A stretch of 64,000 bases of DNA, taken from contig JAIUNM010000005.1 in assembly GCA_020162035.1 (NCBI GenBank), positions 1-64,000 on the forward strand, written 5' to 3'. The position numbers were made by a program, and so were the translations under genes. The notes under the pieces were generated by a model. The model made no database searches. It was not told the DNA's origin and saw only the letters and a program-made list of their open reading frames with translations. This document shows positions 1 through 64,000 of the stretch, piece after piece. Position 1 is the first letter of the stretch. Each line of letters starts with the position of its first letter. Origin of the DNA: Bacteroidota bacterium (GTDB taxonomy: Bacteria > Bacteroidota > Bacteroidia > B-17B0 > Aurantibacillaceae).

Positions 1-1
1 A

Positions 2-469
2 AAATATTACAATTATACCTACAACCTAAATTGGAACTTCGGTGTGGTAGCAAATGGGATAGGATTAACAAGTGACGGCGGAATTATCGTTCCGGTTGAA
101 AGACTTTTAAATTCTAGTAACAATTACTCTCCAATATTTTTTGTAAAATATGATAGCCTTGGTTGCGATACCACAGCAGCTTATTGTGCTACTATTGGGT
201 TTAAAGAACAAAACTACCAAACAATAGATGTAAACATTTACCCACAACCTGCAAAGCAATTTATAAATTTACAAAGTACATTGTTTGCCAATAAAAAAGC
301 ACAAATTTATATTAGCAATGCCATAGGCCAAAACTGTTATAATGCAAGCGTACAATTTAACAAAGGCACCACACAATTAAACCTAACCAATTTACCCAAA
401 GGCATTTACTTTTTAAAATTGGTTGATGAGGATTTGAGAAGCTTTACCAGTAAAATTGTGTTGGAGTAA
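2..469 (+). CDS. T9SS type A sorting domain protein, 3' end (5' truncated by window edge)
   Basis: The reading frame is open to the left edge, so this is the C-terminal part of a longer gene; the GTG at 44 is an internal valine codon, not a start. The visible N-terminal part (NLNWNF, LTSDGGIIVP, FVKYDSLG) resembles the beta-propeller-like repeats of secreted Bacteroidota proteins. The last 80 or so residues form a typical type A sorting tail: VNIYPQPAKQFINL, then an IGQ turn, then LPKGIYFLKLV and a short end with TSKIVLE. Such proteins cross the outer membrane by the type IX system, are cleaved and are anchored or released. The cargo function cannot be read from this fragment. It is similar in build to the gene at 17843. 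Confidence 0.85.
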   Translation, partial: KYYNYTYNLNWNFGVVANGIGLTSDGGIIVPVERLLNSSNNYSPIFFVKYDSLGCDTTAAYCATIGFKEQNYQTIDVNIYPQPAKQFINLQSTLFANKKAQIYISNAIGQNCYNASVQFNKGTTQLNLTNLPKGIYFLKLVDEDLRSFTSKIVLE

Positions 470-502
470 TCTCTAATTTAAATTTAAAAAGAGTCACTTC
501 TC

Positions 503-538
503 GACTTCGCCTGTCTGCCGAATAGGCAGGCTCGAAGT
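503..538. repeat. Intergenic inverted repeat of the CCTGCC/GGCAGG type
   Basis: The arms GACTTCGCCTGTCTGCC and GGCAGGCTCGAAGT form an imperfect dyad around a short loop in the 152-base gap between two convergent genes. A related CCTGCCT/AGGCAGG palindrome lies at 62527-62545. Such GC-richer dyads stand out from the AT-rich surroundings and are typical of dispersed intergenic elements; no function is visible. Confidence 0.5.
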
Positions 539-574
539 AACTTAAAAATTCATTATCAAAAAAAGTTTGTCTTA

Positions 575-607
575 AAAAAGTAGTTTCACAGTACATATAT
601 ACTTTTT
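575..607. terminator. Possible bidirectional terminator hairpin
   Basis: AAAAAGTA (575-582) and TACTTTTT (600-607) are perfect 8-base arms separated by 17 bases, between the ends of the convergent genes at 469 and 622. The stem is AT-rich and the loop long, so this is only a weak candidate. Confidence 0.3.
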
Positions 608-621
608 GTTTTTTAAAAGTT

Positions 622-3600
622 TTATTTTTTGTTTTTCTTTAATCTGTTTAAATAACTTTTAAATAATGCATTTACAGTTTCAAATTCCTCTCTGTAAAAA
701 ACGCCTATGCCTTGGCTATAAGGTCCGCCTAAGGTTGTTAGTTGTGTATTGTCATTAGTTCTGTTAAAGCCTTTTATTCTGTATCTTCCATCTTCATTTA
801 ATTTATACTCAACCGTTACATCTCCAATAAGATTACTACGCGATGTTGAGTTATTATTAACACCAAAATTACCATCAACCGTTACACGGTTATTTAAAAA
901 TTGTTTGCTTAACGCTAAATCAACTGCTTGGCCTGTTACTGCATTGCCAGTACGGTAATTTAAACCTAATTGTAAATCTTTAATACCTGTTAAATTACCA
1001 ACCGTACTGTTTAAAAAATTACTTAAATTATTACTTAACATTTCACTACCTGTAGATGCGGCTGCATTACCAGCGTTAGTAACACCTCCTCCACCACTAA
1101 ATACAGCGGGTGTAACAAAACTTCTAAATAATAAAAAAGAAAATACTTGTCGGTTTAATTCAACCTCATCGGACAACACATTATTAATTCTTGAAACAGT
1201 TGAAGCATCTAAGGTTGGAAAATCTATTTTAAAATTTATTGATGGTTCTAATAATTTATTTCCAATTAACAATTGGCAATCTACAGCATAACGCCCTTTA
1301 TCTTCGGTATTGTTTAATAATGGTGCTATTGCAGCTTTTTGTTTATAGCTTGTTACAACATCAATTTGAGCATTTAAGGGGTCTCCACTCCATGATATAA
1401 CACTGCCGGGTTCTATTTCAAATTTTTTATTTATTACATTTTCTAAAGTAAAGTTATAATGCCCATTTGTAAAAAAATAATCTCCGGTCATATCAAATTT
1501 GCCAAGTGTGCTAATTTTTAAATTTAAATTTCCATTACCTTGTGCAGTAATTACATCGCCAGTTTTTTGATCTAAAATTATTTTGGCTTGCATGTCTGGC
1601 GTTGCGGTAATATTCATATCTAAATCAAATCCACTAATTTTTTCTTCAACTTTTTTAATAGTATCTTTTTTTACAAATCTTATGAAATCACTGTTTTCAA
1701 TTTCTTCTGGCCCATCGAGCGGTAAAATAAATTTTGAGTTTTTAGTTGACTCATAACTCACCAACATGTGTAAATTGTTTAAAAAACCATAAATATCAAT
1801 ATGTCCAGTTCCATACAACTTGCCATAAAATGTTTTATTTTGTTTTTCGGTAGTGTTTAAAACTAGCATTTTATCGTAATTTACAGAATAATCTAACTGC
1901 ATTTTAGAAAAATTATCGTGAAAAAGGTTTCCATTAAGTGTGCCTTGTGGCGTTGCTTTTAAGCCTTTTTCGCTCATTAACAAATCTATAAAACGAATTT
2001 GATCGGGGTTAATTTCAATATCGCCAGTTATGTTGTAAACTACATTTGTATAATCTACTTTAATTTCGCTTTTAAATAGCTGTAACTTCCCATCTATTTT
2101 TACATTGTTTGCATTACCGTGTATTTTACCTTTACCTTTAACGTATCCATGGTTAATTGTAAGTATCCCTTCTAAGTAGGGGTTAACCAAATTTAAATTT
2201 GCAGGACTAGCAGTAAAATCAATATCAATACTCTCTGCCCTATTATCAAAATAATAATTACCGTTAAACGAAATGTTTTTTTGTTCGTTGCCAAACAAAT
2301 CTTCGTTTCCTAAACTCGTGTATCCATCAATGTTTAAGGTTTTATTATGTGGGCTGTATTTTGATTTAATTGCTAATACCCCTAATGCATTTTTATTTAT
2401 TACAAAGTTTTCGAAATTTAATTTACCATCTGCAGCTAATTGATTTTCTATAATTTGAAGTTCCATATCTCCACTTAATAACCCTTTTATATCTAATTTA
2501 TATTCGTTTAATATGGGTTGAAATTGTTCCATTTTAACGTTGTTAAAATTAACAACTAACATATTTTTACTATTGTTTTGCAATGTGCCTGCAATACCAA
2601 TACTTTGAGTGTTATTTTTAAAAATAAGTGGGTTAATAAAGTATGAACCATCTGTATTAAATACTGATGGGTTTGATTTTACGAGAGTCCATGCACTATC
2701 TTTAACTGTTAAGTTAATTGTATCGTGTAATAAATAAATAGATTGTTTGTTAAACAATAACTGTCCCGCTAATTCGCCTTTATTATTTGGCGTTGATAAA
2801 TTATCCCATTCAAAATTATATTTCGTGTTTTTATCGCGTGAATGAATGCAAAAATTATAATTATTTAAATTTACACTATCGGTTATTGATATAGAATTTC
2901 CATTTAAAACTCCTGTAATTATATTTCCATCAGAGTTTACCTTTAATGCGGGGTTAGTTATTTTTATTGATGTATAATCTATTTGTTTGCTATTAAAATC
3001 AAAACTTAGTTTGTTGTTTTTTGCGGCAAAATGTCCAAATAATTTTGTGCCTTGCGCAAGCATAAGTTCGGGAATAAAAAGCTCTTTAATTGTAGTAAAA
3101 TTTTTAACTAGCACATTAAATTCAACACTATCTGCATGTTGTTTAAGCGAAGTGTTTTTAAAAAATGTTGGGTAATAATTACTTAAATATTGGTTTATTG
3201 AGTTAGATAAAGTTGATAAATTAAATTTTCCTTTTAATGTTGTATTTAAATACGCCGAGGTAAGTTTTATGTTTTTTTCGGTTTGTTGTTGATTTAAATT
3301 TAAATTAAAGCTAGAGAGTTTATATGTTTTTGTTTTTGTTATATATTTTGTGTCGTCAAAATTTACTTGACCCGAAAGGTTATCAATATTATCTCCTTTT
3401 AAATTAATTAATACTAATGATGAAAAAATACCACTATCTGCATTTGTTTTACTTGTTAGATTTAATTCAGATAAATTTAGTTTATTAATGTTTGAAATAA
3501 AATCCATTTCAGGAACTTTATTTTTAAAATTGATACTGCCATCAAAATCAAAATTTGCGTTTGGATCGTTACTAATTGTTTTTCCTTTAAATAATTTATT

Positions 3601-5091
3601 ATAAAAATCGCCTGTAATCGTAATGTTTTTATAAGTATATCCATTATAATTACAGGTTAAAATTTGTCCTTCGAGGTTTGCTTTAAGTTTGTTTAAAGAA
3701 ACTCCATTTCCTTTTACACGAGCATTTAAATTTAAATTATTTAAAGAGTTTTGATCAAATAATGCGCCAATATTAAAGTTTTTAGTTTGTAATTTACCAT
3801 CGTAAATTATTTGCTCTTCGGTTTTACCAATTTTCATTTTTAAATCGGTATTAATTTCTCCTAAATCTGAAAATATAGATCCTTTTGTAAAAAAGTCAGT
3901 TATAAATCCATCAAAAATACCTTTGTAAGTTATTGTTCCAAATTTTCTTAGTTCTAATGGAATATTTAAATTTTTATTTTCGTTAAAAGGGTACGATGGA
4001 GTTTGAATTAAATCGTTAAATGAAGTAGATAAATGTTTTGATTTTAGTTTTAAGTAAGTTGTATTTATTACTGGTAGTCCGGTTAAAGTTACATCTCCAT
4101 CAAACTGGGTGTTTTTACCGTAATTAAATTTAAAATGTGTTAGGTTTAAATCGCTTATAAAACCTGCAACGTGACCATTAAGAGAAATAGTTTTGTTTAA
4201 ACCATTTAAATCTTCGGCAAATGTTGCAATGTCTTTAAAATAAATTTTAGTTCCGGGTTTTAACTCGCTGTTAATTTTTATTTTATCTACAAATTCATTA
4301 AAATCTTTCCATTCGTTATAGGCAAACTCAATGTTTCCTTTAATTAAACTACTATCTGTTGCTAAATCTAAATTGGTTAATAAACACTCTATACTACTTA
4401 ATTTAGTTGTAACATTAAGTTTGTTAAGTTTAAACCCACACTGTTCTGTTGTTTTAAAATTACTTATAGAAGTTTGTATAATATCGTTATCAAATTTTAA
4501 GTTTGATAGTTTGCCAAAAGTGTTTTTAAACACTAAATTATTGTAATTAATATTTTCTGATACATTTGTATTTTTGTGTTCATCTCTGTATGTAAAGTTT
4601 ACATTTTTTAATTCAATTTCGTTTAAAACTACTTCCCATTTAGGTTTATGTGTATTTTTTTTAGTGGTATTATCATCGCTAAAATAATTAATCAAAAAAT
4701 CTATGTTTAAATCTTTACTGTTTTTATAACTAATAATTTTCGAATTAACATTATCTAATAATATATTATCTATAATTATTTTTTTATTTTGAAAGTCGAA
4801 TAACTTAATATTTGCGGTAACATTTCCATACAAAATGGTGTCTTTTTTTTGATCTAAAACAAGTACATTTTTTAAATGAAGTTTTTTAAATAAATCTATC
4901 TCTATTAGCTTTATATTAATTTTATTATTTAATTCTTTACTTAAATAATTAGTTGCAATTTTACCTAAGTAGGTTTGAAAATTATAAGATTTTATTGCAA
5001 AAAATACAGTTAAACACAATAAAAAAAACACAATAATTCCCACAACTAGGGTTTTATATAATATTCTTTTAATTTTGCTTAAAATTGGCAT
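622..5091 (-). CDS. tamB: TamB-like translocation and assembly module protein (DUF490/AsmA-like)
   Basis: This is a giant envelope protein of 1489 residues from the ATG at 5091; an upstream in-frame start at 5118 would add nine residues but lies almost against the divergent tsaD. One N-terminal membrane helix (about residues 14-37) is followed by very long beta-rich sequence with repeated 'G.l...' strands, as in bridge-like lipid-transfer proteins of the AsmA/TamB group. The C-terminal 400 or so residues carry the conserved TamB domain, with VISWSGDPLNAQIDV, a glycine stretch after SFVTPAVFSGGG, and a final TVEYKLNEDGRYRIKGFNR. Family members link inner and outer membranes and support phospholipid transport or outer membrane protein assembly. 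In Bacteroidota this gene is often next to tsaD, as here. Family call firm; exact substrate inferred. Confidence 0.87.
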   Translation of the reverse strand: MPILSKIKRILYKTLVVGIIVFFLLCLTVFFAIKSYNFQTYLGKIATNYLSKELNNKINIKLIEIDLFKKLHLKNVLVLDQKKDTILYGNVTANIKLFDFQNKKIIIDNILLDNVNSKIISYKNSKDLNIDFLINYFSDDNTTKKNTHKPKWEVVLNEIELKNVNFTYRDEHKNTNVSENINYNNLVFKNTFGKLSNLKFDNDIIQTSISNFKTTEQCGFKLNKLNVTTKLSSIECLLTNLDLATDSSLIKGNIEFAYNEWKDFNEFVDKIKINSELKPGTKIYFKDIATFAEDLNGLNKTISLNGHVAGFISDLNLTHFKFNYGKNTQFDGDVTLTGLPVINTTYLKLKSKHLSTSFNDLIQTPSYPFNENKNLNIPLELRKFGTITYKGIFDGFITDFFTKGSIFSDLGEINTDLKMKIGKTEEQIIYDGKLQTKNFNIGALFDQNSLNNLNLNARVKGNGVSLNKLKANLEGQILTCNYNGYTYKNITITGDFYNKLFKGKTISNDPNANFDFDGSINFKNKVPEMDFISNINKLNLSELNLTSKTNADSGIFSSLVLINLKGDNIDNLSGQVNFDDTKYITKTKTYKLSSFNLNLNQQQTEKNIKLTSAYLNTTLKGKFNLSTLSNSINQYLSNYYPTFFKNTSLKQHADSVEFNVLVKNFTTIKELFIPELMLAQGTKLFGHFAAKNNKLSFDFNSKQIDYTSIKITNPALKVNSDGNIITGVLNGNSISITDSVNLNNYNFCIHSRDKNTKYNFEWDNLSTPNNKGELAGQLLFNKQSIYLLHDTINLTVKDSAWTLVKSNPSVFNTDGSYFINPLIFKNNTQSIGIAGTLQNNSKNMLVVNFNNVKMEQFQPILNEYKLDIKGLLSGDMELQIIENQLAADGKLNFENFVINKNALGVLAIKSKYSPHNKTLNIDGYTSLGNEDLFGNEQKNISFNGNYYFDNRAESIDIDFTASPANLNLVNPYLEGILTINHGYVKGKGKIHGNANNVKIDGKLQLFKSEIKVDYTNVVYNITGDIEINPDQIRFIDLLMSEKGLKATPQGTLNGNLFHDNFSKMQLDYSVNYDKMLVLNTTEKQNKTFYGKLYGTGHIDIYGFLNNLHMLVSYESTKNSKFILPLDGPEEIENSDFIRFVKKDTIKKVEEKISGFDLDMNITATPDMQAKIILDQKTGDVITAQGNGNLNLKISTLGKFDMTGDYFFTNGHYNFTLENVINKKFEIEPGSVISWSGDPLNAQIDVVTSYKQKAAIAPLLNNTEDKGRYAVDCQLLIGNKLLEPSINFKIDFPTLDASTVSRINNVLSDEVELNRQVFSFLLFRSFVTPAVFSGGGGVTNAGNAAASTGSEMLSNNLSNFLNSTVGNLTGIKDLQLGLNYRTGNAVTGQAVDLALSKQFLNNRVTVDGNFGVNNNSTSRSNLIGDVTVEYKLNEDGRYRIKGFNRTNDNTQLTTLGGPYSQGIGVFYREEFETVNALFKSYLNRLKKNKK

Positions 5092-5135
5092 TGCACTAAA
5101 GGTAGCAGAAAATAGCAATTCCGAATGCTAAAAAA

Positions 5136-6152
5136 ATGAAAAAGACTAACACTTATATATTAGCAATTGAGAGTAGTTGTGATGACACAAGTTGTGCAGT
5201 TTTGTGCAATGATAAAGTTTTATCAAACATTACAGCAACACAACACATACACCAACAACATGGTGGTGTAGTGCCAGAATTAGCAAGTAGGGATCATCAA
5301 AAAAACATACTTTTAACAGTTAAATCTGCTTTAAAAACTGCTAATATCGAATTAAGTCAATTAAATGCAATTGCTGTAACTCAAGGTCCAGGACTAATGG
5401 GAAGTTTATTAGTTGGTATAAGTTTTGCTAAATCATTAGCGTTAAGCTTACAAATTCCAATAATTCCTGTTAATCACATGCAAGGGCATATTTTAGCACA
5501 TTTAATAAATGATGGGGATAATGAAATACCAAAATTTCCATTTTTATGTTTAACCGTAAGTGGAGGGCATACTCAATTAGTTGATGTTAAATCTGCTTTA
5601 AATATTGAGATTATTGGATCAACAATTGATGATGCTGTAGGCGAAGCTTTTGATAAAGCAGCAAAAATTATAGGACTTCCATACCCTGGGGGTCCATTAA
5701 TTGATAAGCATGCCCAAAAAGGCAATCCAAATAAATATAAATTTGCTAATGCAAAAGTAGAAGATTATAACTTTAGTTTTAGCGGCATTAAAACATCATT
5801 TTTATATTTTATAAATAATAATTTAAAACAAGATAAAAATTTTGTAACAAATAACTTACAAGACATTTGTGCTTCATATCAAAAACATTTAATAAATACC
5901 TTATTAAACCAAGTAAAAAAAATAATTGTAGATAAAGGGTATAAAAATATTGCTATTGCCGGTGGTGTAAGCGCAAACAGTTGTTTAAGAGCAGATTTAA
6001 AAGCTTTAGAAAATGAGTTTGATGTTAAAACTTTTGTGCCTAAGTTTGAATACTGCACAGATAATGCTGCAATGATAGGCATTGTAGCTTATTTTAAATA
6101 TTTACAAAACAATTTTTCAGATTTTGATTTTGTTCCAATTACTAGAATGTAA
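5136..6152 (+). CDS. tsaD: tRNA N6-adenosine threonylcarbamoyltransferase TsaD
   Basis: This cytoplasmic enzyme of 338 residues transfers the threonylcarbamoyl group to A37 of tRNAs reading ANN codons, together with TsaB, TsaC and TsaE. The start of the ASKHA fold is seen in ILAIESSCDDTSCAV. The metal-binding histidine motif is HMQGH (residues 114-118), the HGGVVPELASRDH motif lies at 42-54, and nucleotide-binding glycine motifs appear in QGPGLMGSLLVG, SGGHTQ and GGVSANSCLR. Length is normal for the family. It is divergent from the tamB-like gene with only about 45 bases between starts, so the two probably share a control region. None of the other t6A genes lies in this window. Confidence 0.97.
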   Translation: MKKTNTYILAIESSCDDTSCAVLCNDKVLSNITATQHIHQQHGGVVPELASRDHQKNILLTVKSALKTANIELSQLNAIAVTQGPGLMGSLLVGISFAKSLALSLQIPIIPVNHMQGHILAHLINDGDNEIPKFPFLCLTVSGGHTQLVDVKSALNIEIIGSTIDDAVGEAFDKAAKIIGLPYPGGPLIDKHAQKGNPNKYKFANAKVEDYNFSFSGIKTSFLYFINNNLKQDKNFVTNNLQDICASYQKHLINTLLNQVKKIIVDKGYKNIAIAGGVSANSCLRADLKALENEFDVKTFVPKFEYCTDNAAMIGIVAYFKYLQNNFSDFDFVPITRM

Positions 6153-6236
6153 TTATCTAAATTTAAGTAAGATTTTATTATTTAGACTAATTTTTAGGCA
6201 AACATTATATTTTTAATTAATTTGGCAATACAATAA

Positions 6237-6740
6237 TTGACTAAACAAAAAGCAATATTTGAACACTTTGGTAAGTTTAATGAAACTGCTTTAAACGAAT
6301 GTGTGAACTTTCATGAAAATTATTTTTTAAAGGAAAAAATTTCAAGTAAAGCCACAAAAAAAAGTATTTATGTTATTATTGAATCTTTTCATAACGTTTT
6401 AAAACATTCACAAGAATCAAAACATTTAGATAAAACTATTTTAAAAACATTTCATTTAGATAATATTATTAGTATTCATACTTCAAACATTGTTAACGAA
6501 AACACTAAGCTTAAATTAAAACAATTAATTTCCACTTATAAGAAAAAAAGTTTAGATGAATTAAAAGCATTTTATCAAACTAACGTTTTAAATACTAATT
6601 CAAACGATCAATCAAATTCAAATTTAGGTATTGCTTTAATGCTAATTAGTTCCGATAAAAACTTTAATTACAGGTTTGTTCCATTAACAGGCAAAAAACA
6701 TAAATTTAACCTTAAAATAACTATTAAAATTAAGCACTAA
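6237..6740 (+). CDS. siaB: SiaB-like protein kinase (DUF6272 family)
   Basis: This 167-residue protein starts at TTG; no in-frame ATG is available upstream of the conserved part. It has the shape of a GHKL-type anti-sigma-like kinase: an N-box region IIESFHNVLKHS (about residues 47-58) and a glycine box region SNLGIALMLISS near residue 128. In Pseudomonas, SiaB phosphorylates SiaC in a partner switch opposed by the phosphatase SiaA, controlling a diguanylate cyclase. The stop overlaps the ATG of the siaC-like gene by one base, so the two are translationally coupled. No SiaA-type phosphatase and no cyclase are nearby, so the output here is unknown. Family call from motifs and the partner gene. 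Confidence 0.75.
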   Translation: MTKQKAIFEHFGKFNETALNECVNFHENYFLKEKISSKATKKSIYVIIESFHNVLKHSQESKHLDKTILKTFHLDNIISIHTSNIVNENTKLKLKQLISTYKKKSLDELKAFYQTNVLNTNSNDQSNSNLGIALMLISSDKNFNYRFVPLTGKKHKFNLKITIKIKH

Positions 6741-7117
6741 TGTTATTAAATATTGAAGCTACAGATTATTTACCAAGAGTAACCCTTTCGCAAAGCGATG
6801 GTGTACTTTATATTGCAGGTAAATCGTATCCTCAAAATGCAGATCAATTTTATATCCCGGTTATTGCTAAAATAAACGATTACTTAAAAAACCCACATTC
6901 AACAACTACCATTAATTTAGAAATCGAATACTTTCAAACAACATCTCAACGCTATTTACTTCAAATATTAGCCATGTTTGTTCAAAAAATACCACAAAAA
7001 GATTTAGTGTTTAATTGGTGGTATTACGACGAAGATGGAGATGAAGATGATTATATATTTGCAGGTAAAGAAATTGAAAAAATTTTGAATGCAAAATTTA
7101 ATTTTATTAAAAAATAA
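6740..7117 (+). CDS. siaC: SiaC-family regulatory phosphoprotein (DUF1987)
   Basis: A 125-residue protein of the DUF1987/SiaC family, recognised by the opening IEATDYLPRVTLSQSDGVLY and the central strand EIEYFQTTSQRYLLQIL. The TTS triplet falls at residues 67-69. In Pseudomonas SiaC the phosphorylated residue is Thr68, so Thr68 here is a good candidate acceptor. Family members bind and activate a target when unphosphorylated and are switched off by the SiaB kinase. The ATG overlaps the siaB stop. The C-terminus is acidic (DEDGDEDDY). The target in this organism cannot be named. Confidence 0.82.
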   Translation: MLLNIEATDYLPRVTLSQSDGVLYIAGKSYPQNADQFYIPVIAKINDYLKNPHSTTTINLEIEYFQTTSQRYLLQILAMFVQKIPQKDLVFNWWYYDEDGDEDDYIFAGKEIEKILNAKFNFIKK

Positions 7118-7135
7118 CGTTTCTAAGTTTAATTT

Positions 7136-7168
7136 TTTGCGATTTCCTAAATTCAATTATTATCTTTA
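7136..7168 (+). promoter_or_regulatory. Bacteroidota-type promoter for the TPR gene at 7175
   Basis: TTTG at 7136-7139, a 21-base spacer, and TATCTTTA at 7161-7168 match the -33 TTTG and -7 TAnnTTTG elements. The expected start point, about four bases further on, is only some three bases before the ATG at 7175. Confidence 0.6.
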
Positions 7169-7174
7169 CATAGT

Positions 7175-8998
7175 ATGCGAAAACGGATAATTTTTATATT
7201 TTTTATAACTCTAAATTTTATTGGTTTATCGCAAAACCCTAATGCAATTAAAGAAAAATTAGCATTACAATACATAGATAATAAAGAATACGATAAAGCT
7301 AATGAGTATTTATCTGAGTTGTTTTCTGATAATCCAAATGTTTGGTTTACTCAATATTATAAATGTTTAATGGCTTTAAAAGATTACTCTAAAGCAGAAA
7401 AAATTACCAAAAAACAAATTAAAAACAATAAACTTAACAGCTTTTATTATGTTTATTTAGGTGGTATTTACAAACAACAAAATGAAAATAAAAAAGAAAC
7501 AGATTGCTACGAAAAAGCAATAAAAGAAGTTTCTGTTGGTGCTCCATATTTACAAAATTTAGCAAATGCATTTGTTAGTGCAGGCTTGTATGATTATGCC
7601 ATTAACACCTATTTAAAAGGAAGAAGTGAAAATAAAGACTACCCCTACTTTTATGAAATTGCCGAAATTTATAAATTAAAAAATGATTTAAGGTCAATGG
7701 TAAATGAGTATTTAGATGCTCTTGAGTTTAGAGAATCTGAACTTTTTGCTATACAAATGAATTTACAAAACAATTTAGGTTATGACGAATCTGAAGGTGG
7801 GATTAATAACCCAATATTAAAACAAGAACTGCAAAAGCGAATTCAAAAAAACAATAACAAAATTGTTTTAATTGAATTTTTAATTTTTATTCAAAAACAA
7901 CAAAAAGATTTTAACGGTGCTTATGTTCAAAGTAAAGTTTTAGATAAGAGATTAAAAGAAGATGGCACTAGAATTTTTGAACTTGCAAAAATTTGCTCAA
8001 CTAATAACGATTGGGAAACTGCACAAAAATGTTACAATTATTTACTTGAAAAAGGCTCTGGTTCAATTTATTTCGATGTTTCAAATATTGAATTATTAAA
8101 TGTTGAGTTTAACATCATTAAAAATACTGCAAGCACGCCAACTCTAATTTTGCAACAACTTGAAACAAAATACGATAAATTAATTACTCAATATAAAGAG
8201 AGTAACTTAGGCGCAAGTCTTATAAAAAATCGCTCATTATTACAAGCCTATTATTTAAATAAACCACAATTAGCAATTAACTCTTTAACGGAATTAATAA
8301 ATTTACCTGGACTTAATAATGTTGAAAAAGCTGAATATAAAATTCTTTTGGCCGATATTTATTTAATTAGTGGCGAAATTTGGGAATCTTCATTGCTTTA
8401 TTCGCAAGTTGAAAAAGATTTTAAATATGAAGCAATTGGTCAAGAAGCAAAATTTAAAAATGCTAAATTAAGTTTTTATGCAGGAGATTTTAAATGGGCT
8501 AAAGCACAAGCCGATGTTTTAAAAGGCGCAACCAGTAAATTAATTTCAAACGATGCTTTAGATTTAAGCATAATAATTTCTGATGCTATTGGGGTAGATA
8601 CAAACGATGTGCCATTAAAACTTTTTTCGAGTGCAGAGCTAATGTTAATGCAACATAAATACACTAACGCAATTAACCGTTTAGACTCTATAAATTTATT
8701 GTTCGGAACACACACATTAGCTGATGATATTTTTTTTAAAAAAGCTGAGATTTATAAAAGTTTAAATGATATCGATAATGCTATAAAAATGTATAATTCA
8801 ATTATCGAATTTTATCCAACCGATATTTATGCAGACGATGCTCAATTTAAACTTGCAGAGCTTTACGAGCAAAAAAACGATAAAGAAAAAGCAAAAACAG
8901 CTTATCAAAATGTTTTAACAAATTACTCGGGCAGCATTTATGTTGTTGAGGCGCGTAAACGTTATAGAATATTAAGGGGCGACAACATTAGCAATTAA
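7175..8998 (+). CDS. Exported tetratricopeptide repeat protein
   Basis: A 607-residue protein with an N-terminal signal sequence (MRKRIIFIFFITLNFIGLSQ), so probably periplasmic or outer membrane associated. TPR-type helical pairs are clear at the start (YIDNKEYDKANEYLSEL, LKDYSKAEKITKK, YYVYLGGIYKQQNENKKE) and at the end (YKSLNDIDNAIKMYNSII, FKLAELYEQKNDKEKAKTA). The middle has more degenerate helical repeats. TPR proteins are scaffolds for protein contacts; the partner is not evident. It has its own promoter just upstream, and the gene at 9005 follows after six bases, suggesting co-transcription. I do not recognise a more specific family; a role in the cell envelope is inference. Confidence 0.8.
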   Translation: MRKRIIFIFFITLNFIGLSQNPNAIKEKLALQYIDNKEYDKANEYLSELFSDNPNVWFTQYYKCLMALKDYSKAEKITKKQIKNNKLNSFYYVYLGGIYKQQNENKKETDCYEKAIKEVSVGAPYLQNLANAFVSAGLYDYAINTYLKGRSENKDYPYFYEIAEIYKLKNDLRSMVNEYLDALEFRESELFAIQMNLQNNLGYDESEGGINNPILKQELQKRIQKNNNKIVLIEFLIFIQKQQKDFNGAYVQSKVLDKRLKEDGTRIFELAKICSTNNDWETAQKCYNYLLEKGSGSIYFDVSNIELLNVEFNIIKNTASTPTLILQQLETKYDKLITQYKESNLGASLIKNRSLLQAYYLNKPQLAINSLTELINLPGLNNVEKAEYKILLADIYLISGEIWESSLLYSQVEKDFKYEAIGQEAKFKNAKLSFYAGDFKWAKAQADVLKGATSKLISNDALDLSIIISDAIGVDTNDVPLKLFSSAELMLMQHKYTNAINRLDSINLLFGTHTLADDIFFKKAEIYKSLNDIDNAIKMYNSIIEFYPTDIYADDAQFKLAELYEQKNDKEKAKTAYQNVLTNYSGSIYVVEARKRYRILRGDNISN

Positions 8999-9004
8999 AA
9001 TGTT

Positions 9005-9952
9005 ATGCTATTATTTTTAAAACTTAAAAAACATTTTTTGTTAGGTACTTTTATGTTATTTAAAAGTAGTTTTATTTTTTCTCAAGATGTTGTTTCCTTT
9101 TCAAACAATATAGGGTTTAATTTAGGCGCAAACTTTGCAATTGGTACTCATTTCCAAAGAGTAGGTTTTAACGCAAATGTATTTGCAATTGCCAATCAAA
9201 TACAACTAAATTCTGAAGCTCGAATTTATTTAAGCTTTAAAAATTTAGGCCCAAAATTTATTTATCCAGAATGTGTTCTTTCGCAAGGTTTTGTTTTTGC
9301 CTACGGAAAAAAAAATAATTTTTTTAACCCCTTTGTTACTAATATTTCTAACCAAACATATTATTCAAACAGTGTTGCGTATAGTTACAATTGGTATATT
9401 AACAAAGTAAAAACTAAACAAGTTACTGGTATTATTGGTATTCAAGCAGGTAGTTTTACACTTATATCCGAAAACGACATTTTAGCAAAACCAATATTAG
9501 ATAGGTTTAGAACTGGTGCTATTTTATTGCAATATCAATATCATAATTATGTACAAGTTGCTTTAAATTGTACTATGTGGACAGGCCAAATGGGAAAAAG
9601 AACTGAAATAGATAAAAATGAAATTTATTGGAAATGCTACATGGACACAACTAAAGGTATTTACACTAACTATTCGCACGGGTTATTAAGCGTGCAAACA
9701 AAAATTAATGTTGGTTTTGGACAAAATGTTCAATTTAATGCAGGCGTTGATGCCGAACAAGTAAGAAATGGCCTACAAAATCAATTAATACACGACCTAA
9801 AGTTTTTACCTAAAAAATGGAATAAAGCTAAAAACTGCCATATTCCAATGTTAGATACTGAAGGAAATCAATACCTATACAATAAAAATCAAAAAATTAA
9901 AAAAGCAACGCCTTATTTTAACGTATTTACCAACCCACATTTATTTTATTAA
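9005..9952 (+). CDS. Exported protein resembling the polymorphic toxin type 23 family
   Basis: A 315-residue protein with an N-terminal hydrophobic signal ending near IFSQ. The body alternates short beta-type strands (GFNLGANFAIGTHFQRVG, GFVFAYG, IIGIQAGSFTLISENDIL) and reads more like a small membrane barrel than an enzyme. Near the end is a conserved block GVDAEQVRNGLQNQLIHDL followed by FLPKKW, which I recall from Bacteroidota proteins labelled 'polymorphic toxin type 23 domain'. There is no immunity-like gene next to it, no toxin delivery module, and it has its own signal sequence, so an actual toxin role is doubtful. It follows the TPR gene by six bases and may work with it. Confidence 0.5.
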   Translation: MLLFLKLKKHFLLGTFMLFKSSFIFSQDVVSFSNNIGFNLGANFAIGTHFQRVGFNANVFAIANQIQLNSEARIYLSFKNLGPKFIYPECVLSQGFVFAYGKKNNFFNPFVTNISNQTYYSNSVAYSYNWYINKVKTKQVTGIIGIQAGSFTLISENDILAKPILDRFRTGAILLQYQYHNYVQVALNCTMWTGQMGKRTEIDKNEIYWKCYMDTTKGIYTNYSHGLLSVQTKINVGFGQNVQFNAGVDAEQVRNGLQNQLIHDLKFLPKKWNKAKNCHIPMLDTEGNQYLYNKNQKIKKATPYFNVFTNPHLFY

Positions 9953-10009
9953 TAAACTTTAGTTTAAATTATAAATTGTATATTTATGGCTCAATTAAAA
10001 TACAATTTT

Positions 10010-10900
10010 ATGTCGGTATTAGTAAATAAAAACTCAAAAGTTATTGTACAAGGTTTTACTGGTGGAGAAGGTACTTTTCACGCCACACAAATGATAGAAT
10101 ATGGAACTAACGTGGTTGGCGGTGTTACGCCTGGAAAAGGTGGAACAACACATTTAGAAAAACCCGTTTTTAATACAGTTGCAGATGCTGTAAAAACTAC
10201 AGGTGCCGATGTAAGTATAATTTTTGTACCTGCCGCATTTGCTGCTGATGCAATTATGGAAGCTGCAGATGCTGGAATTAAAGTTATTGTTTGTATAACA
10301 GAAGGTATTCCGGTTAAGGATATGATTTATGCAAAAGAATACATAAAAGGAAAAACTTGTCGATTAATTGGTCCTAACTGTCCTGGTGTTATTAGCGCTG
10401 GCGAAGCAAAAGTAGGTATTATGCCTGGTTTTGTATTTAAAAAAGGAAAAATTGGAATTGTTTCTAAATCTGGAACTTTAACTTACGAAGCAGCCGATCA
10501 AATAGCTAAAGCTGGCTTAGGTGTTAGTACTGCAATTGGTATTGGAGGCGATCCAATTATTGGAACACCTACTAAAGATGCTGTTGAATTACTAATGAAC
10601 GACCCTGAAACTGAAGCAATTGTTATGATTGGCGAAATTGGAGGAACTTATGAAGCAGATGCTTCTAGATGGATTAAGGCCAATGGAAATAAAAAACCAG
10701 TTGTAGGCTTTATTGCTGGGCAAACTGCTCCAAAAGGCAGAACTATGGGGCATGCAGGTGCAATAGTTGGTGGTAAAGATGATACAGCTCAGGCAAAAAT
10801 GGAAATTATGCGCCAATGTGGAATTACTGTTTGCGCTAGCCCTGCTGAAATTGGTAAAACAATGGCGGCAGTTTTAAAAGGAGAAAAAATAAACGCATAA
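10010..10900 (+). CDS. sucD: Succinate-CoA ligase (ADP-forming), alpha subunit
   Basis: The alpha subunit binds CoA and carries the phosphohistidine intermediate in the step succinyl-CoA to succinate of the citric acid cycle. The CoA-binding Rossmann start [16 protein letters not shown], the NCPGVI and SKSGTLTYE motifs, and the active histidine region [10 protein letters not shown] are all present. I chose the ATG at 10010 ([11 protein letters not shown]), giving 296 residues, because family members begin there; the in-frame ATG at 9986 would add eight residues. The beta subunit gene sucC is not in this window, which is usual in Bacteroidota. A strong terminator follows. Confidence 0.96.
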
Positions 10901-10924
10901 ATATTTATTTGAATTTTTTGTAGT

Positions 10925-10952
10925 AAAAAAGTCGCTATTAGGCGACTTTTTT
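10925..10952 (+). terminator. Rho-independent terminator after sucD
   Basis: AAAAAAGTCGC and GCGACTTTTTT form a stem around a short TATTAG loop, followed by further T residues. It lies 24 bases after the sucD stop. Confidence 0.85.
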
Positions 10953-11045
10953 GTTTTTCGTGCTAATTTATCTCAGTTTGGTATAAAATTTGTTATAAAC
11001 TGTTAAAATGTTCTTACCTTAATCCTTAAATCTAAAACACAAAAT

Positions 11046-11492
11046 ATGAAAAACTTTTTTCTTACAATAGCAATTATCATTTCATCAAATGTATTTGCTC
11101 AAGATAGTTTTTACACTAATCTTATTTCAAAAATAAAGAGTACATATCCTGAAATTAACACAACTAACAAATTAATTTCTGTAAATTTTTGGCAAGCAAA
11201 GGATATAAGCTCTAGAGATTGTAATAAACAATTTGACAAAGTTTATTCTACTTACGAATTTGCAAAATTAAAAGGAGGAAACAAAGGCATAATATGTTTT
11301 AATGTTTGTATAGATGAAAATTTAGCCGAAATTTCAAACCAAAAAGATGGAATAAAAAAATTAATACCCATTTCAATCTCTCCTAATAATGGGTTAAAAA
11401 ACATTGTTTTTAACAGTAATGGCGAGGAGCTTTATAAAAACATTGAAAGCAATAAAGTATTTGAAAGTATTCATCAATTAATTACACGCTAA
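11046..11492 (+). CDS. Small exported protein of unknown function, possibly a degenerate thioredoxin-like fold
   Basis: A 148-residue protein with a clear signal peptide (MKNFFLTIAIIISSNVFAQ). The middle reads LISVNFWQAKDISSRDCNKQ, then GGNKGIICFNVCIDENLAEI, and a late NIVFNSNGEELYKNI. That order (a strand with W, a helix, a second strand with a residue-number pattern, then a turn before 'F.s.G...y') loosely resembles TlpA-type thioredoxin proteins, but no CxxC pair is present. It lies 10 bases before the large T9SS type B protein gene, so the two may be one transcript. I do not recognise the family; the fold idea is speculative. Confidence 0.6.
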   Translation: MKNFFLTIAIIISSNVFAQDSFYTNLISKIKSTYPEINTTNKLISVNFWQAKDISSRDCNKQFDKVYSTYEFAKLKGGNKGIICFNVCIDENLAEISNQKDGIKKLIPISISPNNGLKNIVFNSNGEELYKNIESNKVFESIHQLITR

Positions 11493-11502
11493 GATTTAAA
11501 CA

Positions 11503-14500
11503 ATGAAAAAAATAATTTTATATACATTAAGCTTTGTTTTTATTTTAAGTGAAACAAATGCACAAAACGTTACAGCTTGTAACAGCGCACAAAATATTTG
11601 TAGTAATCCTAGTTTTACGTTTTCTGGAAACACAGGCGCAAATGGTTTAACAAGTGGTTTAAACACTTCAAACCCAAGCACTAATCCTCAAGGTGTAAAT
11701 TCTGGGTGTTTGTTAACCGATGGACCTGGTCCTCAGTGGTTAATAATGAATATTAGCACTTCAGGTAATTTAGGCTTTAACTTTGGAGCCGCAGGAAGCC
11801 CGTATCCTCAAACAGGTTTTTACGATTGGGCAATGTGGCCATATAATTCCACTACATGTAATCAAATATTTGCAAATACTTTACCCCCTGTAGCTTGTAA
11901 TTGGAACGCTTCATCATCAGGAGGAACAGGCATGGGGCCAATTCCTTCAGGTGGAAATACTGGAAATTACCAACCTAGTATTCCTGTAGTTGCGGGTCAA
12001 CAATATTTACTTTTAATATCAAATTATAGTAGTGTTTCTACGTTAGTTTCTTTTACATCAACAGGTACAGCAAGTATATCTTGTGGCTCAAGTGCTGCAA
12101 TTTGTGCAGGACAATCTGCAACAGTTTCACCAGTTGGTTTTGTTCCTATGACAGGAGCAAGCTATACATTAATGCCAGGAAGTATTATTAATACAACAGG
12201 TGTTTTTGTAGTTAATCCTGTAAGCACAACTACATACGTTATTACAGGCGCAGGCAATAACTCTTCAGGCACTCCGGTTGTTCAAACGAGCACCTCTGTA
12301 GTTAATGTAAACCCACAACCAAATATTGCACCTACAACTACGCAAGCAACTTGTGTAAGTCCAAACAATGGTTTTAATTTAAATTTAAACATTGTTCCTT
12401 CAAGTTCAACTTCATATACAATTAACTGGAATCCTTTGCCTGGAGGCGTTACAAGCAACACTCAAACATCTGCAACCAATGTGCCTAGCGGTACTTATAA
12501 CGCTACAGTTATAGCTGCAGGAGGTTGTTCTGCAACAACTAGTTTTAGTATGCTAAATGTAGTTGCGCCTACGCTAACTGTTCAAAATACTACAGGTTCA
12601 TATTCTATTACCTGTAATTCACCAAGTGTTTGTATGACAGCACAAACAACACCAGCAAACTGTAATTACTTTTGGACAAATTCTGCGGCTACATTTACAT
12701 CAAACGCACAAAGTATTTGCACATCAACAATTGGAACTTATACAGTTATTGTTACACACCCATCTAATACTTGTACAGCAACACAAGTGTTAACAGTTGG
12801 TATTAATACAATTGCCCCTACAGGCACGGTTAATCCAAGTACAGCAACTATAAATTGTTCGTCAAGCGCTCCAATTTTTACCGCAACAGCAATTACACCA
12901 ACAACTAACATGCAAATAAATTGGTACACTGCAACAACTGTAGGTTTAATTCCAAGTGGCGTTAACATTAGCACCATTTCTATTCAAGCGTTACCAATTG
13001 GAACACATGTTGTAACTTTTTCCAACACTGTAAATGGTTGCGTACAATCTAAAACTATTACAGTTACAAGTAACGCATATTTTCCTTCATTTACACCAAT
13101 AAGTAATACTAATTTTACTGTGGGTTGCTCGCCAAATCATACAACCACATTATGTTTTAGTTCACCTACAAGTACAAATGGCTCAACTGATTTTTGTTTT
13201 TATCCTGGACCAACGATGACTACTTCAGTACCAACTGGGTCGTTTAATAGCGGGTCTGGTGCATCTTGTTTAACTACTAGTATAACTGGGCAATGGAATT
13301 TAGTTTTAAGAGATGTTGTTAGTGGTTGCCAAACTTCTTTACCGGTTTTTGTAATTGCAAATACAGTTCAACCTCATGTTCAATATACAATGCCAACAAA
13401 TACATTAATGTGTCATACGCCTTCATTTATGGCAGTAGGTAGTAGCACTACATCTAACACAAACGTTGTATGGAATTACCCAGTACCGCCACCAAATACT
13501 ACTACAGGCTCATCAATTACTATTGGAGCAACTGGTTTTGGGCCTAGCACTTGTACAAATTGTGCTGGTGCTTATGGTGTTTACACCGTTGTAGTAACAA
13601 ATACTGTAAACTCTTGTAGAAGTACGCAAACTGTTGGCATTGATCAAAACTTTTTGTTACCCAGAATGGTTACTAATTTAAGTACTCCAAACTATTTTTC
13701 ATGTAAAACTTTAACTGTAGGTATAAATGTTAGTTTGGTGTATGTTGGTACAAGTACTGCAAATGTAATTGCTGCAACTAATACATTAATTACTGCCGCA
13801 CCAGAACATAGTGTTAATGGTGGACCAGGCGTTGTTTCTATTGTTAGCGGAAACCCAGGCACACACACAATAATTACACAAGGGAATTTTAATGGCTGTA
13901 TATCAAATTCTTTTGTTACCATTTCTGCCGATTATACAAAACCTGTTTTAGCCCCAACAAATGCGTTTACATTAGATTGCGCTCCAAGCTTAACTAATAA
14001 TGGTGTTCCATTACAAATTGCATTAAGTAATACACTTTCATCATGGTCTATATTATTTAAATCGTATCCAGCTGGGGTATCGTTTAGTCCGTTAAGTTTT
14101 ATTACGCCACCATTAGGAGGAACTTGTACACCTGGAAGCTTAAATAGTCCTACTATTTCGGTAGATAAAGCCGGAGTTTATGAATATTTTGTAACTAACG
14201 GTGCAACGGGTTGTACAGAAATTGGCAGCTTAACAGTTACAACTGGGGTAATGAAAGCGAATTTATCAGTTTCATCAGAATCTGGATTTGCACCATTAAC
14301 TGTAAATTTTAATAATTTAAGCGCATCTAGCGGAACACTTAACGCTGGCTTAAATGTTAGTTCTGTTTGGAATTTTGGTAATGGCACGTATTCTACAACT
14401 ACATCTAATTCTATTTCTCCTACAGCAACCTACATAAACCCAGGAACATATACAGTTCTATTAGTGAGCAACAAGGGCGAATGTATAGATTCAACTTATA

Positions 14501-14805
14501 AAATAATTAAAGTAGATATTCCTTCTAAATTAGAAATACCAAATGTGTTTACTCCAAATGGAGATGGTGTTAATGATATCTTTTTTGTAAAAGCTAGTAA
14601 CTTAACTAAAATTGAGGCTGTGATATTTGACAGATGGGGAAATAAAGTTTATGATGTAAACTCTAGCACTGGTAACATTTCGTGGGATGGCAAAAACTTT
14701 AAAGGAGTTGAGTGCGCTGCAGGAACGTTTTATTATATTATTAAAGCAGAAGGCAAAGACGGAACAATGTACGAGAAAAAAGGTAATGTAAGTTTATATA
14801 GATAA
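11503..14805 (+). CDS. Large secreted surface protein with PKD-like domain and T9SS type B (gliding motility-associated) C-terminal domain
   Basis: A 1100-residue cell-surface protein. It has a signal peptide (MKKIILYTLSFVFILSETNAQ), a long Ser/Thr/Asn/Gly-rich region with paired cysteines and several Ig-like repeat segments, and a PKD-like domain near residues 925-1010 (LSVSSESGFAPLTVNFNNLS, VWNFGNGTYS, YINPGTYTVLL). The final 95 residues are the CHU_C/type B sorting domain: IPNVFTPNGDGVNDIFFV, IFDRWGNKVYD, WDGKNFKG, AAGTFYYIIKAEG. Such tails direct export through the type IX system and attachment by SprF-like proteins. It is probably an adhesin or other surface-exposed protein; the ligand is unknown. 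The start directly precedes the signal peptide. A terminator follows. Confidence 0.93.
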   Translation: MKKIILYTLSFVFILSETNAQNVTACNSAQNICSNPSFTFSGNTGANGLTSGLNTSNPSTNPQGVNSGCLLTDGPGPQWLIMNISTSGNLGFNFGAAGSPYPQTGFYDWAMWPYNSTTCNQIFANTLPPVACNWNASSSGGTGMGPIPSGGNTGNYQPSIPVVAGQQYLLLISNYSSVSTLVSFTSTGTASISCGSSAAICAGQSATVSPVGFVPMTGASYTLMPGSIINTTGVFVVNPVSTTTYVITGAGNNSSGTPVVQTSTSVVNVNPQPNIAPTTTQATCVSPNNGFNLNLNIVPSSSTSYTINWNPLPGGVTSNTQTSATNVPSGTYNATVIAAGGCSATTSFSMLNVVAPTLTVQNTTGSYSITCNSPSVCMTAQTTPANCNYFWTNSAATFTSNAQSICTSTIGTYTVIVTHPSNTCTATQVLTVGINTIAPTGTVNPSTATINCSSSAPIFTATAITPTTNMQINWYTATTVGLIPSGVNISTISIQALPIGTHVVTFSNTVNGCVQSKTITVTSNAYFPSFTPISNTNFTVGCSPNHTTTLCFSSPTSTNGSTDFCFYPGPTMTTSVPTGSFNSGSGASCLTTSITGQWNLVLRDVVSGCQTSLPVFVIANTVQPHVQYTMPTNTLMCHTPSFMAVGSSTTSNTNVVWNYPVPPPNTTTGSSITIGATGFGPSTCTNCAGAYGVYTVVVTNTVNSCRSTQTVGIDQNFLLPRMVTNLSTPNYFSCKTLTVGINVSLVYVGTSTANVIAATNTLITAAPEHSVNGGPGVVSIVSGNPGTHTIITQGNFNGCISNSFVTISADYTKPVLAPTNAFTLDCAPSLTNNGVPLQIALSNTLSSWSILFKSYPAGVSFSPLSFITPPLGGTCTPGSLNSPTISVDKAGVYEYFVTNGATGCTEIGSLTVTTGVMKANLSVSSESGFAPLTVNFNNLSASSGTLNAGLNVSSVWNFGNGTYSTTTSNSISPTATYINPGTYTVLLVSNKGECIDSTYKIIKVDIPSKLEIPNVFTPNGDGVNDIFFVKASNLTKIEAVIFDRWGNKVYDVNSSTGNISWDGKNFKGVECAAGTFYYIIKAEGKDGTMYEKKGNVSLYR

Positions 14806-14826
14806 ATTTAAAAATATATGTTATTT

Positions 14827-14856
14827 AAAAGCAGTTGAAACATCAACTGCTTTTTT
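14827..14856. terminator. Strong bidirectional terminator between the type B surface protein gene and recN
   Basis: A perfect 12-base stem, AAAAGCAGTTGA with TCAACTGCTTTT, around a four-base loop, with T-runs on both strands. It sits between two converging genes and just overlaps the recN stop codon. Confidence 0.9.
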
Positions 14857-16507
14857 ATTTTAATAATTCTTTGGCATTTTTAATTGCAGCATTAGATGGA
14901 TTTCCGGAACTTAACATTTTTGCAATTTCTGCAATACGCTCAGCCGGAGATAATTCTTTTATAAAAGATGATGTTTTTTCATCATCATCTTTTTTATATA
15001 CAAATAAATGATGATTACCTTTACTTGCCATTTGCGGTAAGTGCGTAATAGTAATTACTTGTAAGTTTTTGCTCATGCTTTCTAAAATTAGTCCCATTTT
15101 ATTAGCAACATCACCACTTACGCCTGTATCAACCTCATCAAAAATTATAGTAGCTAATTGTTTTTTAGTTGCTAATAAAGCTTTCAAACTTAACATTAAC
15201 CTACTTAACTCTCCTCCGCTTGCAACCTTGTGTAGCGGATTTAGTTTAGAGCCTTTATTTGCCGAAAACATAAATGAAACTTCATCAATACCTGTTTTTG
15301 TTAATGAATTTAATTTTAAAACTTCAATTTTAAACTCAGCGTTTGGCATGCTTAAATCATTTAGCATGGTTTTTACCATTTGTTCTATTTTACGGGTTGC
15401 TTTTTCTCTTTTTTCTGAAATAAGAGTTGCTTGTTGTAAACAAATTTGTTCTTGAGTTTTTATTTGATTAGTTAGTTTAGATAATGCAGATTCGATAGAT
15501 TGAAAATTTTTAAGTTTTGTTTCTATTTCTTCTTTAACTTTATTTAATTCTTCTTCCGATTTTACATTATGCTTTTTTAATAGTCGATTTAATTGATCTA
15601 ATTGCTCATTAATAATAGCTAATTTGGAAGGATTGTATTCAATTTCTTCTTCCGCATTTTCTAATTCATTTACAAGTTCTTTTAGTTCGATGTAAACACT
15701 GTTAACACGAGTATTAAAATCAGCATAAACAGTATTGTACTTTGAAATAGTATTTAATATTGATTTAACTGAATTTAATTGTTGTATGATGCTATGTTCG
15801 TTTACACTAAGCTGATTATAACATTCAGTTAAATTAGTTTTAATAAACTCAGCATTTTCTAATAACTTACTTTCAGTTTCTAATTTTAAAAGGTTTCCAT
15901 TTTTAATTTCAATATTGTTTAATTCGTTAAACAAAAATTGTAAATAATCAATTTCTTTTTTTGCTTGCGTTTCTTGTTGTTGCAGGGTTTCAAATTCGTT
16001 TTCCCAGTTTTTAAGCTGAGTGTAATTTTTTTTGTAAGTATTACAATCGCTGGTTGATTCGGCAAAAACATCTAATAATTCTATTTGAAAATTAGTTTGA
16101 TTTAATAATAAAGTTTGGTGTTGGCTATGAATATCAATTAAAAAAGAAGAGAGTTGTTTAAGTGCGTTTAACGAAACAGGAGAGTCGTTTAAAAAATTAC
16201 GTGATTTTCCTTCAGCATTAATTTCTCTCCTTAAAATTAATGTTTCGTCTTCATCTAATTCATTTTCATTAAAAAACGATTTTAAATTAATTTTATTTAT
16301 ATCAAACTCTGCCTCAATTATGCATTTTTTAGCTTTAGATTGTAAAACACTCACATCAGCTCTATTTCCTAATACTAAACCTAGTGCTTCTAAAAAAATA
16401 GATTTTCCTGCTCCGGTTTCGCCTGTAATTACTGTTAAATCTGACGGAAACGAAACATCCATTTCATTTATTAATGCAAAATTATTTATATATAATCGTT
16501 TTAACAC
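14855..16507 (-). CDS. recN: DNA repair protein RecN
   Basis: An SMC-like ATPase of 550 residues acting in double-strand break repair. The Walker A motif is ITGETGAGKSIFLEALG near residue 30. Two coiled-coil arms fill residues 150-400. The ABC signature VASGGELSRLMLSLKAL lies near 428 and Walker B TIIFDEVDTGVSG near 455, followed by ITHLPQMASKGNHHL. Length and order of parts fit bacterial RecN. The gene faces the large surface protein gene and shares a terminator with it; upstream lies the divergent rpoD. It appears complete and normal. Confidence 0.97.
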   Translation of the reverse strand: MLKRLYINNFALINEMDVSFPSDLTVITGETGAGKSIFLEALGLVLGNRADVSVLQSKAKKCIIEAEFDINKINLKSFFNENELDEDETLILRREINAEGKSRNFLNDSPVSLNALKQLSSFLIDIHSQHQTLLLNQTNFQIELLDVFAESTSDCNTYKKNYTQLKNWENEFETLQQQETQAKKEIDYLQFLFNELNNIEIKNGNLLKLETESKLLENAEFIKTNLTECYNQLSVNEHSIIQQLNSVKSILNTISKYNTVYADFNTRVNSVYIELKELVNELENAEEEIEYNPSKLAIINEQLDQLNRLLKKHNVKSEEELNKVKEEIETKLKNFQSIESALSKLTNQIKTQEQICLQQATLISEKREKATRKIEQMVKTMLNDLSMPNAEFKIEVLKLNSLTKTGIDEVSFMFSANKGSKLNPLHKVASGGELSRLMLSLKALLATKKQLATIIFDEVDTGVSGDVANKMGLILESMSKNLQVITITHLPQMASKGNHHLFVYKKDDDEKTSSFIKELSPAERIAEIAKMLSSGNPSNAAIKNAKELLK

Positions 16508-16683
16508 GAACTAAAATTCGTTAAAATTTTAACAAAATAAAAAAGCATTTATTCACAAAAAGAACCGCCTTACTCATTAAAAAATAAGTTTTACTCAAAA
16601 AAAACTAAAATCGACAAAAATTTGTAACGAAACACCCAACTAATCGTTTAATACTATCGTAATAGAATATAAAGCGAGTTATT

Positions 16684-17550
16684 ATGAGACAGTTAAAAAT
16701 TACCAAACAAATCACCAATCGCGAAACAGCATCGTTAGATATGTATTTAGCTGATATTGGAAGAGTAGAATTAATTACTGCAGATGAAGAAGTAACATTA
16801 GCACAAAAAATTAGAAATGGCGATCAAAAAGCGTTAGATAAATTAGTTAAAGCTAATTTACGTTTTGTTGTATCGGTAAGTAAACAATACCAAAACCAAG
16901 GTTTAAGTTTGCCCGATTTAATTAATGAAGGCAACATGGGTTTAATTAAAGCTGCGCAACGCTTTGATGAAACTCGAGGGTTTAAATTTATTTCTTATGC
17001 TGTTTGGTGGATAAGACAATCTATTTTACAAGCTTTAGCTGAGCAAAGCCGTATTGTGCGTTTACCCCTTAATAAAATAGGCTCAATAAATAAAATAAAT
17101 AAAACGTTAAGTAAACTTGAGCAACAACTCGAAAGAGAACCGAGTTATGATGAATTAGCCGAAGTGCTTGATATGGTGCCCGACGAAATTTACGACACCA
17201 TGCGTAACCATAGCAGACATACAAGTATGGATGCACCATTAAGTTCTACCGATGATGGTGGAAGCATGTACGATTTGTTAGAAAATGACAACTCGTTAAG
17301 TCCAGAAAAAGAATTATTAGGCGAAAGTTTACAACTCGAAATTAGTCGATCTTTATCAACATTAACCGAGCGCGAAGCCGACGTTGTAAAACTATTTTTT
17401 GGATTAAATGGTTACCACCAACACTCGTTAGAAGAAATTGGAGAAAAATTTGAATTAACTAGAGAGCGCGTGCGCCAAATTAAAGAAAAGGCTGTACGTA
17501 GGTTAAAACACGGAAGCAAAAGCCGATTGTTAAAGGCTTATTTGGGGTAA
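16684..17550 (+). CDS. rpoD: Primary RNA polymerase sigma factor RpoD (short Bacteroidota type)
   Basis: A 288-residue group 1 sigma factor. Bacteroidota have this short primary sigma factor, lacking the long region 1.1, and it reads the unusual TTTG/TAnnTTTG promoters seen through this window. Region 1.2 is [20 protein letters not shown], region 2 includes [18 protein letters not shown] and [18 protein letters not shown], region 3 [19 protein letters not shown], and region 4.2 the helix-turn-helix [20 protein letters not shown]. The gene stands alone, divergent from recN, with about 170 bases between starts for control sequences. Confidence 0.95.
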
Positions 17551-17602
17551 GCTAAGCATAGTAATAATTATTATTGAACGTTTTAAGTTTTAATAACTAG
17601 CA

Positions 17603-17676
17603 TTAAAACAAATCTTTAAGTTTGATATTTAAACTATCTGCAATTTTATTTAACTTTTGTGTCCACCTAAAGGTAG
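17603..17676 (-). pseudogene. Remnant of an XRE-type helix-turn-helix regulator (C-terminal end only)
   Basis: Read on the minus strand, the gap after rpoD gives TTFRWTQKLNKIADSLNIKL then KDLF and a stop at 17603-17605. The 'l.kIAdaLni.lkdLF' ending is typical of small XRE/Cro-type DNA-binding proteins. The preceding residues keep only a trace of the recognition region and no start codon or full helix-turn-helix is present, so this looks like the surviving 3' end of a decayed or deleted gene. The call rests on about 25 residues. Confidence 0.4.
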
Positions 17677-17853
17677 TTACTCCATGTACAAGTTTATAAT
17701 TGCAACGGGCAGTTAATATTAAGCCAAAACATACCGGCAGAGCAAAACCAAAATATAAGCAGCCAAAATTGGTTAAGTGGTATATATTTTATAACTTTAA
17801 GTAACCAAAGCCAACAACTAATTAAAACTCAAAAATTAATTATTGAAAATTAA
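17677..17853 (+). pseudogene. Remnant of a T9SS type A sorting tail
   Basis: A stop-free frame directly after an in-frame TAG at 17674 reads LHVQVYNCNGQLILSQNIPA and later WLSGIYFITLSNQSQQLI, ending KTQKLIIEN before the stop at 17851-17853. This is the last 50-odd residues of a type A sorting domain (the 'NG..ilsqni' turn and 'L..GIYFi.l' strand) without the PNP motif, cargo or start. The end overlaps the first 11 bases of the intact T9SS gene that follows. It is probably what is left of a neighbouring or duplicated cargo gene. Confidence 0.6.
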
Positions 17854-19333
17854 CCATAAATATTTGTTACTGTTTTTTAGCGTTTTGCTCTTTACTATAT
17901 GTAAAGGGCAAAACACGTTTAATAATTATTACCAAAGCGGTAAATTAAGTATGGCAAATCATATACAAGTTTTACCAAGTAATAATTATATTTTTACCGC
18001 TTATTTTAAAGACAGTATAACTTCGCAACAAGGTGTAGAGTATAGGAAATTAAACAATGAAGGGAATACAATTTTACGAAAAAGATATTTTAATGGCACT
18101 GAAGGAATTGGTAGCTTTTTTAGAAATTGTATAGTTAGTGAACTTAATGTAAATAGTTTTATTTTTACAAGCGGTACAAATAAAGGAAGTGATAATACTG
18201 TTTATATAGCCGCAATAGATAAAAATACGTTAGATACATTATGGACTAAAAATTATGGCTTAATTGGTAATAACTATTATATGAATAGTATTTATAAAGT
18301 TAAGCCAAATGAAATATGGCTAATTGGTACGCGTGCAAGCACTATTGATGTTTTAAGGCCCATTATACTTAAATTTGATACTTTAGGCAATTTCATTTCT
18401 AGTAAGGAGTTTTTAACCTATACCAATTATGAATGTTATTCTATTGATTTTGATATTGTAAACGCAAAAATATACTTTGCAGGTAATAATTTTAACACAA
18501 GCCCTAGTGGTTATAATATAGCCTGTTTAGATACTAGTGGCAATGTGCTTTGGAATAAAAATATTGTAAATTCTAATGTGTTTTATACTACTATTAAACA
18601 TGTAAACAATGATTTAATTTGTATTGGGAATATAAAATACAGCCAAGTTTCAACATTTGGCGAACAGAAGTTATTATTTTCAAAATACAATTCCTATAAC
18701 GGTAATTTAATTCTAAATAAAACCTATGGTCAAGAGTTTCTCTCAAATTATTTATACGGAATGACTGTTCAGTCAAATAATAACATAATACTTGTAGGTA
18801 GTTATGCTAAACCGCCATTATTTTCATCTTATAGACATGATGGAATAATTATAAAAGTTAATTCAAGTGGAGATAGTTTATGGTGTAGAACATTTAATAA
18901 TTTTCCAAATAACGTAACATGTGGAGAAACTTTTTTTGATATTAAAGAGACAAACGATGGGGGGTTTATAATGTGTGGTGCGCCATTATTTGCACCAACA
19001 CCACAAAGCCAAACATGGGTAGTAAAAACAGACAGCTTAGGTTTGGCCCCTGGCGCAATTACTGTTGGGTTTAATGCTGATGATAAAATTAACGCAACAA
19101 ATTTTGATGTTTTAGTTTACCCCAACCCATTTAATAATGTGTTTAATGTGAAAACTAACGCTAATTTAAATACAGAAGTTGTAATAAAAACCATAGAAGG
19201 TAAACTAATTTTGCAACTAACATTAAATGATTTTAACACTACCATTAATTTAAATGATTATGCGCAAGGCATTTATTTTGCAACATTTAAAACTAAAGAA
19301 AAACAAAAAACAATTAAACTAATAAAAAATTAA
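17843..19333 (+). CDS. T9SS type A sorting domain secreted protein
   Basis: A 496-residue secreted protein. The start is TTG at 17843, just before a signal peptide (MKINHKYLLLFFSVLLFTI, then CKGQ); no ATG is available. The body has repeating beta-propeller-like blades with phrases such as KLNNEGNTILRKRYF, ILKFDTLGNFISSKEF, ACLDTSGNVLWNKNI, and SSGDSLWCRTFNN, as in many Bacteroidota proteins with a T9SS tail. The last 75 residues are the type A domain: FDVLVYPNPFNNVFNVKT, IEGKLILQLTL, YAQGIYFATFKT. Function unknown; likely released or surface-bound. It overlaps the end of a decayed copy of a similar tail, suggesting turnover of such genes here. Confidence 0.85.
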   Translation: MKINHKYLLLFFSVLLFTICKGQNTFNNYYQSGKLSMANHIQVLPSNNYIFTAYFKDSITSQQGVEYRKLNNEGNTILRKRYFNGTEGIGSFFRNCIVSELNVNSFIFTSGTNKGSDNTVYIAAIDKNTLDTLWTKNYGLIGNNYYMNSIYKVKPNEIWLIGTRASTIDVLRPIILKFDTLGNFISSKEFLTYTNYECYSIDFDIVNAKIYFAGNNFNTSPSGYNIACLDTSGNVLWNKNIVNSNVFYTTIKHVNNDLICIGNIKYSQVSTFGEQKLLFSKYNSYNGNLILNKTYGQEFLSNYLYGMTVQSNNNIILVGSYAKPPLFSSYRHDGIIIKVNSSGDSLWCRTFNNFPNNVTCGETFFDIKETNDGGFIMCGAPLFAPTPQSQTWVVKTDSLGLAPGAITVGFNADDKINATNFDVLVYPNPFNNVFNVKTNANLNTEVVIKTIEGKLILQLTLNDFNTTINLNDYAQGIYFATFKTKEKQKTIKLIKN

Positions 19334-19363
19334 ACATTAAAGTTTTAACTTTAGAAAACTACT

Positions 19364-21442
19364 CTAACCCTCTACTAAAACAATATTTTCCATACCTACA
19401 TTCATTTTTATTGCGCCAAACTTAACGAATACTTTTTCGGCATCAATTTTTTCTACTAATCCAATTTCGGTGCCGTTTAATATTTTTACTTTTGAACCAA
19501 CTTTTAATTTTGGCTTTAATCTTTCTATTTTTTGTTTACTAAATTTATCTTGTTTGTTTTGTTTTTTTAATAAATCTTGTTTTTTTGTTTCGGCTGTTAT
19601 GCCATCAATAAATTTTTGAATAACTGTTTTTCTGTCTTTTTTTAAATTCCATTCGTTCATTAATTTTAAATACTTTTCGCCAAACGATGCCAACTTTGCT
19701 AATTCGATTTTTTTGTCTCTTTCTATATCAATTTTTTGCTGCCAATTATCAAATAAAACATGGTATTTTTCTTTTGCAATTTTTTTTAAAAACTCTTCGT
19801 GTTCTAATTTTTGTTGTTGCTCTTCTAACTTTGCTTTTTGGCTTTGTACATCTGCAAGCAATGTATTAAGTTTAATTTTTTCTTTATTTAATTTATCTTT
19901 TGCTTTATTTAAGGTGTTTATTGGGAAACCAACTTTTTCGGCAACTTCAAATGTATAGCTGCTTCCAGGTTCTCCTACGCTTAAAATATATTTTGGGCTT
20001 AAATGTTCAACATCAAAAAGCATACAGCCATTAATACAACCATTTAATTTTTCGGCTAGCACTTTAACATTACTAAAGTGCGATGTAATTATTGCTTTGC
20101 AATTTAAATCTGTAATATTTTCAAGTACCGCTTCTGCAATTGCTCCTCCAAGCTCAGGGTCCGTTCCACTTCCAAACTCATCAATTAAAACCAATGCATT
20201 TTTATTTGCGTTTTGCAAAATATATTTCATGCTTTTAAGTTTTGCGCTATAGGTACTTAATTCATTTTCGATACTTTGCGAATCTCCAATATCTATTAAT
20301 ATGTTTTCAAAAAAACAAAAATCGCTTTCTTCGTTTACACTAATTAATAAACCGCTTTGCAGCATTAATTGCAATAAGCCAATTGTTTTTAAAGCAATTG
20401 TTTTGCCTCCGGCATTTGGGCCACTAATTACTAAAATTCTATTTTGATTAGTTAAATTTACAGATAATGGAATGGTTTCTTTTTTTAAATGTAAATTTTG
20501 TAAAAACAAAAGCGGATGTTTTGCTTGAATAATTTTTAAATTATTGTTTGTATTTAATTGGGGCAAAGTGGCTTTAATTGAAAGTGCAAATAATGCTTTT
20601 GCTTTAATAAAATCAACCTGTATAAGAGCATCTAAACCTTGTTGTATATCTAAAGCAAAAGGTTGTAAATAAAAACAAAGCTCTCTAAGTATTCTGTTTA
20701 TTTCTCTTCGCTCATCAATTTCTAATTCGGCTAATTCATTATTTATTGCAATTGTATTAAAAGGTTCAATAAAAATGGTTTTACCCGACTCGCTTTTACT
20801 ATGAACAAAACCATTTACTTCGGCTTTATAATCAACCATAACAGCTAATGTTCTTCTTCCATTATAAAAACCTTCTTCGGCATTTTCTCGCAAATAACCT
20901 AATTTTCTAATTTCATTTAAATAATTATAAAACTTTTTATCGCTTTCTTTTCTTTTAATTTTTTGTTGATGCCTAATGTTATCCAATTCGTTGGAAGCCG
21001 AAGATTTTACTTGAGCTTCAAAATCAATTACAGCATCTATTTGTTTAATTATTTCTTCAGGAGTATTTAAAGCATTGGCTATATCAAACAACTCTGGATT
21101 TGAGCTTTTTTTTGATTTTAAAAACTTTATAACTGTAAAAATAATTTGAGATGTTTTTGCTACTTTTAATAACTGTGTTTCGGTTAAAAGCCCGCCTTGT
21201 AATTTAAGTATAGCCAATTCTTGATAAATATCATCATGCTCTACCGATGGAAAAAACAGATTATTAGTTAATATGTTTTTTACAGAATTTGTTTGATTTA
21301 ATAAAAGTAAAGTTTCATTTAAATTATTGTTTGGATTAATCGAATCACAAAGGGCTTTAGCGCGTTCGCTAAAACAATTTTTCTTAATTAAATTTACAAT
21401 TTCATAAAATTGCAATAAACTTAAATACTTTTTAGAAATCAT
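19364..21442 (-). CDS. mutS2: MutS2-like DNA-binding ATPase without Smr nuclease domain
   Basis: A 692-residue member of the MutS2 branch. Walker A VISGPNAGGKTIALKTIG lies near residue 340, the signature STYSAKLKSMKYIL near 395, Walker B ALVLIDEFGSGTDPELGGAI near 420, followed by AIITSHFSNVKVLAE. A lysine-rich coiled coil (530-630) leads to a small KOW-like end (GSKVKILNGTEIGLVEKID). In many bacteria MutS2 ends in an Smr endonuclease domain; here the protein stops before it, as I recall for many flavobacterial homologues. MutS2 proteins act on recombination intermediates or on collided ribosomes rather than in classical mismatch repair. The nuclease activity would have to be absent or come from elsewhere. 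Confidence 0.88.
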   Translation of the reverse strand: MISKKYLSLLQFYEIVNLIKKNCFSERAKALCDSINPNNNLNETLLLLNQTNSVKNILTNNLFFPSVEHDDIYQELAILKLQGGLLTETQLLKVAKTSQIIFTVIKFLKSKKSSNPELFDIANALNTPEEIIKQIDAVIDFEAQVKSSASNELDNIRHQQKIKRKESDKKFYNYLNEIRKLGYLRENAEEGFYNGRRTLAVMVDYKAEVNGFVHSKSESGKTIFIEPFNTIAINNELAELEIDERREINRILRELCFYLQPFALDIQQGLDALIQVDFIKAKALFALSIKATLPQLNTNNNLKIIQAKHPLLFLQNLHLKKETIPLSVNLTNQNRILVISGPNAGGKTIALKTIGLLQLMLQSGLLISVNEESDFCFFENILIDIGDSQSIENELSTYSAKLKSMKYILQNANKNALVLIDEFGSGTDPELGGAIAEAVLENITDLNCKAIITSHFSNVKVLAEKLNGCINGCMLFDVEHLSPKYILSVGEPGSSYTFEVAEKVGFPINTLNKAKDKLNKEKIKLNTLLADVQSQKAKLEEQQQKLEHEEFLKKIAKEKYHVLFDNWQQKIDIERDKKIELAKLASFGEKYLKLMNEWNLKKDRKTVIQKFIDGITAETKKQDLLKKQNKQDKFSKQKIERLKPKLKVGSKVKILNGTEIGLVEKIDAEKVFVKFGAIKMNVGMENIVLVEG

Positions 21443-21462
21443 TCTGTTGTGCTAATAAGTTA

Positions 21463-21527
21463 CAAAAATAATACTATCTAAGCAAGGTTAAATAGTTTTG
21501 TAGTTAAATTACAATATCTTATTTTTG
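21463..21527. promoter_or_regulatory. Divergent promoters between mutS2 and the DUF349 gene
   Basis: On the plus strand TTTG (21497-21500), a 19-base spacer and TATTTTTG (21520-21527) give a textbook Bacteroidota promoter, with the expected start point some 15 bases before the ATG at 21546. On the minus strand TATTTTTG reads across 21470-21463, about 21 bases ahead of the mutS2 start; its -33 partner is not clear. Confidence 0.65.
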
Positions 21528-21545
21528 AAATACTATTTTTAAACC

Positions 21546-23264
21546 ATGAAACAAGAGTTAATTAAAAAATTTGAAGAACTGCTTTTAAAAAATGCAGGTG
21601 AAGTTGCTTCCGATGTTCGTACTTTACAAAAAGAGTACCAAAAAGAATGGACGCTACAATTTGAAAAAACAAAACAACAATTTATTGATGATGGTGGCAA
21701 AGCCAAAGAGTTTGAGTTTACCAAAGATAAAGAAGATTTATACTTTGATACTTTAATTGAAAAATATCAAAAATTAAAAAAAGAAGATGATAAAAGAATT
21801 GAAGCTGAACAAGAAAAAAATTTAAAAATTAGAAAAGAAATTGTAGCTAAAATATCTGATTTAAGTAAACTAAGCGATAATGTTGGCGCAGCATTTAAAA
21901 TGTTGCAAGAGTTACAAACCCAATGGAAAGAAGTTGGCCCTGTATCGTCGCACAGATACAAAGAGTTGCAGGCAGAATATAGTAAAGCTATTGAAGATTT
22001 TCATTACAATTTAAAAATTTATCGCGATTTACAAGAACACGACTTAAAGAAAAATTACGAATTAAAAACAGAGTTAATAAAAAAATTAAATGCGGTAATA
22101 GCTTTAGAAAACATAAAAGAAGCTGAAAGATTAATTAAAGTTTATCGTAATGAATGGGACGAAATTGGACCTGTACCTAATGAAAAATGGGATGAATTAA
22201 AAGTTAGTTACAAAACAACTTTAGATGAAGTTTATAGCAAAATAAAAGGTCATTATCAATCAATTGAAGAATTAAAAGAAAACAATTTAGCTTCAAAAAA
22301 AGTATTAATAGAAAAAGCAAACGAATTAGTAAATGCTATAAACGAAAAAACTCGTTGGAACGAAACAACAGATGCAATAATTGCACTACAAACCGAATGG
22401 AAAACAATTGGTAGAGCCGCAGAAAAAGAAAATGATAAAGTTTGGCAAGATTTTAGAGCAATTTGTGATGCTTTTTTTGAAAAGAAAAAAGAATATTTTG
22501 CTGGGTTAAACGAAAAATTTGCCGTTAACAGAAAAATAAAAGCAGAATTGATTAGTAAAGCCGAGGCATTGCAAAACAGTACAGATTGGCAAAAAACTGG
22601 ACTTGATTTAATTAAATTGCAAGACCAATGGAAAAAAAATCCAAGCAATGGCGATAAAGAAGAACCTAAATTATTTGCAAAATTTAGAAAAGCATGCAAC
22701 ACTTTTTTTGATGCTAAAAAAGCATTTTACGAAAATTTAGATGCAAGTTTTGAAGGAAATTTAAAAGCAAAAGAAGAAATTTTAACACGATTAAATGACT
22801 TTAAATTATCGGAAGATGCAAAGTCTAACTTTGATACGTTAAAAGCTTTTTCAACAGAATTTAATGCTGCCGGAATGGTACCTTTAAAAGACAAAAAACG
22901 TGTAAACGATACTTTTTATTCTAAATTAGACGAACTGTACGATCAATTAAACATTGATAAAAAAGAAAAAGCTTTAATTCAGTTTAAAACAAAACTTGAT
23001 AAGTTTGTGAATGCCGAAAATGCTTATGAATTACTTAAAAAAGAAAATGATTTTTTAAGAAAAATAAGCGATGAACTAAATGGTAACATAAGAACTTACG
23101 AAAACAATTTAGGTTTTTTTAAAAATTCTAAAAGCAGTAACGATTTTGTAAAAGAAATTGAAGCAAAAATTGAAATTGAAAAACAAAAAATTGCTGAATT
23201 AACTGCAAAACGTAAGTTAGTAAGCGACGAGTTAACTAAATTAAGAGAAAACATAAAAGGGTAA
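21546..23264 (+). CDS. DUF349 domain-containing protein
   Basis: A 572-residue, charged, helical protein. At least four copies of the DUF349 repeat are visible, each of about 70 residues with the pattern 'W....lq.eWk.iGpvp....d.lw..F......f': examples are LQELQTQWKEVGPVSSHRYK, VYRNEWDEIGPVPNEKWD, LQTEWKTIGRAAEKENDKVW, and LQDQWKKNPSNGD. The C-terminal part is coiled coil (EIEAKIEIEKQKIAELTAKR). There is no signal peptide, so it is cytoplasmic. Family members are widespread in Bacteroidota and also occur in gamma-proteobacteria as YccJ/FimA-type helical proteins, but no firm function is established. It has its own strong promoter and no operon partner. Confidence 0.85.
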   Translation: MKQELIKKFEELLLKNAGEVASDVRTLQKEYQKEWTLQFEKTKQQFIDDGGKAKEFEFTKDKEDLYFDTLIEKYQKLKKEDDKRIEAEQEKNLKIRKEIVAKISDLSKLSDNVGAAFKMLQELQTQWKEVGPVSSHRYKELQAEYSKAIEDFHYNLKIYRDLQEHDLKKNYELKTELIKKLNAVIALENIKEAERLIKVYRNEWDEIGPVPNEKWDELKVSYKTTLDEVYSKIKGHYQSIEELKENNLASKKVLIEKANELVNAINEKTRWNETTDAIIALQTEWKTIGRAAEKENDKVWQDFRAICDAFFEKKKEYFAGLNEKFAVNRKIKAELISKAEALQNSTDWQKTGLDLIKLQDQWKKNPSNGDKEEPKLFAKFRKACNTFFDAKKAFYENLDASFEGNLKAKEEILTRLNDFKLSEDAKSNFDTLKAFSTEFNAAGMVPLKDKKRVNDTFYSKLDELYDQLNIDKKEKALIQFKTKLDKFVNAENAYELLKKENDFLRKISDELNGNIRTYENNLGFFKNSKSSNDFVKEIEAKIEIEKQKIAELTAKRKLVSDELTKLRENIKG

Positions 23265-23268
23265 ATCA

Positions 23269-24024
23269 TCACATTCCTGTTGTGTGGCACTCGCGAGATT
23301 TGCGCAACTTAAAACTCATGCTAAAGCCATAAAAAAAGTACCAATCTTTATTGCGTGGGTTACCCCGCATATAGGCTAAGTTGCTATTTTGCCCTGATAA
23401 TAAATAACGGCTGCTTACATCATCTAAATAATCTGTAAATAATTTGCGAGGCCCCCACTCTACGGCTAAACCCATTTTATCGGTTACATTCCACTTAAAG
23501 CCAACACCAAACGGTAATGAAAGTTGAATTTTACTATAACTTACCCCTTCATTTCTTTTCTCTTCTAAATTTTCGTAACCATTGCCACCCGCGTTACTTT
23601 GGGGGTTAAAATAATACCCACCAATACCACCAAAAACAAACAAACTCATATAATGTTTTTCGTGCCCAATTCTGTACTCAACAAAATTAAATTCAGAAAT
23701 TAAATGCAAATCATAAACTCTGCTTCTAAAACTTAAATTTCGTTCTAATTGATTTGCTTCGCCACTATTTTTATCATTAGCATAAACAGTTCCAAAATTA
23801 AACCCTATCCTGTGTGCAAATCGATAACTAGTAGAGTACCTATAAAGTATTCCAACTGCAGGTTGTGAGTAGATGAAATGTTTACGAGGATTAATATCTC
23901 CAATATAATAACTTGCCCCACCAAACAAGCCAAATTCGTGTTGTATAAAATTTCGTTTTTTACGTTGTGCATTTAAATTAACAACACAACATAATAAAAT
24001 AAATAATATACTTACTTTTTTCAC
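23269..24024 (-). CDS. Outer membrane beta-barrel protein, DUF6089 family (PorG-like)
   Basis: A 251-residue outer membrane protein. It starts at GTG with a signal peptide (MKKVSILFILLCCVVNLNAQ), then short amphipathic strands: EFGLFGGASYYIGDINP, VGILYRYSTSYRFAHRIGFN, YMSLFVFGGIGGYYFNP, LPFGVGFKWNVTDKMGLAVE. The 'GG..YYiGDiNP' phrase is typical of the DUF6089 family. I believe the type IX secretion component PorG belongs to this family, which would fit the T9SS cargo genes nearby, but the usual neighbours (uppS, bamA) are absent, so the link is inference. It ends beside the convergent DUF349 gene with a four-base gap. Confidence 0.75.
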   Translation of the reverse strand: MKKVSILFILLCCVVNLNAQRKKRNFIQHEFGLFGGASYYIGDINPRKHFIYSQPAVGILYRYSTSYRFAHRIGFNFGTVYANDKNSGEANQLERNLSFRSRVYDLHLISEFNFVEYRIGHEKHYMSLFVFGGIGGYYFNPQSNAGGNGYENLEEKRNEGVSYSKIQLSLPFGVGFKWNVTDKMGLAVEWGPRKLFTDYLDDVSSRYLLSGQNSNLAYMRGNPRNKDWYFFYGFSMSFKLRKSRECHTTGM

Positions 24025-24065
24025 CCTTTTTAATTAACGTAAAATTAGTACTTTTATTGCTTATA

Positions 24066-24902
24066 ATGGCGCAAGAAAAACCCATAAATCAACCCATTGG
24101 AATTTTTGATAGTGGTTTTGGTGGATTAACCATTTTAAAAGAAATAAAAAATTTATTACCACAATACGATTATTTGTATTTGGGAGATAATGCCCGTGCT
24201 CCATACGGTTCGCGTAGTTTTGAAAGCGTTTATGAGTACACTTTACAATGTGTAGATTATTTGTTTAAGCAAAACTGCTCATTAGTAATTTTGGCTTGTA
24301 ATACCGCTTCAGCAAAAGCTTTAAGAAATATTCAACAAAAAGACTTACCGTTAATTGCTCCAAATAAACGTGTTTTGGGAGTAATTAGGCCAACTACAGA
24401 AATTATAGGTAATTACTCAAAAACAGGGCATGTTGGTGTATTGGCAACAACAGGCACTGTTAGTTCCGAATCTTATTTAGTTGAAATTGAAAAATTTTTT
24501 CCTAAGCTAAAAGTTTACCAAGAAGCTTGCCCAATGTGGGTTCCGCTTATAGAAAACAACGAAATAAATAATATTGGCGCAGATTATTTTATTAAAAAAC
24601 ATTGCAATAACTTAATGCAAAAACAACCTTTAATTGATACTGTAATTTTAGGCTGCACGCATTATCCAATAATAATTAATAAAATAAAAGAGTATTTACC
24701 TAAAAATGTAAATGTATTAATGCAAGGGCCTATTGTTGCAAATGGTGTAAAAGATTATTTATTAAGGCATCCTGAAATTGAAATAAATTGCAGTAAAAAT
24801 AATAGCGTAAGCTTTTTAACTACAGATTATCCTGAAACGTTTAATAAAGCCGCAAGTTTATTTTACACCAAACCTGTTATAGCACAACGAATTATTTTTT
24901 AA
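24066..24902 (+). CDS. murI: Glutamate racemase
   Basis: A cytoplasmic enzyme of 278 residues that makes D-glutamate for peptidoglycan. The two catalytic cysteines lie in ILACNTASAKALR and VILGCTHYPIII; the N-terminal aspartate/serine loop is IGIFDSGFGGLTILKE and the YLGDNARAPYG motif follows. I chose the ATG at 24066 over the in-frame TTG at 24057, because a TACTTTTA promoter box at 24049-24056 abuts the TTG and the transcript should begin around 24060. It is followed after ten bases by plsC and then gatC and rnhB, forming a probable operon. Confidence 0.95.
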   Translation: MAQEKPINQPIGIFDSGFGGLTILKEIKNLLPQYDYLYLGDNARAPYGSRSFESVYEYTLQCVDYLFKQNCSLVILACNTASAKALRNIQQKDLPLIAPNKRVLGVIRPTTEIIGNYSKTGHVGVLATTGTVSSESYLVEIEKFFPKLKVYQEACPMWVPLIENNEINNIGADYFIKKHCNNLMQKQPLIDTVILGCTHYPIIINKIKEYLPKNVNVLMQGPIVANGVKDYLLRHPEIEINCSKNNSVSFLTTDYPETFNKAASLFYTKPVIAQRIIF

Positions 24903-24912
24903 ATTAATTACA

Positions 24913-25656
24913 TTGACATTACTCAAAAAAATAATAGCACCTATTTGGAAAATTTGGTTTTTAATTTGGTTTATTTTTCCGTTTTTAATTTTATTTCCAT
25001 TTTTTTACATTACTCTTATAACAGGAAAATATAATGCTGTGTTTTTTTTAAAACGAATTTGGAGTGGCTTTATTAGTTATGGTTCGTTTTTATTTCCAAA
25101 AATAAAATACGTAAAAAAAGAAAAGCAACCTAAGCCTTGCATATATGTTGGTAATCATACTTCGTATTTAGATATTGTATTTAGCACGTTTTATATACAA
25201 CATACTGCCGTGTATTTAGGTAAAGCCGAATTACTTAAAATTCCATTATTTAATCAATTTTTTAAATATTTAGATGTTCCGGTAAATCGAAAAAGTAATT
25301 CAGATGCACATAAATCATTACAAGCTTGTGCTCAAAAAATAGATTCTGGATTAAGTGTTGTAATTTTTCCTGAAGGCACAATAAGTAATAATGGCAAATT
25401 AAAACCCTTTAAAAACGGTGCTTTTAAACTAGCTATTGATAAACAAATTCCAATTATACCCGTTGCATATCTAAATAACTGGAAATTTTTGCAAAATGGG
25501 GGTTTTTTAAAAAGTAACGGTTGTTTTGGTGTACCTAAAGTAATTGTGGGCGAAGCTATTTCAACAATTGGATTAACAGAAAAAGATTTACCCGAATTAA
25601 AAGAAAGAATTTTTAAATTTGTACAAGATAATTTAGATAAACACAATGGCAAATAA
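24913..25656 (+). CDS. plsC: 1-acyl-sn-glycerol-3-phosphate acyltransferase (PlsC family)
   Basis: A 247-residue membrane-bound acyltransferase of phospholipid synthesis. The start is TTG, since no ATG precedes the first membrane segment. The N-terminus is very hydrophobic (IWKIWFLIWFIFPFLILFPF). The catalytic HX4D motif is GNHTSYLDIVF, and the acyl-acceptor motif VIFPEGTISNNGKLKPFKNG follows about 75 residues later, then IPIIPVAYLN. Family members acylate lysophosphatidic acid or ornithine lipids; in Bacteroidota several paralogues exist, so the exact acceptor is not certain. The last 11 bases overlap the gatC start, indicating translational coupling. Confidence 0.9.
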   Translation: MTLLKKIIAPIWKIWFLIWFIFPFLILFPFFYITLITGKYNAVFFLKRIWSGFISYGSFLFPKIKYVKKEKQPKPCIYVGNHTSYLDIVFSTFYIQHTAVYLGKAELLKIPLFNQFFKYLDVPVNRKSNSDAHKSLQACAQKIDSGLSVVIFPEGTISNNGKLKPFKNGAFKLAIDKQIPIIPVAYLNNWKFLQNGGFLKSNGCFGVPKVIVGEAISTIGLTEKDLPELKERIFKFVQDNLDKHNGK

Positions 25657-25939
25657 AGTTAACGATACTACAATTGATGAAATTGCTCATTTAGCACGAT
25701 TAGAATTTAATGCTGATGAAAAAACACAAATTGCAACCGATTTAAATCGTATGCTTGGCTTTATTGATAAATTAAACGAATTAAATACAGATAATGTTGA
25801 GCCTCTAATTTACATGTCAACCGAAAACACTATACTTAGAGATGATGTTGAAGGACCAACGTTATCATCTAAAGAAGCATTAAAAAATGCAGCAAAAAAA
25901 GATAGCGATTACTTTAAAGCGCCAAAGGTTATTGGATAA
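25646..25939 (+). CDS. gatC: Asp-tRNA(Asn)/Glu-tRNA(Gln) amidotransferase subunit C
   Basis: A 97-residue small subunit that holds the GatA and GatB subunits together in the amidotransferase that corrects mischarged Glu-tRNA(Gln) or Asp-tRNA(Asn). The signature is seen in IDEIAHLARLEFNADEK, LNRMLGFIDKLNELNTDNVE, and the C-terminal LRDDVEGPTLSSKEAL, ending YFKAPKVIG. Length is normal. It overlaps the end of plsC and is followed after three bases by rnhB. GatA and GatB are elsewhere in the genome, which is common. Confidence 0.95.
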   Translation: MANKVNDTTIDEIAHLARLEFNADEKTQIATDLNRMLGFIDKLNELNTDNVEPLIYMSTENTILRDDVEGPTLSSKEALKNAAKKDSDYFKAPKVIG

Positions 25940-25942
25940 CAA

Positions 25943-26542
25943 TTGCTTAAACCTTATTTTCATAAAACATTAATTGAAGCTGGCTGCGATGAAGCAGGAA
26001 GAGGATGTTTAGCCGGACCAGTGTTTGCCGCAGCTGTAATTTTACCAAAAACATTTAAAAATAATTTATTAACGGATAGTAAACAGTTAACAGATGCGCA
26101 ACGTTATGTTTTACGCCCTTTAATTGAAAAAGAAGCTCTTGCTTTTGCAGTTGCACAAGTAAATAATTTAGAAATAGATGAAATAAATATTTTAAATGCT
26201 TCTTTTTTAGCAATGCATAGAGCTTTAGATAAATTAAAATTAACCCCCGAATTTATTTTAATAGACGGTAACAGATTTAAGCCTTATAAAAATATTAAAC
26301 ATGAGTGCATAATAAAAGGCGACGGAAAATATTTAAGTATTGCGGCAGCAAGCATTTTAGCCAAAACTTACCGAGATGATTTTATGAAAGAAGCTCATAA
26401 TAAATATCCAAATTACGCATGGGACAAAAACATGGGTTACCCAACCATTAAACACCGTGCAGCCATTAAACAATTTGGCACTACTAATTTACATAGGCTA
26501 AGTTTTAAACTATTACCCGATCAATTAAAGCTAGAGTTGTAA
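25943..26542 (+). CDS. rnhB: Ribonuclease HII
   Basis: A 199-residue nuclease that cuts RNA in RNA/DNA hybrids and removes single ribonucleotides from DNA. The catalytic acid motif is AGCDEAGRGCLAGPVFAAAV, the next is LIDGNRF, and the third AAASILAKTYRDDFM; the late GYPTIKHRAAI motif is also present. The start is TTG at 25943, four bases after the gatC stop; no ATG is available before the catalytic motif. It closes the murI-plsC-gatC-rnhB operon and converges on the gene at 26547 with a four-base gap. Confidence 0.96.
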   Translation: MLKPYFHKTLIEAGCDEAGRGCLAGPVFAAAVILPKTFKNNLLTDSKQLTDAQRYVLRPLIEKEALAFAVAQVNNLEIDEINILNASFLAMHRALDKLKLTPEFILIDGNRFKPYKNIKHECIIKGDGKYLSIAAASILAKTYRDDFMKEAHNKYPNYAWDKNMGYPTIKHRAAIKQFGTTNLHRLSFKLLPDQLKLEL

Positions 26543-26546
26543 AAAA

Positions 26547-27140
26547 CTACCCTCTCCTGCGTTCTAATAAAATCATCATCATTAATGCTAATACTATACG
26601 TTCAGCATCTTTATCATTTACATCAGATAAAGCTTCAACTTCAAATCTCCTACCAAAAAAAGAAGGGATTTTTTTTAATCTAATAATATTTTTATCGCCT
26701 TGTTTAACCAAATATTTTGGGTTAAATAAATAACCGGTAAATATTCCAAGTATTGGTATTTCACCTAATAATCCATCAAATACTTTAGCCCAAGCGTTTT
26801 CTTCGCGTATCACATAATCGCTTGTGGTTAAATGATTATTAAAAATTTCGTAGTGTGCTTTCCAAATAGAAGCCCAGCCTTTACGGGCAATTTTGCCAAT
26901 TTCAACACCATCTTTAATAAAAGAATATGTTGCCGAAAAATCTATCCACTTATTAGCTTTAATTACATACAATAAGCTGCTTTGGTTTTTATCTGAGTAC
27001 ACATTAATCTCATCAACCAGTTTAAATAGTTTTTGTTTTACATAGGCAATTGTGTTATTGCTCGCATCAGTTGCTTCAAAATCGTTATGAAAAGTAGCAA
27101 TGTTAAATTTGAAATGAATAGGGAAATTTAAATGTTTCAT
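26547..27140 (-). CDS. Tubby-like/LURP-one-related (phospholipid scramblase-type) protein
   Basis: A 197-residue protein with the strand pattern of the tubby C-terminal/LURP-one/scramblase superfamily: KFNIATFHNDFEATDASNNT, YVKQKLFKLVDEINVYSDK, WIDFSATYSFIKDGVEIGKI, ARKGWASIWKAHYEI, then a hydrophobic piece GLLGEIPILGIFTGYLF and the closing IRLKKIPSFFGRRFEVEAL. No signal peptide is seen, so it is probably cytoplasmic or on the inner face of the membrane. Members bind phospholipid headgroups in eukaryotes; bacterial members have no firm role. It forms a same-strand pair with the YkgJ-type gene upstream, 18 bases apart. Family call moderate. Confidence 0.6.
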   Translation of the reverse strand: MKHLNFPIHFKFNIATFHNDFEATDASNNTIAYVKQKLFKLVDEINVYSDKNQSSLLYVIKANKWIDFSATYSFIKDGVEIGKIARKGWASIWKAHYEIFNNHLTTSDYVIREENAWAKVFDGLLGEIPILGIFTGYLFNPKYLVKQGDKNIIRLKKIPSFFGRRFEVEALSDVNDKDAERIVLALMMMILLERRRG

Positions 27141-27158
27141 GTTTTAATTTAATGTAAT

Positions 27159-27650
27159 TTACTTAATGTTAATTTGTTTTTTTACTTTTTCAACTATAGT
27201 TAACACAGCAGGACAAACTAAAGTGTTGTTGTATGTTAAATTTAAAATTTGTCTAATGTTTTTTCTGTTAGTGTGCGGATATTCTCTACAAGCGGTTGGT
27301 CTATCTTTATAAATTAAACAATAATTTTCATTATCTAAAAAAGGGCAAGGAGCTTTTGTAAAAACAAAATCGCCTTCTTCATCCATCATTAAATACGTTT
27401 TAATAAAATCGCCGGGCTTAATTTTTAAGGCTTTAGCTGCCCGTTCTATGTCTAATTGATAAAAAATTGGTGATGTTGTTTTACAACAATTAGCACATTT
27501 TAAACAATCGGTTTTTTCAAAAACTTCATTGTGTGTTTTATGAAAAACATCATCAAGCTTAATGTTCTTTTTAAATTTTATTTTTTTAAAAAAAGTTTCA
27601 TTTTCTTTTTTTAACTCTAACGCTTTTTTATTAAATAAATTTAAATCCAT
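27159..27650 (-). CDS. YkgJ-family cysteine cluster protein
   Basis: A 163-residue protein with conserved cysteines in the order CLKCANCC (about residues 36-43), then APCPFLDNENYCLIYKDRP and TACREYPHT, as in the YkgJ/Zn- or Fe-chelating UPF0153 group, which are thought to bind an iron-sulfur cluster or zinc. No catalytic role is established. I chose the ATG at 27650 (MDLNLFNKKAL); a TTG at 27659 lies next to the terminator hairpin of the upstream THX gene. It probably has its own weak promoter or read-through from THX. Confidence 0.85.
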   Translation of the reverse strand: MDLNLFNKKALELKKENETFFKKIKFKKNIKLDDVFHKTHNEVFEKTDCLKCANCCKTTSPIFYQLDIERAAKALKIKPGDFIKTYLMMDEEGDFVFTKAPCPFLDNENYCLIYKDRPTACREYPHTNRKNIRQILNLTYNNTLVCPAVLTIVEKVKKQINIK

Positions 27651-27657
27651 AATAAAC

Positions 27658-27686
27658 AAAAAAGGTTGCTATACAACAACCTTTTT
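27658..27686 (-). terminator. Terminator after the ribosomal protein THX gene
   Basis: AAAAAGGTTG and CAACCTTTTT form a ten-base stem around an eight-base loop, followed on the minus strand by a T-run, four bases after the THX stop. Confidence 0.8.
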
Positions 27687-27689
27687 AAA

Positions 27690-27839
27690 TTACTTTGCCT
27701 TTTTAGCAGCTTTTTTTGGTGCTGCTTTTTTTGCAGGTGCTGCTTTTTTTGCAGGTGCTTTTTTCTTTTTAGGGCGACTTACACCCGAAGTGCCAATGTG
27801 TATTTTACCACGTTTTGTTTTTTTATCTCCTTTTCCCAT
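27690..27839 (-). CDS. 30S ribosomal protein THX with Lys/Ala-rich tail
   Basis: A 49-residue basic protein starting at the ATG at 27839. MGKGDKKTKRGKIHIGTSG followed by VSRPKKKK is the THX (bTHX/S31e-like) motif, a small protein that sits in the head of the 30S subunit. An in-frame start 16 codons upstream would prefix residues unrelated to the family, so I reject it. After the conserved part comes a run of KKAAP/KKAA units of about 25 residues, longer and more repetitive than usual for THX and very like the mini-protein at 41922. A terminator follows. Confidence 0.85.
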   Translation of the reverse strand: MGKGDKKTKRGKIHIGTSGVSRPKKKKAPAKKAAPAKKAAPKKAAKKAK

Positions 27840-27871
27840 AAAAATATGTTTATGCCATAAAAGTAAAAAAT

Positions 27872-27879
27872 TATCTTTA
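27872..27879 (+). promoter_or_regulatory. Promoter -7 box for rnpA
   Basis: TATCTTTA, with TTTA at 27849-27852 as a weak -33 partner (19-base spacer). The expected start point is around 27883, some nine bases before the TTG start of rnpA. Confidence 0.5.
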
Positions 27880-27891
27880 CCAAACAAAATA

Positions 27892-28263
27892 TTGAAACAA
27901 TCCTTTCATAAACACGAACGTTTAAAAAGTAAAAAACAAATTGAATTTTTATTTAAACATGGTAAACATATTAATGTTGCTCCTATTAAATTTATTTATT
28001 TGTTGCAAGATGTAAGTCCTGTAAACACAAACAACAAAGCTATGTTTATTGCGCCTAAAAAATTATTTAAAAATGCCCCTGATAGAAATAAATTAAAACG
28101 TAGAATGAGAGAAAGTTATAGGTTAAATAAAGAACTATTTAATTTAAATTTATCTTCTAAAAACAAAGTTGCAACACTAGCAATTATCTATACAAACAAA
28201 GTGATTTGCGATTATAAAACAATTAATGCATCTATTCAAAAACTCCTCCTAAAAATTGGTTAA
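27892..28263 (+). CDS. rnpA: Ribonuclease P protein component
   Basis: A 123-residue basic protein that helps the RNase P RNA cut tRNA 5' leaders. The family signature is seen in RNKLKRRMRESYRLNKELF, preceded by FKHGKHINVAPIKFIYLL and AMFIAPKKLFKNAP. The start is TTG at 27892 (MKQSFHKHERLKSKKQ), which matches the usual 'f.K.eRLk.kk' opening. The frame is open much further upstream, but that stretch is antisense to THX and the YkgJ gene and is not coding. rpmH, its common neighbour elsewhere, is not here. Confidence 0.92.
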   Translation: MKQSFHKHERLKSKKQIEFLFKHGKHINVAPIKFIYLLQDVSPVNTNNKAMFIAPKKLFKNAPDRNKLKRRMRESYRLNKELFNLNLSSKNKVATLAIIYTNKVICDYKTINASIQKLLLKIG

Positions 28264-28352
28264 AGAGCTTTAAATTGTCTTAATAATCTTATAAATACCT
28301 AATTATCAACCCTTTTTATTGCAGTTTTTTTTATTTTTTGCTAAAAAATCAC

Positions 28353-28360
28353 TATCTTTG
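28353..28360 (+). promoter_or_regulatory. Promoter -7 box for tig
   Basis: A perfect TATCTTTG box, about 22 bases before the tig ATG at 28382. A T-rich stretch stands in place of a clear TTTG -33 element. Confidence 0.55.
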
Positions 28361-28381
28361 CCCTCCAAAATTTTTTGAGAG

Positions 28382-29719
28382 ATGAATATTACAAAACACG
28401 AGATTGACAACTTAAACGCAGAAATTAAAATTGCCGTTACCCCTGTTGATTATGAAGGCAAAGTTAACGATGCCTTAAAAAAAGTTCAACGCCAAGCAAG
28501 TATGCCAGGGTTTAGGCCAGGCAAAGTACCTGCTGGTTTAATTAAAAAACAATATGGTACGCAAATTTTAGTTGATGAAATGAATAAATTGTTGCAAGAC
28601 AGCATTTATAAATACATTGAAGAAAATAAAATAGAAATTTTAGGAAACCCTTTACCAAAAGAACAAGCACAAGTAGATTTTGAAAAACAAAAAGATTTTG
28701 AATTTACTTACGAAATTGGTTTAGCTCCTCAGTTTAATATAGATTTAAATAAAACACATTCGTTTAACCATAAAACCGTTAAAATTGATGACACCTTAAT
28801 AGACAAATATATTAAGGATGTTCGCAAAAATTATGGCAAACCAGTTAACCCCGAAATTTCTGGCGAAAAAGACGTAATATTTGTTGATATTAACGAACTA
28901 GATGAAACCAACGCTATTAAACCAGGCGGAATTTTTAAAAGCACAAGCATTAGCTACGAAAGGTTAACTAACGAAAAAGCAAAAGCAAAAGTTATTGGCT
29001 TAAAAAAAGATGATAAAATTATTATTGATATTAATGAACTTTATGAAACAGCAATTGATAAAAGTGTAAGTTTAGGTATTGATAAAGAAATTGCAGAAAA
29101 CATTAAATGTAATTTACAATTAACCGTAAAAAATATTGCAAGGTTAGATGAAGCAGAATTAAATCCTGAATTATTTGATAAAGTTTACGGAGCAGGAAAT
29201 GTTAAAACCGAAGAAGAGTTTAGAGAAAAAATAAAAGCAGAATTAGCTTTAATGTTTAATGCAGACTCTGACCGCTTTTTAAGAACAGAAATTGAAAAAA
29301 ATTTAGTTGAAAAATTAAACTTACAATTACCAGATGCCTTTTTAAAACGCTGGTTAAAAGTTGTAAACGAAAAACCAATTACCGAAGAAGAATTAGAAAA
29401 AGATTATCCTAATTATACCAAAGCAATGCAATGGAAATTAATAGAAAATAAAATAATTAAGGATAACGAAATTAAAGTTAGTGGCGAAGAAGCTGCAGAT
29501 GAAGCAAAATTATTTATACGTTCAGAATACGCTAAATACGGGCAACAACCCGATGAAGAAGAAGTAAATAAAATTGCTAAAGATTTATTAAGCAGAGAAA
29601 AAGAAGCACAAAAAATATTTGAAAATCTTTACTCTAAAAAAGTACTAGAAATTATTAAACAAAATTGTACCCTTACAACAAACGAAGTAAGCTACGACGA
29701 TTTTTTTAAAAACAATTAA
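28382..29719 (+). CDS. tig: Trigger factor (ribosome-associated chaperone)
   Basis: A 445-residue chaperone that binds the ribosome exit tunnel and shields new chains. The N-terminal ribosome-binding domain has SMPGFRPGKVPAGLIKKQYG (residues 40-59). The central region, where a PPIase domain of FKBP type sits in other bacteria, is divergent here with no clear FKBP active-site residues, as is usual in Bacteroidota. The C-terminal helical arms (KNLVEKLNLQLPDAFLKRW, LENIKN-like helices, AKLFIRSEYAKYGQQP) are normal. It has its own promoter and a good terminator, so it is a single-gene unit; clpP/clpX do not follow. Confidence 0.92.
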   Translation: MNITKHEIDNLNAEIKIAVTPVDYEGKVNDALKKVQRQASMPGFRPGKVPAGLIKKQYGTQILVDEMNKLLQDSIYKYIEENKIEILGNPLPKEQAQVDFEKQKDFEFTYEIGLAPQFNIDLNKTHSFNHKTVKIDDTLIDKYIKDVRKNYGKPVNPEISGEKDVIFVDINELDETNAIKPGGIFKSTSISYERLTNEKAKAKVIGLKKDDKIIIDINELYETAIDKSVSLGIDKEIAENIKCNLQLTVKNIARLDEAELNPELFDKVYGAGNVKTEEEFREKIKAELALMFNADSDRFLRTEIEKNLVEKLNLQLPDAFLKRWLKVVNEKPITEEELEKDYPNYTKAMQWKLIENKIIKDNEIKVSGEEAADEAKLFIRSEYAKYGQQPDEEEVNKIAKDLLSREKEAQKIFENLYSKKVLEIIKQNCTLTTNEVSYDDFFKNN

Positions 29720-29724
29720 AATTT

Positions 29725-29754
29725 AAACCCTCCAATTAAAACGGAGGGTTTTTT
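29725..29754 (+). terminator. Rho-independent terminator after tig
   Basis: AAACCCTCC and GGAGGGTTT form a nine-base stem with a nine-base loop, followed by Ts. It starts six bases after the tig stop. Confidence 0.9.
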
Positions 29755-29770
29755 GTTTAGGTAATTTATT

Positions 29771-29778
29771 TATCTTTG
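29771..29778 (+). promoter_or_regulatory. Promoter -7 box of the glutamine cyclotransferase gene
   Basis: TATCTTTG, seven bases before the ATG at 29785; the expected start point is within about three bases of the ATG. A TTTG at 29752-29755 overlaps the tig terminator tail and is slightly too close (15 bases). Confidence 0.5.
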
Positions 29779-29784
29779 AGTACA

Positions 29785-30624
29785 ATGAAAAATAATTTCT
29801 TATTTTATAGTTTAGCTACAATATTTTTAGTTTCGTGTGGTGGCGAAAACACTAACATAAACACCACTAACACCAACCAAAATACACAAATAGAAACTGT
29901 AAAAAAAGCACCAAACATACAATACAACGTTATAAAAAAAATACCGCACGATACAAGTTTGTTTACTGAGGGTTTGTTTTTTAGCGATAAACAATTGTTC
30001 GAAAGTACAGGTTCGCCTGATAATTTACCGCAAACAAAATCATTAATAGGCACAGTTGAATTAGCTACAGGAAAGTTCACAAAAAAAATAGAAATTGATA
30101 GAAATAAATATTTTGGCGAGGGTGCAATAATTTTAAACAACAACCTATACCAACTTACTTATAAAAACAAAACAGGGTTTATTTACAATGCCACAACATT
30201 TGAATCTAAAGGGCAATTTTCGTACTTAAGTAACGAAGGGTGGGGATTAACCACAAATGGTAAAGATTTAATTATGAGTGATGGTACAAACATTATTACT
30301 TTTTTAAACCCGCAAACATTTACTATAACTAAAACAATTGATGTTAATGAATTTAATGTTGCTTTAGATTATGTAAATGAATTAGAGTATGTAAATGGTT
30401 TTATTTATGCAAACCTTTACATGAAAAACGAAATTGTAAAAATTGATGCCGAAACTGGTAATGTTGTGGGCCGGTTAGATTTAAACCCATTGTTGCAAGA
30501 AGCTCAAAAACGTTACCCTTACTCGCTCGAAACTAACGGCATTGCCTTTAACCCCCAAACAAACACATTTTTAGTTACCGGTAAAATGTGGCCTTATTAT
30601 TTTGAAATTGAGCTTTTGAAGTAA
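29785..30624 (+). CDS. Glutaminyl-peptide cyclotransferase lipoprotein
   Basis: A 279-residue lipoprotein (signal peptide with LVSCGGEN, cysteine as acylation site) of the plant/bacterial-type glutamine cyclotransferase family, a five-bladed beta-propeller that converts N-terminal glutamine to pyroglutamate. Typical phrases are FTEGLFFSDKQLFESTG, IGTVELATGKFTKKI, FGEGAIILNNNLYQLTYKN, LSNEGWGLTTNGKDLIMSDG, VNELEYVNGFIYANLY, and a closing ETNGIAFNPQTNTFLVTGK. Many T9SS cargo proteins start with glutamine after signal cleavage (here several end their signal in '..AQ'), so this enzyme probably caps such N-termini. The start is the ATG at 29785; an in-frame TTG at 29776 lies inside the promoter box. 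Confidence 0.92.
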   Translation: MKNNFLFYSLATIFLVSCGGENTNINTTNTNQNTQIETVKKAPNIQYNVIKKIPHDTSLFTEGLFFSDKQLFESTGSPDNLPQTKSLIGTVELATGKFTKKIEIDRNKYFGEGAIILNNNLYQLTYKNKTGFIYNATTFESKGQFSYLSNEGWGLTTNGKDLIMSDGTNIITFLNPQTFTITKTIDVNEFNVALDYVNELEYVNGFIYANLYMKNEIVKIDAETGNVVGRLDLNPLLQEAQKRYPYSLETNGIAFNPQTNTFLVTGKMWPYYFEIELLK

Positions 30625-30626
30625 AA

Positions 30627-30854
30627 TTACTTAGCTTCTTCTTTTGGTCGCCACATTATGGCTACTATAATTAAAATAAACCCAATTAAACAAACCATTG
30701 GTGCTAATGTAATTCGCTGAAAATCAAAAATAGCAGGGTTAAATACATTAGGGTCATCGCTTCCTCCACCAATCATTAATAAATATCCTAAAAACACAAT
30801 TACTGCACCTGCAATTAATAATAAATAGTTTTTCTTAGAAAAAGGTGTTGTCAT
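30627..30854 (-). CDS. DUF3098 small membrane protein
   Basis: A 75-residue protein with two membrane helices (YLLLIAGAVIVFLGYLLMIG and LAPMVCLIGFILIIVAIMW), separated by GGSDDPNVFNPAIFDFQRIT, the diagnostic 'sdDPn.FN..iFs.rRI..aP' region of the DUF3098 family. The family is confined to Bacteroidota and is often near ftsX; ftsX is not here. Function unknown. It lies tail to tail with the cyclotransferase gene, three bases apart. Confidence 0.9.
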   Translation of the reverse strand: MTTPFSKKNYLLLIAGAVIVFLGYLLMIGGGSDDPNVFNPAIFDFQRITLAPMVCLIGFILIIVAIMWRPKEEAK

Positions 30855-30929
30855 AATTAAAGGGTAAATATACTACATATTAAACACTTACAAAAGGATA
30901 TTTATTGCAATAAAAGCGTTAATTTTTTG

Positions 30930-30937
30930 TAATATTG
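30930..30937 (+). promoter_or_regulatory. Possible promoter -7 box of the gmd operon
   Basis: TAATATTG with ATTG at 30904-30907 (22-base spacer). If used, transcription starts near 30941, downstream of the in-frame ATG at 30935 and 12 bases before the ATG at 30953, which supports the latter as the gmd start. Confidence 0.35.
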
Positions 30938-30952
30938 TATTTCTATAATAAT

Positions 30953-32041
30953 ATGAGTAAAGTTGCATTAATAACAGGCGTTACTGGGCAAGATGGCGCT
31001 TACCTATCAGAACTTTTATTAAGTAAAGGATACATTGTGCATGGCATTAAACGCCGCAGCAGTATGTTTAACACAGATAGAATTGACCATTTGTACCAAG
31101 ACCAACACGAAAAACATGTAAATTTTAAATTACATTATGGCGATTTAACCGACAGCACAAACCTAATAAGAATTGTGCAAGAAGTACAACCTGATGAAAT
31201 TTATAATCTTGCAGCACAAAGCCATGTTAAAGTAAGTTTTGAAACACCAGAATATACAGCAAATGCCGATGCAATAGGAACGTTGCGTTTATTAGAAGCA
31301 ATAAGAATATTAGGTTTAGAGAAAAAAACACGTTTTTATCAAGCTTCTACAAGCGAGTTGTATGGCCTTGTTCAAGAAATTCCTCAAAAAGAAACCACCC
31401 CTTTTTACCCACGCAGCCCATATGGCGTTGCTAAATTATACGGTTTTTGGATTACAAAAAATTACCGCGAAAGTTATGGCATGTATGCTTGCAATGGCAT
31501 TTTATTTAATCACGAAAGCCCATTACGTGGAGAAACATTTGTAACTCGTAAAATTACTCGTGCAGTAGCAAAAATAAGTTTAGGCTTACAAAACAAACTA
31601 TACATGGGAAATATTGATAGTGAACGCGATTGGGGTCATGCAAAAGATTATGTAGAAGGCATGTGGCGCATGTTGCAGCAAAATGAAGCAGATGATTTTG
31701 TTTTAGCAACAGGTATAAAAATTACTGTGCGCGAATTTATAAATATGTCTTTTAAAGAAGTTGGAATTACACTTAAATGGGAAGGCAAAGCAGAAAATGA
31801 AAAGGGAATTGATGTTGCAAGTGGTAAAACATTAATTGAAATTGATCCAAAATATTATCGCCCTGCAGAAGTTGATTTATTAGTTGGCGACCCAAGTAAA
31901 GCTAAACAAAAATTAGGCTGGACACCAACCTACACCGTACAAGAACTTTGCAAAGAAATGGTTGCTGCCGATTTAGAATTATTTAAACGCGATAAATACT
32001 TAATTGAAGGCGGACACAAAGTTTTAAATTACAAAGAATAA
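30953..32041 (+). CDS. gmd: GDP-mannose 4,6-dehydratase
   Basis: A 362-residue short-chain dehydrogenase that converts GDP-mannose to GDP-4-keto-6-deoxymannose, the first step to GDP-L-fucose. The NAD(P)-binding start is [19 protein letters not shown], then [19 protein letters not shown]; the catalytic T-S-E set is ASTSELYG and the YxxxK motif is [27 protein letters not shown] is the family's later signature. I use the ATG at 30953 (MSKVALITG). It begins a five-gene same-strand run through the TolC-like gene; fcl follows after seven bases. Confidence 0.97.
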
Positions 32042-32048
32042 AATTTAA

Positions 32049-32990
32049 ATGGACTTAAATTCTAAAATATACATTGCAGGGCACAAAGGTATGGTGGGTT
32101 CTGCCATTAAAAGAAATTTAGAAAAAAAAGGTTATACAAATTTTGTTTCAAAATCAAGTTCTGAATTAGATTTAAGAGATGCAAATGCTGTAAAATTATT
32201 TTTTGAAACAGAAAAACCCGAATATGTTTTTTTAGCGGCAGCTAAAGTTGGTGGCATACAAGCAAATAACACTTACCGTGCAGAATTTTTGTATGATAAT
32301 TTAATGATACAAAACAATGTTATACATTATGCTTATTTAAATAAAGTAAAAAAATTATTATTCTTAGGTTCTTCGTGCATTTACCCAAAATTAGCGCCTC
32401 AACCATTAAAAGAAGACTGTTTACTTACTGGCGCATTAGAAGAAACTAATGAACCCTATGCCATTGCAAAAATTACAGGCATAAAAATGGTTGAAAATTA
32501 CAATCGCCAATACGGTTGCGATTATATAAGCGTTATGCCAACAAACATGTATGGCCCTAATGATAATTACAACTTAAATAATTCGCATGTTTTACCTGCA
32601 TTAATTCGTAAATTTCATGAAGCCAAAGAAAGTAATGCACCTTTTGTAGAAATGTGGGGGACAGGAAAACCATTACGCGAATTTTTACATGCAGATGATT
32701 TAGGCGATGCCTGCGTGTATTTAATGCTAAACTACAGCGGTAACAAACATGTAAATATTGGTTGCGGGTATGATATTAGCATTGGAGATTTAGCTTTACT
32801 AATTAAAAAAATTGTTGGATACCAAGGTGATATTAAAAATGATTTAACAAAACCCGATGGAACACCTAGAAAATTAATGGATGTGAGTTTTTTGCACAGC
32901 CTTGGCTGGAAACACAAAATTGAACTCGAAGAAGGTATAACACAAGTTTATCAAGATTTTAAAACAAAATCAAACATTAAAGTTTGGTAA
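32049..32990 (+). CDS. fcl: GDP-L-fucose synthase
   Basis: A 313-residue epimerase-reductase that completes GDP-L-fucose from the product of Gmd. The NADP-binding motif is [17 protein letters not shown], with [11 protein letters not shown] and the catalytic region [15 protein letters not shown], then [15 protein letters not shown] (YxxxK). [13 protein letters not shown] and [17 protein letters not shown] are typical of the WcaG/Fcl family. Gmd and Fcl side by side point to fucose, or a related 6-deoxyhexose, in a surface polysaccharide or glycoprotein glycan. The next gene starts eight bases after. Confidence 0.97.
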
Positions 32991-32997
32991 AAATTTA

Positions 32998-34569
32998 ATG
33001 TTTGTAAATACCAAATATTTATTTTCTCTTTTTGTTCTTTTTCTTTTCTTAAACTTAAACGCACAATTCTATAATATGCCAAGCGAGTATTTTTTTGATA
33101 AACTAACTCAAAAAAATTTGGCAAAAAAAGATTCTTCAATTCACGAATCTATACAACCTTATATTCCGTTTTATAATCAAAAATATAATTTTATTGAAGA
33201 TACATTTAAACTTTTTAAATTTATTGTTGATGACCCAGCATTAGATGCAGTGTTTAATAAACATGTAATTAGAATTGAACCTTCAAAATTTGATTTTAAA
33301 ATAAAATTAGATCCCATAATTGGTATTGAAACTGCTGCAAATACGGCAACAGATTCAATTGTAAGATTGTTTACAAACACAAGAGGATTTATAGGAAGTG
33401 GGCAAATAGGCAAAAATGTTTACTTTGAAAGTTTGTTTGCTGAAAATCAAAGCGAATTACCTAACTATTTAAACACTTATGCAAGTGTGTCTCAAATTAT
33501 ACCAGGACAAGGCAGATGGAAAGGATTTAAAAAAAACGGGTATGATTTTGCTTACTCAAGTGGCTTTGTAAGCATACAAACAACAAAAAACACCAATTTA
33601 CAATTTGGAAGCGGAAAACATAAAATAGGAAACGGTTACAGAAGTTTGTTTTTAAGTGATAATGCATTTAATTATCCCTATGTTAGGTTTACACAACAAT
33701 GGTTAAAAGGTAAATTACAATATACAAACCTTTATGCCTCTTTAATGAATTTAGATTCAGCTTCTAAACAACCAACCGCAAATGCTGAAAGGCTATATCA
33801 AAAAAAAGGAGCTTCTTTTCAATATTTAAGTTATAATATTTCTAAAACTATTAAACTAGGATTGTTTCAAGGTATGGTATGGCAGCCAGGAGGTAATAAA
33901 AACCAACAAAACTTAACTTGGGAATTTTTTAATCCTATAATCTACTTTAATACGGCTTATTATGGCCAAACCAATAAACAAAATATAATTTCGGGTACAG
34001 AAATTAAAATAAAAGCAACAGATAAATTAAATTTTTACAGTCAATTTATTATAAATAATTTAAATTCTAATCATACAGGATTTCAAGTTGGAGTAAACAT
34101 TTTTGATTTGTTTAAAGTGTCAAACTTAAATTTAACAGTAGAGTACAATCAAGTTAACTCAAAAACTTATCAAAGTAGTTTTCAAAAATCATTATCGGAT
34201 AGTATAATTTTACCTTATAATAAAACAATGGGTTATAATGCTTATACGCAATATAATCAACCTTTAGCCTACACGCCTTTAAATGGCAATGAATTAATAG
34301 CTCTAATTGATTATAGAAAAAATAGATTTTTTGTTAATCTAAAGTTTAATAACTTAATTCAAAACGCTTCTATTTATAATACACAAGCAATTCAAAATAC
34401 AAATTTTAAAATTGGATATGTTATAAATCCTGCTTATAACTTAAATATAAGTTTGGGGGCAAATTACAGAAACAATATTAATAGCAATGTTTTAATTAGC
34501 AATCTATACACTAATTATGTGTATATTAGCTTCAAAAGTAGTTTGTTTAATTTTTATACAGATTTTTAA
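32998..34569 (+). CDS. Outer membrane protein of the capsule assembly Wzi / gliding protein RemB type
   Basis: A 523-residue outer membrane protein with a signal peptide (FVNTKYLFSLFVLFLFLNL, then NAQ). The mature part is rich in aromatic beta strands. The diagnostic stretch is NLQFGSGKHKIGNGYRSLFL (residues about 199-218) followed by SDNAFNYPYVRF, as in Wzi-type proteins and in RemB of Flavobacterium johnsoniae. Wzi binds capsular polysaccharide at the surface; RemB is needed for normal gliding. Here the gene sits between the fucose genes and a WecA-like transferase, which favours a polysaccharide-linked role. The stop overlaps the next ATG by one base. Confidence 0.72.
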   Translation: MFVNTKYLFSLFVLFLFLNLNAQFYNMPSEYFFDKLTQKNLAKKDSSIHESIQPYIPFYNQKYNFIEDTFKLFKFIVDDPALDAVFNKHVIRIEPSKFDFKIKLDPIIGIETAANTATDSIVRLFTNTRGFIGSGQIGKNVYFESLFAENQSELPNYLNTYASVSQIIPGQGRWKGFKKNGYDFAYSSGFVSIQTTKNTNLQFGSGKHKIGNGYRSLFLSDNAFNYPYVRFTQQWLKGKLQYTNLYASLMNLDSASKQPTANAERLYQKKGASFQYLSYNISKTIKLGLFQGMVWQPGGNKNQQNLTWEFFNPIIYFNTAYYGQTNKQNIISGTEIKIKATDKLNFYSQFIINNLNSNHTGFQVGVNIFDLFKVSNLNLTVEYNQVNSKTYQSSFQKSLSDSIILPYNKTMGYNAYTQYNQPLAYTPLNGNELIALIDYRKNRFFVNLKFNNLIQNASIYNTQAIQNTNFKIGYVINPAYNLNISLGANYRNNINSNVLISNLYTNYVYISFKSSLFNFYTDF

Positions 34570-35666
34570 TGTTGCAATTAATATTAGTTTTTTTAACTTC
34601 TTTTATTGTAGTGTTGTATGCAACTCCAGCATTAATTAAAGTTGCCATTTTAAAAAGATTAATTGATACCCCAAGCGAAGAAAGAAAAATTCATAAACGA
34701 TCAGTGCCAACAATTGGCGGTATTATAATATATGCAGGTACTTTATTTTCATTTTCGTTATGGTACAATATTGAAAATTTGTTTTATAGCGAAGCAATTT
34801 TTCAATCGGTAAAAGAATTTCAATTAATAGTTGCTTGTAGTTTAATCTTATTTTTTGTTGGTGTAAAAGACGATATAATTGGAACCGCGCCTGTAAAAAA
34901 GCTATTTGCTCATATTGTTGTTGCATTAATTTTAGTTTTAATGGGCGATATAAGAATAACTGGCTTACATGGAATTTTTGGTGTAAATGAAATTCCATAT
35001 TGGGCAAGTGTGTTTTTATCAATATTTACTTATGTTGTAGTTGTTAATGCATTTAATTTAATTGATGGAGTTGATGGATTAGCTGCAGGTGTAGGCTTTA
35101 TTGCATCTTGCGTTTTTGGTGTTTGGTTTATATTTGCAAATTATTATCCTTATGCTGCGCTTTCGTTTGCATTAGCGGGTGCTTTAGGTGGTTTTTTAAT
35201 CTTTAATTTTTCGCCAGCAAAAATATTTATGGGCGATAGCGGTTCGTTAATTATTGGAATGTTTATTAGTGTAATTGCATTTAAATTAATAGAATATCCC
35301 GTTCAAAATTTAGATGGAATTTGGGTGTTTTGCAATAAACCCGTAATCGCAATTTCTGCATTATCTTACCCATTAATTGATACTTTGCGAGTATTTATAA
35401 TAAGAGCCATTAAAGGGCAATCGCCATTTGCAGCAGATAGAAACCATATACACCACATGTTGTTAGACTGTGGTTATAGCCATACCAAAACTGTTATAAT
35501 AATTTACGCGTTTACTGTTTTAAATGTTTGTATTACATTTTTATCGGTTTATTTATATTATGCAACACTTAGCTTATTAACTACCATTTTATGTAGTGCA
35601 ATATTTTTATTTGGTGTTATCTATTTACGTAAAATAAAAAAACGAAAAAAAATTAATCATGTTTAA
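34569..35666 (+). CDS. Undecaprenyl-phosphate sugar-1-phosphate transferase (WecA/MraY family)
   Basis: A 365-residue, roughly ten-helix membrane enzyme that moves a sugar-1-phosphate, usually GlcNAc-1-P, from a UDP-sugar to undecaprenyl phosphate to start lipid-linked glycan synthesis. The family motifs are all present: KRSVPTIGGIIIY, FVGVKDDIIGT (metal-binding DD), VVNAFNLIDGVDGLAAGVG, IFMGDSGSLIIGM and the histidine motif RNHIHHMLLDCG. The last motif marks WecA/TagO-type enzymes rather than MraY. Context with gmd, fcl and the Wzi/RemB-like gene suggests it primes the surface polysaccharide. It overlaps both neighbours, by one and eight bases. Confidence 0.92.
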   Translation: MLQLILVFLTSFIVVLYATPALIKVAILKRLIDTPSEERKIHKRSVPTIGGIIIYAGTLFSFSLWYNIENLFYSEAIFQSVKEFQLIVACSLILFFVGVKDDIIGTAPVKKLFAHIVVALILVLMGDIRITGLHGIFGVNEIPYWASVFLSIFTYVVVVNAFNLIDGVDGLAAGVGFIASCVFGVWFIFANYYPYAALSFALAGALGGFLIFNFSPAKIFMGDSGSLIIGMFISVIAFKLIEYPVQNLDGIWVFCNKPVIAISALSYPLIDTLRVFIIRAIKGQSPFAADRNHIHHMLLDCGYSHTKTVIIIYAFTVLNVCITFLSVYLYYATLSLLTTILCSAIFLFGVIYLRKIKKRKKINHV

Positions 35667-37065
35667 GTTTACATTTGCTTGGTTAATTATTTTTCCATTT
35701 TTTGTTTTAAGTCAAAACAACTGGACCTTGCAACAATGTATTAAACACGCATTAAATAATAACATAAGCTTAAAACAACAAGTACTTTCAACAGAAATTA
35801 ATAAAAATAACACCTTACAAAGTAAGGCTAACGTATTACCAAATATTAATTTAGGAGCTGCTCATACATATAATTTTGGGCAAACAATAGATAGATTTAC
35901 AAACACCTTTGCAAACACAATGGTTTTATCTCAAAATTTTTATGGTAGTACAAATGTTTTATTATGGAATGGGCTTTCGCAATACAATAACATTAAAGCT
36001 AATGAATTTAATTATTTAAGTTCTGTAGAAAACTTAAAGCAAACACAAAACGACATATCATTATCTGTTGCTAATGCGTTTATTAATTTAGCTTTTGCAG
36101 AAGAATTAATAAAAATATCAGAAAACCAATTAAACTTAAGTAAAGAACAATTGGAAAGAACTAAAAAATTAATTACAGCAGGGAGTTTAGCAAAAAGTTA
36201 CGAATTTGATTTGTTAGCCCAAGTAGCAACCGATGAAAGTAATAATGTTAACTATACAAATAACTATCAAATTGCTAAATTAAATTTAATGCAAATTATG
36301 AATTTAGATAGTAGTTTAAATTTTGAAATATCCTTACCTAAGTTTGAAATTAATGAAAATAACATACTTACAAATGATGTAAATTCTATTTATGAAGCCG
36401 CACTTAAAAATCAACCTAACATAAAAGGTGCAACATATCAAACTCAAAGTGCAGAAAAAAATTTATTGGCGGCTAAAGGTAGAGTTAGTCCAAGTATTAA
36501 TTTAAGCGGAAGTATAGGCACAGGTTATTCTGGCTTAGCAAAAGAAATTACAAGCGTAAATTCTGGCACTCAAACTATAGGCATAACAACAGGTGGCGAT
36601 TTTGTAATTGGGCCAACTTATGAGCCAAATTACAGAAATAAAAGTTTTTCTGATCAATTTAAAGATAATGTAAACAAAAGTATAGGAGTAAGCATTAATG
36701 TGCCAGTTTTTAATGGCTTACAAACACACACAGCTATACAAAACGCAAAAATTAATGCATTAAACTCTAAACTAAATAGCGATTTGGTTAAACAAAATTT
36801 ATATAAAACAATAGTTCAAGCCCACACAAACGCAAAAGCAGCATTAAAAAAATATTTAGCAAATCAATCTAACTTAAATGCAGCTAACGAAAGCTTTAAG
36901 TTTGTACAACAAAAATTTGATGCTGGCACATTAAATGCTTTTGATTATAGTAATGCTAAAAACAGAGTTTTTGTAGCCGAAAGTAATTTATTACAAGCTA
37001 AATTTGATTACATTTTTAAACTAAAAGTGTTAGATTTTTATCAGGGTAAAGAACTAACTTTATAA
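35659..37065 (+). CDS. TolC family outer membrane channel protein
   Basis: A 468-residue outer membrane efflux protein. A signal peptide (FKFTFAWLIIFPFFVLSQ) is followed by the TolC opening WTLQQCIKHALNNNISLKQQ and paired long helices. Repeated halves are visible: EKNLLAAKGRVSPSINLSGS in the first and FVQQKFDAGTLNAFDYSNAK near the end. It may export small molecules or, by position, take part in surface polysaccharide or type I export, but no membrane fusion or inner membrane pump gene is adjacent, so the partner is unknown. It overlaps the upstream transferase gene by eight bases and runs 25 bases into the end of the convergent gene. Confidence 0.9.
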   Translation: MFKFTFAWLIIFPFFVLSQNNWTLQQCIKHALNNNISLKQQVLSTEINKNNTLQSKANVLPNINLGAAHTYNFGQTIDRFTNTFANTMVLSQNFYGSTNVLLWNGLSQYNNIKANEFNYLSSVENLKQTQNDISLSVANAFINLAFAEELIKISENQLNLSKEQLERTKKLITAGSLAKSYEFDLLAQVATDESNNVNYTNNYQIAKLNLMQIMNLDSSLNFEISLPKFEINENNILTNDVNSIYEAALKNQPNIKGATYQTQSAEKNLLAAKGRVSPSINLSGSIGTGYSGLAKEITSVNSGTQTIGITTGGDFVIGPTYEPNYRNKSFSDQFKDNVNKSIGVSINVPVFNGLQTHTAIQNAKINALNSKLNSDLVKQNLYKTIVQAHTNAKAALKKYLANQSNLNAANESFKFVQQKFDAGTLNAFDYSNAKNRVFVAESNLLQAKFDYIFKLKVLDFYQGKELTL

Positions 37066-37853
37066 TCAAAAAAATATTTTTTTAACACACTGTTGTAATT
37101 AGATTTACACTTTTTATTTAATTTTTCTTGTTTTTTTAAATACTCTTTATTAGTTAGCTTGATTTGTCCAACGTAAAATTTTAACCCAAAATTTAATCCC
37201 CAACTTAATGCGTTTAAGTATAAATTGTTCTGTATTAAGCTATAAATTCCAAAAACAGAACCTCCAACTAATGCCAAGCTAGTTAATCCTTTAAGAGGCT
37301 TACCCATGGCTATTAATCCACTACCAGGAACAATGCCACTAGTAATCATATAACCTTTTCCCTTTTTGTATTTATTATTAATTAATTTATAAAAACAATT
37401 TAAACAAGCTAAATTTGAATCTAGCTTAATTAATTTTTGATAATAATATTTTGCCTGAGTTGAATCGTAATTTACATAAGTTAAATAGCCTAATAAGTTT
37501 GAATTAAGACTTAAACTATCAAAATTTAGTTTGTAAATATTAAAGTTTTGAGTTGCAGATGTAAAGTTAAAATTGTCTAAGCAAATTAATGTATTATTCC
37601 AATAATAATCTTCTTTTTTAATTCTAAAATTTCTTTTTTCTAATCTTAAGTATGATTGATAAGCGTTTTGATAGTTTTTTATTTTTAATGCGTATTCATA
37701 TTTATAAAACAATATACAATCTTGTTGAGCAGTGTTTCTTGTAAAGAATAGTTGCTTTTCAAATAGCAATAAACTATCTACCTTATTTGTTTGTGCAAAC
37801 GAACAAATATTACTTAAAACTAAAATAATCGTTATAAAATAAATTCGCTTCAT
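37041..37853 (-). CDS. Exported membrane protein with C-terminal PGxG membrane domain, last gene of the exported-YidD operon
   Basis: A 270-residue protein with a signal peptide (MKRIYFITIILVLSNICSFAQ), a helical middle that reads like degenerate TPR repeats (YKYEYALKIKNYQNAYQSYL, NTLICLDNFNFTSATQNFNI), and a hydrophobic C-terminal domain: SGIVPGSGLIAMGKPLKGL, LALVGGSVFGIYSL, NALSWGLNFGLKFYVGQIKL. The 'PGsG....GKp.kGl' hairpin is like that of small TM2/DUF5683-type membrane domains and is shared with the neighbour at 37810. The start lies inside the end of that neighbour (44-base overlap). The end overlaps the tolC-like gene by 25 bases on the other strand. Function unknown. Confidence 0.7.
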   Translation of the reverse strand: MKRIYFITIILVLSNICSFAQTNKVDSLLLFEKQLFFTRNTAQQDCILFYKYEYALKIKNYQNAYQSYLRLEKRNFRIKKEDYYWNNTLICLDNFNFTSATQNFNIYKLNFDSLSLNSNLLGYLTYVNYDSTQAKYYYQKLIKLDSNLACLNCFYKLINNKYKKGKGYMITSGIVPGSGLIAMGKPLKGLTSLALVGGSVFGIYSLIQNNLYLNALSWGLNFGLKFYVGQIKLTNKEYLKKQEKLNKKCKSNYNSVLKKYFFDYKVSSLP

Positions 37854-38595
37854 TAAAATAGGTTAGTTTTTTTTCTTTCTTCATTATTTTTGTTTCGTTA
37901 AACGAACCATAAATGTTAGAGATATAAAATAATCCGCCAAAACTCATCATAAAAATTGAATAAGAGTTTTTAATTCCAAATTTTTTAATAGATTCGGCTG
38001 TTTGTAAGCCATATCCAGCAATTGAAATAAAATTTACTAAAAACAATTTTGGCTTACCGTTATACCACCTTCCTAAACCTGGAACTAGAGTTGATAACAA
38101 AGCCGCTTTAATTGGTTTTTTTGAATTAGTTTTTATTAGCGAAACATAATTGTTTTTATACTTATCCATTGTTGCGCTATCGCTTATGTAATTTAACTTA
38201 CTCCTTTTAATTACAGTTAAAATTTCTTTATCGCAATATGAAATTGGCGTTTTTAGTACAGAATCAAACCAATTGTAAAAATATTTATGTTTATTTTCTT
38301 TTAGCCAATATTTGCTTAATTCGCAACGTAATAAAGTGTCGTTTAAAAAATTAAATTTTTTGTTTTGAATTTTATAAACAGAATCAGGTTTGTTAGTAAA
38401 CACATAATAATCTAATAGAATAAGATTTAAAGTATCGTTATTGGTTTTAATTGAATTAATGTATAAATAATACTCTGTTTTAAGGTTGTTTTCCTTTAAA
38501 TGTTTAATAAAATCAAAATTTACTTGTGATTTTAAATTGTAAACACAAATCAAAAAAAATAAAATTATTAATTTATTTTTTAAGGTAATGTTCAT
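37810..38595 (-). CDS. Exported membrane protein with PGLGxxYxGK motif, paralogous to the next gene
   Basis: A 261-residue protein. It has an N-terminal signal (NITLKNKLIILFFLICVYNL, then KSQ), a long Lys/Asn/Tyr-rich helical region, and a C-terminal membrane part beginning KAALLSTLVPGLGRWYNGK, then LFLVNFISIAGYGLQ and YSIFMMSFGGLFYISNIYGS. The same order, exported helical part then 'S..vPG.G....GKp', is seen in the gene at 37041, so the two are probably related by duplication. It overlaps the YidD-like gene before it by 23 bases. I know similar pairs beside yidD in Bacteroidota only as hypothetical proteins. Function unknown. Confidence 0.7.
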   Translation of the reverse strand: MNITLKNKLIILFFLICVYNLKSQVNFDFIKHLKENNLKTEYYLYINSIKTNNDTLNLILLDYYVFTNKPDSVYKIQNKKFNFLNDTLLRCELSKYWLKENKHKYFYNWFDSVLKTPISYCDKEILTVIKRSKLNYISDSATMDKYKNNYVSLIKTNSKKPIKAALLSTLVPGLGRWYNGKPKLFLVNFISIAGYGLQTAESIKKFGIKNSYSIFMMSFGGLFYISNIYGSFNETKIMKKEKKLTYFNEANLFYNDYFSFK

Positions 38596-38980
38596 TAATA
38601 ATTAAATTAGTTGATGTTATAAAGTACGGATTTGTATCTTCTATTGCAAAAGGAACACAGCTTAGTAGTTGATTTAAGCCTATAAAAGTTCCTTTTAAAA
38701 AACCATAATTATGAATACATTGTTTTGTAAACTCGCTACAGCTAATTTGATAAGAACAACTAGCCTGAATTTGTTCACTTATTATGTTTTGATAGATAAA
38801 TAAAGCCCCGGTTCCCAAATAACCTACAGGATTATATACGAGCTTTGGTTTAACAAATTTTTTTGTTTTAATTGTTGGCTTTTCATAAAACAAACTGTCA
38901 ATAAATTTTGAGTTTTGTGCTCTGTTAAATAAAGGCAAACATAAAATTCCTATTAAAACTATTTCTCTTAGTTTATTCAT
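38573..38980 (-). CDS. YidD-like protein with an N-terminal signal peptide
   Basis: A 135-residue protein. Residues about 55-112 match YidD, the small protein thought to help YidC insert membrane proteins: CSYQISCSEFTKQCIHNYGF then LKGTFIGLNQLLSCVPF, with cysteines placed as in the family ('C.f.ptCSeY....i...G..kG......rl.rC.P'), although the usual arginines are replaced. Normal YidD is a cytoplasmic-face amphipathic protein of 70-80 residues without a signal. Here a clear signal sequence (MNKLREIVLIGILCLPLFNR, then AQ) and a 30-residue spacer come first, so this form should be exported. It follows the radical SAM gene by four bases and overlaps the next gene by 23. Confidence 0.75.
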   Translation of the reverse strand: MNKLREIVLIGILCLPLFNRAQNSKFIDSLFYEKPTIKTKKFVKPKLVYNPVGYLGTGALFIYQNIISEQIQASCSYQISCSEFTKQCIHNYGFLKGTFIGLNQLLSCVPFAIEDTNPYFITSTNLIINEHYLKK

Positions 38981-38984
38981 ATAA

Positions 38985-39941
38985 TTAATCTGCCCATACT
39001 TTAGTTCCTTCAGTGCAATTTTTACAAATATCTATTTCGCTTCTGCTTTTTAAAATCTGTTGTCTAAATTTAATATAAGGTTCACTTTTCCAAATAGTTT
39101 TAAAATTGGAGTTTAATAAATTACCAACCTGGTATTTTGCGTCTTTATCAAAGCAACAAGGCACAATTTTTCCATCCCATGTAATTACGCAAGCAATCCA
39201 CATGCGCCAACATTGATTTAATAATTTGTTTTTAATTTGATATTTCCCGTTTTTTAAAATATATCTTGCATATTTTTGATTTTGTGGAACTAAATCATGT
39301 GCATTTTCGAAATCATAAATTTGTGCCGTTTTTATAGTTAATTCATCTACTCCATATTCAAGTGCTAGTTTTTGAACATCTTTAATTTGATGTTCGTTGT
39401 TTTTAAAAACTACAAATTGCCAAACAATCCATAAATGTTTAGCTTTTAATCTTTTTTTTGCTAACACAATTTGTTTAGTTCCTTCTAAAACTTTAATTAA
39501 ATTTCCACCAACTCTGTAGTTTTCATAAGTTTGTTGTGTTGTTCCATCAATAGATATTATTAATTTATTTAGCCCACTATTTACAATCTCATTAGATACT
39601 TGTTCATTAATGTAATGTGCGTTAGTGCTAGTAATTGTGTATAAATTTATAGAATTGGCATATTTTACCATTTTTAAAAAATCGGGGTTTAAAAAAGGTT
39701 CGCCTTGAAAATAAAAAACAATACTAAATAAATGTTTTTTAAATTGGTTAATTTGATTTTTAAACACAGTTTCGTTTAACATTCCAATTGGTCTTGTAAA
39801 CGATCGTAAACCGCTTGGGCATTGAGTACACCTTAAATTGCAACTTGTTGTAGGCTCAAAACTAATTGAAGTGGGTAAACCATACAAAATGGGTTTTTTA
39901 AAAATTTTTGACAAATGAAAACTTACAAATAATTTAGCCAT
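38985..39941 (-). CDS. Radical SAM/SPASM domain protein
   Basis: A 318-residue enzyme starting at the ATG at 39941; the GTG at 40022 would run into the divergent gene. The radical SAM cluster motif CNLRCTQC (CxxxCxxC) follows GLPTSISFEPTTS near residue 36. FYFQGEPFLNPDFLKMVKYA is the GGEP-like SAM-binding strand. The C-terminal SPASM region has further cysteines: NQCWRMWIACVITWDGKIVP, CCFDKDAKYQVGNLL, and IDICKNCTEG. SPASM proteins often modify peptides or carry extra Fe-S clusters. The substrate is unknown; the small exported proteins coded downstream are possible substrates or partners, but that is speculation. Confidence 0.88.
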   Translation of the reverse strand: MAKLFVSFHLSKIFKKPILYGLPTSISFEPTTSCNLRCTQCPSGLRSFTRPIGMLNETVFKNQINQFKKHLFSIVFYFQGEPFLNPDFLKMVKYANSINLYTITSTNAHYINEQVSNEIVNSGLNKLIISIDGTTQQTYENYRVGGNLIKVLEGTKQIVLAKKRLKAKHLWIVWQFVVFKNNEHQIKDVQKLALEYGVDELTIKTAQIYDFENAHDLVPQNQKYARYILKNGKYQIKNKLLNQCWRMWIACVITWDGKIVPCCFDKDAKYQVGNLLNSNFKTIWKSEPYIKFRQQILKSRSEIDICKNCTEGTKVWAD

Positions 39942-40041
39942 ATTTAAAAGCTTATTAAAGCTTAACTTTTTAAAAATATGTATATAATACTGTAACAAAA
40001 TTTGTGTTTTATAAATATACACTTAAATAAAATAATCTGTT

Positions 40042-40049
40042 TATTTTTA
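40042..40049 (+). promoter_or_regulatory. Promoter -7 box of the Ig-like lipoprotein gene
   Basis: TATTTTTA, with the expected start point about three bases before the ATG at 40056. This supports the ATG at 40056 over the GTG at 40002. Confidence 0.45.
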
Positions 40050-40055
40050 CAAAAA

Positions 40056-41690
40056 ATGAACTGGTTTAAAATAAAATACTACTTGTGCTTTTTATTAAGC
40101 ATACTTTTGCTTGGATGTGCACAAGTTGTTCCATTAACAGGGGGTAAAAAAGATATAACTGCTCCAAAAGTTTTAAGTACAATACCGTTAAACCAATCTT
40201 TAAATTTTAATGGTGATAATATTGTTCTAAAATTCGATGAATTTGTTCAATTTAAAGACGCAAATAACGAATTTATAATTTCGCCTAACTTAAAAACAAA
40301 ACCAACAATACAAAGTATTGGAAAATCTATACTAATTAATTTAAACAAAGATGAGCTGTTAAAAAACACAACGTATAAACTATATTTTGGAAGCTCAATT
40401 AAGGATATGCATGAAAGCAATCCTTTAAAAGATTACGAATATGTTTTTTCTACGGGTAATGTTATAGATACTTTAAAACAAACTGGCCAACTATTTAACG
40501 CCTTAACTAAAGAATCTGAAACAGAAATGATTGTTGGTTTGTATGATTTAAATTCGTTTAATGATAGTACAATTTATAAAACAACTCCTTTATATTATTG
40601 TAAAACTAACTCATCTGGTAATTTTAATTTTAGTTATTTACCAAATTCAACATTTAAATTAGTTGCTTTTACAGATAAAAATAAAAATCTTGTTTATGAA
40701 CCAGAAGTAGAAAAACTTGCTTTTTATAATGAAAATGTAACTCCAGGGAAAGATTCTAACATTGTTTTGTACTCTTTTAATGAAACGCCACAAAAAACAT
40801 ACATTAAAAAAATTAATGTTATAAATAGCGGTAAAGCTATTATTACATTTAATAAACCAATTACACCAAAAGTATATTCTTTAAATTCTAAGGTTAAATT
40901 TTATAGTACAACAACAACAAAACCAAAATCAGACTCATTATTTATTTACACATGGCCATATATTGACACTTTAAGCTTTAATATAATAGACGATACTTTT
41001 AATTTTAATGATACAATAAAAATTATATATCCAAAATCGAATAAAAAAAATATAAAATTTCCAATTACAACTAACCTCAACAATAAACTTTTGCCTATAG
41101 AAACAAATCTTACTTTAACATTTCCACAAGCCATAGATACTCTTAATTCGAAGACAAATCAAATTTTAGTTTACGAAAAAACAGACAGTTTAAAATCAAA
41201 AAAGGAGTTTAAAACAGAATATGTTAATGGAAACACTTTGAAAATAAAAACCAACTTTATTGAAGGTAAAGAGTATTTTTTAAACATTGACACCAATATT
41301 TTTATAAATTATAATGGAAATTATAACGATTCACTTATTCAAACATTTAAATTACAAACCAAAACAAGTTTAGGAAGCATTAAATTAAATTTTCTATTAA
41401 ATAAAAAACAAAACTATTTAATTCAATTAATCTCTCCTCAATCCAATGTTTATAGGCAATATGGCATTTCATATGCATTAAGTGAAAGCAATGAAAAAAC
41501 AATTTATTTTAAAAATATTATGCCAGGAACTTATAAAATACGAATTGTTTTTGATGATGATAACAATAATGAATGGTCATCTGGTAATTACTTAAAACAA
41601 ATTCAACCTGAAAGAATAGAAATTTTTGAAAAAGAATTAAAAGTAATTTCTGATTGGGAAATTGAAGAAGATATTATAATTAAAAAATAA
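40056..41690 (+). CDS. Ig-like (Big_5/SbsA type) domain lipoprotein
   Basis: A 544-residue lipoprotein. The signal ends in LLGCAQVVPLTGGKKD, with cysteine as acylation site; 'C..v..ptGG.kD..pP.v..s.P' is the usual opening of this Bacteroidota family. The first domain is the SbsA Ig-like fold: NIVLKFDEFVQFKDANNEFI, ISPNLKTKP, TYKLYFGSSIKD. A middle part has GNFNFSYLPNSTFKLVAFTD, a carboxypeptidase-regulatory-like piece, and the end is a further beta domain (MPGTYKIRIVFDDDNNNEWS, SGNYLKQIQPERI). It is probably a periplasm-facing or surface lipoprotein; function unknown. It is divergent from the radical SAM operon, with about 115 bases between starts. Confidence 0.85.
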   Translation: MNWFKIKYYLCFLLSILLLGCAQVVPLTGGKKDITAPKVLSTIPLNQSLNFNGDNIVLKFDEFVQFKDANNEFIISPNLKTKPTIQSIGKSILINLNKDELLKNTTYKLYFGSSIKDMHESNPLKDYEYVFSTGNVIDTLKQTGQLFNALTKESETEMIVGLYDLNSFNDSTIYKTTPLYYCKTNSSGNFNFSYLPNSTFKLVAFTDKNKNLVYEPEVEKLAFYNENVTPGKDSNIVLYSFNETPQKTYIKKINVINSGKAIITFNKPITPKVYSLNSKVKFYSTTTTKPKSDSLFIYTWPYIDTLSFNIIDDTFNFNDTIKIIYPKSNKKNIKFPITTNLNNKLLPIETNLTLTFPQAIDTLNSKTNQILVYEKTDSLKSKKEFKTEYVNGNTLKIKTNFIEGKEYFLNIDTNIFINYNGNYNDSLIQTFKLQTKTSLGSIKLNFLLNKKQNYLIQLISPQSNVYRQYGISYALSESNEKTIYFKNIMPGTYKIRIVFDDDNNNEWSSGNYLKQIQPERIEIFEKELKVISDWEIEEDIIIKK

Positions 41691-41823
41691 ATTTCAATAA
41701 AAATTAATTATGAGCCTCTACAAGTATTATAAATAAAGAAACACAGAGACTCGTTGTTTTTTTAAAACTTTAAAAGAGTAGTTTGTAAAAAATAAATTTA
41801 ATGAGAAACATCGCTATTAACAA

Positions 41824-41845
41824 TTTCAACATTTTGTTGTTGAAA
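41824..41845 (+). other. Small hairpin in the leader of the Lys/Ala-repeat gene
   Basis: The 231-base gap before the ATG at 41922 holds one clear dyad, TTTCAACA/TGTTGAAA with a six-base loop. The rest of the gap is AT-rich and I see no further gene. The hairpin may be part of the leader or end the transcript from 41690; there is no long T-run. Confidence 0.3.
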
Positions 41846-41921
41846 AAATAACTCCTTAATAATTAGATAACATTAAAAAATTTATTTACTTCGTATCAAC
41901 AAATCTCAAAAACAAAAAAAC

Positions 41922-42071
41922 ATGGCAAAAAAAGCAACAGCAAAAAAAGCAGCTCCTAAAAAAGCAGCTAAAAAAGCAGTAAAAAAAGCAGCTCCTAAAA
42001 AAGCAGCTAAAAAAGCAGCTAAAAAAGCAGCTCCTAAAAAAGCAGCTAAAAAAGCAGCTAAAAAGAAGTAA
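41922..42071 (+). CDS. Histone H1-like Lys/Ala-repeat mini-protein
   Basis: A 49-residue protein made almost wholly of Lys, Ala and Pro: MAKKATAKKAAPKKAAKKA, then repeats of the KKAAPKKAAKKA unit, ending AAKKK. It has no hydrophobic core and must be disordered and strongly positive, like the tails of bacterial histone H1-like proteins (Hc1, AlgP, HupS tails), so DNA or RNA binding is likely. The opposite strand has a longer open frame of Cys/Phe repeats, which is only the antisense of this repeat. A strong terminator follows four bases after the stop, supporting a real gene. The sequence resembles the THX tail at 27690. Confidence 0.75.
   Translation: MAKKATAKKAAPKKAAKKAVKKAAPKKAAKKAAKKAAPKKAAKKAAKKK
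41925..42068 (+). repeat. Short tandem repeat coding for KKAAPKKAA units
   Basis: Units such as AAAAAAGCAGCTCCT and AAAAAAGCAGCTAAA recur in a 9- to 15-base rhythm over the whole gene, with few third-base changes, so copy number could change by slippage. Confidence 0.8.
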
Positions 42072-42072
42072 T

Positions 42073-42102
42073 AAAAAGCCCCCGTTAATCGGGGGTTTTT
42101 TG
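42073..42102 (+). terminator. Terminator after the Lys/Ala-repeat gene
   Basis: CCCCCG and CGGGGG pair around a five-base loop (TTAAT), flanked by A- and T-runs. It is the most GC-rich short stem of the window. Confidence 0.9.
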
Positions 42103-42117
42103 TTTAACGTCAATTAT

Positions 42118-42147
42118 AAAAGCCTTGTTATTACAACAAGGCTTTTT
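42118..42147 (+). terminator. Second terminator hairpin in tandem
   Basis: AAAAGCCTTGT and ACAAGGCTTTT form an 11-base stem with a short loop and a following T-run, only 15 bases after the previous terminator and with no gene between the two. Confidence 0.8.
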
Positions 42148-42164
42148 TATTTTTAATTATTTAC

Positions 42165-42194
42165 TTTACATATAAAAAAATTAATTTATTTTTA
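42165..42194 (+). promoter_or_regulatory. Promoter of the lipoprotein gene at 42224
   Basis: TTTA (42165-42168), an 18-base spacer and TATTTTTA (42187-42194); the expected leader is about 26 bases. Confidence 0.45.
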
Positions 42195-42223
42195 CCATTA
42201 TTAATAATTTAAAACAACAAAGC

Positions 42224-42751
42224 ATGAAAAAATTATTTTCGACTTTAGCAATTGCAGGTTCTGTTTTATTTTTTATCGCTTGTGGCGGAAAAGATAAAGA
42301 ACAAGAAGCAATTGTTGCTCCAGAAGGAATGAATGTATTAGACTTAACACGTTACGGCAAACAGTTTGCAATTTTTGTACCAGATACTACAAAAGCTAAA
42401 CTAGTAGTTACAGAACAACAATCTGGAGCGTTAGATATTTCAATTGGTAATAATTTTGCAATTACAATTAATGAGCAATCATCAGATATGGAAATGAAAA
42501 AATCTGAAATTAAAGGTGATGAAGTAAACAAATTAAAATCATTTATAGCTGAAGAACCAACTGCAATAATGTGGGAAAGTGAAATCACTAAACCTGAGTT
42601 TCATTTTTTAATTAACCAAAAAATTGGAACAGCAGAATATTCAATTGAAGATTTAAAATCTACAGATGCTGAACCATTTGGTAAAGAAGCAATTCAAAAA
42701 ATGTTTGATAGTGCAAAAAACATTAAAGAAATTAAAAAGCCAGAAGCATAA
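42224..42751 (+). CDS. Lipoprotein of unknown function
   Basis: A 175-residue lipoprotein with a clear signal and lipobox (LFFIACGGKDKEQE). The mature part has alternating strands, LDLTRYGKQFAIFVPDTTKA, KLVVTEQQSGALDISIGNNF, AITINEQSSDMEMKKSEIKG, and an acidic/lysine-rich helical end (AIQKMFDSAKNIKEIKKPEA). I do not recognise a named family. It has its own promoter and a strong terminator, so it is a single-gene unit. Probable location is the periplasmic face of a membrane. Confidence 0.8.
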   Translation: MKKLFSTLAIAGSVLFFIACGGKDKEQEAIVAPEGMNVLDLTRYGKQFAIFVPDTTKAKLVVTEQQSGALDISIGNNFAITINEQSSDMEMKKSEIKGDEVNKLKSFIAEEPTAIMWESEITKPEFHFLINQKIGTAEYSIEDLKSTDAEPFGKEAIQKMFDSAKNIKEIKKPEA

Positions 42752-42770
42752 TTGCATAAATTACTCCAAT

Positions 42771-42806
42771 AAAAAAGCCTCAATTAAATTAAATTGAGGC
42801 TTTTTT
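42771..42806. terminator. Strong bidirectional terminator between the lipoprotein gene and fumC
   Basis: AAAAAAGCCTCAATT pairs perfectly with AATTGAGGCTTTTTT around a six-base loop, serving both converging genes. Confidence 0.92.
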
Positions 42807-42820
42807 ATTTTATTAATAAT

Positions 42821-44218
42821 TTATTTTAAACTTCCAATCATGTCTTCGGGCTTAACCCAATCATTAAATTGTTCGTTTGTTAACAAACCTAATTCTATAG
42901 AAGCTTCGCGTAAAGTTTTATTTCCTTTATGTGCAGTTTTAGCTATTTTAGCGGCATTTTCATATCCTATATGAGTGTTTAATGCAGTAACTAACATTAA
43001 CGAGTTTTCTAAATGTTTTTTTATTTCAGGTAAATTAGCTTCAATTCCATCAGCGCATTTTTCTGTAAATGATACACATGCATCTCCTATTAATCTAGCT
43101 GATTGTAAAACATTAGCTGCAATTACAGGTTTAAATACATTTAGTTCAAAATGCCCCATTGTGCCACCAATAGTTGCTGCAACATCATTACCTATAACTT
43201 GAGCACAAACCATTGTTAAAGCTTCGGGTTGTGTTGGATTAACTTTACCTGGCATTATAGATGATCCTGGTTCATTATCAGGAATAACTATTTCACCAAT
43301 TCCACAACGCGGCCCCGAAGAAAGCATTCTTATATCATTTGCAATTTTAAATAATGCAACAGCACTTCTTTTTAAGGCACCACTTAATTCTATCATCGCA
43401 TCATGGGCTGCTAAAGCTTCAAATTTATTTGGTGCGGTTACAAATGGTAATCCTGTAAGTTCTGCAATTTTTTTAGCTACCAAAACATCATATCCTTTAG
43501 GTGTATTTAATCCTGTACCAACCGCTGTTCCTCCTAATGCTAATTCTTTAACTGCTTCAAGTGCATTTTTTAGCGCACGTACACTCATGTCAATTTGTTG
43601 AACGTAACCACTAAATTCTTGTCCTAAAGAAAGAGGTGTTGCATCCATAAAATGAGTACGACCCGTTTTAATTATAGATTCAAAAGCTTTTGCTTTTTTG
43701 TTTAAGCTTTCACGCAATTTCAACATTCCTGGAATTGTTATTTCAACAACTTGTTTGTAAGCTGCAATGTGCATTGCTGTTGGATATGTGTCGTTTGACG
43801 ATTGCGATTTATTTACATCATCGTTTGGATGTAAAACTTTTTTATCGTCATTTAAAGAACCTCCATTCATAACATGAGCTCTATAAGCAATTACTTCATT
43901 GGAATTCATATTACTTTGTGTGCCAGAGCCTGTTTGCCAAATAACTAAGGGAAATTGATCATCTAATTTTTTTGCTAATATCTCATCGCATGCTTTTGAA
44001 ATTAAGTCGCATTTTTCTTTTGATAAAACACCTAGCTCACAATTAGCAAGCGCAGCAGCTTTTTTTAAATATCCAAAAGCATAAATAATTTCTTTTGGCA
44101 TACTGCCCTCGTGTCCAATTTTAAAATTATTTCTACTACGCTCTGTTTGAGCACCCCAGTAAACATTTGCAGGTACTTGTACCTCGCCCATTGTGTCTTT
44201 TTCTATTCTGTATTGCAT
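42821..44218 (-). CDS. fumC: Class II fumarate hydratase
   Basis: A 465-residue citric acid cycle enzyme, fumarate to malate, iron-independent and tetrameric. The superfamily signature [15 protein letters not shown] lies near residue 318. [17 protein letters not shown] and the active-site region [16 protein letters not shown] are also present. Length and motifs fit FumC rather than aspartase (which has a different QTGAGVSTNMN-type stretch). It is the last gene of a three-gene same-strand run with the aminotransferase and a GyrI-like lipoprotein; the gap to the latter is four bases. Confidence 0.96.
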
Positions 44219-44222
44219 AACC

Positions 44223-44870
44223 TTATATATTTGTTGGTTTATTAATTTTTGTAACAGGTATCATTATCCTTGTTAGCCATTTTTCTGGATTTTTTTCTTT
44301 CATAGCGTCGGTAATATAAAACTCACGCATAGGCCCTATAGCTTTGTAATTATTTTTTTTAATATAACTTCTAATATTTGCATAACCTCTATATAAGTAT
44401 TGGTACGAACCATAATAATTATAAATAGCCATATTTCCAGCAGTTAAAGCTACCATTTTTGATTTTTTTGGATTTTTTTTAGCGATTTGTTTAATTGGTA
44501 TTATACATTCAAAAACATAATTACTTGTATCATTATTATATGATATACATCCTGCTGCTCCCGCAATTTCTGCTCCACACTCTTTTATCTCTGATTGTAA
44601 AATTGAATAGGCTTTAGAAATCACAAAGGGGGCATCTTTAAAACTACATGAATCTAATAATGAAAACACCAACATTTCGGGAACTTCAAAAACACCAATG
44701 TTTCCGCTAGAATCGCTATAAGACTCGAAAGCTGTTGCTGGAATAATAGTGTCTGTTTTGTCCTTAGAAATTGTATCGTTATTTATTGCAATTTTATTTT
44801 CATTCGTATTTGTTTTTTCTGTGCAAGAAAAAAATAATCCAATTAAAATTATGAAAATAAATACGCGCAT
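44223..44870 (-). CDS. Lipoprotein with GyrI-like / AraC effector-binding domain
   Basis: A 215-residue protein from the ATG at 44870 ([19 protein letters not shown]), whose lipobox shows export and lipid attachment. The mature domain has the GyrI-like/SOUL-type alpha-beta sandwich: [50 protein letters not shown], and a second half [40 protein letters not shown], ending in [11 protein letters not shown]. This domain binds small hydrophobic molecules in transcription regulators and in some hydrolases; a membrane-anchored periplasmic form is less common. The ATG overlaps the aminotransferase stop (TAATG). Possible role: ligand sensing or hydrolysis. Confidence 0.7.
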
Positions 44871-46069
44871 TAATTTGTTTTGCCTGGATATACTTTTAAT
44901 GCCTCTTGTAAACAAATAATAGCATTTTTTAAATCATTTAAATTTAAAATATAAGCTATTCTAACTTCGTTTTCTCCCGCATTTGGTGTTGAGTAAAAGC
45001 CTGTTGCTGGAGCTAACATAACAGTTTGCCCATTAAAATTAAATTCTTCTAAAAGCCATTGGCAAAATTTATCTGCATTATCAATTGGTAATTTTGCAAT
45101 ACAATAAAATGCGCCACTTGGTTTAGGGCAAAATACACCAGGTATTTTATTTATGTTTTCTATAACAAAATCTCTTCTTGCTAAATATTCTTTTTTTACT
45201 TCTTCAAAATAAGATTTAGGAGTATCTAAAGCTGCTTCAGCTCCAATTTGACCATAACTTGGGGGGCTTAACCTTGCTTGTGCAAATTTTAAAGCGGCTT
45301 GCATAACTTCTTTGTTTTTCGAAATTAATGCGCCAATTCTTGCTCCACAGGCACTATAACGTTTACTTATAGAATCTAACAAAACTACATTTTGCTCAAT
45401 TCCATCTAAATGCATTACACTTATGTATTCTTTACCATCATAACAAAATTCACGATAAACTTCATCACTTAATAAATACAAATCGTGTTTTTTTACTAAT
45501 TCTTTTAATGCTTGCAACTCATCTTTTGTGTAAAGATATCCAGTAGGATTGCCTGGGTTGCAAATCATTATCCCTTTTGTTTTAGGAGTAATTACTTTTT
45601 CAAAATCAGAAATTGGTGGTAAAGCAAATCCGCTATCAATATAACTTCTAATAGGAACAACTTTTACATCAGCCGCCATGCTAAATCCATTGTAATTAGC
45701 ATAAAATGGTTCGGGGATAATAATTTCGTCGCCAGGATTAAAACATGTCATCATTGCAATTTCAATAGCTTCGCTCCCACCGCATGTTATAATAATTTCA
45801 TTTGAATCAATATTTATATTATGTTCTTTATAATAGCCACATAGTTTTTTTCTGTAACTTTCGTTGCCTGCGCTGTGACTATAATCTAATACCTTTATGT
45901 TAGAATTTTTAACAGCATTAAGAAAAGAAGCTGGCGTTTCTATATCTGGCTGACCAATATTTAAATGGTAAATTTTTGTTCCGCGTTTTTTTGCAGCTTC
46001 AGCAAACGGCACCAATTTTCTAATTGGCGATGCTGGCATTTTAATAGCTTTAGTTGAAATTAATGGCAT
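44870..46069 (-). CDS. Pyridoxal phosphate-dependent aminotransferase (aspartate aminotransferase family)
   Basis: A 399-residue class I aminotransferase from the ATG at 46069. PLP-binding motifs are: GGSEAIEIAMMTCFNPGDEI, EPFYANYNGF, CNPGNPTGYLYTKDEL, DLYLLSDEVYREFCYDG, the lysine in LLDSISKRYSACGARIG and the substrate arginine in ENEVRIAYILN. It probably moves amino groups between aspartate and 2-oxoglutarate, though alanine or aromatic acceptors are possible in this subfamily. I reject the TTG at 46093 because a TATCTTTA box lies at 46083-46090 on the minus strand, downstream of it. It begins the run to fumC, which links malate/oxaloacetate and aspartate metabolism. Confidence 0.92.
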   Translation of the reverse strand: MPLISTKAIKMPASPIRKLVPFAEAAKKRGTKIYHLNIGQPDIETPASFLNAVKNSNIKVLDYSHSAGNESYRKKLCGYYKEHNINIDSNEIIITCGGSEAIEIAMMTCFNPGDEIIIPEPFYANYNGFSMAADVKVVPIRSYIDSGFALPPISDFEKVITPKTKGIMICNPGNPTGYLYTKDELQALKELVKKHDLYLLSDEVYREFCYDGKEYISVMHLDGIEQNVVLLDSISKRYSACGARIGALISKNKEVMQAALKFAQARLSPPSYGQIGAEAALDTPKSYFEEVKKEYLARRDFVIENINKIPGVFCPKPSGAFYCIAKLPIDNADKFCQWLLEEFNFNGQTVMLAPATGFYSTPNAGENEVRIAYILNLNDLKNAIICLQEALKVYPGKTN

Positions 46070-46082
46070 AATTTTGAGCCAA

Positions 46083-46090
46083 TAAAGATA
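46083..46090 (-). promoter_or_regulatory. Promoter -7 box of the aminotransferase-fumC operon
   Basis: TATCTTTA on the minus strand, with the expected start point about ten bases before the ATG at 46069. A clear TTTG partner is not visible. Confidence 0.5.
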
Positions 46091-46153
46091 CAATTTATAA
46101 TAAGTTGTAACAATTAAAAAAACAATAAAATTGGATTGTTTTAAAATTAAAAT

Positions 46154-46161
46154 TAACTTTA
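46154..46161 (+). promoter_or_regulatory. Promoter -7 box of the DUF4286 gene
   Basis: TAACTTTA, six bases before the ATG at 46167; the expected start point is within about two bases of the ATG. Confidence 0.4.
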
Positions 46162-46166
46162 CATAA

Positions 46167-46469
46167 ATGTTTATTTATAATGTAACAGTTAACCTTTCTG
46201 ATGATATTCATGCCGAATGGTTGAATTGGATGAGAAGTACCCATATTCCTGATGTAATGAAAACGGGTTGTTTTATTGATAATAAACTTGTAAAAGTATT
46301 GTATGTTCAAGATGAGGGGCACACCTATTCCATTCAATACACTTTTTTAGAAATGGAAGATATTGAAAATTACAACAAAAACTTTGCTCCAAAACTTCAA
46401 GCAGAACATAGTGCAAAATTTAAAGATAAATACGCAGCATTTAGAACTTTATTGCAAATAATAGACTAA
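46167..46469 (+). CDS. DUF4286 family protein
   Basis: A 100-residue cytoplasmic protein. IYNVTVNLSDDIHAEWLNWM, then HIPDVMKTGCFIDNKLVKVL and TYSIQYTFLEMEDIENYNK, ending FKDKYAAFRTLLQII, matches the DUF4286 family, a dimeric alpha-beta barrel-like fold related in shape to EthD/antibiotic monooxygenase domains. No role is established. It is divergent from the aminotransferase operon and convergent with the DivIC-like gene, four bases away. Confidence 0.88.
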   Translation: MFIYNVTVNLSDDIHAEWLNWMRSTHIPDVMKTGCFIDNKLVKVLYVQDEGHTYSIQYTFLEMEDIENYNKNFAPKLQAEHSAKFKDKYAAFRTLLQIID

Positions 46470-46473
46470 TTTT

Positions 46474-46758
46474 TTATTTTGCAACTACAACAAAAACGTC
46501 TTCGTTTTCGGATTTCATCAAATATTTTTCGCGCGCAAAAGTTTCTAAAGCTTCGGCATTAGTTTTTAATAAACTAATTTGAGCGCTATCGATTTTAATT
46601 TCGCTTATGTAATATTCTTTTTCCTTTTTAAGATCTTTGCATTTATTAATTAATTCCAATTGTGAAAAAAAATCATTTTTGTCAAAAAATAACACCCATA
46701 TAAAAACCCCTAGGATAGTTAAAAAATACTTATTCTTTAATATTTTTAAAATAATCAT
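46474..46758 (-). CDS. Septum formation initiator (FtsB/DivIC-like)
   Basis: A 94-residue bitopic protein. A short cytoplasmic N-terminus is followed by one membrane helix (YFLTILGVFIWVLFF), then a coiled coil (QLELINKCKDLKKEKEYY, KIDSAQISLLKTNAEALETF) and the conserved end AREKYLMKSENEDVFVV. The 'lE..AREkY.M.k..E.vfvi' ending is diagnostic for the FtsB/DivIC family, which links early and late cell division proteins. Length is normal. Confidence 0.9.
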   Translation of the reverse strand: MIILKILKNKYFLTILGVFIWVLFFDKNDFFSQLELINKCKDLKKEKEYYISEIKIDSAQISLLKTNAEALETFAREKYLMKSENEDVFVVVAK

Positions 46759-46835
46759 GTAACTTTATTTCAGTTTAAAGTTAATATTGTAAAACCAAAA
46801 ATATAGTTTAAATAAAAAAGTTTATTAAATATTTA

Positions 46836-47558
46836 GTGTTAGTTACTTCAATTAGTTTTTTAAGTTCGTTAATGCCTTTAAGCTTTAAACAAGAGCAATT
46901 AAAGCATTTAAGAGTAAAAACTGCTTATAAAAACCATTGGGTAACATTAAAAAAAGAAATTAATTTGTTAAAAATAGATACCTCAAACTTTAATGTGTAT
47001 TTAAGGGCATTTAAAAAAGAAGGGGCGTTAGAAGTTTGGATAAAAAACAAAGCTGAGAAAAAATTTAAACTTTTAAAAACTTTTAATATTTGTAGCAATA
47101 GTGGAACATTGGGGCCTAAAAAAAAGCAAGGAGATGGACAAGTGCCCGAAGGTTTTTATAAAATTACTGCGTTTAATCCAAACAGCAGTTATCATTTGTC
47201 GTTAAAAGTTGGTTATCCAAACAAAGCAGATGCAAAAAACAATAAAGAGCCATTAGGTGGCGATATTATGGTACATGGGAAGTGCGTTACAATTGGCTGC
47301 ATTCCCATTGAAGATATGCCTATTGAACAGCTTTATATTCTATGTGTTGAATCGCAAAATAATAAGCAAACTATTAATATTGATATTTTCCCTTTTAAAT
47401 TTACAGATAAAACTAAATTAGCCGAAACAATGAAGCAATACGAAGAGCCTTTAGTGTCTTTTTGGACAAACTTATTTGCTTGTGGAGAATATTTTGAGAA
47501 AGAAAAAGAATTAACATCAATAAAAATTAATGACAAAGGTAAGTACTATATTAATTAA
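46836..47558 (+). CDS. L,D-transpeptidase (YafK/YkuD family)
   Basis: A 240-residue exported protein with GTG as the only plausible start, directly before a hydrophobic signal (LVTSISFLSSLMPLSF). The YkuD catalytic region is DIMVHGKCVTIGCIPIEDM, with histidine and cysteine in place, and the upstream strands LKTFNICSNSGTLGPKKKQG and GQVPEGFYKITAFNPNS are typical of the YafK group. Such enzymes make or cut links at the third residue of peptidoglycan stems or attach proteins to them. It overlaps the next gene by 29 bases. Confidence 0.87.
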   Translation: MLVTSISFLSSLMPLSFKQEQLKHLRVKTAYKNHWVTLKKEINLLKIDTSNFNVYLRAFKKEGALEVWIKNKAEKKFKLLKTFNICSNSGTLGPKKKQGDGQVPEGFYKITAFNPNSSYHLSLKVGYPNKADAKNNKEPLGGDIMVHGKCVTIGCIPIEDMPIEQLYILCVESQNNKQTINIDIFPFKFTDKTKLAETMKQYEEPLVSFWTNLFACGEYFEKEKELTSIKINDKGKYYIN

Positions 47559-47886
47559 GCTTTTAGTTATACAATTTGTGTTATTTAATGTTTCTTGCAT
47601 GAACAATAACAATAATTTAAATGCAATAGCTGAAAATTACAAAATTAATGATGATACATTAGCAAAAATATTAAGTGAAATGGCATTAATGGAAAGTGCT
47701 ATGAATTTAAATGTGCAAAATCTTAGTTCAGCTAAATTTGACTCGGTTTACAATTTTTCTATTTTAAAAAATAATACCGTTAGTAAAGAAAGATACGATT
47801 CAACTTTATACTATTACAGTAAACATCCCGAAGAATATAAACTTATTTATGAGCAAGTTTTAGAAAAATTAAATCAGAAAAAGTAA
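47530..47886 (+). CDS. DUF4296 lipoprotein
   Basis: A 118-residue lipoprotein. The signal is STILIKLLVIQFVLFNVSC, with cysteine as acylation site. The mature part, INDDTLAKILSEMALMESAM, FDSVYNFSILKNNTVSKERY, DSTLYYYSKHPEEYKLIYEQ, is the DUF4296 pattern: two helices with '...i..d...aE......' and a final 'F..s..yY...p..l..iY..v...l'. The family is limited to Bacteroidota, function unknown. It overlaps the L,D-transpeptidase gene, so a joint envelope role is possible. Confidence 0.85.
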   Translation: MTKVSTILIKLLVIQFVLFNVSCMNNNNNLNAIAENYKINDDTLAKILSEMALMESAMNLNVQNLSSAKFDSVYNFSILKNNTVSKERYDSTLYYYSKHPEEYKLIYEQVLEKLNQKK

Positions 47887-47904
47887 ACATCAATGAACAT
47901 AAAA

Positions 47905-47925
47905 AAAACTAAAAACATTAGTTTT
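47905..47925 (+). terminator. Weak hairpin after the DUF4296 gene
   Basis: AAAACTAA and TTAGTTTT form an eight-base stem with a five-base loop between two convergent genes; it has no clear run of Ts beyond the stem. Confidence 0.35.
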
Positions 47926-47942
47926 AAATTAAAAGTATAAAA

Positions 47943-48527
47943 CTAAACATGTGGAATTCCTGTATATTTACTAAATAATTTTATTGATAAAGCAAGCAGC
48001 ACAATCCCAAATACTTTTTTAAGAATTGCGATTCCACCAGGTCCTAATAATTTTTCAATTTTGTATAAATATTTTAAAACAAAATAAACAATTAACACAT
48101 TAATTGATATGCCTATAACAATTGAAACTACATTGTATTCAGCCCTTATAGAAAGTATAGTAGTTAAAGTTCCTGTTCCGGCAATTAAAGGAAAAGCCAA
48201 AGGAACAACACTTGCGGTTGCTGGCAAAGTATCTTTACTTATCTGAATTCCTAAAACCATTTCCATGGCAACAATAAAAATTAAAATAGAACCCGCAATT
48301 GCAAAATGACCAATTCCAATTCCAATTATATCTAATATGGCTTGCCCCATAAATAAAAAAACAATCATAATTCCAAAAGAAACCCAACTTGCTTTTGCTA
48401 CGTTTAAATAACCAGCCTTTTGTTTTAAATTAATAATAACGGGTATTGACCCAATTATATCAATAACAGCAAACAAAACCATTGTAACTTTTAATATTTC
48501 AACTATGTCAAATTTTAAGTCATTCAT
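47943..48527 (-). CDS. MarC family integral membrane protein
   Basis: A 194-residue protein with six hydrophobic segments, among them VTMVLFAVIDIIGSIPVIIN, VSFGIMIVFLFMGQAILDII, AIAGSILIFIVAMEMVLGI, VVPLAFPLIAGTGTLTTILS and GGIAILKKVFGIVLLALSIK. The 'D..G..P..l' and 'P...PliaGPG..t' motifs define the MarC family (UPF0056), once linked to multiple antibiotic resistance but without proven transport substrate. Length is normal; the gene stands alone on its strand. Confidence 0.92.
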   Translation of the reverse strand: MNDLKFDIVEILKVTMVLFAVIDIIGSIPVIINLKQKAGYLNVAKASWVSFGIMIVFLFMGQAILDIIGIGIGHFAIAGSILIFIVAMEMVLGIQISKDTLPATASVVPLAFPLIAGTGTLTTILSIRAEYNVVSIVIGISINVLIVYFVLKYLYKIEKLLGPGGIAILKKVFGIVLLALSIKLFSKYTGIPHV

Positions 48528-48573
48528 TTTACAAAATTAAAATCTATTTTAATTTAAACGCAAAACTTTTCTT

Positions 48574-48604
48574 TTTGAAAATAAATATAATTTAGGTACT
48601 TTTA
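48574..48604 (+). promoter_or_regulatory. Promoter of the tandem AAA+ ATPase gene
   Basis: TTTG (48574-48577), a 19-base spacer and TACTTTTA (48597-48604) precede the ATG at 48628, with a leader of about 20 bases. Confidence 0.55.
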
Positions 48605-48627
48605 ATATAGGATATTTAAAAGAATTT

Positions 48628-51249
48628 ATGGAGAAAAGATTTAAATTTAAATCACTACTTACATTTTGTAATAATGAGTGGATGGCCAACAATGCCAAAC
48701 GATACAGAAACGCGTTTGATAAAACCGAAGTTGATTATATAAGAATAGAATTAGCCATTTATAATAAATTATTTGATGAAGAAGATTGGAAAGCAAAAGT
48801 AAACTTAAAGTGTTTTAATAAAACAGATAATAAATTAATTTGCGATAGAGAAATTAATATTGATGTAAAAAAAGAAGAAAATGTTTTTTTTTTAAGAGAT
48901 GGGTGGGGCGTTGAAAATAAAGGTGGGTTTTGGCAAAAAGGTAATTATTTTTGGGAAGCCCACATTGATGATGTTAAAATTGGAGAGGTAAACTTTTTTA
49001 TAAATGAGGTTGGCCTTGTAACAAATACCCATAACCCATATTTAGCAATAACAGGCATTAAACTTTATAATGGCGATTATGATGGTTGGAATCAAACAAA
49101 TAAAAAATACTTAAAAACATTTAATAAAAAAACCGCACAATATGTGTGGGCAGAAATTACATATAAAGTACTAACCAATTCCAATTTTAATTTTGATTTC
49201 TTTTTAAACTTTAACGATGATGCAGGACTTCAAAAAGCTTCAATACAAGAAAGCGGTTTTATTGAAGCAAACAATAAAGATAAATCGTTTGTGTTTAATA
49301 GGGCATGGGGAAGTAATACGCCAGGCATTTGGACAGATGATAAATATCTTTTAGAAATTGTATTTAATGATGTGTTAATAGGAGCAACTTCATTTACCTG
49401 CTCAAACGAAGAGGTTGAAGGCGAAACTACACTTATAACAAATTTTGAAGAAGCATTAACTGCTGGTATTAATTCAAATAATAATAATGTTAGCATAAAC
49501 GAAAGTGATGATTCAAAAACACTTGATGAGTTATTAGAAGAATTAGATGCATTAATTGGATTAGATGGCGTTAAAAAATCTATAAAAGAAAATATAACGT
49601 ATTTAAATTTTACTAAACTTCGTAACGAAAAAGGTTTTGAAGACAAAAATAAAATTTCATTACACAGTATTTTTACTGGTAATCCAGGTACAGGTAAAAC
49701 AACTGTTGTGAAAATGTTAGGGAAAATTTATCACAAAATGGGCTTACTAACTAAAGGGCATGTAGTTGAAGTTGATAGAGTTGCTTTAGTTGGCGAATAT
49801 ATTGGCCAAACTGCACCAAAAACTAAAAAAGCAATTGATAGTGCTAGAGGTGGGATTTTATTTATTGATGAAGCTTACTCTTTAGCCCGAGCAGATGATG
49901 ACAGTAAAGATTTTGGAAAAGAAGTTATTGAAATTTTATTAAAAGAAATGAGTGATGGGCCTGGAGATATCGCAATTATTGGGGCAGGATACCCAAAACA
50001 AATGACAAAATTTATTGAAAGTAACCCCGGACTAAAATCTCGTTTCTCGCAATATTTTAATTTTGAAGATTATTTACCAGAAGAACTTTATCAAATTGCA
50101 ATATTTGCAGCCAAAAACAAACAAATTATTTTTACTCCAGAGGCAGATTTTTATTTAAAAGAACAACTTACCGAAGCGTACCGTAAACGTGATGAAAATT
50201 TTGGCAATGCACGATTTGTACATGGTGTTGTTGAAGAAGCTAAACACGATATGGGATTAAGATTAATGAAATTACCAAACTTAAATGAACTAACTAACGA
50301 GCAGCTTTCTACAATTACGTTAGAAGATATTCAAAGTGTATTTTTAGCTGAGCAAAAGAAAAAATTAAAACTTACTATAAACGACAAACAACTAAATGAA
50401 GCTTTAGCAGAATTAAATGAATTAATTGGGATGGATAAAATAAAACAAGACATTAATGAGCTTGTTAAGTTAATTCGATTTTATAATGAGGTTGGTAAAG
50501 ATGTTGTACATAAATTTTCGTTACACTCGGTATTTACAGGAAATCCAGGCACAGGAAAAACTACACTTGCACGTATTATCGCTAAAATTTACAAGGCGCT
50601 TGGTTTATTAGAACGTGGTCATGTTATAGAGGTTGATCGAGAAGGATTAGTTGCAGGTTATGTTGGACAAACCGCAATAAAAACTGCAGATAAAATTGAA
50701 GACGCCATGGGAGGAATTTTATTTATTGACGAAGCCTATGCGCTTGCAAGTAAAAATGGGCATAATGAATTTGGGCAAGAAGCAATTCAAGTAATTTTAA
50801 AACGAATGGAAGATCAAAGGGGTAAATTCGGAATTATAGTTGCGGGATATCCACAAAATATGCACGAGTTTATTGAAAGCAATCCTGGTTTTAAATCAAG
50901 GTTTGATAAAACATTTTCGTTTGAAGATTATACGCCTGAGCAATTATGGGAAATAGCAAAATCGCTATTACAAAAAGAATCTATTGTTGCTAATACTGAA
51001 AGCGAAAATTATTTAAAAGAATATTTAAATAATATATACACAACACGCGATAAATTTTTTGGTAATGCTAGAACTGTAAGGCAAATTGTTGGCGATGTTA
51101 TTATGAAACAAAATTTAAGGTTAGCTTCTTTAAATTCTGATCAAAGAAAAGCATCTGATTTAAATACATTAACAATTGATGATGTTAAACATTTAGTGGC
51201 CCAAACAGGAGAAACAAAATCTAATTTAGGATTTAAATTTGGGAAGTAA
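48628..51249 (+). CDS. Tandem CbbX/SpoVK-type AAA+ ATPase with duplicated beta-rich N-terminal domain
   Basis: An 873-residue cytoplasmic protein in three parts. Residues 36-128 and 170-258 are two copies of a beta-sandwich-like unit; both have a 'GWG/AWG...G.W...Y..E...ddv.iG...F' pattern (DGWGVENKGGFWQKGNYFWE; RAWGSNTPGIWTDDKYLLE). Then two AAA+ modules of the CbbX type: Walker A NPGTGKTT near residues 352 and 638, pore-loop-like GEYIGQTAPKT and AGYVGQTAIKT, Walker B GGILFIDEAYSLA near 409 and GGILFIDEAYALA near 695, and sensor-2 regions with FGNAR. Both modules look intact. CbbX-like ATPases remodel other proteins (CbbX reactivates Rubisco); the target here is unknown. TAATG links its stop to the next start. 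Confidence 0.85.
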   Translation: MEKRFKFKSLLTFCNNEWMANNAKRYRNAFDKTEVDYIRIELAIYNKLFDEEDWKAKVNLKCFNKTDNKLICDREINIDVKKEENVFFLRDGWGVENKGGFWQKGNYFWEAHIDDVKIGEVNFFINEVGLVTNTHNPYLAITGIKLYNGDYDGWNQTNKKYLKTFNKKTAQYVWAEITYKVLTNSNFNFDFFLNFNDDAGLQKASIQESGFIEANNKDKSFVFNRAWGSNTPGIWTDDKYLLEIVFNDVLIGATSFTCSNEEVEGETTLITNFEEALTAGINSNNNNVSINESDDSKTLDELLEELDALIGLDGVKKSIKENITYLNFTKLRNEKGFEDKNKISLHSIFTGNPGTGKTTVVKMLGKIYHKMGLLTKGHVVEVDRVALVGEYIGQTAPKTKKAIDSARGGILFIDEAYSLARADDDSKDFGKEVIEILLKEMSDGPGDIAIIGAGYPKQMTKFIESNPGLKSRFSQYFNFEDYLPEELYQIAIFAAKNKQIIFTPEADFYLKEQLTEAYRKRDENFGNARFVHGVVEEAKHDMGLRLMKLPNLNELTNEQLSTITLEDIQSVFLAEQKKKLKLTINDKQLNEALAELNELIGMDKIKQDINELVKLIRFYNEVGKDVVHKFSLHSVFTGNPGTGKTTLARIIAKIYKALGLLERGHVIEVDREGLVAGYVGQTAIKTADKIEDAMGGILFIDEAYALASKNGHNEFGQEAIQVILKRMEDQRGKFGIIVAGYPQNMHEFIESNPGFKSRFDKTFSFEDYTPEQLWEIAKSLLQKESIVANTESENYLKEYLNNIYTTRDKFFGNARTVRQIVGDVIMKQNLRLASLNSDQRKASDLNTLTIDDVKHLVAQTGETKSNLGFKFGK

Positions 51250-52334
51250 TGCCTAATGTTCTCATTATTTGTGCTCATCGGCCTAACCGTTCGCCTAGCC
51301 AACGGTATAGGTTTGAACAGTATTTAACTTTTTTAACCACTAAAGGATTTAATTTTACTTGGTCGTATCTATTAAATGAAAACGATGATAAAATTTTTTA
51401 TTCATCAGGAAATTTTTTATTGAAAATTAAAATAGTATTTAAAACATTATTTATAAGGTTTAAAGATTGTTTAAGGTTTAATCGTTTTGATATTATATTT
51501 ATACAAAGAGAGGCTCATTTTTTAGGGATTTCTCTTTTTGAAAAAATTGCATATAAAAGTTCTGCAAAAGTTATTTTTGATTTTGATGATAGTATTTGGT
51601 TAAACGACACAAGCCCAGAAAATAAAAAATTTTCATTTTTTAAAAAACCGAATAAATTTTACAAAAACATAAAAAATACACATTTAGTAATTGCAGGCAA
51701 TAATTACTTAGCTAATGAAGCTAAAAAAATTAATTCTAATACAATTGTTATTCCAACTACCGTAAATACAAATTATAATTTTCCAATTGAAAAAAACAAT
51801 TTCAATTCTTTTGTAACAATTGGCTGGAGTGGGAGTATCAGCACTATAAAACATTTTGAGTTGTTAATTCCAGTATTAACTAAATTAAAAAATAAATATA
51901 AAAATCAAATTAAAATTAGTTTAATATCGCAAACAAAATATCAAAATCAAGAATTAGAAATTGAATCGCATGTTTGGTCTGTTGAAAATGAAAATAAACT
52001 ATTAAACACTTTTGATATAGGAATAATGCCTTTGCCAGATAACATTTGGACAAAAGGCAAATGTGGTTTAAAAGGCTTAACATACATGGCTTGTAATATT
52101 GCAACTGTTATGAGTGATGTTGGTGTAAATAATGAAATTATTAAAAATGGAGTAAATGGGTTTTTATGCTCAACTGATGAAGAATGGTTGTCGACATTAT
52201 GTTTACTTATAGAAAATAAACAATTAAGACTTTCAATTGCCGAAAAAGGTTTACAAACAGTTAAAAATAATTATTCAACCCTCACAAATGAACAAGCATA
52301 CTTAACCGCATTTAAAAATGTGTTAAATAACTAA
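51249..52334 (+). CDS. Glycosyltransferase (family 4-like, GT-B fold)
   Basis: A 361-residue enzyme without signal peptide. The N-terminal half has ICAHRPNRSPSQRYRFEQYL and FDIIFIQREAHFLGISLFEK, then VIFDFDDSIW; the C-terminal half VTIGWSGSISTIKHFELLIP, DIGIMPLPDNIWTKGKCGLK and KNGVNGFLCSTDEEWLSTL, as in group 1 transferases. The donor and acceptor are unknown. Its ATG overlaps the AAA+ gene stop, so the two are translated together. Its stop shares bases with the stop of the convergent gene at 52331. Confidence 0.85.
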   Translation: MPNVLIICAHRPNRSPSQRYRFEQYLTFLTTKGFNFTWSYLLNENDDKIFYSSGNFLLKIKIVFKTLFIRFKDCLRFNRFDIIFIQREAHFLGISLFEKIAYKSSAKVIFDFDDSIWLNDTSPENKKFSFFKKPNKFYKNIKNTHLVIAGNNYLANEAKKINSNTIVIPTTVNTNYNFPIEKNNFNSFVTIGWSGSISTIKHFELLIPVLTKLKNKYKNQIKISLISQTKYQNQELEIESHVWSVENENKLLNTFDIGIMPLPDNIWTKGKCGLKGLTYMACNIATVMSDVGVNNEIIKNGVNGFLCSTDEEWLSTLCLLIENKQLRLSIAEKGLQTVKNNYSTLTNEQAYLTAFKNVLNN

Positions 52335-54217
52335 GTGTTTATTTTTCTACCTATAAGAACTTTAAATGATTGTTTCCAAGATAAGTTTCTGGCACGACAA
52401 GCTATAATAAATGAAATTAAAAAGCTAGAAGCAATATTTACCAAACCAATTAAAATTACACCAAAAAATACTGTAACAACTAAAGCTAAGTTAAAAGGAG
52501 AATCGCTACCTAAAGCAATACCTAAATTACCAGATGAAATTGTAACATGCCTGATATCAAAAGGAATGCCGATAAATTTCCCCCAATTACCAGCAAACCC
52601 TAAACAAAATCCTAAAAATAAATTACCAATAATAGCTCCCAAATTTTTTTCGATGAATTTTGCTATTTTAACACGCTTTTCAAAACTATAAACAGAACGA
52701 AGTTTTGGATGTTTAATTATTCGTTCAGCAATTTCTGAATAAATTACTTTGTTATCTACATAACCAATTACTACACCAGATAATGAAAGTAACACCCCTG
52801 CAATTGCAGCATAAACTAATGATGCACTATATAAAGGATGGTTTGAATAAAGTTGAGATTTTGTTTCTTGTAAATCAAAAACAGAATTGCCATAAAAATA
52901 ATTAGAAATCCATGCAATAATAAAGCAAACAGGTAATACAATTACTAAATTTCCAATCAATGAAATAAATTGACTCGTGATAATTTGTTTAAAAGTGTCG
53001 TAAGGTTTAATGTTGTTGTTTCCATTATTAATACTGCTTGCAATAAATGAAGCGGTCATAGATGGTTGCTTTGTTGCTAAAGTAAAATGGATTAAATGCA
53101 TAAGCACAAACCCCAAACCATAATTTAAACCAAACAAAATACCTTCAAAAAAAAGAGATGCGTGAATTTGATGAATAAAATGTTTTATAAATACTAATAA
53201 TACAACAACTAAACCGCCACCCATTGATGAGTATAATAATTTTTTATTTTCTTTTTTATTAAACCCAATATAATGTTCGCCTTTTTCTGAAGTATGGCTT
53301 ACAATTCTGTACGCTAATAAATTTGTTGTTTGTTTAATAAACGACCGCAAATTGTTTTTGGTTTGTTCAGCAATAGTTAATTGGGTAACTAAATGAGAAA
53401 TTGCTAATGAATTACTTTGATTTTGTTGTTTTGCAATAAAAATATTTAATAATAATTTTATTCGTTCAATTTGTTGTTGCGCTCTTTGAACTATGAATGT
53501 TAAATGCAAACTTGTGCCTAGTTCGTCTTTTTTATTTTGCAAATCAACAAATATTTGTTCGCATTTGTAAATACATTTCCAAACCGAGTTTAATTCATCA
53601 TCATTAATTTCAAGCCCTTTAATTTCAATGTGTTTTTTAACAAATAATGTAACACTATGGTTTAATTCAAAAAAAGGAGAGTCGTTATCATCTGCTTTTG
53701 GTAATTTACTAACTAAATATGGGTCAATTCCTATAGAAGTTAAGCGGTTGCATAAAATTAAAATTGCATTTTGATTTTGATCGACTAATTTTTTGGAGTG
53801 TGTTTTTAGCAATTGGGAATTAAGGAGTTTTCCAAACTCAATCCAATTTTTATCATCAATTTTTTGTAACCATAAATAATCTTTTGCTTTGTAAAATATT
53901 AAATTAATATAATTTGATAATTCGTTATTTGTTGAGTTTTCGGGTAAAATTTTATGCTTAAAACGGCTTATTATTTCTGGAAAAAACCCTCTATTAGAAT
54001 TTATACCATAATCAGTAAATGCTTTTACTAAAAAAGCTTTATCTAAAACCTCATTACAAAAAACATTAAATTCATCAATTAAATTTTTGTTGTTAGAATT
54101 GTTTTTAATTAATATGTGTAGTTGCTCGTTAAATGGAATGTTTTCCTTATTCGAGAGCTGTCTTATACTATTAATAAATAAATTTATTGTGTTGAAATTG
54201 TTTTTATCTAATGGCAT
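52331..54217 (-). CDS. Membrane protein of the so-called site-specific recombinase (Gcr, SpecificRecomb) family
   Basis: A 628-residue protein. The N-terminal 300 residues are soluble and helical, with GINSNRGFFPEIISRFKHKI, a phrase typical of the family. The second half has about six membrane helices (GGGLVVVLLVFIKHFI, FEGILFGLNYGLGFVLMHLI, SQFISLIGNLVIVLPVCFII, YAAIAGVLLSLSGVVIGYVD, IIGNLFLGFCLGFAGNWGKF, LVVTVFFGVILIGLVNIASS). The name 'site-specific recombinase' comes from an early gonococcal report; no known recombinase catalytic motif is visible and the multi-helix design argues for a membrane role. It stands alone. Function unknown. Confidence 0.75.
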   Translation of the reverse strand: MPLDKNNFNTINLFINSIRQLSNKENIPFNEQLHILIKNNSNNKNLIDEFNVFCNEVLDKAFLVKAFTDYGINSNRGFFPEIISRFKHKILPENSTNNELSNYINLIFYKAKDYLWLQKIDDKNWIEFGKLLNSQLLKTHSKKLVDQNQNAILILCNRLTSIGIDPYLVSKLPKADDNDSPFFELNHSVTLFVKKHIEIKGLEINDDELNSVWKCIYKCEQIFVDLQNKKDELGTSLHLTFIVQRAQQQIERIKLLLNIFIAKQQNQSNSLAISHLVTQLTIAEQTKNNLRSFIKQTTNLLAYRIVSHTSEKGEHYIGFNKKENKKLLYSSMGGGLVVVLLVFIKHFIHQIHASLFFEGILFGLNYGLGFVLMHLIHFTLATKQPSMTASFIASSINNGNNNIKPYDTFKQIITSQFISLIGNLVIVLPVCFIIAWISNYFYGNSVFDLQETKSQLYSNHPLYSASLVYAAIAGVLLSLSGVVIGYVDNKVIYSEIAERIIKHPKLRSVYSFEKRVKIAKFIEKNLGAIIGNLFLGFCLGFAGNWGKFIGIPFDIRHVTISSGNLGIALGSDSPFNLALVVTVFFGVILIGLVNIASSFLISFIIACRARNLSWKQSFKVLIGRKINT

Positions 54218-54319
54218 TGCGTAAAGTTAAATAAATGCCTATTATGACTTTATTTTTAAGGTTACAATTTGTTAACAGAAAAATAATTTAGTTCCAATTA
54301 AATAATTAATAAAATATTT

Positions 54320-54327
54320 TATTTTTG
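54320..54327 (+). promoter_or_regulatory. Promoter -7 box for the secreted protein gene at 54340
   Basis: A perfect TATTTTTG; the expected start point is about nine bases before the ATG. No TTTG is found at normal spacing. Confidence 0.45.
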
Positions 54328-54339
54328 TATTACACTTAA

Positions 54340-55551
54340 ATGAAATCCTATAGGGTGGCTACCCGAAACCATTTAAGAAATTTTAATACAACAAAAAGTT
54401 TGAAAAAGTTAATATTTATTTTATTTACTTTTTTTGCGCTTGTTATCAAAACTCAAATTAGCCCGAGTGGTTGTTACATTAGTGGCGGTATGGGTAATGG
54501 TAATACAAACGGTTGTGGAAACACACCAGATCCATGCAACTTGGCAGCGAGTGGGTATTCAATTTTTGGCGTTACAAATTGTGGCAATTCTGTAGTTGGT
54601 TCTGGAGGTTCGGCCGTAACAGTTTCAACTTCTTATATTTTACCTGCGGGTTGTACAGCAACTGTTTATGCTCAAATGGCTAAACGGCCGAGCATTCACC
54701 CAACAGGTTGTAACAATTCCGGAGCAGATGGAGGAGATTATGTACAAATAACCAATATTGGTGGCACAGTTATAAGCCAAAGTGGTACTATTTGTTGCTC
54801 TTTAGGTGGGTGTGGTGCTTACCCTTCTTTACCTGCAACGCCTAGCGTTGTGGCAAGCTCAAGCGCATGGACAACAGGTTGCGCAAATGCTGATATGTTA
54901 GTTAAAATGGAAATTACAGGGGGACAAGTAATTATTACAGGGCGTAGCGATAGGGGTGACGAGTTTACAACATTTACTTTAAACTTAGCAGGCACTTGCG
55001 GACCGGGTTGTGATGCTGTTTTACCAATAGTTTTTACTGATTTTTATAGCGAAAATACTAATGAAGGAGTAGCATTAAAATGGAATGTAAATTCAGAAGT
55101 TGATATTGACCATTATGAAATTGAAAAAAGTATTGATGGAATAAAATGGGATTTATTTAAAAATATTTCTGCAATTAAACACAATGTAACTAATTTTATA
55201 TATCAAACTATAGATAACAATGTTACTGAAGGAAATAATTATTATAAGCTAAGTTCGGTAAACAAAAACAGCGAAAAAGAATTATTAAAAACAATTTATG
55301 TTAATTATAATTTAGGTTTAAGAAAACAATTTTATTACTCACAAACTGATTTTGATATTTATTTGTTTTTTAGCGACACACCTCCAAACCATGTTAATTT
55401 ACAATCTATACAGGGTTCGTTAATTAACTATAAACATAAGCAAAACAACAATTGTATAATTATTTCTAAGGAAAATTTAGCTAAAGGTTTATATTTAATT
55501 TCAACTGAAAATCAAAATAACATACAACCACAAAAAATTGTTGTTGAATAA
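54340..55551 (+). CDS. Secreted Gly/Cys-rich protein with probable T9SS-type C-terminal region
   Basis: A 403-residue secreted protein. A basic N-terminal stretch (MKSYRVATRNHLRNFNTTKS) precedes the signal (LKKLIFILFTFFALVIKTQ); the true start could be a downstream TTG near 54396. Residues 40-225 are rich in Gly, Cys, Ser and Thr, with many cysteines likely to pair outside the cell (GCYISGGMGNGNTNGCGN, GTICCSLGGCGAYPSLP). Then comes a fibronectin-like part common before T9SS tails (VLPIVFTDFYSENTNEGVAL, KWNVNSEVDIDHYEIEKSID, NYYKLSSVNKN), and a degenerate type A tail ending LAKGLYLISTENQNNIQPQK. Function unknown. Confidence 0.75.
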   Translation: MKSYRVATRNHLRNFNTTKSLKKLIFILFTFFALVIKTQISPSGCYISGGMGNGNTNGCGNTPDPCNLAASGYSIFGVTNCGNSVVGSGGSAVTVSTSYILPAGCTATVYAQMAKRPSIHPTGCNNSGADGGDYVQITNIGGTVISQSGTICCSLGGCGAYPSLPATPSVVASSSAWTTGCANADMLVKMEITGGQVIITGRSDRGDEFTTFTLNLAGTCGPGCDAVLPIVFTDFYSENTNEGVALKWNVNSEVDIDHYEIEKSIDGIKWDLFKNISAIKHNVTNFIYQTIDNNVTEGNNYYKLSSVNKNSEKELLKTIYVNYNLGLRKQFYYSQTDFDIYLFFSDTPPNHVNLQSIQGSLINYKHKQNNNCIIISKENLAKGLYLISTENQNNIQPQKIVVE

Positions 55552-55590
55552 AAAAACCTCAAAGAAAAAATAAATTTAAATTTGGTTAAT

Positions 55591-55620
55591 TAATGATTAA
55601 ACAACTACTATTAATCATTA
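55591..55620. terminator. Possible bidirectional terminator (weak)
   Basis: TAATGATTAA and TTAATCATTA are perfect ten-base arms with a ten-base loop, between convergent genes. The stem is AT-only except for two pairs and no long T-run follows. Confidence 0.4.
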
Positions 55621-55686
55621 TAACCCAATAAGTAAATTTTTTCTAAGAGGTATTATTTTTTATAAAAAAACTAAAAATTTATAGTC

Positions 55687-57468
55687 TTATTTTTCTTTTG
55701 AATTAGTTACGTGAATTCCGTTTTTGTCGATTTTTACTTTCTCTTCATTTCCGGTAACATTTATCCCTTCATCTGTAATTTTAACTTTAGTGTTTTTATC
55801 ATTTATATTTATTTCGTTCCCATTTATTGTAACATTTTTTTCAATCTTAGTTTCGTGTTCGTCATCAGACAAATCATTATCTGTATCTAATCCTTCGCAA
55901 TCAATACATTTTAAGCCATTTTCGCTCATGTACCATCTTCTATTAACCATATCACCATCCCAAGTATTAGTTACATTATCAACATTGTCTAATAAACCTT
56001 TTAAACTTTTATCAAGTAAAATTACCTTTCCTTTAGGTAATTTAATTTTCACATCTACATTTTGAGCTCTAAATTTATCTCCTTCGGCAACAACAAATAT
56101 TTGATCTAATAATAAAACGTTACCATTTTGTTTAAATTGGTATTTTATGTTTTTAGCATTATTGTTTGCTGTTTGTTTAGTGTTGCCTTGTGAGTTGTAA
56201 TAAACTATTACCTCAACACTATCTGTGTTAGACTCAACTACATCTAATTCTATGTTACCAATTAAACTAAGTGCTTTATTTTTAGAACCAAACGTAAAAT
56301 CATTGTGTCCTTTTGATAATGCATTTTCAATTTCATCGTTATTTATAAAATTATATTGATTTAAAATTAATTCTGGTGATACAGCTTTTACAATTAATAT
56401 ATCGCCTACATTAGTAAGTTGCGTTGTTTGTTTTACTTTACTGTATTCAGAAAACTCTTTAACTGTTTTAACAGTAACACTTAATCCTAAAAAAAATCCT
56501 ATAACCCAAATAATTCCCATACTAATGTTTAACCATTTGTTTTTATAATGTATGTTTAACAATAATTTAATACCAGCATATAAAAGCATAAAAACAGGTA
56601 TTCCCACAACAATTATAAATGCTATAATTGCAAAACTATAATCTGTACTTGTTGAAAAAATAGAGTTTTTCCAATTATTAAAATCTTCGTTTTCGCCTAT
56701 TACAGAAAATCCAAATAAGGTTGAAATGTACCCTATTAAAAATGTGCCGGCAACAAAAACTATAAATAAACCAATTGCACGTTTAATTATGTTTCCTATT
56801 GTGTTTGCTGCGGTTGTTGCTCCTCTGCTAAAGTTTTCGCTCATACGTTTAGCTTGTTGTCCTTTTCCGTATTTATTTCCTAATGCTTCAAATTCATTTT
56901 TTACAGAAGAACTAATGTTATCAATTGTAATTGGTTTTCCTTTCATTGCTAGTTTATCAGCGGTTGTTTTAGCTTCGGGCATTACAATCCATAATATAAT
57001 ATAAACCCAAATACTTAATCCTGCAAAAAATACCAGCAATACCATAGCTAATCTTATCCAAACTAAATCAACATCTAAGTATGCTGATATGCCACTACAA
57101 ACACCACCAAAAATATTATTATCTTTATCTCTAAATAATCTTCGTTTTGTTTCTTGTTGATTAAAACTGTTGTTTTCCGATTGTTTCGTTTGTTCGTTTT
57201 GATCTTCGTCAGCAAAATCTTCTGGTTTTCCAAGGGTTTCCATTACAGAATTTACATCGTTAAGTAATACAACTTGTTTTGCATTACTAATTTTTTGCGA
57301 TAATAATTCGGCAATACGAGATTCTATATCTGCTAAAATTTCGCTTCCACTCTCGTTATTGCTAAATTTTACTTTTATTTTATTTAAATACGCACTTAAA
57401 CTATTAAAAGCGTCTTCATCAATATGAAAAATTATACCGCTTATATTAATTGTTACTGTTTTATTCAT
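55687..57468 (-). CDS. PspC domain membrane protein
   Basis: A 593-residue protein from the ATG at 57468 (MNKTVTINISGIIFHIDEDA); an in-frame upstream start lies inside padR. A short cytoplasmic domain with AYLNKIKVKF and DIESRIAELLSQK is followed by the PspC domain (RRLFRDKDNNIFGGVCSGIS, AYLDVDLVWIRLAMVLLVFF). Four or so further membrane helices follow, then a periplasmic beta-rich domain (IGNIELDVVESNTDSVEVIV, NVDVKIKLPKGKVILLDKS) like that of LiaI/LiaF-type and putative adhesin proteins, and an acidic/Asn-rich end. PspC proteins sense envelope stress. It is cotranscribed with padR, ten bases apart, a pairing common in Bacteroidota. Confidence 0.9.
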   Translation of the reverse strand: MNKTVTINISGIIFHIDEDAFNSLSAYLNKIKVKFSNNESGSEILADIESRIAELLSQKISNAKQVVLLNDVNSVMETLGKPEDFADEDQNEQTKQSENNSFNQQETKRRLFRDKDNNIFGGVCSGISAYLDVDLVWIRLAMVLLVFFAGLSIWVYIILWIVMPEAKTTADKLAMKGKPITIDNISSSVKNEFEALGNKYGKGQQAKRMSENFSRGATTAANTIGNIIKRAIGLFIVFVAGTFLIGYISTLFGFSVIGENEDFNNWKNSIFSTSTDYSFAIIAFIIVVGIPVFMLLYAGIKLLLNIHYKNKWLNISMGIIWVIGFFLGLSVTVKTVKEFSEYSKVKQTTQLTNVGDILIVKAVSPELILNQYNFINNDEIENALSKGHNDFTFGSKNKALSLIGNIELDVVESNTDSVEVIVYYNSQGNTKQTANNNAKNIKYQFKQNGNVLLLDQIFVVAEGDKFRAQNVDVKIKLPKGKVILLDKSLKGLLDNVDNVTNTWDGDMVNRRWYMSENGLKCIDCEGLDTDNDLSDDEHETKIEKNVTINGNEININDKNTKVKITDEGINVTGNEEKVKIDKNGIHVTNSKEK

Positions 57469-57478
57469 AATATTTATT

Positions 57479-57823
57479 TTATTTAATTCCTCTTTCAATT
57501 GTTTTGTTAACTGCCTCAACTAATTCTTTCCAACTTTGTTGGAGTTCGTTTAAATAGCGTTCGCCACTTTCGGTTAATTTATAATATTTACGAGGCGGGC
57601 CACTGCTGCTCTCTTCCCACCTGTAGGTAAGTAAGTTTATGTTTTTTAACCGAGTTAATAATGGATAAAGGGTTCCCTCAACCACAACCAGTTTGGTGTC
57701 TTTAAGTTTATCTATTATTTCAGTTGGGTATGCATCGCCTTCTAGTAAAATAGAAAGTATGCAAAGCTCTAAAACGCCTTTGCGCATTTGAGCTTTTGTG
57801 TTATCTGTTGATATTGGCTCCAT
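57479..57823 (-). CDS. PadR family transcriptional regulator
   Basis: A 114-residue winged-helix repressor. The DNA-binding part is KGVLELCILSILLEGDAYPT, EIIDKLKDTKLVVVEGTLYP and LLTRLKNINLLTYRWEESSS, then GPPRKYYKLTESGERYLNEL and a short dimer helix. The 'eGtLYplL.RLe..glL.....es..gp.rKyY.lT..G' pattern is diagnostic. It lies between a small exported protein gene (three-base gap) and the PspC gene (ten-base gap), and probably represses its own operon through the paired palindromes at 58151 and 58202. Confidence 0.95.
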   Translation of the reverse strand: MEPISTDNTKAQMRKGVLELCILSILLEGDAYPTEIIDKLKDTKLVVVEGTLYPLLTRLKNINLLTYRWEESSSGPPRKYYKLTESGERYLNELQQSWKELVEAVNKTIERGIK

Positions 57824-57826
57824 TAA

Positions 57827-58138
57827 TTAAATTAATTTAATGTTTAATACTATACTATAAACTGTTTCGCTTTTAAGTGCTTTAAAATTTAATAACGAAA
57901 ACTGTTTTTCTAATTCTTGTTTTAAATTTGAATTATTAGTTTTTGCTAAAGCAAAATTTACATCTCCATTTAAATTGGTTGTAAATAAAATTTCTACTTT
58001 TTGGTTTTGATTTATAAATTGTTTTTCAATTTTAATTCCTTCTAGTATTTCGTTTGAAATAACATTGGGTGTTTTTACGTTTGCTTTTGCAACTAAACCA
58101 CAAATGCAAATAGCTATAATTAAACTTAATTTTTTCAT
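57827..58138 (-). CDS. Small exported protein, first gene of the PadR/PspC operon
   Basis: A 103-residue protein with a signal peptide (MKKLSLIIAICICGLVAKAN). The mature part has KIEKQFINQNQKVEILFTTN, LNGDVNFALAKTNNSNLKQE and KALKSETVYSIVLNIKLI, an order (strand, strand-turn, helix, strand) reminiscent of the TonB C-terminal fold, but the similarity is weak. I do not recognise a named family. As first gene behind the putative PadR-controlled promoter, it is probably expressed in step with the PspC protein, so an envelope-stress role is likely by context only. Confidence 0.75.
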   Translation of the reverse strand: MKKLSLIIAICICGLVAKANVKTPNVISNEILEGIKIEKQFINQNQKVEILFTTNLNGDVNFALAKTNNSNLKQELEKQFSLLNFKALKSETVYSIVLNIKLI

Positions 58139-58150
58139 GTTTTTTATTTA

Positions 58151-58169
58151 TATTATGTATTACTCAATA
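58151..58169. promoter_or_regulatory. Operator-like palindrome 1 (probable PadR site)
   Basis: TATTATGTATTACTCAATA: left half TATTATGT matches the other site; right half ACTCAATA matches ACATAATA at six of eight bases. It lies just downstream of the expected transcript start. Confidence 0.5.
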
Positions 58170-58179
58170 ATTGGTGATG

Positions 58180-58187
58180 CAAATATA
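58180..58187 (-). promoter_or_regulatory. Promoter -7 box of the PadR/PspC operon
   Basis: TATATTTG on the minus strand. The expected start point is near 58176, giving a leader of about 38 bases to the ATG at 58138. The -33 region would fall inside palindrome 2. Confidence 0.55.
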
Positions 58188-58201
58188 TATGTTTTAATTG
58201 G

Positions 58202-58220
58202 TACTATGTGATACATAATA
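58202..58220. promoter_or_regulatory. Operator-like palindrome 2 (probable PadR site)
   Basis: TACTATGTGATACATAATA is a 19-base palindrome, half-sites TACTATGT and ACATAATA (seven of eight pairs) around GAT. ATGT...ACAT is the core known for PadR operators. It would cover the -33 region of the minus-strand promoter. Confidence 0.6.
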
Positions 58221-58272
58221 CTATAAAATTGTTAAAAATTATTTAATTTATTGATTTTCAGTGTAATAAAAA

Positions 58273-58304
58273 TTTGTTGGAGCAGTTAAAGATTATTACA
58301 TTTG
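58273..58304 (+). promoter_or_regulatory. Promoter of the TerC-family gene
   Basis: TTTG (58273-58276), a 20-base spacer and TACATTTG (58297-58304) match both consensus elements; the expected leader to the ATG at 58322 is about 14 bases. Confidence 0.7.
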
Positions 58305-58321
58305 CACTTTATAATTGTTAA

Positions 58322-59110
58322 ATGCAAAATTTTTCGGAGGAACTTAATGTTCTGTTAAGTATAAACGGGTTAATTGGTTTACTCACATTATCAGTTTTAG
58401 AAATAATATTAGGGATAGATAACATTATTTTTATTTCAATTGCAGTAAACAAACTTCCTAAAATTCAACAAAGTAAAGCGCGCACAATTGGCTTAACCCT
58501 TGCGCTTGTGGTTAGAACAATTTTACTATTTTTTATAGGCTGGATTGCGGGGTTAAAAGATGCTTTATTTACAATAGGAACCTATGGTGTAAGCGGAAAA
58601 GCTTTAATATTGGCTTTTGGTGGTATATTTTTAATTTATAAAACAATTAAAGAAATTCACGAAAAAATTACTAGCGATACAGATGAAATTGAAAATAAAC
58701 ACGGTGGTAAAAACACCTTTGGATCAATTATTTTACAAATAATTATTATTGATTTTGTATTTAGTTTTGATAGTATTTTGGCTGCTGTTGGTGTAAGCGG
58801 ACACGTTTTAGTAATGATACTTGCTGTTGTTATAAGTATGATATTAATGATTTTATTTAGTGGCTCTGTTGCAGATTTTATAAATAAAAACCCAGGTATA
58901 AAAACAATTGCTTTAAGTTTTTTATTAATAATAGGTTTTGTGTTATTAATAGAAGGCTCTTTAGATATATACAATTATGCTAAACCACACGAAATGCAAC
59001 TTCACTTAAATAAAAATTATGTTTACTTTGCTTTAGGTTTTTCATTATTAAACGAATGGTTTAATATGCGCGAAAACAAAGTTAAACGTAAGCGCGATTT
59101 AGGTCTTTAA
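58322..59110 (+). CDS. TerC family integral membrane protein
   Basis: A 262-residue protein with seven or so membrane helices. The diagnostic acidic membrane motifs are LSVLEIILGIDNIIFISIAV (near residue 24) and IIDFVFSFDSILAAVGVSG (near 143), and the ends LLFFIGWIAGLKDALFTIG and FLLIIGFVLLIEGSLDIYNY also fit. TerC/Alx-type proteins handle metal ions, notably manganese, during co-translocational metalation of exported proteins; the name comes from tellurium resistance. No other ter genes are present, so a tellurite role is not supported. Its stop shares bases with the stop of the convergent gene. Confidence 0.93.
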   Translation: MQNFSEELNVLLSINGLIGLLTLSVLEIILGIDNIIFISIAVNKLPKIQQSKARTIGLTLALVVRTILLFFIGWIAGLKDALFTIGTYGVSGKALILAFGGIFLIYKTIKEIHEKITSDTDEIENKHGGKNTFGSIILQIIIIDFVFSFDSILAAVGVSGHVLVMILAVVISMILMILFSGSVADFINKNPGIKTIALSFLLIIGFVLLIEGSLDIYNYAKPHEMQLHLNKNYVYFALGFSLLNEWFNMRENKVKRKRDLGL

Positions 59111-59325
59111 AGTTTGTTGAAGATAATTTCGTAATCTTCACCAGAAATTTTTTCAGCATTTTCAATTAATTCTTTAATAAAAAGTTTTTCGGGGTATTGA
59201 GTAGCTTTTACTTTATATAATTCTATTTTCTGACCAATAAATTTTAATTCTTCAAACTCTATTTCATTTAAAACTTTAAAATAACTTTTATTGTTTGAAT
59301 ATTTGCGATAAAGAGGGAATTTCAT
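59107..59325 (-). CDS. Conserved small protein of unknown function
   Basis: A 72-residue cytoplasmic protein: MKFPLYRKYSNNKSYFKVLN, then EFEELKFIGQKIELYKVKAT, YPEKLFIKELIENAEKISGE and a short end. I recall very similar 'MK.PLyRKYsnnKsYFkI.s..eFeEi..mG..y....f.a...Pdr..I.dmi' proteins in many Bacteroidota, so it is conserved and real, but without assigned function. It lies between TerC and the AddB-like gene on the opposite strand, and its end overlaps that of TerC by four bases. Confidence 0.75.
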   Translation of the reverse strand: MKFPLYRKYSNNKSYFKVLNEIEFEELKFIGQKIELYKVKATQYPEKLFIKELIENAEKISGEDYEIIFNKL

Positions 59326-59342
59326 TTTACTATAAATATACT

Positions 59343-59350
59343 TACATTTG
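59343..59350 (+). promoter_or_regulatory. Promoter -7 box of the AddB-like nuclease gene
   Basis: TACATTTG, with the expected start point about three bases before the ATG at 59357. Confidence 0.5.
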
Positions 59351-59356
59351 AGTTAA

Positions 59357-62197
59357 ATGAATCCGTTTTTAAAACAAGTTGCTCAACATTTATTTAACCA
59401 ATATGATAAAACAATTAATAAACAATGTATTGTTTTACCAAGTAAAAGAGCTTCTTTATTTTTAAAACAACATTTAGCTAATGAGTACAAAGAAACCATT
59501 TGGCTACCAACAATAATCTCTACCGAAGATTTAATTGAAGAATTAAGCGAATTAACTATTTTAAATGAAATTGATTTAGTTTGCCATTTATACTCAAGTT
59601 ATAAAGAATGTTATGGTGAAGGTGCCGAAACTTTTGATGCATTTTTAAAATGGGGGCATTTAATATTACAAGATTTTAACGAAATTGATAGGTACCTTGC
59701 TGATAGCAAACAATTATACGACAACCTACAACACATTAAAGAAATTGAAAACTGGAGCTTAGGTGAAACAGAATTAAGCGAAATTCAATTAAACTATTTG
59801 CGTTTTATGCAAAGTTTAGGTAAAATTTATGATCATTTTAATGATTATTTATTACAAAATAAATGGGCTTATCAAGGTAAAGCATATAAAAAAGCAGTAG
59901 ATAACTTATCGCACACTAATTTGTTTAACAAGTATGAAAAATTTATTTTTTGTGGATTTAATGCACTTAACTCTTCCGAAATAAAAATATTAAAACACTT
60001 GCAAAACAAAGGCATTGCAGAATTTATATGGGATGCCGATGATTATTATTTAAACAACACAATACAAGAAGCAGGTTTGTTTTTAAGAGAAAATCAAAAA
60101 ATATTTGGTTATTTTAACACAACGTTTATTACATCTGGTTTTAAAAACAATAAAACTTTAAATTTTATTTCTGTTCCAAAACAAATTGGTCAAGCACAAG
60201 TTGTAAAACAAGAGTTAGAGGCATTAATTAACAAAGGTGTTAATATAAATAAAATTGCAATTGTACTAGCAAACGAAAAATTACTTTGGCCTGTACTAAA
60301 CCAACTGCCTATAAACATACAGCATGTTAATATTACAATGGAATATCCATTAAAATATACTTCTGCATACAATTTACTAGACATAATAATTAATTTACAA
60401 GTTGCCTTAAAAAGAAACAAATACAAAGGAAATATTTATTACAAAGATTTTTTAGCTTTTATAAGTCATCCATTAATGGTTGATTTTTTGCAAAGTTTAA
60501 ATATAAACTCAAATCAAATAAAAGCCGAAATTCAAAATAGAAATTTAGCCTTTTTAAATTTTAAAACCCTTAAGCAACTTTTTAATTCGTCATATAAAAT
60601 AATAGAAGGGTTTATTACATTAAACTCAAACATAATTGAATTTAATGCTCAACTAATAAATTTAATTAACAAGCTAACATCTCTTTTATCAGAAAAAAAA
60701 CAAAGTTCTAATTTAAAATTAGAATTAGAATACTTATATAAAATAAAATTGCATTTAAACAGAATTTCTGATGTTTTAACTAAACATAATTCTTTTAGCG
60801 ATATAATTTCTTACAAGCAAATTTTTCAACAAATTGTAGGTGCATCTTCAACTCCTTTTATTGGAGAACCTTTACAGGGGTTACAAATTATGGGCGTGCT
60901 AGAAACCCGAACTTTAGATTTTGAAAATATTATTTTTGTAAATGTAAACGAGGGTGTATTACCTTCATCTAAAAACACAAATTCGTTTTTGCCTAACGAT
61001 TTAAAACGCGCATTTGGGTTACCTCTTTATACCGAAAAAGCAGCAATTTATGCATATCATTTTTATAGATTATTGCAAAGAGTAAACTTTGCAACCATTA
61101 CTTATGATAGCGTAACCGATACGTTTGGAAAAGGTGAAAAAAGTAGATTTATTACGCAAATGCAACTCGAACTTAAAAATTATAGTAATGAAATTATAAT
61201 TAATAATAGTGTTGCAGAAAATGTATTAAATACTGATGAACTTAAAAATAACATAAGTATAATAAAAACTCCAGAAAACACTCAAAATATTATTACAAAA
61301 GCTACAACAAACAATAAATACGCAGGGTTATCAGCTTCTGCAATTAACACTTACTCTGATTGTGCATTAAAATTTTATTTTAAATATGGGGCTAACATAA
61401 AAGAAACCGAAACGGTTGAAGAATATGCTGAAAGTAATACACAAGGGCAAATTACACATTTAACATTGGAAAATTTATATAAACCCTTTATAAATCAATC
61501 TTTAACTTTAGATGTGTTTAATTTAATTAAACAAAATATTGACTCAGAAATAAACAAAAGTTTTAATTTTTACTTTGATAATAAACAATTGCTTGGTAAA
61601 AATATTTTACAAAAAGAAGTTGTTACAGCGCATGTTAACAATCAAATAAAAAGCGATATAAATATTTTAAAACAAAACCCAAATAATCCTCCTGTTTTAC
61701 TTGGGTGCGAATATAATTTAGAATCGTTTGTAACCATTAATACAAATAACACAACATATAAAGTTATAATTAAAGGAACTATAGATAGATTGCAAAAAAA
61801 CGGGAATTTTTTTACAGTAATTGATTATAAAAATTCAACTCGCGAAAACGATAAATTTGAAATATGTGAAGATTTAAACTCTCTGTTTATCGAAACTACT
61901 TATCATAAACAATTTCAATTAATTTTATATGCTTGGTTGTTATTTAAAAATAATTTTTGTTTAGCCGAACAAATACAACCATGTATAATTGCGTTTAAAA
62001 GTAAAACTAAAAGCATTAATTACATTACTGAAAATAAACAGAATTACAAGTTTACTTCAAGTTTTTTTAATGCGTTTGAAGAAATACTAATTGGCAAAAT
62101 AACTGAAATTTTAAATTTTAATGGTTCATTTGAGCAAACTACAACCCTTGAAACATGTGCTTTTTGCTCTTATAATGGTATTTGTAATAAAATTTGA
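59357..62197 (+). CDS. AddB-like PD-(D/E)XK nuclease with C-terminal Fe-S cluster motif
   Basis: A 946-residue cytoplasmic protein with AddB/RexB design. The N-terminal two thirds are helicase-like: QCIVLPSKRASLFLKQHLAN keeps the place of motif I but no proper GxGKT, so ATPase activity is doubtful. VMGVLETRTLDFENI-like text (GLQIMGVLETRTLDFENIIF) and NEGVLPSSKNTNSFLPNDL are helicase motifs of the group. From residue 655 comes the nuclease: GLSASAINTYSDCALKFYFK, IKGTIDRLQKNG, FTVIDYKNST, and QLILYAW. Cysteines at SDCALK and CAFCSYNGIC fit a 4Fe-4S staple. AddB works with the AddA helicase-nuclease in double-strand break processing; addA is not in this window. It is a single gene upstream of tRNA-Leu. 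Confidence 0.82.
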   Translation: MNPFLKQVAQHLFNQYDKTINKQCIVLPSKRASLFLKQHLANEYKETIWLPTIISTEDLIEELSELTILNEIDLVCHLYSSYKECYGEGAETFDAFLKWGHLILQDFNEIDRYLADSKQLYDNLQHIKEIENWSLGETELSEIQLNYLRFMQSLGKIYDHFNDYLLQNKWAYQGKAYKKAVDNLSHTNLFNKYEKFIFCGFNALNSSEIKILKHLQNKGIAEFIWDADDYYLNNTIQEAGLFLRENQKIFGYFNTTFITSGFKNNKTLNFISVPKQIGQAQVVKQELEALINKGVNINKIAIVLANEKLLWPVLNQLPINIQHVNITMEYPLKYTSAYNLLDIIINLQVALKRNKYKGNIYYKDFLAFISHPLMVDFLQSLNINSNQIKAEIQNRNLAFLNFKTLKQLFNSSYKIIEGFITLNSNIIEFNAQLINLINKLTSLLSEKKQSSNLKLELEYLYKIKLHLNRISDVLTKHNSFSDIISYKQIFQQIVGASSTPFIGEPLQGLQIMGVLETRTLDFENIIFVNVNEGVLPSSKNTNSFLPNDLKRAFGLPLYTEKAAIYAYHFYRLLQRVNFATITYDSVTDTFGKGEKSRFITQMQLELKNYSNEIIINNSVAENVLNTDELKNNISIIKTPENTQNIITKATTNNKYAGLSASAINTYSDCALKFYFKYGANIKETETVEEYAESNTQGQITHLTLENLYKPFINQSLTLDVFNLIKQNIDSEINKSFNFYFDNKQLLGKNILQKEVVTAHVNNQIKSDINILKQNPNNPPVLLGCEYNLESFVTINTNNTTYKVIIKGTIDRLQKNGNFFTVIDYKNSTRENDKFEICEDLNSLFIETTYHKQFQLILYAWLLFKNNFCLAEQIQPCIIAFKSKTKSINYITENKQNYKFTSSFFNAFEEILIGKITEILNFNGSFEQTTTLETCAFCSYNGICNKI

Positions 62198-62224
62198 AAT
62201 ATAAATTTAAATTGCTTAAATTTG
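62193..62224 (+). promoter_or_regulatory. Promoter of tRNA-Leu
   Basis: TTTG (62193-62196), a 20-base spacer and TAAATTTG (62217-62224); the start point would be near 62228, just before the tRNA at 62235. This is among the clearest promoters of the window. The -33 element lies across the stop of the AddB-like gene. Confidence 0.7.
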
Positions 62225-62234
62225 CAATCCACTT

Positions 62235-62316
62235 GCAGGTGTGGCGTAATTGGCAGCCGCGCCAGACTTAGGATCTGGTGCCGAAAGGCGTGGGGGTTCG
62301 AGTCCCTTCACCTGTA
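62235..62316 (+). tRNA. tRNA-Leu (anticodon TAG)
   Basis: The acceptor stem GCAGGTG pairs with CACCTGT (last pair G-T). The anticodon stem CCAGA/TCTGG closes the loop CTTAGGA, so the anticodon is TAG, reading CTN leucine codons. The D-arm region is GTGGCGTAATTGGCAGCCGC. The long variable arm TGCCGAAAGGCG is a class II feature expected for tRNA-Leu. The T-arm is GGGGGTTCGAGTCCCTT. CCA is not encoded. A promoter lies just before and a strong terminator just after. Confidence 0.97.
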
Positions 62317-62317
62317 C

Positions 62318-62350
62318 AAAAAAGCCGCTAAGTTTTTAGCGGCTTTTTTT
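62318..62350 (+). terminator. Terminator after tRNA-Leu
   Basis: AAAAAAGCCGCTAA and TTAGCGGCTTTTTT form a 14-base stem with a short GTTT loop and a following T-run. Confidence 0.92.
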
Positions 62351-62354
62351 AGGA

Positions 62355-62502
62355 CTAGTCATCATCTTCTTTTTCAAGTTTTTTTATTTCATCTTTCGTT
62401 TTTAACAAGTCGTCCCTCAAATAATCTGAAAGCATTGATATTAGAAAGCTTATTGAAAAAATAAGGTATAAAAATCTGCCGAAAAAGCAAAAAAGTCTTT
62501 AG
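62355..62502 (-). pseudogene. Remnant or small gene: hydrophobic segment followed by acidic/lysine helix
   Basis: The 326-base gap between tRNA-Leu and the bestrophin gene holds a stop-free minus-strand frame that ends at 62355: RLFCFFGRFLYLIFSISFLI, then SMLSDYLRDDLLKTKDEIKK and LEKEDDD. A membrane helix followed by a charged helix is a credible C-terminus of a small protein, but only one late ATG is present (about 23 residues), and an upstream in-frame TAA closes the frame. It is either the 3' end of a lost gene or a very short membrane peptide gene with an alternative start. Confidence 0.35.
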
Positions 62503-62526
62503 CTAAATTTTATGAAGGCTTGATTT

Positions 62527-62575
62527 CCTGCCTACAGCAGGCAGGTTTGGTTCTTTTGTATCAAGACAAAAGAAC
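62527..62575. repeat. Compound intergenic inverted repeat element
   Basis: Two adjacent perfect dyads: CCTGCCT/AGGCAGG (62527-62545, five-base loop) and GTTCTTTTGT/ACAAAAGAAC (62550-62575, six-base loop). The first resembles the repeat at 503-538. Such paired dyads look like a dispersed intergenic element rather than a terminator; no transposase is nearby. Confidence 0.55.
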
Positions 62576-62642
62576 GAAGACAATTTTAAAAATACTTTTT
62601 GAGTGTCGTCAAACTATTCAGTTTCAAACAATAGAATATATT

Positions 62643-63668
62643 TTACATTAGCACACCATTTGTTGCTTTTATTGGCTGAGGTAAGTCTTTTTCTCCTATC
62701 ATTTCTCGCAAATCAATTTCAATAGTTCTGCACATCGAAAGCATAGGTATTCCATGTGGCGTTCCCATAAAAGGGTTTTCGTGATAATCGCCAAGGTCTT
62801 CCATAATAATATATATTAATCCTATTAACACAGAAATTGGTAAACTTAACCAATATAAACTAGGAGACGCTTTCATTAGCTCAGGAATTAAACTAAACGG
62901 AAATAATGTGATAAAAGTGTACACAAAAAATTTACTCATACCTGAATAGTCTCTTGGAAATGGAAATTTTTTAATTCTTTCGTTTTGGCCTTGTAAGGTG
63001 TAAAAACTTTGAAGTGTTTCCTCAAGTTCGTTATGTTGTAATTGCGTTATGTATCCTTTATCATGCAGTTGAATCAAATCGCGCGACTGTTTATTAATTA
63101 GCTGAGTAGCTATATTTTTATAAGTAATCATTTCAGTATATTCATTCTCTGATAGAAATTTTTTTATGTCTTCAATATTTACGGCATCTGTTACTTGCCC
63201 TATTCCAAAATACTTTTGATACCTTCTGGCTGTTCTTCCTACTATTCCTTTATCGCCTAATTGTTCCCATGACATAGGTTCTAATAACTGTAATCTATGT
63301 ATATAAATCCATGCGAGGTGGCGATATATTAATTTTTGCTTCGTTTGTGCAACTTCATTCTCAGGCATACCCATATCTTTTCGTATATAAGAATCAATCA
63401 TCATGCCCCAACTACGACTGTCATTTATTATTCCACCCCAAATTTTTCTAGCTTCCCACATTCTATCGTAAGCTTGATTGTTTTTAAAACCAACAAAAAA
63501 AGCTACGGCTGTACCAACTATTGATACAGGCAACCAAGGCAAAGCTATATCTAAAAAACCGCGAGTGTATAGAAAAGCTATAGTGCCATGAACAGCAAAC
63601 AATGCCACAATGTATTTTGAAAGCCAACCAATTAATGATCTACGATTTAGGGTGCGTGTTACGAACAT
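62643..63668 (-). CDS. Bestrophin family (UPF0187) membrane channel
   Basis: A 341-residue membrane protein. RTLNRRSLIGWLSKYIVALF, then WLPVSIVGTAVAFFVGFKNN and QAYDRMWEARKIWGGIINDS are the diagnostic bestrophin N-terminal motifs ('.lsFRtn.aydRw.Ear..wg.ivn.sR'). A second membrane pair, SKFFVYTFITLFPFSLIPEL and SLYWLSLPISVLIGLIYIIM, is followed by EDLGDYHENPF, the conserved acidic 'ie.pF' end of the channel. Family members are pentameric chloride or cation channels; ion selectivity is not readable. The gene lies 20 bases after the antiporter-like gene on the same strand. Confidence 0.92.
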   Translation of the reverse strand: MFVTRTLNRRSLIGWLSKYIVALFAVHGTIAFLYTRGFLDIALPWLPVSIVGTAVAFFVGFKNNQAYDRMWEARKIWGGIINDSRSWGMMIDSYIRKDMGMPENEVAQTKQKLIYRHLAWIYIHRLQLLEPMSWEQLGDKGIVGRTARRYQKYFGIGQVTDAVNIEDIKKFLSENEYTEMITYKNIATQLINKQSRDLIQLHDKGYITQLQHNELEETLQSFYTLQGQNERIKKFPFPRDYSGMSKFFVYTFITLFPFSLIPELMKASPSLYWLSLPISVLIGLIYIIMEDLGDYHENPFMGTPHGIPMLSMCRTIEIDLREMIGEKDLPQPIKATNGVLM

Positions 63669-63688
63669 TTTTATATTCTATGTTTTAT

Positions 63689-64000
63689 TTATAAATTAAA
63701 TCTAAGCCTTAATCGTTCTTCTTGATAATCTAAAATCATTAATTTTTTATGAATAATTTCTTCGTCGATTGAAGATTGCATTTTATTCATTTGAATTAAA
63801 TAATTTCTTTGTAAACTTATAAGCTTACAATAAATTTCTCCACCTGAAGCATCAATTTTAACTTCTTCCTCTTCGTATAATTGCTCTTTTAATGTTGTAA
63901 CAATGTTATGATACTTTCTTCTTTTTTGATCAGCTTCAGAAAAAATTTCATGAAGAAAATCTAACGAAACTTTAAGTAATTCTTTATCTATATCTAAAGC
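63689..64000 (-). CDS. C-terminus of a probable Na+/H+ antiporter (CPA1 type), cut by window edge
   Basis: A 103-residue minus-strand frame open to the right edge, so the 5' part lies outside. It is soluble and charged: LKVSLDFLHEIFSEADQKRR, LYEEEEVKIDASGGEIYCKL, and the end ISLQRNYLIQMNKMQSSIDE, EIIHKKLMILDYQEERLRLR then FNL. The ending 'lqr..l..m...g.id.e.....l.lLD.eE.RL' resembles the cytoplasmic tail of NhaP/YjcE-type sodium-proton antiporters. No membrane helix is in view to confirm this. The ion-channel neighbour at 62643 fits an ion-transport unit. Confidence 0.5.
   Translation of the reverse strand, partial: ALDIDKELLKVSLDFLHEIFSEADQKRRKYHNIVTTLKEQLYEEEEVKIDASGGEIYCKLISLQRNYLIQMNKMQSSIDEEIIHKKLMILDYQEERLRLRFNL

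Follow-up and report, generated by a model that had tools for sequence, protein, structure and literature searches.

A putative envelope module built on an exported YidD homologue and paired PGxG proteins in Bacteroidota and other phyla

Results

The window, by which we mean the full 64,000-nucleotide stretch of DNA that was analysed, lies on contig C5 of a 3.17-Mb Bacteroidota genome (G000). From position 40022 down to 37041, the minus strand carries a tight run of genes for a radical SAM/SPASM enzyme (rSAM), Y, A and B, in that order (Table 1). Here, Y designates an exported YidD homologue, and A and B designate two PGxG paralogues; L and M, which are met in other genomes, stand for a LolA-fold protein and a TM2 protein, respectively. 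The coordinates confirmed the packing originally described for these four genes, with a gap of 4 nt between rSAM and Y and overlaps of 23 nt (Y/A) and 44 nt (A/B). Promoter and terminator scans gave matches at chance level only. Elsewhere in the window, positions 41922-42071 (plus strand) encode a 49-aa lysine/alanine-rich, histone H1-like protein with AKKAAPKKA repeats.

Table 1. Features of the Y-A-B locus and its neighbours, in window coordinates
Feature	Position	Strand	Basis or remark
Y, exported YidD homologue, 135 aa	38573..38980	-	Pfam and TIGR00278 matches; one exported clade
Y segments			signal peptide about aa 1-21; spacer to aa 50; YidD core aa 59-115
Y, predicted signal peptide MNKLREIVLIGILCLPLFNRAQ	38915..38980	-	sequence, family statistics, model helix aa 3-22
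Y, YidD core	38636..38806	-	helices aa 51-71, 81-92 and 94-107 in structure model
Y, invariant Cys	Cys75 38756-38758; Cys81 38738-38740; Cys108 38657-38659	-	family alignment
A, 261 aa: signal peptide, helical TPR-like part, PGLG hairpin region	37810..38595	-	family alignment
A, PGLG motif, aa 172-175, within S..vPG.G..Y.GK	38071..38082	-	family alignment
B, paralogue of A, 270 aa: signal peptide, helical part, PGSG hairpin region	37041..37853	-
B, PGSG motif, aa 176-179	37317..37328	-	family alignment
Radical SAM/SPASM protein; neighbour, outside the system	38985..40022	-	GTG start; ATG at 39941
Big_5 (Ig-like) protein, divergent; outside the system, conserved rSAM neighbour	40002..41690	+

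When Y was searched with profile models of YidD, its core (residues 59-115 of 135) exceeded the curated cut-offs of both Pfam PF01809 (E 5.6e-13; 48.9 bits against a cut-off of 27) and NCBI TIGR00278 (51.5 bits; cut-off 40), which bore out the initial annotation of the protein as a YidD homologue. In a structure model of Y (pLDDT 85), the signal forms a helix that a spacer separates from a small helical core. A fold search of this model against the PDB gave no significant match, and a sequence search for a YidD structure found none.

Canonical YidD is a cytoplasmic, membrane-bound protein, and Y had been noted as unusual in bearing a signal peptide. This feature was assessed through shuffled-sequence statistics on the family, in which 128 exported YidDs were compared with 38 canonical ones. 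A small-x-small-Q cleavage-like motif followed the hydrophobic stretch in 97 of the 128 exported proteins (19.5 expected on shuffling), compared with 0/38 canonical proteins. Moreover, the first core Cys lay at a median residue of 82 in the exported YidDs versus 24.5 in the canonical ones, and the n-region was net-positive in 117/128 of the former; a simple regex signal test did not separate the two groups. The cleavage-motif counts upheld the view that this YidD bears an export signal. In Y itself, the sequence indicates that the signal peptide is probably cut between A and Q (aa 21/22), and the positive-inside rule would place the core in the periplasm whether the segment is cleaved or retained as an N-in anchor.

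In a tree based on only 90 columns, the exported YidDs formed one side of a branch (support 99/99) against the 38 canonical YidDs. Three Cys were invariant in a 50-sequence alignment of the exported proteins. Most of the canonical set of motifs (C-R-[FY]-x-P-[ST]-C-S, R.RCHP and DPVP) is gone from the exported clade, with the cysteines and part of the pattern remaining: C-R and C(H/N)P were each found in 3/128 exported versus 38/38 canonical YidDs, and DPVP (or a DPVP-like motif) in 10/128 versus 37/38. The CR, HP and DPVP motifs that Y has lost may matter for canonical YidD function. Taken together, Y is like the YidD of E. coli (TIGR00278/PF01809) in its core sequence, its three cysteines and its passing of the NCBI equivalog cut-off, but unlike it in having a predicted export signal and a spacer, in belonging to a separate clade, in its lost motifs and in being a second copy alongside a normal YidD. 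E. coli YidD assists YidC/Sec-dependent insertion (cited in PMC8082313 and PMC3573977); the export signal argues against Y assisting the insertion of inner-membrane proteins from the cytoplasmic side.

The window genome contains three YidDs, namely a canonical 70-aa protein, the window Y, and another long YidD whose gene lies about 72 kb off, likewise on C5. Y-A-B is correspondingly present twice. The second unit (L004:8056-11440; C5 about 110055-113439) comprises Y, a 477-aa protein, A and B, with no rSAM, and we therefore regard the unit as Y-A-B with variable company. The 477-aa protein resembles an alpha-toroid by eye and has no Pfam match. Many of 60 close relatives likewise carry a second, long YidD, and in 27/27 of their loci with a long YidD the order was Y-A-B, nearly always with overlapping genes. 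One further relative's locus (L035) holds a short, 71-aa extra YidD with neither A nor B.

This association was also examined in 296 genomes across Bacteroidota. At least two YidDs were found in 42 of these, and the 33 genomes in which A was matched strongly (E <= 1e-12, detection being bounded by the first-pass sensitivity of the search) were without exception among those with at least two (Fisher p 7e-36, uncorrected for relatedness). In the nine genomes with an extra YidD and no A, eight of the extra copies had no export signal, and the ninth was a below-cut-off fragment containing a stop. Four loci (L184-L187, in G262, G083, G140 and G151) hold extra short YidDs that lack a signal, sit in a fixed small neighbourhood and form a separate side branch of YidD; a 76-87-aa 'MEYKV.PFVASI' protein is encoded directly upstream of the short YidD.

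A search of genome contigs with the window YidD as single query gave no match, and the A profile recovered 353 loci, the best 80 of which include, by record title, Bacteroidota, Balneolales, Cloacimonadota, WOR-3 and Poribacteria. Among the carriers are cultured species, for example Arcicella rosea (L163), Siphonobacter aquaeclarae (L116) and Emticicia aquatilis (L137). In the 128 loci analysed, Y lay directly upstream of A in 118 (median gap -4 nt), a minimum count, as the Y genes of L118 and L167 are present though skipped by ORF picking; B lay downstream of A in 117. These counts support the original grouping of an exported YidD with the PGxG pair. In Poribacteria the arrangement was L-Y-A, with B not recognised. 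A natural Y-A fusion occurs in L074 and a degenerate one in L145. Some rumen Bacteroidales retain A-B with Y degenerate or absent, which indicates that Y can be lost, and several Bacteroidales keep L-A-B, with just a short N-terminal extension on A. The combined data leave us in little doubt that Y-A-B is the core of an exported envelope module.

Two variations on this arrangement were also seen. In four Bacteroidales-type MAGs (L114, L115, L145 and L150), Y has lost its cysteines and is either decayed or absorbed into the N-terminal end of A, and M, L, A and B are still present. Three genomes (G018, G025 and G014; L043, L046 and L054) each have two Y-A-B units about 4-11 kb apart; in L043 and L046 the two units differ in subtype, one having L upstream and the other lying beside a 255-aa HTH-like gene.

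The suggestion that the two PGxG proteins are duplicates was substantiated by profile-profile comparison, in which A and B proved homologous with a probability of 99.2% over 254 columns. P172 and G175 were invariant among 22 sequences of the A family, as were P176, G177 and G179 among 22 sequences of the B family. The A profile matched TPR structures (E 5.6e-7). Protein A itself matched DUF5683 (PF18935) weakly, at E 0.007 and 16.8 bits, below the gathering score of 26.7. A and B share with DUF5683 the PG.G..Y.G hairpin motif of their C-terminal region, but unlike DUF5683 they add a TPR-like part. At the threshold used, one hydrophobic segment besides the signal was found in B and none in A, which gives no firm prediction of membrane insertion for the two proteins.

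A LolA-like gene, L, was located just upstream in 69 of the 128 loci, across several phyla. Its structure model (pLDDT 93) matched P. aeruginosa LolA in Foldseek (E 1.6e-11, probability 1.00) and other structures of the LolA superfamily, among them P. gingivalis LolA3 and LolB, and the L profile also found P. aeruginosa LolA by sequence (E 6.8e-4). LolA carries lipoproteins. L has the superfamily fold of the Lol system (LolA/LolB, the Bacteroidota LolA2/LolB2, and LolA3), but unlike LolA it is distant (11% identity), linked to Y-A-B and missing from the window genome, in which the L model found no match. No LolCDE gene was noticed near the module. An adjoining L was absent from 59/128 loci, so L is not obligatory; the window and most deep-branching Bacteroidota matches are among the 59. 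In loci of the deep-branching families f37/f55 (L062, L063, L065, L067-L073 and others), where there is no L at Y-A-B, the unit is often flanked on one side by an acyl-CoA dehydrogenase gene and on the other by an ACT-domain-like gene.

M consists of a signal peptide and a TM2 domain (PF05154, E 3e-15, passing the Pfam cut-off), and a TM2-type gene was nearby in 46/128 loci. The window genome has one M-like TM2 protein, encoded on another contig. M shares its domain with TM2 families at large, but differs from them in bearing a signal and a conserved C-terminal N.KFFMW and in its linkage to Y-A-B in many relatives. Like Y, the proteins A, B and L carry signals. Directly after B, five loci of one branch (L037, L040, L041, L042 and L117) have a signal-bearing WD40-type beta-propeller gene, a further partner restricted to one lineage.

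The rSAM protein has radical SAM (E 3.4e-11) and SPASM (E 2.8e-17) domains, and PADLOC gave it a viperin-type match, as expected of a radical SAM protein. It had been taken as the head of the set, a proposal that was not borne out. The gene was present in 57/60 relatives, as a single match in each bar one exception. It mostly lay elsewhere in the genome (380 kb from Y-A-B in G007), and genomes that lack Y-A-B have it too; just three genomes, all related, have it ahead of Y, namely those of the window, G036 and G014. In contrast to the peptide-maturation clusters of radical SAM/SPASM enzymes, in which the enzyme is conserved with partner genes, such conservation was not found for rSAM and Y-A-B. 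A divergent Ig-like gene adjoined rSAM in 12/12 rSAM loci read. As rSAM is near-universal, mostly unlinked and has this conserved neighbour of its own, we regard it as an incidental operon neighbour and reject it as a pathway member. The tight coupling of the initial annotation is thus upheld for Y-A-B as a conserved unit and unsupported for rSAM; the usual partners of Y-A-B are L and M.

Discussion

No description of the exported YidD clade or of the Y-A-B module was found in the open-access literature, and NCBIfam holds nothing for exported YidD beyond the generic name. The component families are known, and there is a substantial chance that the system is wholly new. Under curated models, Y would receive the name 'membrane protein insertion efficiency factor YidD' and A and B would have none; this generic label hides a conserved multi-gene envelope system and probably misassigns the function of Y. 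The biochemistry of canonical YidD is poorly understood, and a clade that acts from the opposite face of the membrane, and in which fusion to a partner protein sometimes occurs, offers a route to whatever the YidD core binds. Flavobacterium johnsoniae is viable when it has no LolA or LolB at all, and its surface lipoproteins are localised nonetheless (PMC11885536), so further envelope routes may exist in this phylum; if our interpretation is right, the module might be such a route for lipoproteins or membrane proteins.

That the genes for an exported YidD, a LolA-fold carrier, TPR/PGxG proteins and a TM2 protein are linked suggests a complex that faces the periplasm and serves in delivery or insertion. 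The best explanation overall, to which we assign a probability of roughly 40%, is that Y-A-B is an exported, periplasm-facing module that delivers or integrates hydrophobic cargo, and that [M]-L-Y-A-B is an undescribed envelope-trafficking machine of Bacteroidota, Balneolales, Cloacimonadota, WOR-3 and Poribacteria. Somewhat less probable is a specific mechanism for it. Y, A and B would act on the periplasmic side, where A and B, through their TPR-like part and PGxG hairpin region, would form a membrane platform; Y would dock hydrophobic cargo or help its integration from that side; and L, where present, would shield the cargo, which might be a lipoprotein, a small membrane protein such as M, or a lipid. 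The window lineage would then retain a minimal Y-A-B, in two copies and with no LolA-like gene of this type. The main weakness of this mechanism is that several lineages have Y but no L, and a few have A-B but no full Y.

A competing and plausible, if less probable, explanation is that Y, A, B and M form a structural envelope complex without transport, such as a sensor or scaffold, in which Y caps A and is stabilised by disulfides or metal. The Y-A fusion, the three invariant Cys of the export clade, the TPR and TM2-like parts and the lack of L from about half of the loci all suit such a complex, but it does not readily explain why, in 69 loci of several phyla, the gene immediately upstream encodes a LolA-fold carrier. 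It is less likely again that the delivery module moves a lipid, glycolipid or pigment, not protein, with L as the lipid carrier. The LolA2/LolB2 of Flavobacterium, which lie in flexirubin loci, have been proposed to carry the pigment or its precursors (PMC11885536), and the gene inserted in the second Y-A-B unit of the window genome, toroid-like by eye, is possibly terpene-cyclase-like; however, no genes for lipid or pigment synthesis were seen to recur beside the module.

The remaining alternatives are far less credible. The YidD family was formerly called a haemolytic domain (PMC3573977), and Y might accordingly be secreted as a haemolysin-like toxin, for which A and B would provide export or immunity; this is improbable given the phylum-wide conservation, the fixed operon and the fusion to a partner protein, and Y, A and B had no match to PHROGs or to any model in an anti-phage defence search with PADLOC. 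Modification by rSAM of a product handled by Y, A and B, which the position of rSAM 4 nt from Y in the window and its close linkage to the unit in two related genomes would favour, is scarcely credible for an enzyme that is mostly far off in relatives, occurs without Y-A-B and is missing from the second unit of the window genome. Equally hard to credit is an uncleaved N-terminal anchor that holds the YidD core of Y in the cytoplasm, where canonical YidD resides, since the cleavage-like motif is confined to the exported proteins, their n-regions are nearly all net-positive, and the partners A, B and L bear signals too.
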